Shown in pieces: positions 1 to 64,000 of a stretch of 64,000 bases of DNA (position 1 is the stretch's first letter; each line of letters starts with the position of its first letter). The stretch is from Desulfobacteraceae bacterium. Its GTDB lineage: Bacteria > Desulfobacterota > Desulfobacteria > Desulfobacterales > RPRI01. Made by a program: the position numbers and the translations under genes. The stretch spans positions 1 to 64,000 of the forward strand of contig JAABQB010000005.1 in assembly GCA_011391695.1 (NCBI GenBank), given 5' to 3'. Below the pieces are notes generated by a model. It had not been told where the DNA came from. It saw only the letters and a program-made list of their open reading frames with translations, and did not search any database.

Positions 1-181
1 AAACAGCCAATTCAGCAGTCAGTCGTTCCTCAAGTTCCGTACCCCTCAGAGATAATGCGTTGAGTTTTTCCCGCAGAGCGATGTGACCCTGCTCCAGTTC
101 ATCAAAAAGCTTTTTGAATTCCGGATGGATGGCTGTGGTTATAGTTGGTAGGATTTTATTGTTATCTCTTTGATTTAGCAT
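1..181 (-). CDS. Partial hypothetical protein (N-terminus only, runs off window start)
   Basis: Minus-strand ATG at 181 opens a frame reading MLNQRDNNKILPTITTAIHPEFKKLFDELEQGHIALREKLNALSLRGTELEERLTAELAV with no stop to window edge; helical/coiled-coil-like. Confidence 0.4.
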   Translation of the reverse strand, partial: MLNQRDNNKILPTITTAIHPEFKKLFDELEQGHIALREKLNALSLRGTELEERLTAELAV

Positions 182-325
182 GGTTACAATCTGCTTACAC
201 TCGTGTATTGTCGAATAGCGATATCCTTCTGATTATCATTTTCATGCCAATTAAAGACCAATTTCAATGCAGGGTCTATATGCATATATAAGACACCAAG
301 TCAATTATTTATAATAAACGACTTT

Positions 326-718
326 ATGTCCCTTACAAATATGTTTGTCATAGGCTATTTGAGAAAAAACTGGAGACAGATGATGACAGGCATAAAAAAG
401 AAATTAGGGATGCGCTTGTTTCAATTGCGTAAAGATGCCGGGATAACTCAGGCGAAATTGGCGGCTGATACAAATCTCAGTATCGATTTGATCAGCCGCA
501 TAGAGAGAGGAGAAAGATCGCCATCCTTAGAAACTATAGAAAAGATTTCAAAAGCTCTGAATATCCGCCCGGCTGATTTGTTCAATTTTGACAACGAAGA
601 AATCAAGCTACAAGCGGAGTGCCCATTTGAAGTTATGGAGCTGTGGAGACTTTTGAAGGAAGGCAAGCCTCATCACGTCAAAAAAATCTGTCAGATTGCC
701 AAGATTGTTATAGGATGA
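326..718 (+). CDS. XRE-family helix-turn-helix transcriptional regulator (true start probably 380/383)
   Basis: LRKDAGITQAKLAADTNLSIDLISRIERGERSPSLETIEKISKALNI is a typical Cro/CI HTH. Confidence 0.85.
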   Translation: MSLTNMFVIGYLRKNWRQMMTGIKKKLGMRLFQLRKDAGITQAKLAADTNLSIDLISRIERGERSPSLETIEKISKALNIRPADLFNFDNEEIKLQAECPFEVMELWRLLKEGKPHHVKKICQIAKIVIG

Positions 719-941
719 TTGCGGCCTGCATATAATGTGATCCCTCCCGTCAGAATCTTCTATACACCCGATAGTCTCAATATATTATCCCCTTGACGTA
801 TAAAATCCTTCCTCATATAGTTCCATCATGAAACAACACTCTTATAAAAGACCGTTTTATTGCGTTTTTGAAATTGATGATATTTAGCAAGCCTCTCGGG
901 GCAGTTTATCAGAACATCATTCTCAAAAAATTCTATATTGT

Positions 942-971
942 TTGACAAGTTAATTTTTATGATAATATAAA
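942..971 (+). promoter_or_regulatory. Putative sigma-70 promoter for fmdB
   Basis: TTGACA (942-947), 18-nt spacer, TATAAA (966-971), upstream of the ORF at 1042. Confidence 0.5.
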
Positions 972-1041
972 GATAACTGATATTTTTAAGCGGAAAACAA
1001 GCTGACCCAACTCAATATAAACTTAATAACGGATTGATATT

Positions 1042-1287
1042 ATGCCAATATATGAATTTAAATGCTCGAAATGCTCTGAATTTTTTGAGCTGCTGTTAAT
1101 GAATAGTAATGAAGAAGAAGAGCTTAAATGCCCAAAATGTGGAAGCGATGCTTTTGAGCGGGTTATCAGCACAACCAATTTTGCAATGGGTGGCAGTTCC
1201 GGCAATAAACCATCTGTTAACTCTCAGACCAGATCATGTTCGAGCGGTTCCTGCACGACCTATGATATACCCGGACATTCCAGATAG
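1042..1287 (+). CDS. FmdB-family zinc-ribbon protein
   Basis: MPIYEFKCSKCSEFFELLL...LKCPKCGSDAFERVIS: two CxxC pairs typical of FmdB/CxxC_CxxC_SSSS proteins. Confidence 0.85.
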   Translation: MPIYEFKCSKCSEFFELLLMNSNEEEELKCPKCGSDAFERVISTTNFAMGGSSGNKPSVNSQTRSCSSGSCTTYDIPGHSR

Positions 1288-1393
1288 TTTCATTCTGTAA
1301 ATAGCCCTTTTGTGCAATCTATTTTAAAATCTACAGGATTTTTACGAGTCCATCTCTCTCTCCAGACCATAAAAGCATAATAAATCTGGTTTG

Positions 1394-1455
1394 TTGACAA
1401 TTATTCCTTCAGGCATTATTATTGTCAACGATATTAATAAGGATATCAATAAGGA
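1394..1455. promoter_or_regulatory. Putative operator upstream of fur-feoA fusion
   Basis: Inverted repeat TTGACAAT (1394-1401)/ATTGTCAA (1421-1428), followed by near-direct repeat GATATTAATAAG/GATATCAATAAG just before the start codon at 1462. Confidence 0.45.
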
Positions 1456-1461
1456 ACAGAC

Positions 1462-2145
1462 ATGAAACGGACTCATAACCAGGAAAAGAAACAATTCGAA
1501 AAACTTTTTAAGAAGGGTAATATCGATAACTTTGAAGACAGGTTCAAAGTCCTTGAGGCTTTTCTTCAAACAGAAAAGCACTTAACTTCTGCAGAGCTGA
1601 CACAAATTCTGAATGATAACGGATATAATCTGGATAATGAGTTTGTAAGAGATACTTTGAAACTGATGTGCAACTTTGGTTTTGCACGGAAAAACAAATT
1701 TGATAATGGCGTGGTTCGTTATGAACACTGGCATCTGGGGCAGCACCACGATCATATGATATGTATAAAATGCAAGAAAATCGTTGAGTTTGAAGAAGAT
1801 GCCATGGAAAATTTGCAGATCGATATCGCTTCAAAGCATGGGTTTCACCTGCTTCAGCATAAAATGGAACTATATGGAATTTGTTCCGAATGTTTGAAAG
1901 AAAGAGTGAGGCTTATGCCACTTTCAATGGCAAAGCAGGGCGAGCGGCTTGTTATCAGAGATATTATGGGCGGTTCCGGTGCCCGTATGCGCCTTTTAAG
2001 TATGGGAATCAGACCTGAAGACGAGATTGATGTTGTTACAAATTTCAGCAAGGGACAGGTTGTTATTGCCGTGCAATCAAGCAGATATGTAATCGGGCAG
2101 GGCCTTGCGCAAAAAATAATTGTTGAACCTGTTATTGAAGGCTGA
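1462..2145 (+). CDS. Fur-family regulator fused to a C-terminal FeoA (SH3-like) domain
   Basis: N-terminal Fur-like winged helix plus GQHHDHMICIKCKKIVEFEED and CSEC metal-site motifs; C-terminal PLSMAKQGERLVIRDIMGGSGARMRLLSMGIRPEDEIDVV is FeoA-like. Confidence 0.85.
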   Translation: MKRTHNQEKKQFEKLFKKGNIDNFEDRFKVLEAFLQTEKHLTSAELTQILNDNGYNLDNEFVRDTLKLMCNFGFARKNKFDNGVVRYEHWHLGQHHDHMICIKCKKIVEFEEDAMENLQIDIASKHGFHLLQHKMELYGICSECLKERVRLMPLSMAKQGERLVIRDIMGGSGARMRLLSMGIRPEDEIDVVTNFSKGQVVIAVQSSRYVIGQGLAQKIIVEPVIEG

Positions 2146-2157
2146 GGAGCGTTATTC

Positions 2158-2394
2158 ATGCTGCTGAGTGAATTGATGGAAGGTGAGACCGGGGTAATAG
2201 TACGGGTAGGCGGAAACGGCGCCTTACGCAGAAGAATTCTTGAAATGGGAATAGTGAAAGGCACCAAAATCTATATCGATAAGTACGCCCCGTTGAAAGA
2301 TCCGTTAGAACTGATTGTAAAAAATTATCATATTTCTCTCCGGGTTGAAGAGGCAGCGCAAATAACAGTAGAAAAACAGCAGCAACAGGACTGA
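2158..2394 (+). CDS. feoA: Ferrous iron transport protein A
   Basis: 78 aa, EGETGVIVRVGGNGALRRRILEMGIVKGTKI; immediately upstream of feoB. Confidence 0.85.
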   Translation: MLLSELMEGETGVIVRVGGNGALRRRILEMGIVKGTKIYIDKYAPLKDPLELIVKNYHISLRVEEAAQITVEKQQQQD

Positions 2395-2402
2395 ATTGCT
2401 CA

Positions 2403-4586
2403 ATGTCTGAAAGAAAAGCCATAACTATTGCGCTTGCCGGCAATCCCAACTCAGGTAAAACAACCATTTTCAACAACTTAACCGGCACAAGGCAGAAGGT
2501 GGGAAACTGGCCGGGTGTCACCGTGGAAAAAAAAGAAGGGCTTATCCAGAAGTTTGGGTACGATCTTAAAATCGTAGATCTTCCCGGAACATACAGCCTA
2601 ACCCCATATTCGATAGAAGAAATCGTAGCCAGAGACTTTGTGCTGGAAGAATACCCTGATGTTATCATTGATATTATAGACGCGTCCAACCTCGAAAGAA
2701 GCCTCTATCTTGCAACCCAGTTAAGGGAAATCGACAGCAAGGTGCTTTTTGCTCTTAACATGGCAGATCTTGCCAGTTCGCACGGAACTAAAATTGATGC
2801 CGAAAAACTTTCCGACCTTCTCGATGTGCCCGTTGCATTTACCGTGGGAAACAAGAATGTTGGAATGGATAACCTTTTGAAAGAAGCAATAAAACTTGCT
2901 GAATCGAATCCGGATAAAAGGGAAAACCGGAATGTGAAATACAGCAGGGATATCGAGAATGCTATTTCAAAAATTCAAGACCTTATTGAAGAAAAAGCAA
3001 AAGACCGGATTAACTACAAGAGCAGATGGACGGCAATAAAACTTCTTGAGGATGACAAGATTGTTAAAGAGCGCTTTGCCGAAAAAGCAGGAGCAGCCGG
3101 GGAAGAGATACTTGAAGAAACCGGAGTTCTTCGAAAATCCCTGTTGAATTCTTTTGATGAAGATCCTGAAATAGTGATGACTGATGACCGGTACGGGTTT
3201 ATTGCCGGCATCATCAAGGAAATACAGACAACAACGATAAAACAGCGGGTGGACGTTTCTCGCAATATCGATCTTGTTTTGACCAACCGTTTCATAGGTT
3301 TTCCGATTTTCATTTTCTTCATATGGGCCATGTTCCAGATGACTTTTACTCTCGGGGCATACCCGATGGATTGGATTCATAGCGGTGTAAATCTAATTTC
3401 TTCATTTGCAGGTAGCATTGTTCCAGAAAGTCTTTTTAAAGATTTGCTGATAAATGGAATTATCGGGGGGGTCGGAAGCGTAATAGTTTTTCTGCCGAAT
3501 ATCCTGATTCTTTTCTTCTGTATCGCCCTGTTCGAAGATACCGGATACATGGCAAGAGCGGCTTTTATCATGGACAAGATCATGCACCTTATAGGGCTTC
3601 ACGGAAAGTCGTTTATACCGATGCTGATGGGATTCGGATGTAATGTCCCGGCAATAATGGCAACAAGAACTTTAGAAAGCGAAAAAGACCGTATTCTTAC
3701 AATCCTGATTACTCCTTTCATGTCTTGTTCCGCCAAGCTTCCGGTTTATATCGTGCTTGCCGGCACATTTTTTGCCGCAAAAGCGGGCAATGTAATTTTC
3801 TCCTTATACCTTCTCGGGATTATTCTTTCCATAATATCCGGCAGGCTTTTCCGTTCAACTCTTCTCAAAGGCATTGATGCTCCTTTTGTAATGGAACTGC
3901 CTCCATACCGGGTCCCGATGTTAAGAAGCTTGATGATTCATATGTGGGACCGGAGCAAGATGTTTTTAAGAAAAATGGGGGGTATAATACTGGTGGGTTC
4001 GGTTATCGTGTGGGCACTTTCGGCTTTTCCCCGGCATGTAGAATATTCCGCAGATTATTCATCTGAAATTAACCGGGCAAATGAATCATTCAATATAAAA
4101 ATTGCCGCAGCCGATGAAAAAGATAAAGAGCCGTTAAAAAATGAAAGAATTGTTGCCATAACTGAAATAGAAAAATTAATGAGCGCGGAACAAACCGAAA
4201 AATCATACATGGGAAGAATAGGGAAAGGGATCTCTCCGTTTTTTGAACCGCTCGGTATCGACTGGCGGGGCAGCGTTTCGCTTTTAACCGGCTTTTTTGC
4301 CAAGGAAATAGTCGTAAGCACTTTAGGAGTGCTCTATTCAACCAAAAGCTCCGATGATAAAGACGCCTTAAAAAACGCACTGCGCTCCTCCGGCATGACT
4401 CCCCTTTCCGCTCTGTCCATGATGGTTTTTGTGCTTCTTTATCTGCCATGTCTGGCTACTATCGCAATGATAAGGAAGGAAACCGCCTCTTTCAAATGGA
4501 CTGCTTTCAGCATAATATACAGCACATCGGTTGCATGGATTGCGTCTTTTTGCGTCTATCAGGGAGGAAAACTGCTCGGCTATTAA
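2403..4586 (+). CDS. feoB: Ferrous iron transporter B (GTPase-permease)
   Basis: G1 GNPNSGKTTIFNNLTG, DLPGTYSL, NMAD; multiple TM segments with GFGCNVPAIMATRTLES. Confidence 0.97.
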   Translation: MSERKAITIALAGNPNSGKTTIFNNLTGTRQKVGNWPGVTVEKKEGLIQKFGYDLKIVDLPGTYSLTPYSIEEIVARDFVLEEYPDVIIDIIDASNLERSLYLATQLREIDSKVLFALNMADLASSHGTKIDAEKLSDLLDVPVAFTVGNKNVGMDNLLKEAIKLAESNPDKRENRNVKYSRDIENAISKIQDLIEEKAKDRINYKSRWTAIKLLEDDKIVKERFAEKAGAAGEEILEETGVLRKSLLNSFDEDPEIVMTDDRYGFIAGIIKEIQTTTIKQRVDVSRNIDLVLTNRFIGFPIFIFFIWAMFQMTFTLGAYPMDWIHSGVNLISSFAGSIVPESLFKDLLINGIIGGVGSVIVFLPNILILFFCIALFEDTGYMARAAFIMDKIMHLIGLHGKSFIPMLMGFGCNVPAIMATRTLESEKDRILTILITPFMSCSAKLPVYIVLAGTFFAAKAGNVIFSLYLLGIILSIISGRLFRSTLLKGIDAPFVMELPPYRVPMLRSLMIHMWDRSKMFLRKMGGIILVGSVIVWALSAFPRHVEYSADYSSEINRANESFNIKIAAADEKDKEPLKNERIVAITEIEKLMSAEQTEKSYMGRIGKGISPFFEPLGIDWRGSVSLLTGFFAKEIVVSTLGVLYSTKSSDDKDALKNALRSSGMTPLSALSMMVFVLLYLPCLATIAMIRKETASFKWTAFSIIYSTSVAWIASFCVYQGGKLLGY

Positions 4587-4681
4587 TAATCAGGGGTTGG
4601 GGGTTAGGGGCCAGGGTTCAGGGCTCGGAAACTCCTGGGCAGAGCCCGGAAGCTTCGCTCCTGCAACGAGGAACCAACGAA

Positions 4682-5611
4682 GTGTTTCAACCTGCCTACA
4701 TAGAAACCTATAAAAAAGGCCTGCTGAAGAAAAAGGCGGAACAGGCTCGAATAATTCTTGCCTCATGTGTCCTGTGCCCGAGGCAGTGCAAAGTTGACAG
4801 GCTTTCCGGCGAAACCGGAGTCTGTAAAACAGGTGCAAGGGCGATGGTGTCAAGTTACAATGCCCATTTTGGAGAAGAGGCTCCGCTTGTTGGAAAAAAC
4901 GGTTCCGGTACAATATTTTTTACCCATTGCAATCTTCTTTGCGTGTTTTGTCAGAACTACGACATAAGCCATGAACGATGCGGCGAAGAGGTTTCGGACG
5001 AGCAACTGGCCGGCATAATGCTTGCCCTTCAAAAAGCGGGCTGCCACAATATCAATTTTGTCACTCCATCCCATGTTGTGCCGCAGATTCTTTCCGCCCT
5101 CGAGATAGCAGTTGAAAAAGACCTTCATATTCCCCTTGTTTACAATACAGGAGGTTATGACAGGGTTGAAACACTGAAAATTCTTGATGGCGTTATTGAT
5201 ATCTATATGCCCGATTTCAAGTTCTGGGATCCGTATATTGCTGATAAAGCGTGTGACGCAAGAGACTATCCGGAGTTTGCCCGAAATGCTCTGGCCGAGA
5301 TGTTCAGGCAGGTTGGAGACCTTGTTGTGGACGAAAACGGAATTGCTCAGCGTGGCTTGCTGGTCCGGCATCTTGTAATGCCGAACGGGCATGCAGGAAC
5401 AAGAGAAGTAATGCGGTTTATTGCAGATAAAATATCAAAAAACACCTATGTAAATATCATGTTTCAGTACAGACCCTGCGGAAAAGCTCATCAGTTCAGG
5501 GCATTTTCCTCAAGACCGTCCGATGAAGATTTTGACGAAGCGGTTAAAGCGGCAAAAGAAGAAGGAATAACCCGCATAGATAAACCAAAGCGGGTCTTTA
5601 CTTTTCTATAA
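4682..5611 (+). CDS. Radical SAM protein, PflA-like activating enzyme family
   Basis: CNLLCVFCQNYDIS radical SAM CxxxCxxC motif, N-terminal CVLCPRQCKVDR. Listed ORF start (4448) overlaps feoB; GTG at 4682 in the same frame is more plausible. Confidence 0.8.
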   Translation: MFQPAYIETYKKGLLKKKAEQARIILASCVLCPRQCKVDRLSGETGVCKTGARAMVSSYNAHFGEEAPLVGKNGSGTIFFTHCNLLCVFCQNYDISHERCGEEVSDEQLAGIMLALQKAGCHNINFVTPSHVVPQILSALEIAVEKDLHIPLVYNTGGYDRVETLKILDGVIDIYMPDFKFWDPYIADKACDARDYPEFARNALAEMFRQVGDLVVDENGIAQRGLLVRHLVMPNGHAGTREVMRFIADKISKNTYVNIMFQYRPCGKAHQFRAFSSRPSDEDFDEAVKAAKEEGITRIDKPKRVFTFL

Positions 5612-5727
5612 CTGCCGCATTCGCTGTTTCGGTTCAAAAAAACCTTTATCCATACGCACATCAATATTATCTCTTGAACAAAATGGCATGCATGGTATAA
5701 AAAGGCATATTATCTGTGATTATATTT

Positions 5728-5906
5728 AGTTTCCATCCGGAAATGGCCCTTTTGTGCGATCTCGGTGTCAATCTGCGGGATTTCTTGTGCGACATACATC
5801 GCGTATGTCTCCGCGCAATCCCTTGATTTTCTTGAGCTTGCCCGAAATTGCCTATTTCCGAATCGGAAACTTGATTGTGTCTTATTTTTGTTTCCGGATG
5901 GACACT
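5728..5906. repeat. Intergenic palindromic repeat element
   Basis: Ends AGTTTCCATCCGGAAA (5728-5743) and TTTCCGGATGGACACT (5891-5906) are 15/16 inverted; internal hairpin GACATAC-atcgc-GTATGTC. Confidence 0.6.
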
Positions 5907-5957
5907 ATTTATTAAAAAATGTGAACTCTTATCAAGCAAACAAATACCGGAGAAACA

Positions 5958-6494
5958 ATGAAAACTGCATATCCAATACTTGATGCGGCGGATATAGAGC
6001 GCATCATTACCAGAATTACTCATGAAATTCTCGAGGTTCACAAGGGGGCTGACAATCTTTCTCTGATTGGAATTCAGACCCGCGGAGTTTTCCTTGCCAG
6101 ACGAATACAGTCTTTAATAAAAAATATTGAAGGGGTTGAAATACCGACCGGCATAATCGACATTACCCTGTACAGGGATGACTGGACAAGGATAAGCCAC
6201 CATCCCGTAGTTCAGGCAACCGATATTTTCTTTTCCATAGATGAAAAACAGCTTGTATTGGTTGATGATGTTCTGTTTACAGGAAGGACAATCAGGGCCG
6301 CTATGGATGCAATTATGGATTATGGAAGGCCTGACCGCATAGAGCTTGCGGTGCTTGTTGACAGAGGCCACAGGGAGCTTCCTATTCAGGCAAACTATGT
6401 CGGGAAACAGGTCACAACCCGGCGTCTTGAAACCGTTAACGTTCTGCTGTCCGAACATGACGGCACAGATGAAGTAGTCATAGAAAAAGGATAG
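5958..6494 (+). CDS. pyrR: Bifunctional pyr operon regulator / uracil phosphoribosyltransferase
   Basis: LVLVDDVLFTGRTIRAAMDAIMDYGRP PRPP-binding motif and overall PyrR-like sequence. Confidence 0.93.
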   Translation: MKTAYPILDAADIERIITRITHEILEVHKGADNLSLIGIQTRGVFLARRIQSLIKNIEGVEIPTGIIDITLYRDDWTRISHHPVVQATDIFFSIDEKQLVLVDDVLFTGRTIRAAMDAIMDYGRPDRIELAVLVDRGHRELPIQANYVGKQVTTRRLETVNVLLSEHDGTDEVVIEKG

Positions 6495-6497
6495 TTC

Positions 6498-7004
6498 ATG
6501 GGCTCAGATGACCATAAAAAAAATGCTCCTAAAAGAGTTAAAATAGGCGTTATTTCTGTTTCATCAACAAGGACGATATCAACAGATGAAAGCGGAAGCT
6601 GGATAAAAAAGAGTGTAATAAAGGAAGGTCATGAGGTAGTCTTCTATCAGGTGGTTCCTGATGACGTTTATAATATCACCGAGATTGTAAGGAGCGCTAT
6701 TTATGAGCAGGCTCCCCATGTTCTCTTATTAACTGGAGGAACCGGGATAAGCAGCAAAGATGTCACAATTGAAGCTGTGCGTCCCTTGTTTGAAAAAGAA
6801 CTTACTGCATTCGGTCCTCTTTTCACCCAGCTCAGTTTTGAAGAAATAGACTCAGCCGCCCTGCTGTCACGCGCTACAGCCGGGATTATAGGAAAAACAA
6901 TCGTTTTTTGCATGCCGGGAAGTCTGAATGCCTGCAAACTAGCCTGCAAGGTTTTGATCTTTCCGGAACTGGGGCATCTTGCCAGGCATATCACAGAGGG
7001 ATAA
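6498..7004 (+). CDS. moaB: Molybdenum cofactor biosynthesis protein B
   Basis: VLLLTGGTGISSKDVTIEAVRPLFEKEL and FCMPGSLNACKLA motifs of the MoaB/MogA family. Confidence 0.88.
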   Translation: MGSDDHKKNAPKRVKIGVISVSSTRTISTDESGSWIKKSVIKEGHEVVFYQVVPDDVYNITEIVRSAIYEQAPHVLLLTGGTGISSKDVTIEAVRPLFEKELTAFGPLFTQLSFEEIDSAALLSRATAGIIGKTIVFCMPGSLNACKLACKVLIFPELGHLARHITEG

Positions 7005-7011
7005 GTTTGTG

Positions 7012-10000
7012 ATGGAGAATTCAGTGCTTACATCCCAATCCCCTTCCCCGGGGACTAATATTCTTATGTTTTGCGGCGACACGCAGGTTTTCACTCTAAC
7101 GCTTTCTGCCATTATTAAAGGCAGCGCCTGGCTCCGGACAAATCTTGGCCGTGCAGGAACTTGCAGGAACGAAATCATAAGAGAAGTCCTTTATGATGAA
7201 CCCCTTCTTGGGAGAGACTGGTTTGACATTCCCATGAAAAAGGTTGATGAACTGACCTATCGAATTACAATCCCTCTTTGCGAAGTCGGCCATTTTGAAG
7301 CCAAATGCTTCTTTTTAAAAGAAGGTGATGTAAACCCCTTCTGGCCATCCGGATCTAATACCATAATCAATGTTGAACCGTCCGATACCTGTTGTGCCAA
7401 TATCATATACAATGCTTTCGTTCGACAGTTTGGACCCAATAAAGAAGGCAGGGGGCTTTCAAATCAGACAGAAGATAATTGGATACAAAACCTTGACGCA
7501 AAAGGGTATGCCGTAATTCCCCCATCAGGCACATTCCGCAATCTTATCCGGGAACTCGATTTTATTATAGGCAAACTGGGGTGCAGAATTATCCAGCTTC
7601 TTCCTGTCAACCCGACACCTACCACTTACGCCCGCATGGGCCGTTTTGGAAGTCCTTTTGCCGCCCTTGGCTTTACGGCCGTAGATCCGGCCCTTGCCGA
7701 ATTCGACATGCGGGCCACACCTCTTGAGCAATTCATTGAACTCGTGGATGCCGTCCATGAACGGAGTGCAAAAATCTTCATAGATATCGCTATTAATCAC
7801 ACTGGCTGGGGGGCCACCCTGCATGAAACTCATCCCGAATGGCTGATTCGCGGTGAGGATGGGCGCATCAAAGTTCCGGGCGCCTGGGGTGTGAGCTGGG
7901 AAGACCTTACAATGCTGGACTATTCCAAGAAGGAACTGTGGAAATACATGGCCGATGTCTTTCTGACATGGTGCCGCAGAGGTGTTGACGGGTTCCGCTG
8001 TGACGCAGGTTATATGATTCCGCTGCCTGCATGGCGCTTCATAATTTCTTCCGTAAGGGAACTGTTTCCCGATACTCTTTTTCTATTAGAGGGCCTGGGA
8101 GGGAAAATATCGGTCACCCGCGACCTTTTGAATACAGGAAATTTCAACTGGGCTTATTCGGAACTGTTTCAAAACTATGATCGCGGTCAGATAGAAAATT
8201 ATCTTCCCGGCGCAATTGATATTTCTGAAAAAGACGGTCTTCTTGTGAACTTTGCCGAAACACACGACAACAACAGGCTTGTTTCCCGCTCCAAAACCTA
8301 CGCCCGGATGCGGACAGCCCTGTGTTCTCTCTTCTCCCTGGAAGGAGCATATGGTTTTGCTAACGGCGTGGAGTGGTTCGCCACCGAAAAAATAGATGTT
8401 CACGGAGCATCTTCTCTTAACTGGGGAGCGGAAGATAATCTTGTTGAATACATAAAACGTCTTTCAGATATTCTTAAGATTCATCCGGCATTTTTTGATA
8501 AAACGGTTTTAAACCTGATTCAGAAGGACCACGGCAATCATATGGTGCTCCTTCGCAACAATATCCCTACAGGAAAAAAACTTCTTATAGTTGCGAATCT
8601 TGACGATAAGAATAAAACCCTTGCTGCCTGGGATACTCCAACGGCCGGTTTTAAAGGGAAAACATATTTTGATCTTATCACCTCTGACAAAATCAAGGTT
8701 GAATCTTCAGGCGCCGGCAGTTCCTGTTTTCTTGATCCGGGTCAAGTTGTCTGCCTCACGACTGACGAAAAAGACCTTGATCTTATAAATACTAAACCCG
8801 TAAAGGGCTTCTTTCCGCCTGAAAAAGTTACGCGCCAAAAAATGAGGGCAAAAGCCCTCGATGTTTTCAGGTTATATAACGGAAACAATGATATAGGCGA
8901 ATACGACCCCGACAAAGGGGCTGCATCCCTTGCAGATAGCCCTCTGGAGTTTTGCCGCAGCCGGAACCCGTTTGGCCATGAAACCCGCGTAATTGTCTGG
9001 AACTGGCCAATAGATCTCAAAAGAGAAGTGATGATACCTCCGAATCATTTTTTTATGATCCGCTCCAAAACACCTTTTTGCTCTCTTATTACAAACAGTG
9101 ACCATGTTATGTCACGGGAAGAAAGTCTTCCATGTTCTGACGGCTCTTTTTTTGCTCTTTTTTCTTCGATACAAATACCTTCCGAACATCATCGCCTGAC
9201 ACTTAAACTGACAGTTTATGAATCGGGAGAGACTAAACATGCCGAAGCTTCTATTCTTTTTCTCACAGAAGCAAAGGATATCAGGATAAAACAGGCTTTC
9301 AATCGTCAGGAATTACTGAGAAATTCGATTTCTTTTCTTGATACAAACGGCCGTGGCGGAATGTTACATATTCCTGTCTCATGGGGAACACTTAACAGCA
9401 AATATGATGCTCTTCTTGCGGCAAATACAAACACTGAACACCCTGCGGACCGGCTCGTGACTTTATCAAGGTGCCGGGCATGGGTTGTTTTTCAGGGTTT
9501 TTCACAGGATGTCTGCCTTGACTGCCTTGATTCTTTTGTGTTTGATTACAAAGACGGCGGGCTCTGGCATTTTCATATACCAACCGGCCAGGGAGAACAC
9601 ATATTTCTTGATATAAAAATTGGAATGGTAAAAGATGAAAATGCGGTTTGCCTGCGCTTTAACCGGTTATCTTCCGGAAACAAAGACAGGAAAATGCCCG
9701 ATAATAAGGAAATCAAGCTGATATTAAGGCCCGATATTGAATACCGCAGCTTTCATGAAACAACCAAAGCCTATCAGGGGCCGGAGCAATCCTGGCCGGG
9801 AGCTGTTTCTTTCAGATCAGACGGTTTTACATTTGCACCATCAGGTGAGCATAAACTTTCAGTCAATTTATCGAAAGGGTGCTTTGTTTCAGAACCCGAA
9901 TGGAAATATATGATACACAGGCCTCTCGAAGAAGAACGGGGTCTTGATCCCAACTCGGATATCTTTAGCCCGGGTTATTTCTATACCTTTTTAAAAGGGG

Positions 10001-11313
10001 GAGAAGAAGCCTCCCTGTCTGCCTCTGTTCTTGATTTAACTGCAAACAATAAAGCCTGCCCGGCTTCTTCCGGTAAAAAAAGTTTATCCTCTGCCAAACA
10101 GGCTTCTTCGCTGACAATTGAAGAAGCATTAACAAAGGCCCTTGACCACTATATTGTCAAAAGAGGGGTTTACAAATCAATAATTGCCGGATATCCTTGG
10201 TTCCTCGACTGGGGGCGTGATTCCCTTATCTTTGTAAGAGGAATGATTGCCGCAGGAAAACTTAAGGAGGCGAAACTTATAATAAAACAGTTTCTCCGAT
10301 TCGAAAAAGACGGAACAATCCCCAATATGATAGCCGGAAACGACGCGGCAAACAGAGACACGTCCGATGCCCCTTTGTGGCTTTTTCTGGCCTGCTCCGA
10401 TTTAATCCTGGCCGAAGAAACAGATTCTTTTCTCGATCAGGAATTAAACGGCAGACTTATTCGTCAAACACTTATTTCATTGGCTGTCAGGCTGATAAAA
10501 GGCACGCCGAACGGAATACACATGGATGCCGGTTCCGGTCTTATTTTCAGTCCGGCGCATTTTTCGTGGATGGATACCAACTACCCGGCCTGCACGCCCC
10601 GCGAAGGGTATCCGGTTGAAATCCAGTCCCTCTGGTACAAAGCTCTTCTTTTTCTTTCTGAAATAGATAATACCGATTCGCAAAACAAATGGAAAAGTCT
10701 GGCATTAAAAGTACAAAACTCGGTTTCTTCCCTCTTTCCGGTTACAGCGGGTTATCTTTCAGACTGCCTGTATGCCCGTCCCGGAGTCCCTGCAATAAAA
10801 GCCGATCCGGACGATTCATTGAGACCGAATCAGCTTCTTGCAATAACTCTTGGCATAGTAACAGATTTACAACTTTGCAGAAGAATTCTTTCTTCATGTG
10901 AAGAACTGCTGGTTCCCGGCGCCATCAGAAGCCTTGCAAACAGGCCGGTTTCACGTCCTCTCGAAATTAAACATTATGGCGCCACTTTGAATGATCCTCT
11001 CAATCCTTATTGGGGAACTTATGCAGGAGATGAAGACACCAGGCGTAAACCGGCTTATCATAACGGCACAGCATGGACATGGCTTTTTCCCAGTTTTTGT
11101 GAGGCGTGGGTTGATGCTTATGGCGCTTATGGAAAAGATACCGCCCTTTCCCTGCTTTCCTCTGCCTCGGAGCTTATCAGCTACGGATGTACTGGTCATA
11201 TCCCGGAAATTCTTGATGGTGACTACCCTCATAAATCAAGAGGCTGTGATGCTCAGGCCTGGGGAACAAGCGAGGCTTTACGGGTATGGATAAAACTTAA
11301 TAAACCGGAATAA
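7012..11313 (+). CDS. Bifunctional glycogen debranching enzyme (GH13-like alpha-amylase domain plus C-terminal amylo-alpha-1,6-glucosidase)
   Basis: GH13-like motifs DIAINHTGWG, VDGFRCDAGY, LLEGLGG, FAETHDNN; C-terminal GYPWFLDWGRDSLIFVRGMIAAGK...GTIPNMIAGNDAANRDTSDAPLW is GDE_C-like. ORF opens at 6979; RBS and ATG favour 7012. Confidence 0.85.
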   Translation: MENSVLTSQSPSPGTNILMFCGDTQVFTLTLSAIIKGSAWLRTNLGRAGTCRNEIIREVLYDEPLLGRDWFDIPMKKVDELTYRITIPLCEVGHFEAKCFFLKEGDVNPFWPSGSNTIINVEPSDTCCANIIYNAFVRQFGPNKEGRGLSNQTEDNWIQNLDAKGYAVIPPSGTFRNLIRELDFIIGKLGCRIIQLLPVNPTPTTYARMGRFGSPFAALGFTAVDPALAEFDMRATPLEQFIELVDAVHERSAKIFIDIAINHTGWGATLHETHPEWLIRGEDGRIKVPGAWGVSWEDLTMLDYSKKELWKYMADVFLTWCRRGVDGFRCDAGYMIPLPAWRFIISSVRELFPDTLFLLEGLGGKISVTRDLLNTGNFNWAYSELFQNYDRGQIENYLPGAIDISEKDGLLVNFAETHDNNRLVSRSKTYARMRTALCSLFSLEGAYGFANGVEWFATEKIDVHGASSLNWGAEDNLVEYIKRLSDILKIHPAFFDKTVLNLIQKDHGNHMVLLRNNIPTGKKLLIVANLDDKNKTLAAWDTPTAGFKGKTYFDLITSDKIKVESSGAGSSCFLDPGQVVCLTTDEKDLDLINTKPVKGFFPPEKVTRQKMRAKALDVFRLYNGNNDIGEYDPDKGAASLADSPLEFCRSRNPFGHETRVIVWNWPIDLKREVMIPPNHFFMIRSKTPFCSLITNSDHVMSREESLPCSDGSFFALFSSIQIPSEHHRLTLKLTVYESGETKHAEASILFLTEAKDIRIKQAFNRQELLRNSISFLDTNGRGGMLHIPVSWGTLNSKYDALLAANTNTEHPADRLVTLSRCRAWVVFQGFSQDVCLDCLDSFVFDYKDGGLWHFHIPTGQGEHIFLDIKIGMVKDENAVCLRFNRLSSGNKDRKMPDNKEIKLILRPDIEYRSFHETTKAYQGPEQSWPGAVSFRSDGFTFAPSGEHKLSVNLSKGCFVSEPEWKYMIHRPLEEERGLDPNSDIFSPGYFYTFLKGGEEASLSASVLDLTANNKACPASSGKKSLSSAKQASSLTIEEALTKALDHYIVKRGVYKSIIAGYPWFLDWGRDSLIFVRGMIAAGKLKEAKLIIKQFLRFEKDGTIPNMIAGNDAANRDTSDAPLWLFLACSDLILAEETDSFLDQELNGRLIRQTLISLAVRLIKGTPNGIHMDAGSGLIFSPAHFSWMDTNYPACTPREGYPVEIQSLWYKALLFLSEIDNTDSQNKWKSLALKVQNSVSSLFPVTAGYLSDCLYARPGVPAIKADPDDSLRPNQLLAITLGIVTDLQLCRRILSSCEELLVPGAIRSLANRPVSRPLEIKHYGATLNDPLNPYWGTYAGDEDTRRKPAYHNGTAWTWLFPSFCEAWVDAYGAYGKDTALSLLSSASELISYGCTGHIPEILDGDYPHKSRGCDAQAWGTSEALRVWIKLNKPE

Positions 11314-11348
11314 TAATATCTCAATTTTATTTTCAAGGATCTTATAAA

Positions 11349-13898
11349 ATGAAACACTTGCAACCATTTCAAGTATTTCCCACTATACCGGCTCCCCTCT
11401 CATTTCTGGATGAAATGTCCCGCAATTTGTGGTGGAGCTGGCACCATGACGCCAAGGAGCTTTACAGGAGGATAGATCCGAAACTATGGAGAGAGTCCGG
11501 GGAGAATCCCATTGTTTTTTCAACTTTGGTTTCTCCTTCCCGCTTAAAAGAACTTACCGTTGACGAGGGTTTTCTGGCTCACCAGAAGCGTGTCAAGGAG
11601 CTTTATGAAAGCAGTGTCTTTTCAAAACCAAAGCTTATCGATTCTCACTTTGAGCCTGACGGAACCATTGCATACGTTTCAATGGAATTCGGAATTCACG
11701 AAAGCCTTCCTCTCTTTGCAGGCGGTCTTGGTGTGCTTGCCGGAGACCATTTAAAAGCTTCCTCCGACCTCATGCTTCCGGTAACAGGAGTTAGCCTTCT
11801 TTACAGGCAGGGATATTTCAGGCAGTATCTTACCCTTGACGGGATGCAGCAGGAAGAATATCCCGAGACAGATCTTTACACTATTCCGATTGAAAGAGCC
11901 ATTGGTGCCAATGGAAAGGAATTATACATATCCATTGCCGGACCAGACGGGGAAATTCACGCGCAAGTCTGGAAAATAATGGTTGGACGAATCTCTCTCT
12001 TATTACTCGACACCAATTTACCCGAAAATTCTCCTGAGATAAGAGGAATTACAGCCAATTTATATCCTGCCGACCAGAACAAACGGTTGGCCCAGGAAGT
12101 GCTTCTTGGTATAGGAGGCATGCAGGCCCTTGCTTCTATGGGTATATTTCCATCCGTTATTCATATGAATGAGGGTCATTCGGCTTTTTCCAGTCTCGAG
12201 CGTCTTGCCCAGATCATTGCCCGCTTTAATACCGACTTGAAAACCGCCATGGAAATTGGCCCGCGCACATCAGTTTTTACAACACACACACCGGTTGTAG
12301 CAGGACATGATGTCTTTCCGGCAGACCTTGTAAAACCCTATATTGCCCCGTTGAAGGAGAAGCTGGGAATCAGCGAAAAAGAAATTTTGTCCTGGGGGCA
12401 GCCCTTTTGGAAAGATGCCGACGGTCAGTTTTCCATGTTCGTACTGGGTCTGAGAATGTCTCAGTTCTGCAATGGAGTTAGTCAGCTTCACGGATCTGTT
12501 GCCCGGAAGATGTGGGCGCATATCTGGCCGGACAGGCCTGTTGATGAAATACCTATAACACACGTAACCAACGGAGCGCATGTTCCTTCCTGGATTTCAT
12601 ATGAACTATCCCTTCTTTTTGACCGTTACCTTGGTCCCGGATGGAGCCAGCACCCATGGAATCCTTCTATCATGAACCGCATCGACGGGATCTATGATGA
12701 AGAACTATGGCGCATCCACGAAATGAACCGTTCAAGACTGATTCGAAGCTGTAGGGAAATCATGGTTAAGCAGTATGGACGGAGAAATACTCCAACAACG
12801 ATTATGAGCGACATAGAATCTGTTCTGGACCAGGATGCCCTTACAATTGTCTTTGCGCGGCGATTTGCAACCTACAAAAGATCGCATCTTTTGTTTATGG
12901 ATCCTGAACGGCTTGAATCACTTCTTACTTCTAAAACCCAACCGATCCAACTTGTTTTCGCAGGTAAAGCCCACCCAAAAGATCAGGAGGGAAAAGACCT
13001 TATTAAAAAAATCATTCTGTTTGCGAAAAGCTCGAGCATCCGCCACCGTTTGATTTTCCTCGAAGATTACGATATCAGTATTGCAAGAATTCTTGTTCAG
13101 GGTGCCGATGTCTGGCTTAACACCCCGAGACGTCCTTTTGAAGCCTGTGGCACATCCGGAATTAAAGCAGCTGTAAATGGGGCAATAAATGTAAGCATCT
13201 TAGATGGATGGTGGTGCGAAGGATACTCCGAGGAAAGAGGCTGGAAAATCGGCAAAGGTGAAGAGTTTTTTGATCCGGATTATCAGGATGCTATTGAAAG
13301 CCAGGCTTTGTACAATGTTCTTTCGGAAGAAGTAATCCCTTGCTTTTTCGACAGAAAAAATGGGGATGCTCCCCGATTATGGGTGGCTAAAATGAAAGCA
13401 TCAATGAAAATGGCCATGCACCATTTCTGCAGCCATTTTATGGTTTCAAAATACAATAATCAGTTTTATGTACCATCCGGAAAACGACTGCGCGAACTCA
13501 CAGCAGATAACCTTGCAGAAGCAAAGGCGCTGACGCTTCAGCGTGAGAGGATGCGTTCTCTCTGGAAACTTATAAAGCTGGATCCTCCTGTCAGAAAAAC
13601 AACAGGGCCTTTCCGGGTTGGAGATACCTTTAATGTAACATCCGAGGTCTTTCTGGGGGAAATTAAACCGGAAGAGGTTGAAGTTCAGCTTTACTTCGGC
13701 AAGATGAAATCTGTCGATTCGCTTACAACGGGCAGTTATGTGTCAATGAAAGCGGAGCAGGATCTGGGCAATGGGCGGTATGTTTACGGATGTGATGTCG
13801 GATGCCACATTTCAGGAAGATTCGGTTTTACAGTCAGAGCAACACCAAATGGTGATGACTGGATTAAAAACACTCCTGAGCTGCTGACCTGGGCTTAA
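11349..13898 (+). CDS. glgP: Alpha-glucan phosphorylase (GT35)
   Basis: LWWSWHHDAKELYRRID, AYVSMEFGIHESLPLFAGGLGVLAGDHLKASSDL, NTPRRPFEACGTSGIKAAVNGAINVSILDGWWCEGY. Confidence 0.93.
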   Translation: MKHLQPFQVFPTIPAPLSFLDEMSRNLWWSWHHDAKELYRRIDPKLWRESGENPIVFSTLVSPSRLKELTVDEGFLAHQKRVKELYESSVFSKPKLIDSHFEPDGTIAYVSMEFGIHESLPLFAGGLGVLAGDHLKASSDLMLPVTGVSLLYRQGYFRQYLTLDGMQQEEYPETDLYTIPIERAIGANGKELYISIAGPDGEIHAQVWKIMVGRISLLLLDTNLPENSPEIRGITANLYPADQNKRLAQEVLLGIGGMQALASMGIFPSVIHMNEGHSAFSSLERLAQIIARFNTDLKTAMEIGPRTSVFTTHTPVVAGHDVFPADLVKPYIAPLKEKLGISEKEILSWGQPFWKDADGQFSMFVLGLRMSQFCNGVSQLHGSVARKMWAHIWPDRPVDEIPITHVTNGAHVPSWISYELSLLFDRYLGPGWSQHPWNPSIMNRIDGIYDEELWRIHEMNRSRLIRSCREIMVKQYGRRNTPTTIMSDIESVLDQDALTIVFARRFATYKRSHLLFMDPERLESLLTSKTQPIQLVFAGKAHPKDQEGKDLIKKIILFAKSSSIRHRLIFLEDYDISIARILVQGADVWLNTPRRPFEACGTSGIKAAVNGAINVSILDGWWCEGYSEERGWKIGKGEEFFDPDYQDAIESQALYNVLSEEVIPCFFDRKNGDAPRLWVAKMKASMKMAMHHFCSHFMVSKYNNQFYVPSGKRLRELTADNLAEAKALTLQRERMRSLWKLIKLDPPVRKTTGPFRVGDTFNVTSEVFLGEIKPEEVEVQLYFGKMKSVDSLTTGSYVSMKAEQDLGNGRYVYGCDVGCHISGRFGFTVRATPNGDDWIKNTPELLTWA

Positions 13899-13937
13899 AC
13901 CTTTTAAATACGACTACCCGGGTAAGAGAGGCCACAA

Positions 13938-15461
13938 ATGACAAAAATTTCAAAAAAAAATCCCCGGATATTAATTGTAACTCCCGAGGTTACTTATCTT
14001 CCCGAGGGGATGGGCAACATTGCAAACCTTCTCACCGCAAAAGCCGGGGGACTTGCCGATGTTTCTGCTGCTTTGATAAGCGCCCTGTTTGATCAGGGAG
14101 CCGATATCCATGTAGCAATGCCTGACTACAGGGAGATATTCAGCGCCCAGCTCTCCCCGATTTATGGAAAAGAGCTGGATTTGATACGCAGCAAAATGCC
14201 TGATGAGAGGATTCACTTTGCGGAAGACCGGGTATTTTACTATCTGAACCACGTTTATTCCGACTACAGCTGGGAAAACCTCAAAATAGCTCTTTCATTC
14301 CAGCGGGAGGTTATAAACAACATTGTACCCCGCGTTAAACCGGATCTTATTCATTGTAATGACTGGATGACCGGCTTGATACCCGCAATGGCGAGAAGGC
14401 TTGGCATACCCTGTTTATTTACTATCCACAATATTCATACCAAAAAAACATCCCTCTCATACATTGAAGACACGGGTATTGATGCTGCCTCCTTCTGGCA
14501 AAACCTTTTCTATGAGCGCATGGCTTACGATTACCACGGAACCCGCGAATCAAATCCCATTGACCTGCTGACAAGCGCTGTCTTCGCTGCCCACTTTGTC
14601 AATACAGTGAGCCCCACCTTTCTTGCCGAAATAATAGAAGGAAAACAAGAGTTTATTGAGCCTCACCTTAAACAGGAATTATCCAACAAATGGCATTCCG
14701 GCTGTGCCGCAGGAATACTCAATGCGCCTGATCCGACATTCGATCCATCTTCCGACAATACCCTTGCCAGGAGATTTAATGAAAAAGATTACACTCAAGG
14801 AAAACTCGAAAACAAAAGGGCTCTTCAGAAAAGCCTGGGTCTGATACAGGACGATAACGCACCTCTTTTTTTCTGGCCGTCGAGGCTTGACACAATTCAG
14901 AAGGGTTCCCAGCTCCTTGCAGAAATTCTCTATAATGTGGTTTCTTCATACTGGAGCCAGAACCTCGAGATTGTTTTTGTGGCAAATGGAGAATTTCAGC
15001 AACATTTTAAAAACATCGTTGGCTATCATCATTTCCATAACCGCGTCGCTGTCTGTAATTTCGATGAAAACTTGGCACGCCTGGCATATGCCGCCTCGGA
15101 CTTTATTCTTATGCCGTCGCGTTTTGAACCGTGCGGCCTGCCGCAGATGATTGCGCCTATATATGGCTGTTTGACTGTAGCTCACGACACCGGGGGGCTG
15201 CATGATACGGTAACGCATCTTGACGCTGAAAATAATACCGGAAATGGTTTTCTTTTTAAATTCTTTAATTCAGATGGGCTGCTATGGGCAATTGGCGAGG
15301 CAATGAATTTTTATAACATGCCTTTTAAGACTAAAGAAAAAAACATAAAAAGGATTATGAAACAAAGCATAGAGAGTTTCAACCACCCGGTTACCGCGCG
15401 GAAATATATAGATCTTTATGAAAAGATGCTGCAGCGTCCTCTGATTAATTCATTCGGATAA
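13938..15461 (+). CDS. glgA: Glycogen synthase (GT5)
   Basis: KAGGLADVSAALISAL, LIHCNDWMTGLIPAMARR, FILMPSRFEPCGLPQMIAPIYGCL. Confidence 0.9.
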   Translation: MTKISKKNPRILIVTPEVTYLPEGMGNIANLLTAKAGGLADVSAALISALFDQGADIHVAMPDYREIFSAQLSPIYGKELDLIRSKMPDERIHFAEDRVFYYLNHVYSDYSWENLKIALSFQREVINNIVPRVKPDLIHCNDWMTGLIPAMARRLGIPCLFTIHNIHTKKTSLSYIEDTGIDAASFWQNLFYERMAYDYHGTRESNPIDLLTSAVFAAHFVNTVSPTFLAEIIEGKQEFIEPHLKQELSNKWHSGCAAGILNAPDPTFDPSSDNTLARRFNEKDYTQGKLENKRALQKSLGLIQDDNAPLFFWPSRLDTIQKGSQLLAEILYNVVSSYWSQNLEIVFVANGEFQQHFKNIVGYHHFHNRVAVCNFDENLARLAYAASDFILMPSRFEPCGLPQMIAPIYGCLTVAHDTGGLHDTVTHLDAENNTGNGFLFKFFNSDGLLWAIGEAMNFYNMPFKTKEKNIKRIMKQSIESFNHPVTARKYIDLYEKMLQRPLINSFG

Positions 15462-15467
15462 TTTTTT

Positions 15468-17489
15468 TTGAAAGTAACTATGGAAATAAATGAAAAATTT
15501 TATGAAAAAGATCCGTTTCTCAATTCCTACAGGATCGATATAGAGCGCAGGATAAGCAATATTGTTAAAAGAGAGGCTGCTCTTACTTTAGGCACTAAAA
15601 GCCTTGCCGGTTTTGCTTGTGGCCACCATTATTTTGGCCTTCATTTTTTGGAAAATAAGTGGGTTTTCCGGGAATGGGCTCCGGGTGCTGATTCAATCTC
15701 TTTAATCGGAGATGTTACCGGATGGGAGGAAAAAAAAGAGTTTACATTAAAACGAATTAACGAAGAGGGTATTTGGGAAATTTGCCTCCCTGCCGAAACA
15801 TTAAAACATGGTGATCTTTACAGGCTTCTCATACGATGGCCGGGAGGTGAAGGCGACCGCATACCTTCTTATGCCACCAGGGTGGTTCAGGACTCCCAAA
15901 CATTGATTTTCAATGCCCAGGTCTGGTCTCCTCCTGTTCCTTACAAATGGAGCTGTAGCAATTTTACACGTCAAGAGGAACCTCCTCTTATCTACGAAGC
16001 GCATATCGGTATGGCTCAGGAAGAAGCTAAAACAGGTACTTACAGGGAATTCGCGGATAAAACTTTGCCCCGTATTATAGCCTCTGGCTATAATACGATT
16101 CAGCTTATGGCAATTCAGGAACACCCGTATTACGGCTCTTTCGGTTACCAGGTCTCCAGTTTTTTTGCCCCGTCCTCCCGTTTCGGGACTCCCGATGATT
16201 TGAAAGAGCTCATAGACAGGGCACATTCTGCCGGCCTTGCTGTTACTATGGACTTAATTCATTCCCATTCTGTTTGCAATGAAGTGGAAGGGTTAAGCCG
16301 TTTCGACGGCACCCTGCATCAGTATTTTCATTACGGGCCGCGCGGCATGCACACTGCCTGGAATTCCCGCTGTTTTGATTACGGAAAAAATCAGGTTCTA
16401 CATTTTCTGCTTTCAAATTGCCAGTACTGGCTTGAAGAATATAAATTTGACGGTTTCCGGTTTGATGGTGTTACGAGCATGTTATATCTGCATCATGGCC
16501 TGGGGAAAAATTTCTCCTGCTACGACGATTACTTCAATCAGGCTGTCGATGAAGACTCTCTGACCTATCTTGCTCTTGCAAACAAACTGATTCACGAGAT
16601 ACGCCCTGACACATTAACAATAGCAGAAGATATAAGCGGAATGCCTGGGCTGGCCGTTTCTGTTTCAGAAGGCGGATTCGGGTTTGATTACCGTTTTTCA
16701 ATGGGCATACCCGATTACTGGATCAGGCTTGTCAAAGATATGTATGATGAAGACTGGCCAACAGGCACCCTCTGGTACGAGCTTAACAGCAGGAGAGAGG
16801 ATGAAAAGTCGATAAGCTATTCTGAATCGCACGATCAGGCTCTTGTCGGTGATCAGACCCTTATTTTCAGGATGATCGGTTCGGATATGTACTATCACAT
16901 GAGCATGCACGACAAAAATTACCGTGTTGCCCGGGGGATTGCTCTGCACAAGCTAATACGTTTAATAACGCTGGCCACTGCGGGAAACGGTTACTTGAAT
17001 TTCATCGGAAACGAGTTCGGACATCCTGAATGGATAGACTTTCCCAGACCCGGCAATAACTGGTCATACAATTACGCAAGACGCCAGTGGCATCTCGTGG
17101 ACGATCCTTCCCTCAAATACCACCTTCTTGCAAAATTTGACCGGGATATGCTTTCTCTGGCAAAACGCTTTTATCTCCTGAATTCTCCGGCGCCTATGCT
17201 GCTATATGAAAATACAAATGATAAAATAATCGCCTTCAGAAGGGCCGGCCTGTTATTTGTATTCAACTTTCATCCCACGCGCTCCTTTACCGACTATTGC
17301 TTTGATGCGCCTCCCGGAACATATAAGATGATTTTTGACAGCGATGCCACGGAATATTGCGGTTATGGCCGCCTGAATCCCGACCAGGAACATTTCACCC
17401 TTTCTGACAAATCAAAGAATTCCCAGCGGCAGTTTATCTGCCTTTATCTTCCGACCCGCACAGGAATCGTATTACAATACACGGAATAG
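15468..17489 (+). CDS. glgB: 1,4-alpha-glucan branching enzyme (GH13 with CBM48)
   Basis: FREWAPGADSISLIGDVTGW, DGFRFDGVTSMLYLHHG, AEDISGMPG, SESHDQALVGDQTL. Start TTG 15468 or ATG 15480. Confidence 0.92.
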   Translation: MKVTMEINEKFYEKDPFLNSYRIDIERRISNIVKREAALTLGTKSLAGFACGHHYFGLHFLENKWVFREWAPGADSISLIGDVTGWEEKKEFTLKRINEEGIWEICLPAETLKHGDLYRLLIRWPGGEGDRIPSYATRVVQDSQTLIFNAQVWSPPVPYKWSCSNFTRQEEPPLIYEAHIGMAQEEAKTGTYREFADKTLPRIIASGYNTIQLMAIQEHPYYGSFGYQVSSFFAPSSRFGTPDDLKELIDRAHSAGLAVTMDLIHSHSVCNEVEGLSRFDGTLHQYFHYGPRGMHTAWNSRCFDYGKNQVLHFLLSNCQYWLEEYKFDGFRFDGVTSMLYLHHGLGKNFSCYDDYFNQAVDEDSLTYLALANKLIHEIRPDTLTIAEDISGMPGLAVSVSEGGFGFDYRFSMGIPDYWIRLVKDMYDEDWPTGTLWYELNSRREDEKSISYSESHDQALVGDQTLIFRMIGSDMYYHMSMHDKNYRVARGIALHKLIRLITLATAGNGYLNFIGNEFGHPEWIDFPRPGNNWSYNYARRQWHLVDDPSLKYHLLAKFDRDMLSLAKRFYLLNSPAPMLLYENTNDKIIAFRRAGLLFVFNFHPTRSFTDYCFDAPPGTYKMIFDSDATEYCGYGRLNPDQEHFTLSDKSKNSQRQFICLYLPTRTGIVLQYTE

Positions 17490-17522
17490 TTTGATTTGGT
17501 TACTGAAGCTCGTTATTTCGGT

Positions 17523-18197
17523 TCAATAACTGTTTTTGAACAATTGAAAATATTTCATGACTCTTTCGACGTAATCCTCGGTCTCTTTTATTGGAGGGAT
17601 GCGGTTATAACGATCAACAACAGTGGGTCCGGCATTGTATGCGGCAAGGGCAAGATGAAGTTTTCCGTTGAATCGTTCCAGTAGTTCTCTGAAATATTGA
17701 GTTCCTGTCAGAATATTTTCTCTTGGATCAAAAGGATCTCTCATCCTGAAAGCTTTCGCGTTCTCCGGCATTATCTGCATTAATCCAAGAGCGCCTGCTC
17801 TCGAGACCGCTCTTGGATTAAAATTGGACTCCACTTTTATTACGGCTTTCAGGAGGGGAAAAGAAACTCCATGCTTTTGAGACGCCTCTGTTATCATTTC
17901 ATCGTACACATTTGATGAATAACGGGAAAGAGATAAGGTTGGTCTTTGTCTTTGTTGGGTCATCTCTTTGATAAAGAGACTGTACTGATAAGACGAATCT
18001 GTCGGCACATTAGTAAAATGAATAACTCCGTTTTCATCGATGTACTTGTAAATATCGCCAACGGCAAAAGAAGAAACGAAGGATCCAAACACCAACAAAA
18101 AAGAAAAAATGCATGTCCGTGCCGCTTTCCATACAGTCTTTAGTATTGGGATCGGTGGAAAAAAATTATAATGCATTCTTTTCGATTCAGATTCCAA
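17523..18197 (-). CDS. Lytic transglycosylase (SLT domain) with DUF4124-like N-terminus
   Basis: VIKVESNFNPRAVSRAGALGLMQIMPENA, LALAAYNAGPTVV; N-terminal DIYKYIDENGVIHFTNVPTD. Confidence 0.9.
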   Translation of the reverse strand: MESESKRMHYNFFPPIPILKTVWKAARTCIFSFLLVFGSFVSSFAVGDIYKYIDENGVIHFTNVPTDSSYQYSLFIKEMTQQRQRPTLSLSRYSSNVYDEMITEASQKHGVSFPLLKAVIKVESNFNPRAVSRAGALGLMQIMPENAKAFRMRDPFDPRENILTGTQYFRELLERFNGKLHLALAAYNAGPTVVDRYNRIPPIKETEDYVERVMKYFQLFKNSY

Positions 18198-18532
18198 ACA
18201 AACAATCCTTTTTTTTATCTATTCGTTTCCACCAAATTATATTAAATTATACATAACTTTTAAAATAATTCAAGAAAAAACAAATAAATAGGATTCAATA
18301 TCAAACGGTGATTCCTTTTTTCTTGCGGAAGCATATAGATTTTCAACATCTGTTTTTTTGATGTTGCCAATGAAAAGCGCGAATGAATATGTAAATCAGT
18401 TATAAATTTCATGTTTGTTGCAAAATCTCTTGTTTATTTTTAATTAACAATATATATTTATCTTAATAACATTCTTATACAATATGTGGTATTTATTCAT
18501 TCAAGACAAGGGTTTGTGGTGTTAAATAATTT

Positions 18533-19147
18533 ATGGGTTTATTGTCATCTTCTGTATCGATAAACAGGTATTATGTCGAGGGTAAAATTGAAGAGCCTGT
18601 TCTTGAGGTTATAAAAAAGGGATTGATAAAATATCTCTTTAAGGAGACCGAAGATACTCCTGCAGATAAAAGCGTGGGGTGGACTTCTTTTAACAATCAT
18701 TTTAGACCAGATTTTGAAGGTTCTTCTTTTGTTTTGTGCGACTTTTTTATTTTTTCATTAAGAATAGACAAAAAGAGCCTCTCATCAAAGATTATCAAAA
18801 AATTTTTGTATTTTGAAACATTAAAAAGGCTTACGGAAAGTGGGCGGAGTTACTTATCGTCAAATGAAAAAACAATGGTTAAAGAACATGTCCTGTCTAT
18901 TCTTTTACTGCGTGTGCCTGCAACTCCAAATATTTATGACGTTGTCTGGAATTATGAAAATTCAATAGTTTCTTTTTTTTCAAACAACAAATCTGCAAAC
19001 GAAGAATTTGAAACCCTTTTTCAAAAATCTTTTAAAAACCATTTAATTAAAATTTTTCCTTATTCAGAAGCCGATATTTTATCCGGCTTAAGTGATAAGG
19101 AGCGTGATGCTCTTTCGCTTTTATCATTAACTAAATTTATGGAATAA
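18533..19147 (+). CDS. RdgC-like protein, N-terminal half
   Basis: MGLLSSSVSINRYYVEGKI...VGWTSFNNHFRPDFEGSSFVLCDFFIFSLRIDKKSL resembles RdgC-type proteins of deltaproteobacteria. Confidence 0.6.
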   Translation: MGLLSSSVSINRYYVEGKIEEPVLEVIKKGLIKYLFKETEDTPADKSVGWTSFNNHFRPDFEGSSFVLCDFFIFSLRIDKKSLSSKIIKKFLYFETLKRLTESGRSYLSSNEKTMVKEHVLSILLLRVPATPNIYDVVWNYENSIVSFFSNNKSANEEFETLFQKSFKNHLIKIFPYSEADILSGLSDKERDALSLLSLTKFME

Positions 19148-19149
19148 CA

Positions 19150-19665
19150 ATGCTTGATGCTTCAATATCTTATTATCGCTATGCTTTTTTGGGATGTGAA
19201 TTTTTAACATGGGTTTGGTTTTTAATTTCCACCTCAAGTATAAATAATATTCTTAAAAAGGGGGACTCTCTTGAAATCGGGAAAAAAATAGTTCTTGAAA
19301 GAAAAGTCAATGATTCAATTGAAAAAATAACCATAAAAGGGAAAGATGCGGATCTTGAAGAAGGGATGGTTTCTCTTAAAAAGGGGGCTGTAGTTAAAGA
19401 AATAAATTTATTATATAGATCTGGTGAAAAAGAATGGTTTTTTACCATTACCGGAGAAAATTTAAATTTATCAAATATAAAAACCCCTGATGTAGGATTT
19501 ATTGAAACAAAGAATGATGTCGAAGGGATCGCCATAGAAAAAATTTATCTTTTTAATGTAATTTGTTTTTTAATAGATGATTTATATAAAAATTTTATAA
19601 AAATAAGAGTCTCCAACAAATGGAAGCCCGTTGTTTCTGATATAAGAGAATGGATAAAGACATGA
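19150..19665 (+). CDS. Putative RdgC C-terminal half encoded as a separate gene
   Basis: FLGCEFLTWVWF...KITIKGKDADLEEGMVSLKKGAVVKEINLLYRSGEKEWFFTITGENLNLSNIKTP parallels the RdgC C-terminal region pattern; ATG lies 2 nt after the upstream stop, in a different frame. Confidence 0.45.
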   Translation: MLDASISYYRYAFLGCEFLTWVWFLISTSSINNILKKGDSLEIGKKIVLERKVNDSIEKITIKGKDADLEEGMVSLKKGAVVKEINLLYRSGEKEWFFTITGENLNLSNIKTPDVGFIETKNDVEGIAIEKIYLFNVICFLIDDLYKNFIKIRVSNKWKPVVSDIREWIKT

Positions 19666-19889
19666 TTGTTTGTATGTATACATTTTGTTTGTCTAAAAAT
19701 TTTTGGTTATTAACAATTTTATTTATTTGCTTTATTAATCATCTATTATAGATATGATTCTATATTGAAATTACATCTTTTAGATTTAATTTTTTCTCAT
19801 AAAATTAGTATGTTCAATATGTTGTTATATTTGTTGACAGGGTATAATATATATCATTTATTTATTAACTATTATAAAAGGAATGATGT

Positions 19890-23455
<3,566 letters not shown>

Positions 23456-23485
23456 CGGACATAATTTACGAGCGATGGTCATTCG

Positions 23486-24145
23486 ATGTTAAATGTCGTT
23501 TCTATAGCCGCAAGAGATCTTCCGGATGCCTGGTTTCAATGTGTTTACCAGATAATTGACAACGGGCATAAATACGTAATCGAAAGGGGAAGTTTTAAGG
23601 GGCAGGAGAGGCTGGAATTTGATTATGTTACAGTTCACATAAAGCATCCCGGCGTACGCCCGCTTATCCCCGATATTCCACACGCTTTAAATATCCCCAA
23701 TCCTGTTGCCGAAGGCTATCTTGAAGAGTATCTGCCATATTTGATGACCTCCGCAAAAAGACCAAACGAAGACTATACATACGGACAATATCTTGAAAGT
23801 CAGGTTGCCGAAGTTATAAGGATGTATAAAGAAGACGGGCATGGAACAAATCAGGCTTATATGACCGTTGGGGATCCTTCGACCCTGTATCTTGGTGATC
23901 CCCCGTGTCTGAGAGGCATTGACACAAGAATCAGGTATGGAAAACTCCACTTCATGGTTTATTTCAGATCCTGGGATTTATGGAACGGCTTTCCTGCAAA
24001 CCTCGGGGCGATACAGCTTTTGAAAGAATACATGGCTCAGGAAATTGGAGTGGAAGATGGCGAGATTGTTGCGGCAAGCAAAGGCCTCCATCTGTATGAC
24101 TATATATGGGAGCTTGCTAAACTAAGAACCATGAGAACTGACTGA
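23486..24145 (+). CDS. Thymidylate synthase, archaeal/methanogen-type family
   Basis: YGQYLESQVAEVI, DPPCLRGIDTRIRYGKLHFMVYFRSWDLWNGFPANLGAIQLL resembles archaeal-type ThyA (Cys in PPCL, RSWD in place of RSCD/RSAD). Confidence 0.75.
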   Translation: MLNVVSIAARDLPDAWFQCVYQIIDNGHKYVIERGSFKGQERLEFDYVTVHIKHPGVRPLIPDIPHALNIPNPVAEGYLEEYLPYLMTSAKRPNEDYTYGQYLESQVAEVIRMYKEDGHGTNQAYMTVGDPSTLYLGDPPCLRGIDTRIRYGKLHFMVYFRSWDLWNGFPANLGAIQLLKEYMAQEIGVEDGEIVAASKGLHLYDYIWELAKLRTMRTD

Positions 24146-24168
24146 CCGGGCAACTTCCACACAAAAAA

Positions 24169-25551
24169 TCAAAAGTCAATGCTTCCCGGAGTTCTGGGAA
24201 ACGGTATTACATCCCGTATATTTTTGATGCCCGTTACAAGCATCAAAAGTCTTTCAAAACCGAGCCCGAAACCACTGTGAGGAACAGTGCCAAAACGTCG
24301 GGAATCAACATACCACCAGTAATCTTCCTTTGACAATTTGCACTCATCCATTCGTGATTCAAGCACGTCGAGACGCTCTTCACGCTGGCTGCCGCCTATA
24401 AGCTCTCCTATTCCGGGTACAAGAATATCCATGGCGGCAACAGTTTTGTCGTCATCATTTACTCTCATGTAAAAAGGCTTTATGTTTTTCGGATAATTAT
24501 AAAGAATAACAGGTTTTTTGAAATGTTTTTCGGTGAGATAATTTTCATGTTCAGCCTGAAGATCTTTTCCAAAGGAAATTTCATACTCAAACTTAACACC
24601 TGATTTTTGTAATATGTCGACTGCGTCTTCATACGGCAATCTGATAAAATCTGACGAAGAGATGTTTTCCAGATTGTTAAGCAGGTTCTTATCAACAAAA
24701 TTTCCAAACAAACCAAGATCTTCTTTGCATTCTTTCAGGGCATACCCCGTTAAATGCCTTATAGTCTCTTCACCCAAATCCATATTGTCGTTAATATCGC
24801 CAAAAGCAATTTCCGGTTCAAGCATCCAGAATTCAGCGGCATGTCTTCTTGTGTTTGAGTTTTCCGCTCTGAATGTAGGGCCAAAAGTATAAACGTCTCC
24901 AAGGGCCAGGGCAAACATTTCGGCCGACAATTGACCGGATACAGTGAGGTTTGCCGCTTTACCGAAAAAGTCCGTAGAGTAATCCGTTTTACCGTCTCTT
25001 CTTTCGACTTTGTCCGGTTCAATGGTTGTAACCCTGAAAAGTTCACCTGCGCCTTCACAGTCGGAGCCGGTTATTACAGGGGTGTGAATATACTTAAAAC
25101 CTTTATCTTTATAAAATTTATGTATGGCAAAAGAGAGATCGGATCTTATGCGGAAAGCCGCGCCATATTTATTAGTGCGTGGTCTTAAATGGGCTATTGT
25201 TCGTAAATATTCGTCTGTATGTCGCTTTTTCTGGAGAGGATAAGAATCAGGGGCGATGCTTATTGTATCGATATGCCGGGCTTGAACTTCCCATTTCTGC
25301 CCGCCACCTTTTGATTCGACAAGATCACCACGAACCGCCACAGCTGAACCGGTCGAGAGTTTTTTAATGTCGTCGTAATTGCTCAAATCCTTTTCTGCAA
25401 TAATTTGAATGTTTTTGAGACATGAACCATCATTTACCTCGATAAAGGAAAAGTCTGTGGAATCACGTCTTGTTCTGACCCACCCTTTTATAAGGATATC
25501 GATAGCTGCAGTTTCGGTATTCAAAAGAGAAATAATTTTATGTCTTTTCAT
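24169..25551 (-). CDS. asnS: Asparaginyl-tRNA synthetase
   Basis: Class II motifs: [48 protein letters not shown]-like, [30 protein letters not shown]. Confidence 0.95.
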   Translation of the reverse strand: [460 protein letters not shown]

Positions 25552-25978
25552 ATAATTATAGTATCCATTAGCCCGCGTTTTTAAAAAAATGAAATAAAGT
25601 CTTTTCAGTAATATAAAGGGACGCTTTGCATAACATCTGATCTATCACCATATCCCACTAAACGACGAAGGGGAGTTGTACAGCACTAATAATAGAACTT
25701 GCCCTCCTTCTGCAAGAGAATAACAAGAGAATTCTATTTTCTACGGTCGAAAAATACCCATAACTTGCTGCGGGGAAGTATGAACTCAACCGTGTAAAAA
25801 CTTTGTTTCTGGACAGACATAAACTGCTGTTGAAATGGTTAAAGCCGGCATGTTTTCCTTTATTATTAATGCAATGTAATATATACAATAATTTGAGTTT
25901 TTCAATTATCAAGACTTTTTAACAGTCCATAATTTGTCAGATAAAAAATTTGCAGTTAAAGGCTCCTGAATAAACAAC

Positions 25979-28498
25979 ATGAACATAGAAAACATTAATG
26001 ATATATTACCGCTTGTTGAACAACCAAGCCGGTATCTGGGTTCAGAGATTAACTCAATAAAAAAAGATTATAATAATATAAAGCTTTCCATTGCCCTGGC
26101 ATTTCCGGATTTATATGAAGTCGGCACATCACATTTCGGTCTGCAAATTCTGTATCATATTTTAAATAAACATCAAAATATAGCCGCTGAAAGGGTTTTT
26201 GCTCCTGCCCCGGATTTTGAGGCATATCTCAGAGCTTCAAATATACCGCTTTTGTCACTTGAAAGCCAAAGACCACTTAACAAGTTTGATATAATAGGTT
26301 TAAGTCTCCTGTATGAGCTTAATTTTACAAACATATTAATGATGCTCGATCTTGCAAGGATACCTTTTTATTCAAAAGAGAGGGATCTCTCTTATCCTTT
26401 GATAATTGCTGGGGGCCCATGTACGTGCAATCCGGAACCAGTCGCAGATTTTTTTGATGCCTTGGTTGTGGGAGACGGAGAAAATGTTGTTGTTGAAATG
26501 GCAATGTCATGGATTCACTGGAAGGAGAACGCATGCAATGAAAAGGAGTCCCTTCTAAAAGCATGGTCTGAAATAAAGGGGGTTTATATTCCTTCTTTTT
26601 TTGAAGCAAAATATGACGAGCACGGGTTCCAAAACATATTGCCTTTTTCGGCCCGATATTCAAAAGTGGTTAGAAGCATAATCCCCGATCTTGATTATGC
26701 CCCATTCCCCGATATGCCCGTAGTCCCATTTGGGCGACCTGTTCATGACCGTCTTCGTATCGAAATATCAAGGGGTTGCACTCGTGGATGCAGATTCTGT
26801 CAGGCCGGGATGATATACCGGCCTGTTCGTGAACGATCTGTGGAAAATATAATTGATATTTCCAATAAATCAATTGGTTCAACCGGTTACGAGGACGTCT
26901 CTTTGCTGTCGTTAAGCACCGGAGATTATTGCTCTTTGTCACCTCTCCTTGAGAACCTGATGGCCTCGTATGAATCAAAGCATATTGCTGTTTCTTTTCC
27001 GTCGCTTCGTGCCGGTTCTCTGACCCCTGATCTTATCAATATTATAAAAAAAGTCCGAAAAACAGGTTTTACTATTGCGCCCGAAGCAGGGAGTCAGAGA
27101 CTAAGAGATGTAATAAATAAAAACATTACCGAAGAGGATATCATAAATTCAGTAAAAACCGCTCTTGACATGGGCTGGCAGGGAATAAAGCTGTATTTTA
27201 TGATTGGTCTTCCGTCAGAAACAGACGATGATATAAAGGCGTTAATAGATCTTGTTTATAAACTCCGTAAAGCGAGAAGCAGGAAAAACAGTTCAATTAA
27301 TGTCAGCGTAACAACTTTTATTCCAAAGGCACATACCCCTTTTCAGTGGAGTTCACAGATTTCTCTGGCTGAATCATCTGAAAAAATTGAGACAATAAAG
27401 AAGGCTCTTTATCTTTCAGGAATTCATTTCAAATGGCAGAATCCCAAGGTAAGTCTGCTGGAAGGGCTTTGGGCGCGTGGTGACAGGCGGCTTAGCAGTC
27501 TGCTTGTGAATGCTTATAATCGGGGATGCAGGTTTGATGGCTGGAGCGACCGGTTCAGATACGATTTATGGGAAGAAGCCATTACAGATACCGGGATTGA
27601 TACAAGTTTTTATCTTTTGCGCAAAAGGTCGCTTTTAGAGCCTCTTCCATGGGACCATATTGATACGGGTATTTCAAAAGAGTTTTTGATAAGTGAGCTT
27701 GAAAAAGCTGAAAAAATAGAAATATCGAATGATTGCAGATACGAATGCGGGGGTTGCGGAGTATGTGATTTTGTTCGGATTGAACCAAAGCTTAGTTGCT
27801 ACAGTGATGAGGTTGCAGAAAAGAAAACATCAGAAACCGAAGAGGGAAAAAAACATTATAAAAAACTGAAAATTAATTTTTCAAAAATGGGCCCGGCCAG
27901 ATTTTTCGGACACCTTGAGCTGGTTAATATTTTTTTACGTTCAATAAGACGTGCTGGAATTGAAGTGGGTTATTCAGAAGGATTTCATCCCATGCCGAAA
28001 ATTTCTTTTGAAGATACCCTTCCTATGGGAATGGAGAGTCTTTGTGAAACATTCTATTTGACGGTAACAGACCGTACGCAGCCGGAGTCAATTGCCAAGA
28101 TATTGAATGAACAACTTCCTGAAGGACTTTCTGTCATCGATTGTCAAGAGTATGTTCCGGCTGGTGGAGCAGACAGCCCAAATATATATTCATATGAAGC
28201 TTCATTAAGGGCAGGAAGTTTTTGTACAGAAAGTCTTAAATTGTTTGAAACAAGCGCAAATTTTGAAATTGAGAGAATAAATAAAAAAGGAAAACAGAAA
28301 TTATTAAACCTTAAAGAACTGGTCAAAACAATAAAGATTACATCGTATGACCGGCTGGAGATGACATTATCTTCTGAGTCAGGCAATATGGTTAGGCCCG
28401 GCGAAGTTCTTAAAAAGATTTTTCCGCTGACCCACGAGGAGATAAAAACGGCTCGTATCGTGAAGCTTGGTGCCCTGAAGAATAGGACTTCCCGGTAA
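25979..28498 (+). CDS. TIGR03960-like B12-binding-domain radical SAM protein with DUF2344-like C-terminus
   Basis: IEISRGCTRGCRFCQAGMIYRPVRERS; C-terminal KINFSKMGPARFFGHLELVNIFLRSIRRAGIEVGYSEGFHPMPKISF. Confidence 0.88.
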   Translation: MNIENINDILPLVEQPSRYLGSEINSIKKDYNNIKLSIALAFPDLYEVGTSHFGLQILYHILNKHQNIAAERVFAPAPDFEAYLRASNIPLLSLESQRPLNKFDIIGLSLLYELNFTNILMMLDLARIPFYSKERDLSYPLIIAGGPCTCNPEPVADFFDALVVGDGENVVVEMAMSWIHWKENACNEKESLLKAWSEIKGVYIPSFFEAKYDEHGFQNILPFSARYSKVVRSIIPDLDYAPFPDMPVVPFGRPVHDRLRIEISRGCTRGCRFCQAGMIYRPVRERSVENIIDISNKSIGSTGYEDVSLLSLSTGDYCSLSPLLENLMASYESKHIAVSFPSLRAGSLTPDLINIIKKVRKTGFTIAPEAGSQRLRDVINKNITEEDIINSVKTALDMGWQGIKLYFMIGLPSETDDDIKALIDLVYKLRKARSRKNSSINVSVTTFIPKAHTPFQWSSQISLAESSEKIETIKKALYLSGIHFKWQNPKVSLLEGLWARGDRRLSSLLVNAYNRGCRFDGWSDRFRYDLWEEAITDTGIDTSFYLLRKRSLLEPLPWDHIDTGISKEFLISELEKAEKIEISNDCRYECGGCGVCDFVRIEPKLSCYSDEVAEKKTSETEEGKKHYKKLKINFSKMGPARFFGHLELVNIFLRSIRRAGIEVGYSEGFHPMPKISFEDTLPMGMESLCETFYLTVTDRTQPESIAKILNEQLPEGLSVIDCQEYVPAGGADSPNIYSYEASLRAGSFCTESLKLFETSANFEIERINKKGKQKLLNLKELVKTIKITSYDRLEMTLSSESGNMVRPGEVLKKIFPLTHEEIKTARIVKLGALKNRTSR

Positions 28499-28599
28499 GG
28501 CGGAGCCAAGGGAGGAAGGCTGTTCGGGTCTAATGAATGTCCGCTTCCGCAGGCATTTTGCAGTTTCAATAATATAACTTATTAAATCAAGAGGTGTTT

Positions 28600-30138
28600 A
28601 TGTACAAGAAGCTTGTTGTTAATGTTTGCGAACATGAAACAAGGATAGCTCTTCTTGAGGGCGGAACAATCGCAGAGCTTTTTATTGAACGCGGAAACGT
28701 TTCTGATATTGCAGGGAATGTTTACAAAGGAAAAGTTCAAAGGGTTTTACCGGGCATGCAGGCAGCTTTTGTGGATATAGGTCTTAATCAGGCGGCCTTT
28801 ATATATGTAGATGACTTGAACTTCGGAAGTTGCAGGGAAATTGAGCTTATCGATACAGGCATAGAAGAAGAAAATGGAACGGCTGAATTATATCAGGCGG
28901 CTGTATTTTCCAAGCAGAGAAACCATGAAACAGGAATTGGCGAACTTATAACCGAAGGACAGCAGATACTTGTTCAGGTGGCAAAGCCACCTATAGGAAC
29001 AAAAGGGGCAAGAGTAACTTCCTATGTTACTCTTCCGGGAAGGTTTATTGTCCTGATGCCGAATTCAGATCATATCGGAGTATCGAGACGAATAGAGAAC
29101 GAAGTTGAAAGAAACCGTTTAAAAGAAATGGTTCTTTCTTTGAGAAAAGAAAATTATGGCTACATTATAAGAACTGCAGCAGAAGGAATGCAACAAGAAA
29201 CACTCGATTATGAAATGAATTTTCTAATAAACATATGGAAGAACATTCAGGAAAAATATAAGTCTGCTCCAGCCCCTTCACTGCTTCACAGAGAGCTTAC
29301 GGTATGTCTGCGCGCTGCTCGTGACTTGTTGATGCATGAAGCAGAAAAAATGATAATAGATTCCCGCCCCGACTATGAATCAGTTCTGTCCTTTCTTGAC
29401 ACATTCATGCCCAACCTGAAGAGTTCTGTTGAAATGTATGAAGGTTGTGAGCCTATTTTTGATGCGTATAATCTGGAGGGTGATATTTCTCGGGCTTTAA
29501 AAAGAAAAATATGGCTGAAATCAGGAGGATATATAGTTATAGAGCATACAGAAGCGCTTGTTGCAATCGATGTTAATACAGGTAGGTATGTTGGGAAACA
29601 CAACCTGGAAGAAACAATATTAAAGACAAACCTGGAAGCTGTCAAAGAAATTGCATACCAGATACGCTTAAGAGACATTGGGGGGATAATAATAATTGAT
29701 TTTATAGACATGGAAAAAAAGCAGAATCAGGAAAAGGTTTTTAATGCTCTAAAGGATTTCTTGGCAAAAGATAAGAGCAAAACCTATGTTCTTCCTATTT
29801 CAGATATGGGTTTAATTCAGATGACCCGAAAAAGGATAAGGTCTCCTTTAACCAGAGCTCTTTGCGAACCATGTTTTTACTGTGAAGGTGAGGGGTACTT
29901 ATTATCAAGGCAGACTATTTGTTATAATATATATCGGGAAATACAACGGGAATCTCTTGATATGGCCGGCATTAAGGTGGCTTTGCACGTTCATCCCGAA
30001 ATAGCGGAGCTCCTTCATGGAGAAGAAAACCATCTTATAACATCTCTTGAAAAAATGATAGTAAGGCAAATCGTTATATATCCAAAACCGGAATATCACC
30101 TGCACGAATTTGAAATATATGAAATATTTAAGGAATGA
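28600..30138 (+). CDS. rng: Ribonuclease E/G family
   Basis: GNVYKGKVQRVLPGMQAAFVDIGLNQAAFIYVDD (S1), ALVAIDVNTGRYVGKHNLEETILKTNLEAVKEIAYQIRLRDIGGIIIIDFIDM. ATG 28600 after GAGGTGTTT. Confidence 0.9.
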   Translation: MYKKLVVNVCEHETRIALLEGGTIAELFIERGNVSDIAGNVYKGKVQRVLPGMQAAFVDIGLNQAAFIYVDDLNFGSCREIELIDTGIEEENGTAELYQAAVFSKQRNHETGIGELITEGQQILVQVAKPPIGTKGARVTSYVTLPGRFIVLMPNSDHIGVSRRIENEVERNRLKEMVLSLRKENYGYIIRTAAEGMQQETLDYEMNFLINIWKNIQEKYKSAPAPSLLHRELTVCLRAARDLLMHEAEKMIIDSRPDYESVLSFLDTFMPNLKSSVEMYEGCEPIFDAYNLEGDISRALKRKIWLKSGGYIVIEHTEALVAIDVNTGRYVGKHNLEETILKTNLEAVKEIAYQIRLRDIGGIIIIDFIDMEKKQNQEKVFNALKDFLAKDKSKTYVLPISDMGLIQMTRKRIRSPLTRALCEPCFYCEGEGYLLSRQTICYNIYREIQRESLDMAGIKVALHVHPEIAELLHGEENHLITSLEKMIVRQIVIYPKPEYHLHEFEIYEIFKE

Positions 30139-30360
30139 GAAGGGTTACTCCTTTTTTATTGACATAGAGAGAGATATATGGTCTATCTCGCCTTTATAAT
30201 TATAGCGCAACGAAGTTATTATATAAACGATAATAACCAGTTGATTTTGATACTTAATAGAGATGGATAGTCGCCAACACCCCTATTCTTCCGTTTAACC
30301 GGAAGAAGAAGCATAACCATCAGTTATATTGGATATAAATAGAAAAAGGATACACGGTTT

Positions 30361-30495
30361 ATGAAAAGAACATATCAGCCAAGCAGAATAAAGCGGGCAA
30401 GGACACACGGTTTTTTAAAACGAATGTCAACAAAACAGGGCAGGAAAATTATCAACAGGCGCAGGGCCAAGGGCCGGGTCAGTTTATCTGTTTGA
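30361..30495 (+). CDS. rpmH: 50S ribosomal protein L34 (below ORF-track size cutoff)
   Basis: Translation [44 protein letters not shown]; followed by rnpA. Confidence 0.97.
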
Positions 30496-30555
30496 TATAA
30501 TATCAAGAGGTTGTCTGAAAAGGCGTGTTGTTATTAATCGCGCAGAAGTTTAAAA

Positions 30556-30915
30556 TTGCAAAACCTCAATTTCTCCAAAACAAATAGGATACTAAATCGG
30601 AAAGAATTCCTGAACCTGTCTGAAGCAGGGAGAAGAGTGAACAACAGGTACTTCACAGTATTGTTTTCTCCGGGAATATCTGGAACAGGGCGTCTTGGTT
30701 TGACAGTATCGAAAAAGACAGGAAATGCTGTTTTGCGCAACAGAATTAAGCGTTACATTCGCGAATATTATCGTTTAAACAGACACAAGTTCATACACAG
30801 TTGGGATATAAATGTTATAGCCAGAAGCGGGTCCGGAAGTTTGGAATCAGATCAATTTTTTTCATCTTTGCGAGATATATTTATTAAGATAGAGGAAGGG
30901 TTTGATAATAAATAA
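30556..30915 (+). CDS. rnpA: Ribonuclease P protein component
   Basis: GRLGLTVSKKTGNAVLRNRIKRYIREYYR RnpA signature. Confidence 0.95.
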   Translation: MQNLNFSKTNRILNRKEFLNLSEAGRRVNNRYFTVLFSPGISGTGRLGLTVSKKTGNAVLRNRIKRYIREYYRLNRHKFIHSWDINVIARSGSGSLESDQFFSSLRDIFIKIEEGFDNK

Positions 30916-31117
30916 AACAGTTCTGTTATTTATCCGTGCATATCAAAATGTCATATCTCCAATGATTGGACCTGTTTGTCGGTTTTATCCATCCTGTTCA
31001 GAATATGCGCATGTTGCTATATCTCGTTATGGGCTGACAAGGGGGATTTTCCTTGCTATCAAGCGAATAATGAAATGTAATCCTTATAATCCGGGCGGGA
31101 TCGACCCGGTACCGTGA
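30902..31117 (+). CDS. yidD: Membrane protein insertion efficiency factor
   Basis: IRAYQNVISPMIGPVCRFYPSCSEYAHVAISRYGLTRGIFLAIKRIMKCNPYNPGGIDPVP. Confidence 0.96.
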   Translation: MIINKTVLLFIRAYQNVISPMIGPVCRFYPSCSEYAHVAISRYGLTRGIFLAIKRIMKCNPYNPGGIDPVP

Positions 31118-31273
31118 ATTTTTTAAATAATTCATGAATATCCCTCAACCCTGCCATATTACCAAATAGTAGTAAATTACAAATACTCAAATTTTTTTGG
31201 TATATAATACTTTTAATGGCATATATCAAAAAAGTTTAAAAATTAAGTACCGATTTATATCGGGGAGGTTTTA

Positions 31274-32926
31274 ATGGAACAACCACGGTTTATAATAGCA
31301 GTTGTGCTTTCATTTGGTGTTTTTTTAATTTGGAACTATTTTTTTGTTGATAAGAACCAAGTTAAAAAGATTGAAGAAAAAACAGAAGTTCAGCAGACAG
31401 TCAAAACTGAAGCTCCTATTGCAGATATGGCAGCGAAAGCACCCGAAAAGAAAGTCTATCAAGAATCTTCAGCTCAACAAAACAATATTCCCCGCGTAAT
31501 CAAGATAAAAACCCCCAATTACTCTGTTGATATAGATGAAAAGGGGGCTGCTATCAAAAGCTTCGTGTTGTCAAAATACAAAGAAACGGTAAACAGCGAT
31601 TCACCAAATAAAGAAATTATACCCAAGGAGTTAGAAAGGGGAACAGTTATTACCGGCTTTGCCGGACAAAGCGTTCCAGGACTCGAGAGCGCAGTATTTA
31701 CTTCTGATATAAAATCTGAATTGGTTGAAATAAGTGAAGGGGAAAAGGAAGTTCTGTTTTACTGGAAATCAGAAAACGGGATCGTTATTGAAAAGAAATA
31801 TTCCTTTTCATCCGGTACGTATATGATGGGCCTTGCGGTTAAAGTCATTAATGGTTCTTCTGAACCTATAAAAGACAGCCTTGTTGTTTCACTTAACAGC
31901 TATTATCCGGAAACAAAAAGCGAAGCCGGTTTTGAAGGGCCCAGCGCATTATTAAACAACAGCCTGGAACAGGTCCCACTTAAAGACATTGAAGATAAAG
32001 GAGTCTATACAGGCACCCTTAAATGGCTTTCGGTTCAGGACCGCTATTTTATGTCAAGCCTGATACCAAAAATACCTGTAGAAACAAAAATGCGCCTTTT
32101 TCTTAAAGATAAAGGATTTTTGGAAGCACAGTACGTTAATCCTCAAAAAGAGATTCAGCCCGGCGCCCAGGAACAAGTCGAATTTAACCTGTTTTTTGGA
32201 CCAAAGAGCTTTAAGCTGTTAAAGAGTCTCGGGCATGACCTTAATTTGGCAATAAATTTCGGATGGTTTGATTTCCTCGCAAAACCTTTCTTATATTTTA
32301 TGAATTTTTTATATGGCTTTATTCCAAACTATGGTGTTGCTATCATCTTGCTCACAGTTGTAACGAAAATAATTTTTTGGCCTCTTGGATCAAAAAGCTA
32401 TAAATCAATGAATGAAATGAAAAAAATTCAACCATTGCTTGCTGAAATCAAGGAAAAATACGGTAATGATAAAAAGCGCATGAATGAAGAGGTAATGGGA
32501 TTATATAAAACCTATAAGATAAATCCCCTGGGAGGATGCCTGCCCATGGTTGCACAGATTCCGGTTTTCTTTGCTCTGTACAGAATGCTTTATGAAACCA
32601 TTGAATTAAGGCATGCGCCTTTTCTTTTCTGGATAAAAGATCTTTCCGCACCTGACAGACTGTTTCAATTTGCTTTTTCTGTGCCTTTTATGGAACCGCC
32701 ATATGGTATCCCTGTTTTGACTATTATTATGGGCGCAACTATGTTTATTCAGCAGAAAATGACCCCGGCAGTAGGTGATCCGACACAGGCAAAGATGATG
32801 ATGATTTTGCCTTTTGTATTTACAGTAATATTTGTAAATTTTTCAGCAGGCCTTGTTTTATACTGGCTAATAAATAATGTTTTATCAATCCTTCAGCAAT
32901 ATATTATATCTCGGAAAGCAGCGTAG
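31274..32926 (+). CDS. yidC: Membrane protein insertase YidC
   Basis: C-terminal 60KD_IMP domain: FFALYRMLYETIELRHAPFLFWIKDLSAPD, QQKMTPAVGDPTQAKMMMILPFVFT. Confidence 0.96.
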   Translation: MEQPRFIIAVVLSFGVFLIWNYFFVDKNQVKKIEEKTEVQQTVKTEAPIADMAAKAPEKKVYQESSAQQNNIPRVIKIKTPNYSVDIDEKGAAIKSFVLSKYKETVNSDSPNKEIIPKELERGTVITGFAGQSVPGLESAVFTSDIKSELVEISEGEKEVLFYWKSENGIVIEKKYSFSSGTYMMGLAVKVINGSSEPIKDSLVVSLNSYYPETKSEAGFEGPSALLNNSLEQVPLKDIEDKGVYTGTLKWLSVQDRYFMSSLIPKIPVETKMRLFLKDKGFLEAQYVNPQKEIQPGAQEQVEFNLFFGPKSFKLLKSLGHDLNLAINFGWFDFLAKPFLYFMNFLYGFIPNYGVAIILLTVVTKIIFWPLGSKSYKSMNEMKKIQPLLAEIKEKYGNDKKRMNEEVMGLYKTYKINPLGGCLPMVAQIPVFFALYRMLYETIELRHAPFLFWIKDLSAPDRLFQFAFSVPFMEPPYGIPVLTIIMGATMFIQQKMTPAVGDPTQAKMMMILPFVFTVIFVNFSAGLVLYWLINNVLSILQQYIISRKAA

Positions 32927-32941
32927 ATACGGAGGGGGAAT

Positions 32942-33697
32942 ATGCCCCATTATCTGGAATTTGATGGGATGAGTGTTGAGAAAGCAATTGAAACTGCTTG
33001 TAAAGATTTAAAAATATCAAAAGACAATTTAAAGTATGATATTGTTTCATACGGGTCGAGCGGTATCTTCGGTTTGGTTGGAGTTAAGAAGGCCAGGGTA
33101 AAGGTAGCCGCATATGATTTGAAGACAACCGATACTGATAATAAAGAGAATAAAAAAACAGAAGATATTTCAGTTGAACCAAAACAGGACAAAAGGGCTG
33201 ATGAAAAGATAATAAGCAAATCGGTTGACACAGGTCTTGAGGCTCTAAATAAAATAGTCAATACGATTTGTGATGATGCTATTATAAACGTTAGCATGGA
33301 AGAAAATAATTTATTCTTTGATGTTGAATCCGAAACCCCTTCTGTCATTATAGGTAAAAAGGGGCAAACTCTTGATGCAATACAGTATCTACTTGAAAAG
33401 ATAATTAATAAAAATAATGATGGGAAACTTAATATCAAAGTTGATGTTGGCGGATATCTAAACAAAAGACATGAAAAACTTATAAAACTGGCTGAAAAAA
33501 TCGCTGAAAAATCGAAAGCAAAAGGGAAACCAATGTCTTTAGGACAAATGAACGCCAATGAAAGAAAAATTATACATCTTTATTTGAAAAAAGATAATGA
33601 AGTTAAAACACACAGTGTCGGAGAAGGGTTTATGAAAAAGCTTGTTATTTATCCCAGAAAAAAAGGTCGTGCGGTGCATTCTGGGAAAAAACTGTAA
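32942..33697 (+). CDS. jag: Jag/KhpB RNA-binding protein (Jag_N, KH, R3H)
   Basis: FDGMSVEKAIETACKDLKIS, YGSSGIFGLVGVKKARV, VIIGKKGQTLDAIQYLLEKIINK, MNANERKIIHLYLKKDNEVKTHSVGEG. Confidence 0.92.
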   Translation: MPHYLEFDGMSVEKAIETACKDLKISKDNLKYDIVSYGSSGIFGLVGVKKARVKVAAYDLKTTDTDNKENKKTEDISVEPKQDKRADEKIISKSVDTGLEALNKIVNTICDDAIINVSMEENNLFFDVESETPSVIIGKKGQTLDAIQYLLEKIINKNNDGKLNIKVDVGGYLNKRHEKLIKLAEKIAEKSKAKGKPMSLGQMNANERKIIHLYLKKDNEVKTHSVGEGFMKKLVIYPRKKGRAVHSGKKL

Positions 33698-33821
33698 TAT
33701 TATATATTTTAACATTCTTAGCGCGTTTCATGCTCCTGGTAGTTAAAATCAAGACTTTTTACACATTATAAATAACAGTAAACAACTCAAGGGCGAAACC
33801 AAAAAAATATAGCTAACTTAG

Positions 33822-35321
33822 ATGGAAAATGATACTATTGTTGCCATATCAACGCCGATAGGCAGCGGCGGGATAGGCATTATTAAGATTTCAGGAAAAA
33901 ATGCCCTGTCAATTGCAACTTCGATATTCAAACGATCTTCACATAGAATCCGCAATACCGAAACAAGTGTACCGAAACAGCGCGCTCATTCCCCCTTGCC
34001 TATCGAGGGGTTGGCAAGCGACTTAGAAAAAGACTCGATTTCCTCCGGCCTCACCTTCTGCACTGCTTGTGATGAAGAGCTTCAATCTCACCTGCTTTAT
34101 CACGGGAACATAATTAACCCTGAAAATGAAAAACCAATAGATGAAGTGCTTCTGTCCGTGATGAAAGCGCCTCATTCATATACAAGGGAAGATGTTGTTG
34201 AGATCAATGTTCATTCAGGGCTTGTAGTTTTAAGAACAATTATAGATCTTGTGTTATCGAAGGGCGCAAGGCTTGCCGAGCCGGGTGAATTTACAAAAAG
34301 AGCTTTTTTAAATGGAAGGATTGATTTAACCCAGGCCGAAGCAGTCATTGATTTAATCAACGCAAAAAGTAGCAAGGCCCTTGAGATTGCAAATTCCCAG
34401 GCAGGTGGCGAATTACGGTTTTATATGCAAAACATTATTAAAACATTGACGGAAATTCTTGTAAAAATTGATGCCGCGATTGATTTTCCTGATGATGTTG
34501 AAATGCTTGATATAAATACTGCGATTTGCACGATCGAAAGGGATATTATAAAAACTCTAAAAAAATTGATTGCAGATTATGATGAAGGGCATGTTTTAAG
34601 AGAGGGATTGAGAGTAGTTATTGCAGGAAGGCCAAATGTAGGAAAATCAAGCCTCATGAATCAGCTTTTGAAAAAAGAACATGCCATAGTGACATCTTTT
34701 CCTGGAACAACAAGGGATATTCTTGAAGAGACTTTAATTATTTCAGGAATCCACACCATTATTACAGATACAGCCGGTCTTCATGACAGCGATGATCCTG
34801 TTGAAATGATAGGAATGAAAAAAACCAGAGAAAAGATTAAAGACGCGGACATAATTCTTTTTATGGTTGATGCAGTTACCCCTTTCATAAAAGCAGACTA
34901 TGATATATACGAAAGCATAAAAGGAAGGCCGTTAATCCTTGTCATCAATAAAATTGATCTGGTATCGGAAAATTGTGAAATAAAAACAATCGATGAACTT
35001 AAAATGCTGCCGGTTGCAAGAATATCTGCCCTGTACAATATCGGGATGGATTCTCTTAAAGAAAAGATTAAAAATATATTTAAAAATAAGACCAGTTTTT
35101 ATTCGAGCAATGTTATTCCAAATGTAAGACAAAAAAAGGCTCTTGAAAAAAGCATTGATTCAGTCGAGTTGTTTGTAAATGGATTACAATCGGGGTTATC
35201 TTTCGAAGTAGTATCTATAGATCTGAAGGATGCAATTGAATCTTTAAGAGAGGTTATAGGATTAAAAATAAAAGATGATATTCTGGATCAGATATTCGGC
35301 CAGTTTTGCATAGGAAAATAA
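33822..35321 (+). CDS. mnmE: tRNA modification GTPase MnmE
   Basis: NDTIVAISTPIGSGGIGIIKISG, AGRPNVGKSSLMNQLL, DTAGLHD, C-terminal FCIGK. Confidence 0.96.
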   Translation: MENDTIVAISTPIGSGGIGIIKISGKNALSIATSIFKRSSHRIRNTETSVPKQRAHSPLPIEGLASDLEKDSISSGLTFCTACDEELQSHLLYHGNIINPENEKPIDEVLLSVMKAPHSYTREDVVEINVHSGLVVLRTIIDLVLSKGARLAEPGEFTKRAFLNGRIDLTQAEAVIDLINAKSSKALEIANSQAGGELRFYMQNIIKTLTEILVKIDAAIDFPDDVEMLDINTAICTIERDIIKTLKKLIADYDEGHVLREGLRVVIAGRPNVGKSSLMNQLLKKEHAIVTSFPGTTRDILEETLIISGIHTIITDTAGLHDSDDPVEMIGMKKTREKIKDADIILFMVDAVTPFIKADYDIYESIKGRPLILVINKIDLVSENCEIKTIDELKMLPVARISALYNIGMDSLKEKIKNIFKNKTSFYSSNVIPNVRQKKALEKSIDSVELFVNGLQSGLSFEVVSIDLKDAIESLREVIGLKIKDDILDQIFGQFCIGK

Positions 35322-35337
35322 TGTTTCACGTGAAACA
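35322..35337. promoter_or_regulatory. parS: parS-like ParB-binding site
   Basis: Perfect 16-bp palindrome TGTTTCACGTGAAACA, matching the widely conserved bacterial parS consensus; abuts the mnmE stop codon. Confidence 0.92.
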
Positions 35338-35411
35338 AATCAGGAATCCATTTGATATAGAATCAGTCTCGCGGTACAATATTAATAAGCATAATTTTCA
35401 AGGAGTTTTTT

Positions 35412-36092
35412 GTGGATTTAATTTTCAAGGATTTTTTTAATAAATATGAAGCAGTTGTTGAAATGGCTGACAATGCTTTTGAGAAGGTTAGGGCAAGCCA
35501 TTCCGAATGCATTCAATGCAAAATGCATTGTGCAGATTGCTGCCACGCATTATTTGATCTGACACTCATTGAAGCGCTCTATATAAATCATAAAGTAAAA
35601 GAGATGTTTGATGGCGATAAAAAGAGCAGGCTTGAAGAAAAAGCTAACATTGCAGACAGGGCTGTTTTTAAGCTGAAGAAAAAAGCCTATAAAGAATTTG
35701 AAAGCGGAAAAAGCGAAGATGAAATATTAAAAGATATGGCAACAAAAAGATTAAGATGCCCCCTTTTAAATGAGGAGGATAAGTGTGATCTCTATGAATT
35801 CAGGCCAATAACCTGCCGGTTGTATGGAATACCGTTATTGATAGGGGGGGCAGGGCACACATGCGGAGTATCAGGATTTCAAGAAGGGAAAGAATATCCA
35901 ACCGTTAACATGGATATAATACAAAAAAAATTATATGAAATTTCAGAAGGACTTGTGAAAAGCGTAAATTCAAAATATGCAAAAATGTCGGAAATGCTTG
36001 TTCCTGTTTCCATGGCCATATTAAATAAATATGATAAAGAATATCTTGGAATCCCTGATACGGAAAAATCCACAGATGCAAAGAAAGAATAA
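35412..36092 (+). CDS. YkgJ-family cysteine-cluster protein
   Basis: HSECIQCKMHCADCCHALFDLTLIEALY ... CPLLNEEDKCDLYEFRPITCRLYGIP CxxCxxxCC-type cluster; GTG start. Confidence 0.75.
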   Translation: MDLIFKDFFNKYEAVVEMADNAFEKVRASHSECIQCKMHCADCCHALFDLTLIEALYINHKVKEMFDGDKKSRLEEKANIADRAVFKLKKKAYKEFESGKSEDEILKDMATKRLRCPLLNEEDKCDLYEFRPITCRLYGIPLLIGGAGHTCGVSGFQEGKEYPTVNMDIIQKKLYEISEGLVKSVNSKYAKMSEMLVPVSMAILNKYDKEYLGIPDTEKSTDAKKE

Positions 36093-36101
36093 GGCGAAAA
36101 A

Positions 36102-36455
36102 ATGTCTGAACAAAAAGACGAAGAAGATGCAAGAAAAAAAGCTATTTATGATACCATGTCTCCAAGAAGGCAAAAGCATATATCAAAAAAAGGATATGAT
36201 AAATGGGACCCGTTTGAATTGCCCAAAGATCCTATTGATATCCGAAAAGATAAAACAAAAAGAACATCTCAGATGCTTGTAAGAGAGTTTTTGCAAAGCA
36301 GGAGTTTTGGGGAATACAGCAATGAATACGGACGCGGGGTTCTCGACTTTTGCCTTGGAATCATCAATGATGATGAACGGTACATAGGTATGTTTGAATT
36401 TGCGGGCTGGTATATCGAGCTTCTTAAAAAAGAAGAGCATAAAATAACAAATTAG
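36102..36455 (+). CDS. Conserved-looking hypothetical protein
   Basis: 117 aa, RBS-spaced after the YkgJ gene; MSPRRQKHISKKGYDKWDPFELPKDPIDIRKDKTKRTSQMLVREFLQSR; no recognised domain. Confidence 0.6.
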   Translation: MSEQKDEEDARKKAIYDTMSPRRQKHISKKGYDKWDPFELPKDPIDIRKDKTKRTSQMLVREFLQSRSFGEYSNEYGRGVLDFCLGIINDDERYIGMFEFAGWYIELLKKEEHKITN

Positions 36456-36966
36456 AAACCTTACTCTTATTGGTAAAACGCCTGAAGAAGATTTTTAGTT
36501 GTAAAAAATGAAGGTAGAAATTTAGCTTTATAAACTTCGATTTGACGCTCCGGATTTCTTGTTTGATAGATTCAACATCGGTACAAAAAGTCGTAATGCA
36601 GACTTCAGGCCGTGAAGTCGGTGGAAATATGCAGGGTCCCTTCCCGTCCGTAAGGAAAATACAATCAGCGGTAAAAAAACTCTTTTCATTTTCAAGGGAA
36701 GTAGAAATAGATTCTTCTAACTGCCTTTCAACAGTAAGCAGATAAATAAAATCGCTGAAACCTATAACGGCATCAATTTCCAGGTTTCGGCAGCAAAGCC
36801 CCTCACACCCGCAGTAACAGCGCAGGAAAGCAGATCTGCCTGCTGTCTGCAACCGCTCTTCTGCAATACGGATTGACCGGCATTGTTTCTCTATAATTGC
36901 CCTTTCATAAGGAGCAAGACGTTCCAGAGTTTGTTGGGCTTTTGCAAAATAATATCGAAGAGACAT
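36424..36966 (-). CDS. Cysteine-rich hypothetical protein
   Basis: CYCGCEGLCCRNLEIDAVIGFSDFIYLL...CIFLTDGKGPCIFPPTSRPEVCITTFC; YkgJ-reminiscent; 3' end overlaps the convergent ORF. Confidence 0.5.
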   Translation of the reverse strand: MSLRYYFAKAQQTLERLAPYERAIIEKQCRSIRIAEERLQTAGRSAFLRCYCGCEGLCCRNLEIDAVIGFSDFIYLLTVERQLEESISTSLENEKSFFTADCIFLTDGKGPCIFPPTSRPEVCITTFCTDVESIKQEIRSVKSKFIKLNFYLHFLQLKIFFRRFTNKSKVSNLLFYALLF

Positions 36967-37227
36967 TTATATTCAGGATCCTTTATATTACTCAATCATA
37001 ACATCTCAACCGGCCTTTTCTCAGCATTTGTAGCTTTATCTTTCGGACAAGAGGTTCGTATAGATTAATGTCTCCCCCATCCATTTTGGCATGAGTCCAG
37101 ACGTCATCGACCTAATGGCTGACCTTTCCTCCTGCAAATAAGAAACGCACCAATGCACAGCCCCTGTTTGTTATTCAAGCAGTTTTTTACGGCAAGCCAG
37201 CATATAACAGCAAAGATATTAAATAAA

Positions 37228-37262
37228 CAAAAAGGGGGCATCCGGCTTCTGGATAACCCCCC
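37228..37262 (-). terminator. Rho-independent terminator downstream of dsrP
   Basis: On minus strand a G/C stem (GGGGG..ATCC/GGAT..CCCCC) followed by TTTTTGTTTATTT. Confidence 0.7.
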
Positions 37263-37288
37263 TATATTTTTCCATGTAAAAAAAAATT

Positions 37289-38452
37289 TCAGGCAGACAG
37301 CTCTTCCTTAACGGATACCGCCATTTTAAAGAGTGCCGTCAGCACTAAAAACCCCGTGGCATACACACCCATTGTGATTATTATCTCCGGAATCGTCGGA
37401 ACATATTCATTTACATGATGCAGCGGAGAAGGAACAAATCCTCCCGAGATCATTCCAAGTCCCTTGTCGATCCATGTGCCGAAAAAGACACAAAGGCACG
37501 CAACGGCCAGCACCGGTTCGTTTTTCCTTGTCATGGGATTTACAAGAAGAATTATAGCTGTCAGCATCAGGGAAACCGATGTCCACATCCACGGGACAAG
37601 AACGCCATGCCCGTGCAATCCCACAAAAAGATACTTCATGTGATCCATGTGTTCGGGTATCTTGCTGTAAAATACCACGAAAACCTCGCACAGGAGGAAA
37701 AAGACATTCATAATAATGCCGTATGTAACAATCTTGGCAAGAGTCTGAATCTGTTCTTTTCCCGGATCAAACTTGGTAAGTTTTCTTATAATAAGGCATA
37801 AAAGAATTAAAAAAGAAGGGCCTGCTGCAAATGCCGAGGCAAGAAATCGGGGGGCTAGAATCGCGGTAAGCCAGAAGCCTCTGCCCGGAAGACCGCAGTA
37901 CAGAAATGCCGTTACAGTATGAATGCTGACCGCCCAGGGTATGGATACATATATGAGCGGTTTAACCCATGCCGGAGGCGCGACTGAATTTCTTTCTGCT
38001 TCAAGAACCTGCCAGCCGATCACTACATTCAGGAATAGATATCCGTTTAAAACAATCATATCCCAGAAAAGTATCGAATTGGGGGTTGGATATAAAATTA
38101 CATTAAAAGCGCGCATCGGCTGCCCAAGATCCACAATGATAAAAAGGAGGCACATGGTTACAGAGGACACAGCCAGAAATTCACCCAGGATTGTAATCTT
38201 TCCAAATGCCTTGTAATTATGAAGATAATAAGGCAACACCAGCATAACAGCCGAAGCGGCGACTCCGACAAGAAAAGTAAACTGGGCTATATAAAATCCC
38301 CATGAAACGTCCCTGCTCATGCCGGTAATCCCAAGACCGAAGCTGAGCTGCCATAAATAACAGCCGAAACCCACGCCGATAACGGCAAGCAGAGCCGTCA
38401 TCCATCCATAATATCTTTTGCTTCCCTTAAATGCTAACTCAAGCATAACCAC
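37289..38452 (-). CDS. dsrP: DsrP, NrfD-family membrane subunit of DsrMKJOP
   Basis: NrfD-like polytopic membrane protein, immediately downstream of dsrO. Confidence 0.9.
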   Translation of the reverse strand: MVMLELAFKGSKRYYGWMTALLAVIGVGFGCYLWQLSFGLGITGMSRDVSWGFYIAQFTFLVGVAASAVMLVLPYYLHNYKAFGKITILGEFLAVSSVTMCLLFIIVDLGQPMRAFNVILYPTPNSILFWDMIVLNGYLFLNVVIGWQVLEAERNSVAPPAWVKPLIYVSIPWAVSIHTVTAFLYCGLPGRGFWLTAILAPRFLASAFAAGPSFLILLCLIIRKLTKFDPGKEQIQTLAKIVTYGIIMNVFFLLCEVFVVFYSKIPEHMDHMKYLFVGLHGHGVLVPWMWTSVSLMLTAIILLVNPMTRKNEPVLAVACLCVFFGTWIDKGLGMISGGFVPSPLHHVNEYVPTIPEIIITMGVYATGFLVLTALFKMAVSVKEELSA

Positions 38453-38453
38453 C

Positions 38454-39245
38454 TCATACGATGTAGTAAATAGAAGGCCCGGTACCGAGGGCCGTTTTAC
38501 GGCGAATTGTATAATTAGACTTCAGCAGTTTTCTTACTTCGGATTCCGGATCTTCCAGATCCCCAAAAATAAGAGCCCCGCCGGATGCTTCAACACAGGC
38601 AGGCTGTTTTCCTTCAGCCAAAAGCTCGCTGCAAAAATTACATTTTTCAACAACACCTTTCATCCTGGTAGGAAATTTTTTGTTTGTCTCTTTAATGAAG
38701 GGACGGGGGTCTCTGAAATTAAAACTCCTGGAACCGTAAGGGCAGGCGGCCATGCAGAAGCGGCAACCGATACACCTGTGAAAATCCATGGCAACAATAC
38801 CGTCTTCCTGCTTAAAGGTTGCCTTTGTGGGACAAGCTCTGACACAGGGAGCATCCTGGCACTGATTACATAAAACCAGAAACGGCAAACTTTTTATCCT
38901 GTCATTGATGTGCTCATTTTCCAGGTCGGGGAAAGCATGTTTAAACTCTTCTTCCCAGATCCATTTAATTTCATGGCGTTTATTTTCAAAAACAGGGATA
39001 TTGTGAATCTTATGGCAGGCTTCGATTATCGGCTCCAGATCCTTCGCAGATTTAAATTTGGTGGTATCAATAACCAGTGCCCATCTTTTGGCTGTAAGAG
39101 CGCCTTTTTTAGGAAGTACTTTAGCTTCCTTTTTCCCGCCATGTTCTTCGGATACTGCAAAGGCATTAAAAACAGGCTTTGCGCTCAGGCCCAGTGCTGA
39201 AATCCCAGCTATTTTCAGGAAGGTTCTTCTGCTGTTCTCCATCAC
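38454..39245 (-). CDS. dsrO: DsrO, periplasmic 4Fe-4S ferredoxin-like subunit
   Basis: N-terminal SRRTFLKIAGISALG Tat signal; CNQCQDAPCVRACPTKATFKQEDGIVAMDFHRCIGCRFCMAACPYGSR. Confidence 0.92.
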   Translation of the reverse strand: MMENSRRTFLKIAGISALGLSAKPVFNAFAVSEEHGGKKEAKVLPKKGALTAKRWALVIDTTKFKSAKDLEPIIEACHKIHNIPVFENKRHEIKWIWEEEFKHAFPDLENEHINDRIKSLPFLVLCNQCQDAPCVRACPTKATFKQEDGIVAMDFHRCIGCRFCMAACPYGSRSFNFRDPRPFIKETNKKFPTRMKGVVEKCNFCSELLAEGKQPACVEASGGALIFGDLEDPESEVRKLLKSNYTIRRKTALGTGPSIYYIV

Positions 39246-39649
39246 TTATTCTCCTTCGGCTTGTCAATATGGCAATCCCAGCAGTAAGGATTCACCGATG
39301 CGTAATTGTGGCATTTATCACAAAAATCGGCCTTATTTGAATGGCAATCCAGGCAAGTGTTGGACAGGCTCATATCAAATTCTTTCTCTTTGCTGCTGAC
39401 ATAAACTCTGTTTTCATCCCGAACAACCGAGCTTCTCCAGTCATCAAGAATCTGCATATGCTCGGCTTTCATGTAGGACTTTGGTTCTATACACTCTTTT
39501 GCGGCCTTGGCCTTCTCCGTGAGTACAGGCTCAGGAACCGGTGCGGCTTTCCCTAAATTATACCAGAAAGGAAACATGAAAATAGTTATAAATATTATAA
39601 GACCGGCTACAACAAAACCTTTATTATATATCTTTTTTTCTTCAGGCAT
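39242..39649 (-). CDS. dsrJ: DsrJ, multiheme cytochrome c
   Basis: CLDCH, CDKCH, CWDCH hemes; start ATG at 39649 (MPEEKKIYNKGF) preferred over the longer ORF overlapping dsrK. Confidence 0.9.
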   Translation of the reverse strand: MPEEKKIYNKGFVVAGLIIFITIFMFPFWYNLGKAAPVPEPVLTEKAKAAKECIEPKSYMKAEHMQILDDWRSSVVRDENRVYVSSKEKEFDMSLSNTCLDCHSNKADFCDKCHNYASVNPYCWDCHIDKPKENK

Positions 39650-39650
39650 T

Positions 39651-41264
39651 TTACTCCTCCATTCCTGAAAGCGGCTCACCGCGCAGGTTGGTAGTTCTTT
39701 CGGCTTCACCCGGCATTAACAAGGCATTTGCAACCATCTCGGTAAGACCGGTGACGCCTACTCCTGGAACCCAGTAATCCATGAGCGGCGGAAGAACCGC
39801 CCTGTCGATGGCACAAATAGTGGCCAGCATGTTTACCCCGAATTTATCATGAACGTGCTTAACAGCATTGGCTCTCGGCAAACCGCCGCATAGCCTCAGT
39901 TCCATATCTTCCCCGGCGTTAAGACCCGAGCCGCTGCCGCAGCAGAAGGTCTGTTCCCTGATGGTATTTCTCGGCATATCATGAAAATGGTTGCATACGC
40001 TATTTATGACATATCTCGGTTCATCAAAAAGGCCCATTCCTCTGGCAGGATTGCACGAATCATGGTAGGTGACTATAAGGTTGTCATTGCGGCTTTTATC
40101 AAGTTTCAGTTTATTATGATATAGGAGGTCGGCCGTAAACTCAGATATATGAACCATTTTAGTTGATCTTGCATTCGTAAATTTGGTTCCGGTTATGGGA
40201 GAAACCGGCTCTTCAAGAAAGTCGGCCGGACCGTTCATTGTATCCATATACTGATTGATAACGCGCCACATATGCCCGCATTCGCCGCCGAGAATCCATT
40301 TTACACCGAGGCGCTTTGCTTCTGCATACATCTTTGAATTAAGGCGTTTCATCATTTCATGGGAAGTGAAAAACCCGAAGTTTCCGCCCTCTGAAGCATA
40401 TGTGCTCCAGGTAACATTAAGTCCCTGCTCCTTTAAATAATGGAAAAGCATCAGATAACCCATAGCTGTGTACGTTCCAGGATCCGCGAAAACATCGCCG
40501 GATGGAGTGACGAACAGTATATCAGCGCCCTTCTTGTTGAAGGAAGGGTCAACCTTAACGCCCGTCTTCTCCTCTATATCATCCACAAAAAATTCGATCA
40601 TCTCTTTGAAAGCATGGGGCTGAATTCCAAGATGGTTTCCTGTTCTGTAACAGTTTGCAACAGGAGTCGCTATCCAGTCAATGTTAAGCCCGAGGAGGTT
40701 AAATATTTCCCTGGCCATTATCGTTATCTCGGCAGTGTCGATACCGTAAGGGCAAAAAACGGAGCAACGCCTGCATTCTGTACACTGAAAGAAATAGTAC
40801 CACCATTCTTTCAGCACATCCAGAGTTAGCTCCCGAGCCCCCGCAATCTTTCCGAGTATTTTCCCTGCCGCCGTAAAATCATTTCTGTAAACCGAGCGGA
40901 GAAGTTCGGCCCTTAATACAGGCATGTTTTTAGGATCACCTGTTCCTATAAAGAAATGACATTTATCCGCGCACGCTCCGCATCTTACGCATATGTCCAT
41001 GAAAACCTTGAAAGAACGGAATCTGTCGAGCCTGTCCCTGAAAGCGGTATGAACTATCTCTTTCCAGTTGTCCGGAAGCTTCCAGTCTTCTTCAATCGGA
41101 TTCCAAGCCCGCGCATTGGGAAGATGGACATATTCCACGCTTTTGGGATTTGATGCGTAACAGTACATTCCCTTTCTGATATTAACAGGGACATCCATCC
41201 ATCCTTTTTGAGGAGGAATATAATCTATTTTTTCTATCAGCTCATTTGGTTTTGGATCTGACAT
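39651..41264 (-). CDS. dsrK: DsrK, HdrD-like iron-sulfur subunit
   Basis: CVRCGACADKCHFF, CTECRRCSVFCPYG, CCG-type region YHDSCNPARGMGLFDEPRYVI...TFCCGSGSGLN. Confidence 0.95.
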   Translation of the reverse strand: MSDPKPNELIEKIDYIPPQKGWMDVPVNIRKGMYCYASNPKSVEYVHLPNARAWNPIEEDWKLPDNWKEIVHTAFRDRLDRFRSFKVFMDICVRCGACADKCHFFIGTGDPKNMPVLRAELLRSVYRNDFTAAGKILGKIAGARELTLDVLKEWWYYFFQCTECRRCSVFCPYGIDTAEITIMAREIFNLLGLNIDWIATPVANCYRTGNHLGIQPHAFKEMIEFFVDDIEEKTGVKVDPSFNKKGADILFVTPSGDVFADPGTYTAMGYLMLFHYLKEQGLNVTWSTYASEGGNFGFFTSHEMMKRLNSKMYAEAKRLGVKWILGGECGHMWRVINQYMDTMNGPADFLEEPVSPITGTKFTNARSTKMVHISEFTADLLYHNKLKLDKSRNDNLIVTYHDSCNPARGMGLFDEPRYVINSVCNHFHDMPRNTIREQTFCCGSGSGLNAGEDMELRLCGGLPRANAVKHVHDKFGVNMLATICAIDRAVLPPLMDYWVPGVGVTGLTEMVANALLMPGEAERTTNLRGEPLSGMEE

Positions 41265-41267
41265 TAG

Positions 41268-42266
41268 TTACTCCTTTTCAACCGGCAGTCCAGCCTCTAT
41301 CATTTTTTCCCTGAACTCTTCTTCATACTCATCATACGTATGTGTTTCCACAGGATAATTCCATGGATTGATATGTCTGACAGCACGTGTATTACAAGTC
41401 AAATTCCTTGTTGGACTCATAAAAATACCACCCATATGCATCAGTTTGCTGAAAGGGAAATAAGCCAGCAACACACTTACAAAAAATACGTGTACATAAA
41501 AAATACCGCCGATTCCCTGGGGGATTGTCGGATGAAAGGTGACCAGACCCATTGCAAGCTGTTTTGCCCCGGTAACATCAATTTTTGCAAAATGGCGCAT
41601 TAAAATTCCCGTAAAAGCTATGCCGAAAATCAGAAAAAGAGGGAAAAAATCCTGTGACAGTGACACATAATTAACCTGGGGAATAATGACTCTCCTTAAA
41701 AAAAGATAAAAAACAGCGGCAAGAAGCACGAGCCCGGACAAGAAAATTCCTGGTACTCCGACCTGAAAAAAGCCGTCTGCCTTTTCGAGAAGAGCTATCC
41801 AGAAAGGAACCGGCTCGGTAAAAAGCCGCAGGTGTCTGACGATAACCGTAAGAAAGGACCAGTGAAAAGCAAGAGCGGCAAGCCAGAGCCACATCTCAAT
41901 ACTGAAATAAATTTTAGGCCCTTCAGCAATCGTTGTCTTTGTATTCCTGAATAATGAGCGGAAAAAAAGTACTTCTAAAAACATCCTTGCAACAACTCCG
42001 GGTGTGGTGAATGGATTATCCAGTTCAGATGATTTTATCCACGGGAGAGATCTCTGCTGTCCGCAGGTCGAAGGGATTCTGAACGGCACAGGAGATCGTG
42101 CCCATCCTATCACACGATTTACAACCCCGATGATGAAAATAATTATGGCTGCGTATGGTATGACAATACCGAAAAGTACCTGAAGGCCTGCTGCCTCAAC
42201 CCCTATATAGGCAAGCAGAAACAGCAGAATTACCGCAACGAGTGAGAACATGTACTTTACATTCAT
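41268..42266 (-). CDS. dsrM: DsrM, cytochrome b-type membrane subunit
   Basis: Polytopic NarI-like protein at head of dsrMKJOP; HWSFLTVIVRHLRLF, FHPTIPQGIGGIFYVHVFFVSVLLAYFPFSKLMH. Confidence 0.93.
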   Translation of the reverse strand: MNVKYMFSLVAVILLFLLAYIGVEAAGLQVLFGIVIPYAAIIIFIIGVVNRVIGWARSPVPFRIPSTCGQQRSLPWIKSSELDNPFTTPGVVARMFLEVLFFRSLFRNTKTTIAEGPKIYFSIEMWLWLAALAFHWSFLTVIVRHLRLFTEPVPFWIALLEKADGFFQVGVPGIFLSGLVLLAAVFYLFLRRVIIPQVNYVSLSQDFFPLFLIFGIAFTGILMRHFAKIDVTGAKQLAMGLVTFHPTIPQGIGGIFYVHVFFVSVLLAYFPFSKLMHMGGIFMSPTRNLTCNTRAVRHINPWNYPVETHTYDEYEEEFREKMIEAGLPVEKE

Positions 42267-42367
42267 TTAACATTACCTCGCTCTATGGCCAGAGACGGCT
42301 TTTATGCGTCATACGAAAATTGACAGAATCACCATCTTAAGCCGCAATTATTTAATATGATTATAAT

Positions 42368-42901
42368 TTATGCAAGTTCCGATCCACTGTCCGGAAGCTC
42401 TTTAATCAAACCTGCTCTTTCAAACGCACAAAAAAACCTGCTCTTTTCTTCATTTGCTTTTATCTGATAGATTTTCTCTCTGCACTTCATGTAAATGTCG
42501 AACGCTATCAATCCGAGCGAATCAATTTTCAGATCAAATTCGGACAGTTCAGCTAAAATCCGAAGATCGTTAATATCGCTTTTATTTAGTTGGTTTCTGA
42601 CTATTTTTTTTAAAGAAAAGACAAATGAAGTTGCACTGGATGGCGTGAAATCCTGGACGGCTCTTATCCTTATTATAGGATCAAGAAATGAATATATTTT
42701 GTCGCGATTCATTTCTCCGAGCAGCTCATCCATAATTACCGTAAGGCTCTTATGGGTAGTGCCTCCGACCGGATTTGCAAAGGGATCTTTCTGTCTTTTG
42801 ATAAATCTGGCCGTGTCGGCCGGATAGGTTTCCGCAACGACATCAAACCATTTATCAATAACAGCTGTTTTCTTTTGAGCTAACAGCTCTTCCAGTCGCA
42901 T
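42368..42901 (-). CDS. RsbRD_N-like domain protein upstream of dsrM
   Basis: MRLEELLAQKKTAVIDKWFDVVAETYPADTARFIKRQKDPFANPVGGTTHKSLTVIMDEL matches the RsbRD N-terminal domain pattern. Confidence 0.75.
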   Translation of the reverse strand: MRLEELLAQKKTAVIDKWFDVVAETYPADTARFIKRQKDPFANPVGGTTHKSLTVIMDELLGEMNRDKIYSFLDPIIRIRAVQDFTPSSATSFVFSLKKIVRNQLNKSDINDLRILAELSEFDLKIDSLGLIAFDIYMKCREKIYQIKANEEKSRFFCAFERAGLIKELPDSGSELA

Positions 42902-42988
42902 ACCTAATAACCGCTCCCCGAATCCTTAAAATATTTAATCCACACTTTACTATTTAAGCCAGAAAAAATAACTATTTAGACCGCTGAT

Positions 42989-43031
42989 TTGTAACTTCTC
43001 ATATGAGGTGAAGTCTATAATCAAGTTACAA
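42989..43031. promoter_or_regulatory. Candidate operator between the dsr operon and acnA
   Basis: Inverted repeat TTGTAACTT (42989-42997)/AAGTTACAA (43023-43031) containing palindrome CTCATATGAG (42998-43007). Confidence 0.4.
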
Positions 43032-43166
43032 AATCATGTCAAGAATAAAAGAAAGAATATTCTCCGGAAGCAACTATTGCCAAAGGAACTGTTGTAAAGT
43101 TTCACTATTAAATATATATGAAATTTTTTCAAATAATAACCGAGTAAAAAGCTTTTCGGAGGCAGC

Positions 43167-45842
43167 GTGTCTTTTTGTAAAAACAGTTTTAACACCCAGA
43201 CATCTCTTTTAAGCGGTAAACAGGCTTTCACATATTTCAGTCTAAATAAACTGGATGATGCAGGATTCAGCAATATACAGAGCATACCATACAGCATACG
43301 AATCATTCTCGAAAATCTTTTAAGAAATGAAGACGGACTTCTGTTTACCGAAAAAGAGATAGTAAGCCTTGCTTCCTGGAATCCCGATAAAACCAGTGGC
43401 GAAATACCTTTTTTGCCGGCTCGTGTATTGCTGCAGGATTTTACCGGAGTTCCCGCAATTGTCGATCTTGCGGCCATGCGCTATGCGGCAAAACGTTTCT
43501 CCGGCGATCCTTTGAAAATTAATCCCAAAATTCCGGCCGAACTCGTAATTGACCATTCGGTTCAGGTTGATTCCTTCGGAAAAGAAGATTCGCTTGAAGA
43601 AAATCTCCGTTATGAGTTCATGCGCAATTCGGAACGATATACCTTCTTACGCTGGGGTCAGAAGAATTTTGATAATTTCAGAGTTGTGCCTCCCGGAACG
43701 GGAATCTGTCACCAGGTTAACCTTGAATACCTTGCCAGGGTTGTTTTCATAAAAGAAGCGTGCGGCGGAAAAACGGTTTTTCCGGACAGTGTTATCGGCC
43801 TTGATTCACATACAACAATGATAAACGGAGCCGGTGTTCTAGGATGGGGCGTGGGCGGAATAGAGGCTGAGGCGGTGATGCTCGGGAACCCTTATTATCT
43901 GCTTACACCAAAGGTTCTCGGTTTTAAGCTGACGGGAATGCTTCCGGATAAATCAACAGCAACAGACCTTGTGCTTCACATAACGGAGCTACTGCGGAAA
44001 AAAGGTGTTGTAGGTAAATTTATCGAGTTTTACGGCGCTGGATTATCAAATCTTGGAGTTGAAGACCGTGCCACCATCGCCAATATGGCGCCTGAATACG
44101 GTGCCACCATGGGATTTTTTCCTGTGGATGATATCACCTTGAAATATTTGAAATTAACCGGCCGCCCCGAACATGTTGTATCGCTTGTTGAAAGATATAC
44201 GAAAGAACAGGGACTTTTTCTTGAAAACACCTCCACCAGTTGCATATACAATGATACGGTTGAATTCGATATGAGTACCGTTCAACCCTGTATTGCCGGT
44301 CCAAACAGGCCGCAGGAACGAACACCTCTTTTTCAAGTAAAAACTGCATTCTATGAAGCGACAAAAGATATCAGGACTACAGTGAGAAGGCCTGTTCAAG
44401 TTGATATTGATGGAACTTCAGCCGGCATTGAGCATGGCGCAGTTGTCATAGCGGCCATAACAAGCTGTACAAATACCTCAAACCCCTCTGTTATAATTGG
44501 AGCAGGACTCTTGGCAAAAAAAGCGGTTTTGAAGGGTCTTTCGGTAAAGCCGTGGGTAAAAACAAGCCTTTCACCCGGTTCAAGAGTTGCAACGAGTTAC
44601 CTTGAAACATCAGGGCTTATGCATTACCTGAAGCAGCTCAAATTTAACATTACAGCTTATGGATGCGCCACATGCATCGGAAACAGTGGGCCTCTCAACC
44701 AGTCCGTTGCAGAAGCAATCAGTGATAAAGGGCTTGTCGTAGCTTCGGTCTTAAGCGGCAACCGCAACTTTGAAGGAAGAATTTCCCCCCTTACCCGCGC
44801 CAACTTTCTCGCTTCACCGCCTCTTGTCGTTGCGTATGCACTTGCAGGAAAGATCGATATCGATTTTACAACCGAACCTCTCGGGTTTGACAGCAACGGA
44901 CACGCGGTTTTTCTTGAAGAACTATGGCCTTCCGGAGAAGAAATCAGAACGACACTTGAAACCCTTATAACGCCCGAGATGTTTAAAAAGGGGTATTCTA
45001 CTGTGTTCGAAGGCCCTGAAAAATGGAAAGCTCTTCCTGTTTCCGAAAAAGCTATTTTTGACTGGAACCCTGAGTCTACTTACATCAGAAATCCGCCGTA
45101 TTTTGATGAAATATCGCCCGATATTCCAAAACTCCGGGATATCGGAAAAGCAAGAGTGCTTGTCCTTCTATGCAATATGGTTACAACCGACCACATATCA
45201 CCGGCAGGGACAATTCCTGCAGAAAGCCCGGCAGGAAAATATCTTATAAGTAAAGGAATCGAGCCTAAAGAATTCAACTCCTTCGGCTCCCGCCGTGGAA
45301 ATCACGAAGTTATGGTACGTGGCACATTCGGAAACATCCGTTTAAAAAACAGGCTCGTACCGGATATTTCGGGAGGATGGACGCTTGTATTCCCGGATGA
45401 AAAAGTCATGCCTATATATGATGCTTCCATAAATTATAAGCAGGCCGGGGTTCCTCTTATTGTTATTGCAGGCCGCGACTATGGTACAGGTAGTTCGCGT
45501 GATTGGGCCGCCAAGGGCACCGCCCTGTTGGGAGTCAAAGCCGTGATAGCTGAAAGTTTTGAAAGAATCCATAGAAGCAATCTTGTATGCATGGGAGTTC
45601 TTCCTCTCCAGTTTGAGAAGGGTGAGGGTCAGGAAAAACTGAAACTGGATGGAACCGAAGTTTATGACATCACCGGCATTGAAAAAAATCTTTATCCGGG
45701 AAAAAAGCTTTCGGTTTCAGCAAGGCAAAGAAACGGAAACACAACCCGGTTTACAGTTACAGCAAGAATCGATTTTCAGGCGGAATTGAATTACTTCATT
45801 CACGGTGGAATACTTCCGTATGTTTTGAGAAATTTAAAATAA
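43167..45842 (+). CDS. acnA: Aconitate hydratase (AcnA-type)
   Basis: VDHSVQVD, DSHTTMINGAGVLGWGVGGIEAEAVMLG, AAITSCTNTSNPSVIIGAGLLAKKA, GRDYGTGSSRDWAAKG. GTG start. Confidence 0.96.
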   Translation: MSFCKNSFNTQTSLLSGKQAFTYFSLNKLDDAGFSNIQSIPYSIRIILENLLRNEDGLLFTEKEIVSLASWNPDKTSGEIPFLPARVLLQDFTGVPAIVDLAAMRYAAKRFSGDPLKINPKIPAELVIDHSVQVDSFGKEDSLEENLRYEFMRNSERYTFLRWGQKNFDNFRVVPPGTGICHQVNLEYLARVVFIKEACGGKTVFPDSVIGLDSHTTMINGAGVLGWGVGGIEAEAVMLGNPYYLLTPKVLGFKLTGMLPDKSTATDLVLHITELLRKKGVVGKFIEFYGAGLSNLGVEDRATIANMAPEYGATMGFFPVDDITLKYLKLTGRPEHVVSLVERYTKEQGLFLENTSTSCIYNDTVEFDMSTVQPCIAGPNRPQERTPLFQVKTAFYEATKDIRTTVRRPVQVDIDGTSAGIEHGAVVIAAITSCTNTSNPSVIIGAGLLAKKAVLKGLSVKPWVKTSLSPGSRVATSYLETSGLMHYLKQLKFNITAYGCATCIGNSGPLNQSVAEAISDKGLVVASVLSGNRNFEGRISPLTRANFLASPPLVVAYALAGKIDIDFTTEPLGFDSNGHAVFLEELWPSGEEIRTTLETLITPEMFKKGYSTVFEGPEKWKALPVSEKAIFDWNPESTYIRNPPYFDEISPDIPKLRDIGKARVLVLLCNMVTTDHISPAGTIPAESPAGKYLISKGIEPKEFNSFGSRRGNHEVMVRGTFGNIRLKNRLVPDISGGWTLVFPDEKVMPIYDASINYKQAGVPLIVIAGRDYGTGSSRDWAAKGTALLGVKAVIAESFERIHRSNLVCMGVLPLQFEKGEGQEKLKLDGTEVYDITGIEKNLYPGKKLSVSARQRNGNTTRFTVTARIDFQAELNYFIHGGILPYVLRNLK

Positions 45843-46023
45843 TTTAAAATGAAAAAGCCTCTTATTCTTAAAGGTTCATTTAATCCGAAAAAAGTTAGAG
45901 AAGGTGATCACACAGCATCACCTTGACTTTATTCTCTTGTTTCCGTATATCTCTGGAAAGATTGCTTTCTTGTATCAACATTGTCTTTTAACGCTTGATC
46001 CGATAAATAAAGTTATCCCGGTT

Positions 46024-47442
46024 ATGAAAACATCAGAAGAAAAAGTAAAACCATTCAGACTTGTAAAATATTTCACTTTTTCAAGCATTATCGTAATATT
46101 CATAGGCACAATAGTACTATCCGTTCTTAACACCAACTGGATTCGGACAACCCAGCTAAAAATGAGCGAGGATTATGCGAAGCTCATAGTTGAAAATCTT
46201 AATCATCAGATTTTTTTACAATTTATTCTTCCTGTTTCTGTAAAATACGGAAAAATCCAGTTAAGAAATCCGGAACAATCTCAAATTATGGATAATGTAA
46301 TAAAAAGCACTCTTCATGGCTATAAAATTGATTCGGTAACCATATACGATTTTAAGAAAAATATGGTTTCGTATAGTTTTGATAAAAGCCTGGTGGGAAA
46401 AGAGAATGTTGGCGGGCAGGAGTATAAGAAAGCTGTTGCCGGTGAGTCATCAATAAAACTGGTACAAAAAGGAAATTTTATTGAAACCCTGCTTGGTTTT
46501 CCCGCCGAAATTAAAATGGTTACTTTCGCTCCGCTGCGACTGGAAAGAGCGCGGCCCGGTACCGAGGGTCCAATAGTGGGTGTTATTGAAGTAGTCGAAA
46601 ATTTATCCGATGATTATAAAACGATTTTCAGATTTCAGCTTTTTATTATAGGAACAATAACAGTTGTCATGAGCGGTCTCTTTGCCACTCTTTTTTGTGT
46701 GGTCAGAAGAGGGGAAGACATAATCGAAAAGCGCGCTGTAGAGCGTCTAAATCTTGAAGAACAACTGAGACGCGCCGAACACTTATCATCTATAGGTGAA
46801 ATGGTTGCCGGAATTTCACATGAAATCAGGAATCCTCTGGGAATCATCAGGAGTTCGGGCGAGCTTTTAAAGAAAAAAATTGCGACCATAGATCCGGCCA
46901 ATTCTATTCCCGATATAATAGTTGAAGAGACTGTAAGGCTTAATGATATTATAACTGATTTCCTTGATTTTGCTAAGCCTAAGAATCCGGATTTTATGCC
47001 TTGCCATATAGAAGATATTCTTGAAAAAAACATCGTATTTCTTGATCAGCAATTTAAAGAAAGCGGATGTATTGTTGAAACTGTCATGGCCTCCGACCTC
47101 CCTGAAGTATTCGCTGATTTCAATATGTTGTACCAGGCATTTTTAAATATTCTTATCAACAGTATGCAGGCAATGCCTGACGGCGGAAAAATTTCTGTTT
47201 CAGCAACTCCTAATCATGCCGGAATCAATATTGTATTTGAAGATGAAGGGACAGGAATTCCTGAAGATCTTTTGAAGAAGATCTGGGATCCCTTTTTTTC
47301 AACCAAAGATAAAGGAACAGGTCTTGGTCTTGGAATTGTAAAAAAAATTATCGAGGCTCACAGCGGCATAGTTGAAATCTCAAACAGGCCTGTCCGGGGT
47401 GTTCAGGTCCGGGTAGCAATACCTGCAAGGCAGGGGGTATAA
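46024..47442 (+). CDS. Sensor histidine kinase
   Basis: HEIRNPLGIIRSSGELLKK (H-box), N/G boxes FLNILINSMQAMPDGG, DEGTGIPEDLLKKIWDPFFSTKDKGTGLGLGIVKK. ORF opens at 45904; ATG 46024 (MKTSEEKVKPF) preferred. Confidence 0.92.
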   Translation: MKTSEEKVKPFRLVKYFTFSSIIVIFIGTIVLSVLNTNWIRTTQLKMSEDYAKLIVENLNHQIFLQFILPVSVKYGKIQLRNPEQSQIMDNVIKSTLHGYKIDSVTIYDFKKNMVSYSFDKSLVGKENVGGQEYKKAVAGESSIKLVQKGNFIETLLGFPAEIKMVTFAPLRLERARPGTEGPIVGVIEVVENLSDDYKTIFRFQLFIIGTITVVMSGLFATLFCVVRRGEDIIEKRAVERLNLEEQLRRAEHLSSIGEMVAGISHEIRNPLGIIRSSGELLKKKIATIDPANSIPDIIVEETVRLNDIITDFLDFAKPKNPDFMPCHIEDILEKNIVFLDQQFKESGCIVETVMASDLPEVFADFNMLYQAFLNILINSMQAMPDGGKISVSATPNHAGINIVFEDEGTGIPEDLLKKIWDPFFSTKDKGTGLGLGIVKKIIEAHSGIVEISNRPVRGVQVRVAIPARQGV

Positions 47443-47444
47443 GC

Positions 47445-48824
47445 ATGGAAACTGTTTTGATAGTAGATGACGAGAAAAACTATCCTCCTATTTTAAGCGC
47501 AATACTTGAAGAGGAAGGATATGAAACCCTGACCGCAAATAACGGCATTACTGCTCTTGAAATTGTACAGAATTCAGATCTCGATCTGGTTCTGACAGAT
47601 ATGAAAATGCCTCTTATGGATGGAATTGAACTCCTTGAAAGAATCAAGGCAATAGATCCAGATCTCCCGGTTATAATGATGACAGCCCATGGGACTGTTG
47701 AAAAAGCCGTGGAAGCGATGCAGAAAGGAGCTTATAATTATATACTTAAGCCTTTCAATAATAAGAGTCTCATTATTTATGTCAAAAAAGCCATGGCCAT
47801 GTACAGTGTTGTCAAAGAAAACAGAAGACTGCGCAATGTTGTAGAATTGCAATATAATTTTGGAAATTTGATCGGTAAAAGCAACGTCATGCTTAATGTC
47901 TTTGAAACTATACGCAAGATTTCCCCGTCTTCTGCTACTGTATTAATAGAAGGAGAAAGCGGTACCGGAAAGGAGCTTGTTGCAAAATCAATACATTTTA
48001 ACAGTCCGAGGAGAGATAAAGCCTTTATAGCAGTAAATTGTTCGGCTCTTGCTGAAAACCTTCTTGAAAGCGAGTTGTTCGGCCACGAAAAGGGCGCCTT
48101 TACAGGAGCAATTTCCATGAAGAAAGGCCGGTTCGAACTGGCAGATGGAGGTTCCCTTTTTCTTGATGAAATATCTGAACTATCTCAGGGACTCCAGGTA
48201 AAATTGCTTCGCGTGCTTCAGGAGAGAAATTTTGAAAGAGTAGGCGGAATTAAACCGATTATTGTAGATATTCGCATTATTGCTGCAACAAACAGGCAGT
48301 TAATAGAAGAGGTAAAGCAAGGTCGTTTCAGGGAAGACCTGTTTTATCGTCTCAATGTTATTAATATTGTCATTCCGCCTTTACGGCAAAGACTGGAAGA
48401 CATACGCCTGCTTGTCGATCACTTTATAAAAAAATATGCCGCAGAAAGAAAAACGGGGCCAAACATAACAGGCGTTGATACAGATGTTGAACGTCTTTTG
48501 TACGATTATACATGGCCCGGAAATGTCCGCGAACTTGAAAATGCAATAGAAAGAGCCATGGTTTTATGTACGGGGGATAAAATAAGGGTTTTCGATCTGC
48601 CAAGAGGATTTAAAGATAATGTCTATGGTCCTATTCGTTTTGACGGAATTCCAGTTACGGCAAAATTATATGAAACCCTGGAGTTAGTTGAAAAGGTCAT
48701 GATAGAAAGAGCCTTGAAAATAACAAATAATGTTCAATCTCATGCGGCAGAATTGCTTGGTATAGGAAAAAGCGGTCTTAATCAGAAATTAAAAAAGTTT
48801 AACATGGATGCCAATTCAAAATAA
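47445..48824 (+). CDS. Sigma-54-dependent response regulator (NtrC family)
   Basis: Receiver VLIVDDEKNY...LVLTDMKMPLMDG; AAA+ ESGTGKE, GAFTGAISMKKGRFELADGG; C-terminal Fis-type HTH. Confidence 0.95.
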   Translation: METVLIVDDEKNYPPILSAILEEEGYETLTANNGITALEIVQNSDLDLVLTDMKMPLMDGIELLERIKAIDPDLPVIMMTAHGTVEKAVEAMQKGAYNYILKPFNNKSLIIYVKKAMAMYSVVKENRRLRNVVELQYNFGNLIGKSNVMLNVFETIRKISPSSATVLIEGESGTGKELVAKSIHFNSPRRDKAFIAVNCSALAENLLESELFGHEKGAFTGAISMKKGRFELADGGSLFLDEISELSQGLQVKLLRVLQERNFERVGGIKPIIVDIRIIAATNRQLIEEVKQGRFREDLFYRLNVINIVIPPLRQRLEDIRLLVDHFIKKYAAERKTGPNITGVDTDVERLLYDYTWPGNVRELENAIERAMVLCTGDKIRVFDLPRGFKDNVYGPIRFDGIPVTAKLYETLELVEKVMIERALKITNNVQSHAAELLGIGKSGLNQKLKKFNMDANSK

Positions 48825-49107
48825 TAAACTTGCTATAAAAGCAAATATACCAGCATGTTAATATGTAAAAGCATTATATGTATAATATTAGTTCAAAAAA
48901 AAGAATTCCGGTTCAAATAAAATATATATTATATAAACAAAGAGTTATCTGCGAATACAAATTATCTGGTTCAAAATTTTGAACAAAAGGCAAGCCAACT
49001 GATATATAAAACCATGTTTTAATAAAATCGGAGCATAAGGTAAAGAGGCTAACCGTCTTAAATTTAAGGGTATTGATATAAATACCAATTATTTTTATTA
49101 GAAAAAC

Positions 49108-49161
49108 TTATTTGGCAAGCAACTTGCATCTCTTTATTTCCAAACCTGATAAGTTTTTCAT
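49108..49161 (-). CDS. Candidate 17-aa small ORF
   Basis: Minus strand AAGGAGGAAAG-ATG followed by MKNLSGLEIKRCKLLAK-stop; near-perfect Shine-Dalgarno, below the ORF-track cutoff. Confidence 0.35.
   Translation of the reverse strand: MKNLSGLEIKRCKLLAK
49113..49128 (+). promoter_or_regulatory. Putative sigma-54 promoter
   Basis: TTGGCAAGCAACTTGCA: GG (49114-49115)-N10-GC (49126-49127), matching the -24/-12 layout TGGCA-N6-TTGCA; directly downstream of a sigma-54 activator gene. Confidence 0.5.
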
Positions 49162-49172
49162 CTTTCCTCCTT

Positions 49173-49212
49173 AACGGTCTTCCGAAATATTCGGTTGGCC
49201 GTTATTTTTTTT
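49173..49212 (+). terminator. Rho-independent terminator
   Basis: AACGG (49173-49177)/CCGTT (49199-49203) with inner CCGAA/TTCGG stem, then A plus T8. Confidence 0.7.
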
Positions 49213-49222
49213 GTAGGACCTG

Positions 49223-49903
49223 TCACGAACGTTCTTTTGCAATTGGAAGGTAAAAAGAACCGGCAAAGTCAGACACTATCTTCTTATAAGCATCCCTGCT
49301 CATCTTCTCGTTTCCCATTTCAGCATAAATTCTTCCAAGATTGAACAAGGCTTCGTCTTTCAGGAAAGTATCAGGTTCTGATACAATCATTTCAAAATAC
49401 TTTACCGAAGATTTTAAATCATTTTTTCCTTCATAAGCATAACCGAGGTTGCTTAATATAATGTTTTTTACTGTCTGGTCATTACTAAAATATTCAAGCG
49501 CTTTAATGTAAAGTTCTATTGCACTGTCAGTGTCGCCGGCATTGATAGATATATTGGCTAATTCTATCCGTGCTATCTTTCCGCCTCGGTTGCCCGAATA
49601 TTTTTCAATTATTTTAACAAAATCATTTTTTGCTTCTTTAAAAGCATTTTCCGGGCCGTTTTTCTTAAGCGAAACTTCATAGTTTTTCATTGTCTTATCG
49701 AGCAGGGCAAAAGCCAGGCCTTCAGATCTGAATGCAAAATAGCTGATTCCGGAAAATACTATTCCTATTAAAAACAATAACCCGACCGCATATAAAAATT
49801 GTACCTTATATGTTGCCATAATTTTCAGCAGTTTTGCTGAAAAAGTTATAAATTCATCAGGTTCATTCAAAAGTTCTTTTCTTGTAACTTTCTTTTTTGC
49901 CAT
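49223..49903 (-). CDS. Membrane-anchored tetratricopeptide repeat protein
   Basis: N-terminal TM; YKVQFLYAVGLLFLIGIVFSGISYFAF; TPR-like repeats (NLGYAYEGKNDLKSSVKYFEMIV, ALFNLGRIYAEMGNEKMSRDAYKKIV). Confidence 0.75.
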   Translation of the reverse strand: MAKKKVTRKELLNEPDEFITFSAKLLKIMATYKVQFLYAVGLLFLIGIVFSGISYFAFRSEGLAFALLDKTMKNYEVSLKKNGPENAFKEAKNDFVKIIEKYSGNRGGKIARIELANISINAGDTDSAIELYIKALEYFSNDQTVKNIILSNLGYAYEGKNDLKSSVKYFEMIVSEPDTFLKDEALFNLGRIYAEMGNEKMSRDAYKKIVSDFAGSFYLPIAKERS

Positions 49904-50976
49904 TATGCCTCCGGGTCATGTTTAAGCAACTCTTTTATCCTTTGCCAGCCTTCCTCCGGAATGTTGGCGCCTACCACCTGGCAAACCTCATAACCACATG
50001 CAGAACCAAGCTCGCCGCATTTTTCAAGGGGATAACCATTTACAAACCCGAACAAAAATCCGGCCGCCCACAGATCTCCGGCACCTGTAGTATCAACAGC
50101 AACGCCATTCCCTTTAGGTTTAACTCTAACTCTTTTTCCTTTTCTGCAAATATAGCTTCCACGTTCTCCAAGCTTTAATACTGCTATTTCAGCCCTTTTT
50201 GAAAGAGCATCCAGAGCCTGCAATTCATCCGATTGACCTGTAAACGCAAAGGCTTCGTCTTCATTTGCAATCAGTATATCAACATAATCATCAATTATCT
50301 TTTCAAGAAAATCTTTTGATTCTTCAACGATTGTAAAACTGGATAGATCAAGAGAAATAAGAGCACCGGCAGCTTTTGCCGTATTCAAGGCTGTAAGTAT
50401 CAAATCTCTGTTGAATACAAGATAACCCTCGATATGTACAACTGCTGCACCTTTGAAACAATTATTTGTAATCTCTTCGGGTCTTGTTTCAGAGGATGCG
50501 CCAAGAAAGGTAAACATTGAACGCTGTGCGTCAGGAGTTATTATTGAGAGGACTCTTCCGGTGGGAGAAGAAGATGTAAATAGCAATGGTTCGACATTAT
50601 TTTTTCTTAAGTCATTTTCAAAAAATTTGCCTAATTCATCTTCCCCCAGTTTTCCGACAAAACGTGCAGCACCACCAAGTTTCCCTATTCCGACCATCGT
50701 GTTGCATGCAGAGCCACCTGGAATAATTCTGGTGTTTTTTGTTGCCTTGGACAAAGTGTTTTCAATAACATTGTCTGCGACAAGGGTCATGCCGCCTTTT
50801 CTGGCGCCTAATTGATTTAGGAATTCATCGTTTTCAAGAGCCAGTATATCAACTAAAGCTGAACCAATACCAACTATCAGTTTGTTTGCATAATTTTTAT
50901 TTAAACTACCGGCCATTCTATTTTTCCTGCAACATGCAACCAATATCCGGGCCAAATAAAAAAGAAACAGCCCCAT
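49903..50976 (-). CDS. PfkB-family sugar/adenosine kinase
   Basis: IIPGGSACNTMVGIGKLGG, VDTTGAGDLWAAGFLFGFVNG; ATG at about 50914 (MAGSLNKNYANK) is a more likely start. Confidence 0.88.
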   Translation of the reverse strand: MGLFLFYLARILVACCRKNRMAGSLNKNYANKLIVGIGSALVDILALENDEFLNQLGARKGGMTLVADNVIENTLSKATKNTRIIPGGSACNTMVGIGKLGGAARFVGKLGEDELGKFFENDLRKNNVEPLLFTSSSPTGRVLSIITPDAQRSMFTFLGASSETRPEEITNNCFKGAAVVHIEGYLVFNRDLILTALNTAKAAGALISLDLSSFTIVEESKDFLEKIIDDYVDILIANEDEAFAFTGQSDELQALDALSKRAEIAVLKLGERGSYICRKGKRVRVKPKGNGVAVDTTGAGDLWAAGFLFGFVNGYPLEKCGELGSACGYEVCQVVGANIPEEGWQRIKELLKHDPEA

Positions 50977-51002
50977 ATGATTTTTTTGAAGAAAGATCTG
51001 AT

Positions 51003-51605
51003 TTATTTCTCAAGAATAGACACTTCACAGAAGCCTTCAAGAGATTTTTTAAATTTCACGGCATCGTTTACCGATCCCACTATTGAACCATAGTGCATCG
51101 GTAAGGCTGTTTTAGGTTTGATTCGTTTTGCTGCCTCAACAGCTTCATCCGAAGTCATTACATAGGTTCCGGAAACAGGCAGAAGCGCTATATCAACAGG
51201 AAAAGAGCCCATTTCAGGTATTAAATCAGTATCCCCCGCATGGTATATTTTTTCGTTTTCTATTGTAATAACAAAACCCAGCCAGTTATTTGCTTTCGGA
51301 TGAAAGGTCTTATTGGTGTTATAAGCAGGGACAACTTCAATTTCTATTCCGGATAACGACAAATTATCACCTGGTTTAACTATTCTTACATCTCCGGAAA
51401 GGCTTTTAGCAGACTCTTTTTCTGTGAAAAAGATGGTCGATGGCGTCCTTATTTTATTAATATCCGGAACCGAACAGTGATCATAATGGGAATGAGTTAT
51501 AAGAATTATATCCGCTTTATCATAATCAACTATTTCATAAGGATCTATGCAAATAACCTTTTGGTTTATTTTTATTAAAAAACCTGAATGGCCCAGCCAT
51601 TTATT
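51003..51605 (-). CDS. UlaG-like metallo-beta-lactamase-fold hydrolase, 5' end lacks a canonical start
   Basis: ORF track begins at a TTG (51362), but the same frame stays open upstream: NKWLGHSGFLIKINQKVICIDPYEIVDYDKADIILITHSHYDHCSVPDINKIRTPSTIFFTEKESAKSLSGDVRIVKPGDN, containing HxHxDH. Confidence 0.7.
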   Translation of the reverse strand, partial: NKWLGHSGFLIKINQKVICIDPYEIVDYDKADIILITHSHYDHCSVPDINKIRTPSTIFFTEKESAKSLSGDVRIVKPGDNLSLSGIEIEVVPAYNTNKTFHPKANNWLGFVITIENEKIYHAGDTDLIPEMGSFPVDIALLPVSGTYVMTSDEAVEAAKRIKPKTALPMHYGSIVGSVNDAVKFKKSLEGFCEVSILEK

Positions 51606-51779
51606 TTATTAAGTATTTTCTGTTTAATCTTAATTACTCCACACTTTTAACTATAACCTGATGGCATCTCTGCGTTATGGCTAACCATATATTCACATCA
51701 AACAGCTTTTTTCCAGAGGCAGCTGAAAAAAAGCATCCAAACCTGCAGGAAGATTATATTTATAAAAAAAATCAGGCAG

Positions 51780-52253
51780 CTATTTCTGTCTGGGATGACA
51801 TTCCACGCAACCTGTTGGCCCCGGGTTTTGCAAATTTGCTTTTAATACTTTTTTTGAAGATTCAAGCTTGGCGTTTTTTTCTTTATTTGCCTTATGGCAC
51901 CCGATGCACTGATTATGATAAGCATTCTTGAAATATCTATATGCCGTATCCGGTGTTACCTTTTTTCCCTCTGCCCGTGGATTGCTTGAAAGATCATGGC
52001 AGTTTGATGTACCACAGGAAAGGTTTTCGGTGTTTCCTTCCCACTTATGATGACACTTGCGGCATTCATACATAAAGTGCTTGGAATGGTGAAAATTAAC
52101 CGGCGCATTCTTTTGTTCAGCCTGTCCAGGAGCTGAAAGCAATATCACTCCCATCGGAACGCACAATTTCTCGTCATTCCCGAAAGATGCCGAAATACCC
52201 GCAAAGCACAGTACAGCAATAAGGCTCAAACCCAAAAAAAACGTTTTTTTCAT
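51780..52253 (-). CDS. Tetraheme cytochrome c3-type periplasmic protein
   Basis: Signal peptide; HHSKHF, CRKCH, CGTSNCH (CX4CH), CIGCH, CVECH. Confidence 0.88.
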   Translation of the reverse strand: MKKTFFLGLSLIAVLCFAGISASFGNDEKLCVPMGVILLSAPGQAEQKNAPVNFHHSKHFMYECRKCHHKWEGNTENLSCGTSNCHDLSSNPRAEGKKVTPDTAYRYFKNAYHNQCIGCHKANKEKNAKLESSKKVLKANLQNPGPTGCVECHPRQK

Positions 52254-52321
52254 TCAATCACCTTCGATGCGTTGTAAAATAGTATATGTATTCAACTTTG
52301 CCAGCACAATCTTTTTTACCC

Positions 52322-52612
52322 CTATAACACAGTAATAAAATTATTATACGTTCCAAAACGGTTTTTGCATAGCTGGTTGTTCTTAGGATCATTTTGCCAT
52401 TGTCCGTCAACCAAAAATCTGTATTCGTATCTTCCGATATTAAGAAAAATCATTTTTTTCCAAAGTTCCTTGTCGTCTTTTTTCATGGGATGCGTTTTTT
52501 CGTTCCAGTTATTAAAATCACCCATTAAAGCAACATTACTGGCTCCTGTGACTTCAAGACTGAAAGCAACCCTTCTTTTGCCGGTCTTTCCTTTATTTTT
52601 TTCCTTTCCCAT
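52322..52612 (-). CDS. Stand-alone glycogen-binding (CBM48/AMPK-beta-like) protein
   Basis: RRVAFSLEVTGASNVALMGDFNNWNEKTHPMKKDDKELWKKMIFLNIGRYEYRFLVDGQWQNDP. Confidence 0.88.
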   Translation of the reverse strand: MGKEKNKGKTGKRRVAFSLEVTGASNVALMGDFNNWNEKTHPMKKDDKELWKKMIFLNIGRYEYRFLVDGQWQNDPKNNQLCKNRFGTYNNFITVL

Positions 52613-52956
52613 ATATACCTCCCTTTATTGCTCCGGGTTTTGCGCCGTTGAAAAAATTATATTTAGCAGAAGATAATAATTTATTAAGACGCCGGTGTTC
52701 ACAATAAAATTTTTAGAGCGGCAGGATGGAATACATTTTCCTTTGATATCAATAAATAGGTAATGATATTTAATGCTTATTAATTTTATTGTCAAGGTAT
52801 TTATTCTTGATGTTAATATTGTATTATAATCAAGGTAAGGTCACATGAAAAAATAATTTGAATAATTAATCATTTCACTTGAAAATTTCGTAATAAAAGC
52901 TATTTTGACTATATTGAATTTTATATTATATGTTTTTCCGGAACTGATACATAAAG

Positions 52957-54384
52957 ATGAAAGATTTTCTATCTTTTTTTTCAAGCATCAGATGGCAGGA
53001 TGTAGTTGATATTATAATAAACAGCTATATCGTGTTCAGATCATATATTCTCTTCCGTGGAACCAACGCTTTCCGTGTTCTGATTGGAATTGCTCTTCTT
53101 TGGTTCTTCCAGAAAATAGCCTTATCTATGGGGCTGATAATAACAAGTTGGGCTATTCAGGGCATAACAGCTGTTGCTGCGCTGATCATAGTCGTAGTTT
53201 TTAGAAATGAAATACGCAGCGTTTTACAGGCCAAAAACCTGAAAACAATTATATGGGGCGTTTCACAAAAAACAATCACAACGCCAGTTGAAATAATTAC
53301 GGATAGTGTTTTTGAACTATCCAGGAAACATACCGGAGCGCTTCTTGTCTTCCCGGCAAATGAAGATATAGATGAATTCGTTCAGGGCGGTATCCCCTGG
53401 CGAGGAGTAGTCTCCAAAGAAATGATATTGAGCATTTTCTGGCATGATAACCCTGTGCATGATGGCGCAGCTATAATACGCAGGGACAGGATTACGGATG
53501 TTGCATGTATTCTTCCTCTTTCACACAGTAATGATCTACCATCTTATTATGGAACCCGACACAGAGCCGCTCTCGGACTGGCTGAAGTGTCTGATGCCAT
53601 GGTGGTCGTTGTCTCCGAAGAACGTGGCACCATTACTGTTGCTAAAGACTCCCAGACATATTCCATAACCCGGAAAGAGGAATTAAAACAGCATTTGCAG
53701 GAACACATGGGAGATATGCCAAAAAGTATAGATCAGCGAAAAGAAAAAATCAAAATATCTGTTGCTGCCCTTGTCTCTTTCCTGTTCATAGTCGGGGTCT
53801 GGTTCAGTTTTTCAAGAGGCATGGAAACTTTGATGAACATTGAAATTCCTGTTGAATATGTGAATCGTAATACGGAAATGGAAATTATAGATACCTCGGT
53901 AAATTCTGTAACTCTTAATCTTAGCGGATCGGGCTCGCTTATTAAATCTATCCGCCCTGAACAAGTAAAAGTCAAAATAGACCTTGGAAAAGTGACAGGT
54001 GGGAAGAACTCTTTTCTGATAACAGACGAAAACGTTTCTCTCCCGCCCGGGATAGCGCTAAAAAACGTGAGTCCACCAATAGTTGAAGTAACTCTCGGAA
54101 TACCTGTTGTCAGGGAATTGCCGGTACAGGTCGACTGGGCCGGTAAACTCCCAAAAAACCTTGCGCTTGAAAATGTAAAAATTGAACCAGGAAAAGTCAG
54201 GGTAATAGGCGGAAAGCGAATTTTAGATAAAATTTCAAGTATTTATACTGATAAAATTTATCTTGATAATATATATTATTCCGGAGCCAAAACTGTCAGG
54301 CTATCGCTCAGTCCTCCTTCCCTGAGAATCGCACCGGAATCGAGCGACACGGTCACAGTTGAATATGTTGTGAAAAAAAAGTAA
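52957..54384 (+). CDS. Diadenylate cyclase (CdaA/DisA_N) fused to C-terminal YbbR-like region
   Basis: TM N-terminus IRWQDVVDIIINSYIVFRSYILFRGTNAFRVLIG; DNPVHDGAAIIRRDRI (DGA), YGTRHRAALGLAEVSDAMVVVVSEERGTI (RHR); then TM and YbbR-like EIPVEYVN...VKVKIDLGKV repeats. Confidence 0.88.
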   Translation: MKDFLSFFSSIRWQDVVDIIINSYIVFRSYILFRGTNAFRVLIGIALLWFFQKIALSMGLIITSWAIQGITAVAALIIVVVFRNEIRSVLQAKNLKTIIWGVSQKTITTPVEIITDSVFELSRKHTGALLVFPANEDIDEFVQGGIPWRGVVSKEMILSIFWHDNPVHDGAAIIRRDRITDVACILPLSHSNDLPSYYGTRHRAALGLAEVSDAMVVVVSEERGTITVAKDSQTYSITRKEELKQHLQEHMGDMPKSIDQRKEKIKISVAALVSFLFIVGVWFSFSRGMETLMNIEIPVEYVNRNTEMEIIDTSVNSVTLNLSGSGSLIKSIRPEQVKVKIDLGKVTGGKNSFLITDENVSLPPGIALKNVSPPIVEVTLGIPVVRELPVQVDWAGKLPKNLALENVKIEPGKVRVIGGKRILDKISSIYTDKIYLDNIYYSGAKTVRLSLSPPSLRIAPESSDTVTVEYVVKKK

Positions 54385-54443
54385 GATAAATTCCGCGTCA
54401 GGAATAATCGACTCCAACGAACTTATCAATTTTGATGAGCTTG

Positions 54444-55835
54444 TCAGAAATTTATATCCCCTTCTATAACCGAGCCCTTTTTTATAACAGCTCTTGACCT
54501 TCCCCTGTTCGTTATTACAGCATTACCTGTTATTTTGATATTTTTTTCAAAATATACATCTCCGATTACAGTCAAGGATTCACATTCGATCAGTGAAACA
54601 GCGCCTTCATTGAATCTGGCATTAAACTGATCTATTTTGCCAAAATAATCAGGATCAAGATTGATACGCAGTGTTTTATACTTTCTCTCCGGATTAATTA
54701 TCAGGTTCTCTTTTTCAGTTACAAGATAGCAATCGGAACGGAGTGCAAGCAGATCATTGCATTTCTTCACTGGAAAAAATCTTGACCGGGGAACTCTGAC
54801 AGCAGTTGCTCCATCAAAAAGGGAAATCGCGGCTCCCATTGCAGTTTCAATATGATATATCCGCGGGCTATTGTCGTCTCTTGGATCCAAAGTCTTCGGA
54901 TTAAGAATCAACGGAAGATGAACGGTTCCTTCTTTTTCTATAAGATCTTTTAAATAACAAAGATTTATCCAGATGTTGTTGGTATTAAAAAACCTGTAGC
55001 AACTCGTATCTTTGAAGGCATCCAGTTCGTTAACGGGGCACTGGGCAGCCTCGCGCAAAATAAGCCGTCCGTTTTTATGCCTTGCCAGGTGTCCTCCCTT
55101 TAAATCAGACGGGGTTCTTTCGGCAACTTCCATTAAAAAAGGAAATCCTATCTCGGCAAAATAGCCCAGAATAGACTCATCCAGAGTGGCTCCCAGATTA
55201 TCCGCATTGGATATGAAAGCATAGGTTATTCCTTCCGCAAGGAGCGTATCAAGTATTCCAGATGTATGAAGCGCTGTAAATATTTCTCCATGTCCCGGCG
55301 GATTCCATTCCAGTTCACTGTTTTCAGGCCATACTGCAGGGCCAAATCCCTCCCGCAGAATTTTGGGATATTTATGCTGAAGAAATAATACAGGCAATAC
55401 AGGCAATTTCATTTTCCGGAGAGCTTCGGCAGTATCTTCATGAGTCTTAAAGCTGTTCATCAAAGCAAGCCTGACATTGCTTCTTTCAGCCTGCTTTACA
55501 ATTATTTCAAGGAACGATTTCCCGTTTCTGACTTCAATAAGCGATTTGGCCTTTCTTAATCCCATGCTTGTGCCAAGGCCGCCATTTAATACTATCCTGA
55601 TGGAGTTTTTTATTACCTTTTTCCCAGCATCATAATACTCAAGCAGGTCGTTAATATCATCTATTTCATCTGCCCTGAGGCATTCTATCTCGTTGTCGCA
55701 TATAATGCCCGTTTCACCGCTGATAACCCTATTGTAATAATATATGAAACTATCAATAACAACCGCGGGCAGATTCTCACGTTCCATCTTGGCGATAATA
55801 GCCGGAACATGTTTTGCGGCATCAGGGTTCCTCAA
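54444..55835 (-). CDS. UTP-glucose-1-phosphate uridylyltransferase, UDPGP family
   Basis: VLNGGLGTSMGLRKAKSLIEVRNGKSFLEIIVKQ, AFISNADNLGATLD, FFPVKKCNDLLALRSDCY. Confidence 0.88.
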   Translation of the reverse strand: MRNPDAAKHVPAIIAKMERENLPAVVIDSFIYYYNRVISGETGIICDNEIECLRADEIDDINDLLEYYDAGKKVIKNSIRIVLNGGLGTSMGLRKAKSLIEVRNGKSFLEIIVKQAERSNVRLALMNSFKTHEDTAEALRKMKLPVLPVLFLQHKYPKILREGFGPAVWPENSELEWNPPGHGEIFTALHTSGILDTLLAEGITYAFISNADNLGATLDESILGYFAEIGFPFLMEVAERTPSDLKGGHLARHKNGRLILREAAQCPVNELDAFKDTSCYRFFNTNNIWINLCYLKDLIEKEGTVHLPLILNPKTLDPRDDNSPRIYHIETAMGAAISLFDGATAVRVPRSRFFPVKKCNDLLALRSDCYLVTEKENLIINPERKYKTLRINLDPDYFGKIDQFNARFNEGAVSLIECESLTVIGDVYFEKNIKITGNAVITNRGRSRAVIKKGSVIEGDINF

Positions 55836-55867
55836 AATTTTTCTCCTAAATTACAAGCAAATGGAAT

Positions 55868-57010
55868 CTATATATTGACCACCTCGATCCACCTCATAGT
55901 ATCTTTTTCCCGTCCATATTGAATATCTGTTAAAGCTTTAAAAAATTTGCCGGCCATCGGACCCACTTTTCCTCCCGAAATATGAATAACCTTATCAACG
56001 TATTTGAGTTCTCCGACAGGTGAAATTACTGCTGCTGTTCCAGAACCAAAAACCTCTTTAAGCCTTCCGGATTTATGTGCGTCCATGACTTCGTCAATGC
56101 TGATTCTGCGTTCCGACATTTTATACTTCCACTCTTTAGCAAGAGCTATTACAGAATCCCTTGTGATACCGTGAAGAATGCTTCCATTTAAAACAGGAGT
56201 GATAATTTCGTCGTCAATTACAAAAAAAATATTCATGGCCCCGACTTCTTCGATATACTTTTGCTCAATTCCATCAAGCCAAAGAACCTGGGTATAGCCA
56301 AGTTTATGAGCGTTAGTGCCAGCATAAAGGCTTGCAGCATAATTTCCGGGAGTTTTGGCTTCACCCACACCGCCACGGACAGCCCGGACATGATCTTTTG
56401 TTACCAGAATTTTAACAGGATTAAAACCTGCCGCATAATAAGCTCCGACAGGCGAAAGAATGACATAATAAAGGTATGTATTTGATGCGCGTACCCCCAG
56501 GAAAGGATCCATCGAAATAATTGTTGGTCTTATATACAAAGAAGTGCCTGTTGCGTCAGGAATCCAGTTTTTTTCAACAGCTATCAATTTCTTAAGGGCA
56601 TCCAAAAGAAATTTTTCATCCAATTCCGGTATGCAAAGAAGCTTGCAGGATTTGTTAAGCCGCTTGAAGTTGTCTTTTGGCCGAAAAAGCTGAATGGCGC
56701 CCTTTTGAGTCTTGTAAGCCTTCAGTCCTTCAAAGACTGCCTGACCATAATGAAGAACCATGGTTGCCGGGTCCATAATAATTGGGGCATAGGGTTCTAT
56801 CCTGGGATTGTGCCATCCCTTTTCAGGGCTATAATCCATGTTAAACATATGGTCAGTAAATAATGTTCCAAAGCCGAGGGATGAGCTGTCCGGAAGCGGC
56901 TTTAGTCTGTCTGCTTTTTTAATTGAGATCTTCATTTCAACCTCCTTGACCCTGTCATTTATAGATACAAATCTTAAATTTATATTATAATTTTTACTAT
57001 CCTTTTTCAA
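55868..57010 (-). CDS. ilvE: Branched-chain amino acid aminotransferase (start likely 56935)
   Basis: AQAVFEGLKAYKT, YIRPTIIS, EVGAMNIFFVIDDEIITPVLNGSILHGITRDSVIALA. Confidence 0.93.
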   Translation of the reverse strand: MKKDSKNYNINLRFVSINDRVKEVEMKISIKKADRLKPLPDSSSLGFGTLFTDHMFNMDYSPEKGWHNPRIEPYAPIIMDPATMVLHYGQAVFEGLKAYKTQKGAIQLFRPKDNFKRLNKSCKLLCIPELDEKFLLDALKKLIAVEKNWIPDATGTSLYIRPTIISMDPFLGVRASNTYLYYVILSPVGAYYAAGFNPVKILVTKDHVRAVRGGVGEAKTPGNYAASLYAGTNAHKLGYTQVLWLDGIEQKYIEEVGAMNIFFVIDDEIITPVLNGSILHGITRDSVIALAKEWKYKMSERRISIDEVMDAHKSGRLKEVFGSGTAAVISPVGELKYVDKVIHISGGKVGPMAGKFFKALTDIQYGREKDTMRWIEVVNI

Positions 57011-57079
57011 CTATATATAATTTATGAATATTTCATTATATTGATACATCATGATTATGATTCTAAATCAAGATTAATT

Positions 57080-57221
57080 TTGATGGACTCGTAAGTCCAT
57101 CAACAGGCCGAGAGCGGATAAGTCTCGGCCTGGGGTTAGGGTGGAACCGCTTGAATTTACTTCAAGCGGCGGGAGAGGGGAAGCCCTTTCCCGCCAAGTA
57201 AAAAGTCGTTTTTTGACTTTT
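57080..57221. repeat. Array of five consecutive stem-loops
   Basis: TTGATGGACT/AGTCCATCAA; AGGCCGAGA/TCTCGGCCT; CCGCTTGAA/TTCAAGCGG; GGCGGGA/TCCCGCC; AAAAGTC/GACTTTT. Confidence 0.75.
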
Positions 57222-57315
57222 ACGAAGGTATTAATTTTGGTGATATTATAAAAATCAAACTGCAAAACAAGACCTTGACAGGCCATTTGGATAAGGATAG
57301 TTAAGAAAACCTTTA

Positions 57316-58182
57316 TTGTGCACGAACATGGAAACTGAATCCGCAGCCGCGGAAAACTTTTTCACATATGGGAAACAGAACATGACTACAGAGGATAAAA
57401 CGGCTCGCATTGATCCTGTAAAATACAGCCTTGACAGCAAATTTAATTTTAAATGTCATAAGGGAGTCAAGTGTTTTACCAAATGTTGCAGAGGCATTAA
57501 TATTATTTTAACGCCTTACGACATAGTAAGGTTGAAAAACTGTCTTTCTCTTTCTTCGGAAGATTTTTTGACCATTTATACGGAACCGCAGCTTCTTGAG
57601 AGAACAGATCTGCCTGTTGTAACTTTGAAACTTCTTGATGATGAATTAAAATCCTGCCCTTTTGTAAGAGATGACGGGTGTCTTGTCTACTCCGACAGGC
57701 CCACAGCCTGCAGATATTATCCTGTTGGTGTTGCATCTCTATCCCATAAAGAAGGTTCGGATGCCAAGGATTTTTATTTTTTTGTGAATGAACCCCATTG
57801 CCTGGGATTCGAGGAAGATAAAGTCTGGACAATCGAGGAATGGCGGATAGATCAGGGTGTTGATATACACGACGAAATTAATGCCGGATGGACGGATCTC
57901 GTAGTTAAAAAAAGGTCATTTCCGCAAAACATTAAACTTACGGAAAAAAGCAAAAAAATGTTTTTTACTGCAAGCTATGATGCTGAAAAATTCAGACAGT
58001 TTGTTTTTGAAAGCTCATTTCTGACACTTTACAATATAGATGATAAAACTCTCGAAAGAATAAAAAGTGATGATATGGCGCTGCTCGAATTCGGTTTCAG
58101 ATGGCTTAATTCCGTTCTGTTTAGAGACGAGTCTTTTAAGGTGAATGAAGAAGCGGTCGCGCGAAGAATAAAAAAGGAATAA
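57316..58182 (+). CDS. YkgJ-family cysteine-cluster protein
   Basis: CHKGVKCFTKCCRGINIILTPYDIVRLKN, CPFVRDDGCLVYSDRPTACRYYPVG. Confidence 0.82.
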   Translation: MCTNMETESAAAENFFTYGKQNMTTEDKTARIDPVKYSLDSKFNFKCHKGVKCFTKCCRGINIILTPYDIVRLKNCLSLSSEDFLTIYTEPQLLERTDLPVVTLKLLDDELKSCPFVRDDGCLVYSDRPTACRYYPVGVASLSHKEGSDAKDFYFFVNEPHCLGFEEDKVWTIEEWRIDQGVDIHDEINAGWTDLVVKKRSFPQNIKLTEKSKKMFFTASYDAEKFRQFVFESSFLTLYNIDDKTLERIKSDDMALLEFGFRWLNSVLFRDESFKVNEEAVARRIKKE

Positions 58183-58184
58183 AA

Positions 58185-58219
58185 TTATGGCGGCCGCCCA
58201 TGAAAAACGGCCGCCATAA
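58185..58219. terminator. Perfect inverted repeat between convergent genes (likely terminator)
   Basis: TTATGGCGGCCG-cccatgaaaaa-CGGCCGCCATAA, 12-bp stem; on minus strand followed by TTTTATT. Confidence 0.6.
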
Positions 58220-58222
58220 AGT

Positions 58223-59257
58223 CTAATAGCTTTGGTAACAAAGCCCTTCCATGATCGAAGAATTTTTCAACCGGTCATTAATATTTACATCAAAAAAATC
58301 TTCAACCGGCCTGAATATTTCAGGGTTTTTGCTTTGCACATTCCGTAATGATTCAAGAATCTTTTCAAGCCCGTTTTTTGTCAGTTTTCCAAGAGGCTTT
58401 CTGCATCCCCCTGAAGGCATTCCAAGAATCGACATGACAGCTTTTACGGCAAGAGGGTTTCTTGCCCGAAAAACAACATCTCCGTAAGGAGTCTTTTCCT
58501 TGGTCTTAACGGTAACAAGCTCAAATAAAGGATCAAGAGCAGTTTTGTATTTTTTTGCTTCAGAGTTTTTGCCCTCAAAAATTGCTTTTACCATTTCAGT
58601 TACAGCCTTAGGCGCTATGTTTGATATAACAGATACAACTCCTCCGGCTTTTATATCCGGATCGGTCATCATTTCATATGTTAAACCGTCATCACCTGAA
58701 AGGATGGTATAGTCGGGCCCGCAACAAGTTCTTGTACGCTTCATGTTATCTATGTTCCCGGTGGCCTCTTTCACAGTGTCTACATTGCTAAATTCTTTAT
58801 ACAGAAGAGCCAGATCCTCCGGAAGCAACTGAGTTCCGGTTCTGCCCGGAATTACATACGGTATAACCTGAACATCAGGAAAAGCCGAAGCAACAGGACC
58901 AATATATTCTTTGCGTATCTCAAGAGAGCTAGGCCCGTTGTAATAAGGGTCCACAAGTAAGACGGCATCAACTCCGACATTTGCGGCATGATTTGTCGCG
59001 GCAAGCGCTTCTTTTGTATTGTTGCTCCCAGTTCCGGCTATACATAAGCATTTACCTTTTGATTTTCTTGATACATTTTCTATGATCTTGTTGTGTTCAT
59101 CCCATGTAAGGGTCGGGCTCTCGCCGGTAGTGCCTACAGCCAGTATTCCGGTTATGCCGTTAGTAATCTGAAAATCAACCAGAGATGAAAGTCCGCTATA
59201 ATCCACAGAATCATCCTTAAACGGTGTGACAAGGGCGGTAAAACTTCCGGTAATCAT
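58223..59257 (-). CDS. dapA: Dihydrodipicolinate synthase family protein (DapA-like) with C-terminal extension
   Basis: GTTGESPTLTWDEHNKI, VIPYVIPGRTG, VDTVKEATGNID (Schiff-base Lys). Confidence 0.85.
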   Translation of the reverse strand: MITGSFTALVTPFKDDSVDYSGLSSLVDFQITNGITGILAVGTTGESPTLTWDEHNKIIENVSRKSKGKCLCIAGTGSNNTKEALAATNHAANVGVDAVLLVDPYYNGPSSLEIRKEYIGPVASAFPDVQVIPYVIPGRTGTQLLPEDLALLYKEFSNVDTVKEATGNIDNMKRTRTCCGPDYTILSGDDGLTYEMMTDPDIKAGGVVSVISNIAPKAVTEMVKAIFEGKNSEAKKYKTALDPLFELVTVKTKEKTPYGDVVFRARNPLAVKAVMSILGMPSGGCRKPLGKLTKNGLEKILESLRNVQSKNPEIFRPVEDFFDVNINDRLKNSSIMEGLCYQSY

Positions 59258-59494
59258 AAAAACCCCCTTTTTTATCTGATAATTGTCTTACAAATAACCC
59301 TCAAGATATAACTTTATAATAACGGTAGAAAAGAGACATTGCTCTGTCAAGAAAAAAAGATCTTTTTTATTTTACTTGGAAAGAATGTAAAAAATGTTTA
59401 TAAGAATTTTGTGTTCACATGCGGTTTTATGTTTTTACTTGAAAACCTGTTACCCACATAATAACCCCAAATTAAAAAATCTCAAGGATATAAT

Positions 59495-60115
59495 ATGGAA
59501 AAGGCAAAAAATGTTGAAGAATACATAGCTCAGCAAAAAGAAGCGATTGCATCAAATCCCGATTGCGGAACATCCCATTATAATCTGGCCGTAGCCCTTA
59601 TTGGACTGAAAAAATTCGAAGAAGCCGAAAAAGAGCTGCAAGACGCTATTGGTTGCAGCCCAAGCCTGGCTGAAGCCTATGTTCAGCTTGGAGGCCTTTG
59701 TCTTAATCGCGGTGATATTGAAGGCTGTTTATATTACAACACACAGGCAATTCATTCAAGGGCCGGTTTTTCCGAAGGATACGGCAATATAGGTTTTATT
59801 AATCTTCAGAAGGGAAACATTGATGAGGCAATTGCTGCGTTAAAAAAAGCTATTGCATATAATTCAAGATTTTTACAGGCGTATACGACTCTTGCAAATG
59901 CATATCTTATGAAAGGCCTTGTTGTTGAAAGCATCGCAGCAAGTCTTAAGGCTATAGAAATTGAGCCGAATTTTGCGGTTGCCCATAATAACCTTGCGAT
60001 CGCCTACATGGAAAACAGCCAGTTCGACAGGGCTGTTGAACATTGCAATAAGGCAATAGAACTTGGATACACTGTAGCTCCGGAAATTTTGCAGGAACTT
60101 GAACAATACAAATAA
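59495..60115 (+). CDS. Tetratricopeptide repeat protein
   Basis: Five or so TPR units (AHNNLAIAYMENSQFDRAVEHCNKAIELG). Confidence 0.88.
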   Translation: MEKAKNVEEYIAQQKEAIASNPDCGTSHYNLAVALIGLKKFEEAEKELQDAIGCSPSLAEAYVQLGGLCLNRGDIEGCLYYNTQAIHSRAGFSEGYGNIGFINLQKGNIDEAIAALKKAIAYNSRFLQAYTTLANAYLMKGLVVESIAASLKAIEIEPNFAVAHNNLAIAYMENSQFDRAVEHCNKAIELGYTVAPEILQELEQYK

Positions 60116-60129
60116 CGATCCATCATTAA

Positions 60130-61301
60130 TGTATGTAAATCCAAAACTCATATTTTCCCTTTCAAGCCAAACGCAACCCATCGAACCAAACAGCAGCATA
60201 TGGAATCTGCCGATTCCTGTAAAAAGAGAAGTTACAGGGATAAGTGCGGATCAAAACGCTTCCCTTTCTGTAACCTATGGAGATTATTTCGAAGCAGCCG
60301 GCTCTTTTATTAAAAAGAATAACTATGAAGTTATATCAACTGCTTTGTCGTATATGAAAAAAGATATACGCCCTGAACAGATTAATGAAATAAGAATTTC
60401 GCTGGAAAAACATGGCTCATTTTATCATCCTTCAAAAGTTGAAGCCGTTACAGATAATGCATCAATTCCTTTTGTTTTGAATGCTGCCGTATCAAAAATC
60501 GGTATAGAATGTATCCACAAAGAATTTATTACATTAAAAAAGCTTAATTCAGATTTTTTATATTCCTTTATTCCAGTGGTTTACGGCGAGTATGTTTTTA
60601 TCGGCAGGAACAATCTTCAAATCGGAATGTTTCTCGGAGAATGGTTTGAAGGATATAGTGAATTTCACATTTCAAAGGATCCTTCCGACGGAAAAGAAAA
60701 AATATTGATGTGGGATAATTTAAGTGGCAACTTTTTTGTAACTGAAGACAAAACAATAGAAATTTACATGCAGGCATCAATGATAATGACCTGCTTTTAT
60801 AATGTTAATACATTTGAGCAAATATTCCCCTGGCATCATGCAGCAGGAGATTTTGTAGTAAAACAGTCTGGCGATGCTCTGGATGTAAAACTTATAACTG
60901 CCAGACAGTACGCCGCCTTATATGAAACTGATACCCAAAACAGCAATCCGGATTCGATATTCGAAGGATTGCTGATCTTCCTGATTGTTATATCCATCAG
61001 GATGCGTCTCGACAGACTTGACGGAACCGGCAATATCGTGTGGGCTGACAACATAGCGGTTGAAGGAACAACAAGGGGCTTCCGGGAAGGAATTATAATA
61101 AAATCCAAGTCAGGGGTGATTCCGTATAATTTTATCGACGAATTCAGAATTTATCTTCAATCCATATCCGAGAATGAATTGTTTGAACTGTTAAAAACCA
61201 TTATTAGTTCCTTTAATCAATCGGCTCCCGACATACCGGTTATTTATAGAAACATGGCCAAACATTCCAGCGAACTGTTTCATGCTTTAAAAATTCTCTG
61301 A
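60130..61301 (+). CDS. Uncharacterised protein upstream of dsrAB
   Basis: Long ORF (track start 60099); ATG 60130 follows the TPR gene; no recognised domain. Confidence 0.75.
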
Positions 61302-61309
61302 TTCGTAAT

Positions 61310-61393
61310 AGCCAATTGCAAAAATATGTTTCCCCTCACCCTAACCCTCTCCCGCAAGGGGAGAGGGAATTTTTGAGACTTTTGCAATTGGCT
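61310..61393. repeat. MITE-like palindromic intergenic element
   Basis: Perfect 14-bp terminal inverted repeats AGCCAATTGCAAAA (61310-61323)/TTTTGCAATTGGCT (61380-61393); inner hairpin CCCTCTCCC/GGGAGAGGG. Confidence 0.75.
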
Positions 61394-61495
61394 CACAATA
61401 TATAGTGCTTTTATGCAACTTGCACCACAAAATAAAGATGGTTTTAATTATTCACCATTTATGAATATCAACGGGTTATGAACACTCATTTTTTA

Positions 61496-61524
61496 TTGAC
61501 AACAAGCAATATTAATCTTATACG
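61496..61524 (+). promoter_or_regulatory. Putative sigma-70 promoter of dsrAB
   Basis: TTGACA (61496-61501), 17-nt spacer, TATACG (61519-61524), about 155 nt upstream of dsrA. Confidence 0.5.
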
Positions 61525-61678
61525 GAGTCCTTGTTGATACGTTGTTTTTTACAGTAATATCTTCAAACATACTTATAAATATGCAAACGCGAGAGGAGGT
61601 GACCGCACAAGCTCCGAGTCTGAAGTTAAATAACTCAATCTGTATTCTCTGTCATATTAACAAAATGGAGGTAAAACA

Positions 61679-62989
61679 ATGAAACATAAGACCCCTTTGT
61701 TGGATCAGCTTGAAAGCGGGCCGTGGCCGAGCTTTGTATCTGATCTGAAGCAAGAGGCAGAAGTTAGAGCAAAAAACGTGAAAGGTATTAATTACCAGAT
61801 CCCGGTTGACGTTTGCGATGATCTTCTTGGAATTCTGGAACTTTCTTACAAGCACAAAAGAACTCACTGGAAACACGGTGGGATTGTCGGTGTTTTCGGT
61901 TATGGTGGAGGCGTTATCGGAAGGTATTGCGATCAGCCGGAAATGTTTCCCGGGGTTGCTCATTTCCATACCATGCGCGTAAGCCAGCCCGCCGGTAAGT
62001 TCTATACCTCAAAATATTTAAAGCAGCTTTGCGACCTTTGGGAGTTTCGCGGCAGCGGTATTACAAACATGCATGGTTCGACAGGAGATATAGTATGGAT
62101 CGGAACGACAACTCCACAACTTGAGGAGATCTTTTTCGAATTGACCCATACATTTAATCAGGATCTGGGAGGTTCAGGCTCAAACCTGAGAACTCCTTCA
62201 GATTGTATCGGCTCGGCACGCTGTGAATACTCCTGCTATGACACCCAGCATTTATGTCATACTCTTACAAACGATTATCAGGACGAACTTCATCGCCCGG
62301 CATTCCCCTATAAATTCAAGTTTAAGTTTGACGGCTGTCCCAACTGCTGCGTTGCATCAATCGCACGTTCAGACATGTCATTTATAGGCACCTGGAAGGA
62401 CGACATCCGACTCGATCAGAAAGCTGTTAAAGCATATGTTGGCGGCGAATATGCTCCTAATGCAGGGGCTCATTCAGGACGTGACTGGGGTAAGTTTGAT
62501 ATCCAGAAAGAAGTCATTAATCTTTGCCCGACAGACTGCATGCGTTATGAAGGCGGCAAACTCGAAATCAACAACCGAGAGTGTACAAGGTGCATGCACT
62601 GCATTAACGTTATGCCGCGGGCTCTGAGAATCGGTAACGATAGAGGCCTTTCAATACTGGTTGGAGCCAAGGCTCCGATTCTTGACGGCGCCCAGATGGG
62701 TTCTCTCCTTGTTCCTTTTGTTAAGGCGGAAGAGCCTTATGACGAAATCAAAGCGGTGATTGAAGCTGTTTGGGATTGGTGGATGGAAGAAGGAAAGAAC
62801 CGTGAAAGACTCGGCGAGTTAATCAAACGCCAGGGTTTCCAGAAACTTCTTGAGATGACAAATATCAAACCGATGCCACAGCATGTTAAAGAGCCCCGAT
62901 CCAATCCTTACATCTTCTGGAAAGAGGATGAGGTTGAAGGCGGCTTTACTGGCGACATTAACGAATTCAGAAAATACCATCAGAGATAG
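61679..62989 (+). CDS. dsrA: Dissimilatory sulfite reductase alpha subunit
   Basis: Siroheme/4Fe-4S motif CIGSARCEYSCYDTQHLC...KFDGCPNCCVASIARSD, ferredoxin CTRCMHCINVMP. Confidence 0.98.
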   Translation: MKHKTPLLDQLESGPWPSFVSDLKQEAEVRAKNVKGINYQIPVDVCDDLLGILELSYKHKRTHWKHGGIVGVFGYGGGVIGRYCDQPEMFPGVAHFHTMRVSQPAGKFYTSKYLKQLCDLWEFRGSGITNMHGSTGDIVWIGTTTPQLEEIFFELTHTFNQDLGGSGSNLRTPSDCIGSARCEYSCYDTQHLCHTLTNDYQDELHRPAFPYKFKFKFDGCPNCCVASIARSDMSFIGTWKDDIRLDQKAVKAYVGGEYAPNAGAHSGRDWGKFDIQKEVINLCPTDCMRYEGGKLEINNRECTRCMHCINVMPRALRIGNDRGLSILVGAKAPILDGAQMGSLLVPFVKAEEPYDEIKAVIEAVWDWWMEEGKNRERLGELIKRQGFQKLLEMTNIKPMPQHVKEPRSNPYIFWKEDEVEGGFTGDINEFRKYHQR

Positions 62990-63001
62990 GGGGTAAAGAC
63001 C

Positions 63002-64000
63002 ATGGCATTCATATCCTCAGGATACAATAAAGACAAACCGATGGAAAACAGGATAACCGACATCGGTCCGAGAAAATACGATGAGTTCTATCATCCGATA
63101 ATTGCTAAAAACAAAGGCAAATGGCTGTATCACGAAATTCTTGAACCGGGTGTTCTGGTTCATGTTTCCGAAACAGGCGATAAAATATTTACAGTAAGAG
63201 TCGGCGGCTGCCGTTTGATGAGCTGCACACATATCCGCGAAATCTGCGAAATCGCAGACAAGCATTGCGGCGGATATTTAAGATTTACAACCAGAAACAA
63301 CATAGAGTTTTTTGTTGACAGCCTGGATAAAGTTGCTCCTTTGAAAAAAGATCTTGAGAGCAGAAAATTCGCAGGTGGAAGTTTCAAGTTCCCGGTCGGC
63401 GGCACAGGCGCCGGAGTCACCAATATAGTTCACACCCAGGGATGGATTCATTGCCATACACCGGCAACAGATGCTTCCGGACCGGTAAAGGCCACAATGG
63501 ATGTGCTGTTTGATGATTTCAAAAGCATGAGGATGCCTGCTCAATTGCGTGTTTCTCTTGCATGCTGCCTCAACATGTGCGGCGCTGTTCATTGCTCTGA
63601 TATCGCTATTCTCGGATATCACCGCAAACCGCCTATGATTGACAATGAGTATCTGGATAAGATGTGCGAAATTCCGCTCGCAATAGCTGCCTGTCCGACA
63701 GCAGCCATCAAGCCTGCAAAAGTTGAGGTTAACGGTGTAAAATTAAACAGCGTCTCCATAAACAACGATCGCTGCATGTACTGCGGCAACTGTTACACAA
63801 TGTGTCCTTCGATGCCTCTTGCAGACGCTGTCGGCGACGGCATAGTAATCATGGCCGGCGGCAAGGTTTCAAACAGGATAAGCGCACCGAAATTCTCCAA
63901 AGTCGTAGTAGCTTTCCTGCCCAACGAAACGCCGCGCTGGCCCCAGACAACAGCTGTAATTAAGAATATGGTGGAAGCTTATGCCAAAGACGCAAACAAA
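63002..64000 (+). CDS. dsrB: Dissimilatory sulfite reductase beta subunit (truncated by window end)
   Basis: Open frame [34 protein letters not shown]...[19 protein letters not shown]...[16 protein letters not shown], no stop before 64000. Confidence 0.97.

Follow-up and report, generated by a model that had tools for sequence, protein, structure and literature searches.

A putative sigma-54-dependent small RNA beside an NtrC-type two-component system in Desulfobacterales, with predicted pairing to outer-membrane porin mRNAs

The two-component locus and its downstream gap

The 64-kb stretch of Desulfobacteraceae DNA analysed here (the window) carries a sensor histidine kinase gene, followed by the gene for an NtrC-type response regulator and, beyond a gap, by a TPR gene in convergent orientation (Table 1). 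The likely start of the kinase is ATG 46024, the Met at which ortholog alignments begin. The kinase has a Cache-like periplasmic domain between two membrane helices, and its AF2 model (pLDDT 81) finds its top PDB matches in the WalK/YycG and CitA sensor domains, which makes a small ligand or an envelope cue plausible as the signal. Full-length or near-full-length orthologs of the regulator (57-93% identity) are present in about 50 of the 59 Desulfobacterales relatives, from 50 families of the order, that served as the comparison set.

The motifs listed in a preliminary description of this DNA are all present and lie in the gap between the regulator and TPR genes. On comparative sequence evidence, the gap holds a real, uncatalogued sRNA gene, conserved across this order of sulfate reducers. 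In the predicted fold of the RNA, the terminator hairpin is the only stable element and the 5' half stays essentially unpaired. Rfam searches by gathering score and by E-value matched no family (the best hits were at chance level), and searches of the open-access literature found no description of an sRNA or sRNA regulon for Desulfobacterales.

Table 1. Coordinates of genes and predicted elements at the locus (window numbering).
Feature	Position	Strand	Description
Sensor histidine kinase gene	46024-47442	+	HisKA and HATPase_c (PF00512, PF02518)
NtrC-type response regulator gene	47445-48824	+	Receiver, sigma-54 AAA+ with GAFTGA, Fis-type HTH (PF00072, PF00158, PF02954)
Upstream activating site 3	48814-48829		ATTCAAAATAATAAAC, degenerate; -298 from the -24 box; overlaps the end of the regulator gene
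Upstream activating site 2	48891-48906		GTTCAAAAAAAAGAAT, degenerate; position -221; bins -240 to -210 peak across copies
Upstream activating site 1	48969-48984		GTTCAAAATTTTGAAC, perfect 16-bp palindrome; position -143; conserved, type co-varies with the regulator HTH
IHF-like element	49050-49062		TAACCGTCTTAAA, degenerate and weak in the window; suggested there by the relatives
Sigma-54 promoter (-24/-12)	49112-49128	+	TTGGCAAGCAACTTGCA; GG 49114-49115, N10, GC 49126-49127
sRNA gene	49139-49212	+	Predicted 74 nt; covariance model R1, 80.5 bits, E 9.6e-12 (this copy is one of the 19 sequences that built the model)
Pairing region	49143-49175	+	AACCUGAUAAGUUUUUCAUCUUUCCUCCUUAAC; unstructured, conserved; complement of Shine-Dalgarno and AUG of porin mRNAs
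Anti-Shine-Dalgarno-like stretch	49163-49175	+	UUUCCUCCUUAAC; read in the sequence
Intrinsic terminator	49172-49212	+	Hairpin 49172-49204, T8 49205-49212; fold -18.6 kcal/mol
TPR gene	49223-49903	-	Convergent, downstream of the sRNA gene

Conservation of the sRNA gene, its promoter and its upstream sites

About half of the regulator loci share the same downstream order of palindromes, sigma-54 box, conserved core (AACCURAUAAUUUUUUCAUCUGUUUUCCUCCUUAACGGC) and terminator. A covariance model trained on 19 transcripts, with the promoter left out, matches 44 of the 59 genomes, with a single match in the window's own genome; a covariance search of this kind had been proposed in the preliminary description. 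The terminator ending in T8 noted there is present and conserved, and its stem shows double changes in 11 of 13 pairs across the 19 sequences, as a maintained terminator should. Among 395 genomes drawn from the phylum, the sRNA was found in 10 of 17 from the same order and in two others (L221, L222), both of which also show the sigma-54 box. Among 84,980 named genomes, the exact promoter-plus-core pattern occurs in 39 stretches, 38 of them from Desulfobacterales or other deltaproteobacteria; the culturable Desulfonema magnum 4be13 has the pattern, and the lone exception is taken as chance. The sequence comparisons thus indicate an sRNA family that is real and widespread.

Some genomes contain 3-4 copies, and G018 has copies in tandem. 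At L013, L018 and L019, among others, the TPR gene closely follows the regulator gene and the sRNA lies elsewhere in the genome. The neighbors of such unlinked copies are diverse, unrelated genes; a shared target operon beside them was considered and rejected, as nothing beyond small clusters recurs. In an uncultured Desulfococcus sp. (L162, 185-1386), three tandem copies follow one another at intervals of about 570 bp, and every copy has a sigma-54 box of its own; G005, G006 and G443 contain 3-4 dispersed copies. Such sets recall the multi-copy Qrr RNAs. Probable additional copies, beyond those of the covariance search, lie at L228 (G036:C19:23347) and L186 (G050:C19:32089). A MITE- or REP-like repeat containing GCAATGACGAAAGATGAAGCGCAAC, with more than 20 dispersed copies in G000 (e.g. 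L103, L112), is unrelated to the sRNA.

Nothing in the window other than the box TTGGCAAGCAACTTGCA fits YTGGCAN5YTTGCW without a mismatch; matches with up to two mismatches are as frequent there as expected by chance, so that only the exact match is informative. A near-consensus sigma-54 box lies at the expected fixed distance in 45 of 47 distinct sRNA copies found with the promoter-blind covariance model, the chance of a box at that place being ∼0.04% (1 in 2350 shuffles). The earlier reading of GG-N10-GC at 49114-49127 as a sigma-54 promoter is borne out by this conservation, and the spacing, whose loss in orthologous loci had been named as a refutation, is retained in the same 45 copies. 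The -24/-12 promoter stands at the 5' end of the predicted RNA, as in the sigma-54-dependent sRNA class.

Upstream of the promoter, palindromes at ∼150, ∼220-230 and ∼300 bp were found in 72 of 74 sRNA copies, compared with 1 of 74 shuffled sequences, and at least two palindromes in 53. These 74 are the copies with sufficient upstream sequence; about half were fetched by the sigma-54 pattern, which has no bearing on the palindromes. The main peak is bin -150, with 44 sites, in agreement with the proposal of an enhancer ∼150 bp upstream at 48969-48984, and bins -310 to -290, the third-site position, are filled in ∼18 copies. In the window, the mismatch-free GTTCAAAATTTTGAAC at 48969 is the only one in the whole 2.8-Mb assembly. 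The degenerate site at 48814, which overlaps the regulator gene's end, had been missed in the first reading. Two GTTCAAA half-sites had also been pointed out: that at 48891 belongs to the conserved, degenerate second site, while that at 48911 is not conserved as such. Likewise, the palindrome CTTAAATTTAAG (49057-49068) is present but not conserved as such, and both it and the 48911 half-site were discarded as functional motifs. CTTAAATTTAAG overlaps the position where many relatives have an IHF-like element, YAANNNNTTGATW, which is enriched at -65 to -50 (31 of 74, versus 9 of 74 shuffled).

The palindromes are of two types, GTTCAAAAT(A/T)TTGAAC or GTTTCCAAATGGAAAC, and are kept also at sRNA copies unlinked to the regulator gene. 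Their type perfectly co-varies with residue 447 in the recognition helix of the regulator HTH, which is Q, W or Y at 15 of 15 loci with GTTCAAA sites and K at 6 of 6 with GTTTCCA. In a regulator tree built without the HTH, at least three changes are needed, with inner branches that are weakly supported. This protein-DNA co-variation suggests that the adjacent regulator very likely binds these palindromes; recognition of the enhancer sites by the cognate regulator, which characterizes the sRNA class, is thus indicated by both conservation and co-variation. The two also occur together, the sRNA being found in 42 of 50 genomes with an orthologous regulator and in 2 of 9 without (p 5e-4), where the two are incomplete genomes. 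In some relatives with the regulator, the sRNA was not detected. The comparative evidence makes a strong case for the regulator link, and expression of the sRNA is almost certainly induced by the neighboring sensor-regulator pair. At the level of sequence comparison, this supports the earlier proposal that the adjacent NtrC-type regulator controls a sigma-54-driven RNA of ∼75 nt.

Predicted pairing with porin mRNA starts

The reverse complement of the sRNA core, AAGGAGGAAA(ACA)GAUGAA, reads as a Shine-Dalgarno sequence and start codon. With up to two mismatches allowed, AAGGAGGAAAACAGATGAA matches the sRNA genes themselves across the 59 genomes and, in addition, a set of start regions in which those of outer-membrane proteins are frequent. 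Where the complement is exact and lies away from an sRNA gene, it marks a porin start: two divergent porins in G029 and one in G033. Matches with one mismatch include porins or other outer-membrane proteins in G016, G031, G021, G019 and G042, and an Ala-rich lipoprotein in G023; non-porin genes such as glutamine synthetase and flavodoxin are matched as well. The two porin genes in G029 (L227, ∼2660-2730) are oppositely oriented and unlike each other, and share a 25-nt sRNA-complementary start region. A glutamine synthetase start with one mismatch to the sRNA complement occurs in G013 (L172), a genome in which no sRNA was found.

Signal peptides starting with MKK bias a pattern of this kind, and porins (PF13609, PF13372) were therefore picked by protein homology instead, giving 16 starts in 13 genomes. 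None of these was picked by complementarity, although four porins that had been served as seeds for the search profile. Only 24 of the 59 genomes yielded porins of the family searched for. In duplex-only calculations, which leave out accessibility, the 16 starts pair with their cognate sRNA at -29.9 kcal/mol and with swapped sRNAs at -25.3 kcal/mol, and none of 10,000 permutations was as good; for background starts the average lies between about -12 and -17 kcal/mol, depending on the RNA. Fourteen of the 16 fall in the best 2% relative to 180 ordinary Shine-Dalgarno-led starts, and the same number relative to the 50 starts beginning MK, MN or MR. The G024 porin start and one in G043 pair barely better than ordinary starts. 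Across the relatives, complementarity to porin starts exceeds that to other genes, as in sRNAs that repress outer-membrane proteins, with 2 of 21 porin starts failing.

Matching changes in sRNA and porin are seen in G031 (UUUUUCUCCUU with AAGGAGAAAAA), G051 (CAUCUUUUUUUUCUCCUU with AAGGAGGAAAAAAAGAUG), G018 (AACCUAAU with AUUAGGUU) and the window's genus (AACCUGAU with AUCAGGUU). The sequence T(C/T)AGGTTAAGGAGGA occurs at nine sites in the 59 genomes, comprising seven porin starts, one contig-end ATG and one non-start; most come from one genus, so common descent contributes to this count. The anti-Shine-Dalgarno reading of the preliminary description was right, and the complementarity goes further, taking in the start codon and singling out porin genes. 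The case for porin targeting across the order is strong, and the sRNA very probably shuts off outer-membrane porins through pairing with their mRNA starts, as judged from these complementarities.

In the source genome the target is putative. The window's sRNA pairs with the porin starts of sister genomes at about -31 kcal/mol, compared with an average of -14 kcal/mol for the window's starts. Searches of its own 116-contig draft assembly for porins of the identified families found none. An incomplete assembly is a plausible reason: in the sister genome G002, a contig breaks exactly at such a start codon (ATG). A porin of this kind would be marked by the upstream sequence UUAUCAGGUUAAGGAGGAA. 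The best local candidate, a HU-family gene, pairs moderately (-22.9 kcal/mol) and was set aside as unconvincing.

The most serious alternative keeps the sigma-54 sRNA and its regulator and makes the RNA a broad anti-Shine-Dalgarno RNA, with porins only a part of its targets. The core does complement a near-ideal Shine-Dalgarno and AUG, and glutamine synthetase, flavodoxin, lipoprotein and HU-family starts are among the close matches. We nevertheless consider it unlikely, since the porins lie far outside the distribution of other Shine-Dalgarno-led starts, MK, MN and MR proteins included, and their starts co-vary with the cognate sRNA. Far less probable is that the conserved block marks the start of a minus-strand small protein gene. 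A perfect Shine-Dalgarno (AAGGAGG) and ATG (ATG AAA AAC ...) can be read at 49172-49159, but the frame is not conserved, its length in 29 copies ranging from 4 to 58 codons and mostly being 6-9, the ATG is absent from copies with a UUCUUC core, and promoter, enhancers and terminator are correctly ordered and spaced on the plus strand. It is just as improbable that the promoter yields a leader or readthrough transcript: any sigma-54 site could in principle feed genes downstream, but here these (TPR, PfkB) are convergent, a terminator follows immediately, and unlinked sRNA copies adjoin unrelated genes.

Proposed circuit and comparison with known sRNAs

Sequence comparison thus supports the gene, its promoter and terminator, the regulator-site link and a porin complementarity that co-evolves with its targets. 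In the circuit we propose, the kinase would sense a periplasmic or envelope signal through its Cache-like domain and phosphorylate the regulator, which would occupy as many as three palindromes located 150-300 bp upstream (48969, 48891, 48814) and, probably assisted by IHF-type bending, activate sigma-54 RNA polymerase at 49112-49128 to produce the 74-nt sRNA. Through ∼20-27 nt of its open 5' half, the sRNA would then base-pair with the Shine-Dalgarno sequence and start codon in mRNAs for the major outer-membrane porins, and perhaps for other envelope proteins, so that ribosomes would be kept off and mRNA decay favored, all without Hfq. Most likely, an envelope or nutrient signal would induce the sRNA and so block porin translation. 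Transcription, repression as the direction of effect, the signal and Hfq independence are inferred. A search for Hfq (PF17209) found none in the 59 genomes and was positive in 5 of 14 control genomes; the Hfq dependence typical of enteric sRNAs that repress outer-membrane proteins probably does not apply here. We give the whole circuit, from two-component system through sigma-54 sRNA to Hfq-free porin repression, a probability of about 85%.

The Qrr RNAs of Vibrio are sigma-54 sRNAs under the NtrC-type regulator LuxO, sometimes adjacent to it and multi-copy, and are Hfq-dependent with quorum-sensing targets. The Desulfobacterales sRNA resembles them in its promoter, its type of activator, and its sometimes adjacent and multi-copy genes, and differs in Hfq dependence and targets. 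RybB and MicA are also Hfq-dependent. Both are sigma-E sRNAs that lower major outer-membrane protein mRNAs (PMC1804206); the present sRNA is likewise predicted to repress porin mRNAs, but from a sigma-54/two-component promoter and in 59 genomes without a detected Hfq. Its promoter logic is that of GlmY with QseE/QseF in Enterobacteriaceae: an NtrC-type regulator, three activating sites, IHF and a sigma-54 promoter (PMC6075780). In both, the sRNA gene adjoins a two-component system and is linked to the cell envelope; GlmY, in contrast, sequesters the protein RapZ, whereas the Desulfobacterales sRNA is predicted to pair with porin mRNAs, and Rfam detected no sequence relation between the two.

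In Myxococcus, the gene for an NtrC-like regulator (PxrR, with PxrK) lies directly upstream of the sRNA Pxr, a regulator of fruiting-body development that forms three stem-loops and is preceded by a predicted sigma-54 promoter and an enhancer region (PMC5684412). The gene order is the same here, but the only stable structure predicted in the RNA is its terminator hairpin, the 5' half being open. As far as tested, the sRNA falls outside the GlmY and RybB/MicA families and, judged from the described fold, presumably outside that of Pxr. NcS25 of Burkholderia regulates a porin through pairing and lacks an upstream sigma-54 site (PMC10117139), so that it resembles the present sRNA in predicted function but not in promoter.

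If the circuit is as proposed, these bacteria, in which Hfq is not detectable, have a widely conserved sRNA-target system whose mechanism is readable, and major sulfate reducers restrain porin synthesis in an independent way. As regulator, DNA code, RNA and targets are given together, every step is directly testable. More tentatively, and with somewhat less than even odds, an order-wide and maybe phylum-wide (given the two outlying matches) Hfq-independent envelope circuit might replace in Desulfobacterota the enteric sigma-E and its sRNAs, with an sRNA that arose from a porin 5' region copied in inverted orientation and co-evolves with the porins. The sRNA complement reads as a Shine-Dalgarno sequence followed by ATG AAG AAA TTA TTA GG.

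Elsewhere in the window, a single ORF (52957-54384) fuses a diadenylate cyclase domain (PF02457) to YbbR repeats (PF07949), domains that are usually encoded by separate adjoining genes, cdaA and cdaR.
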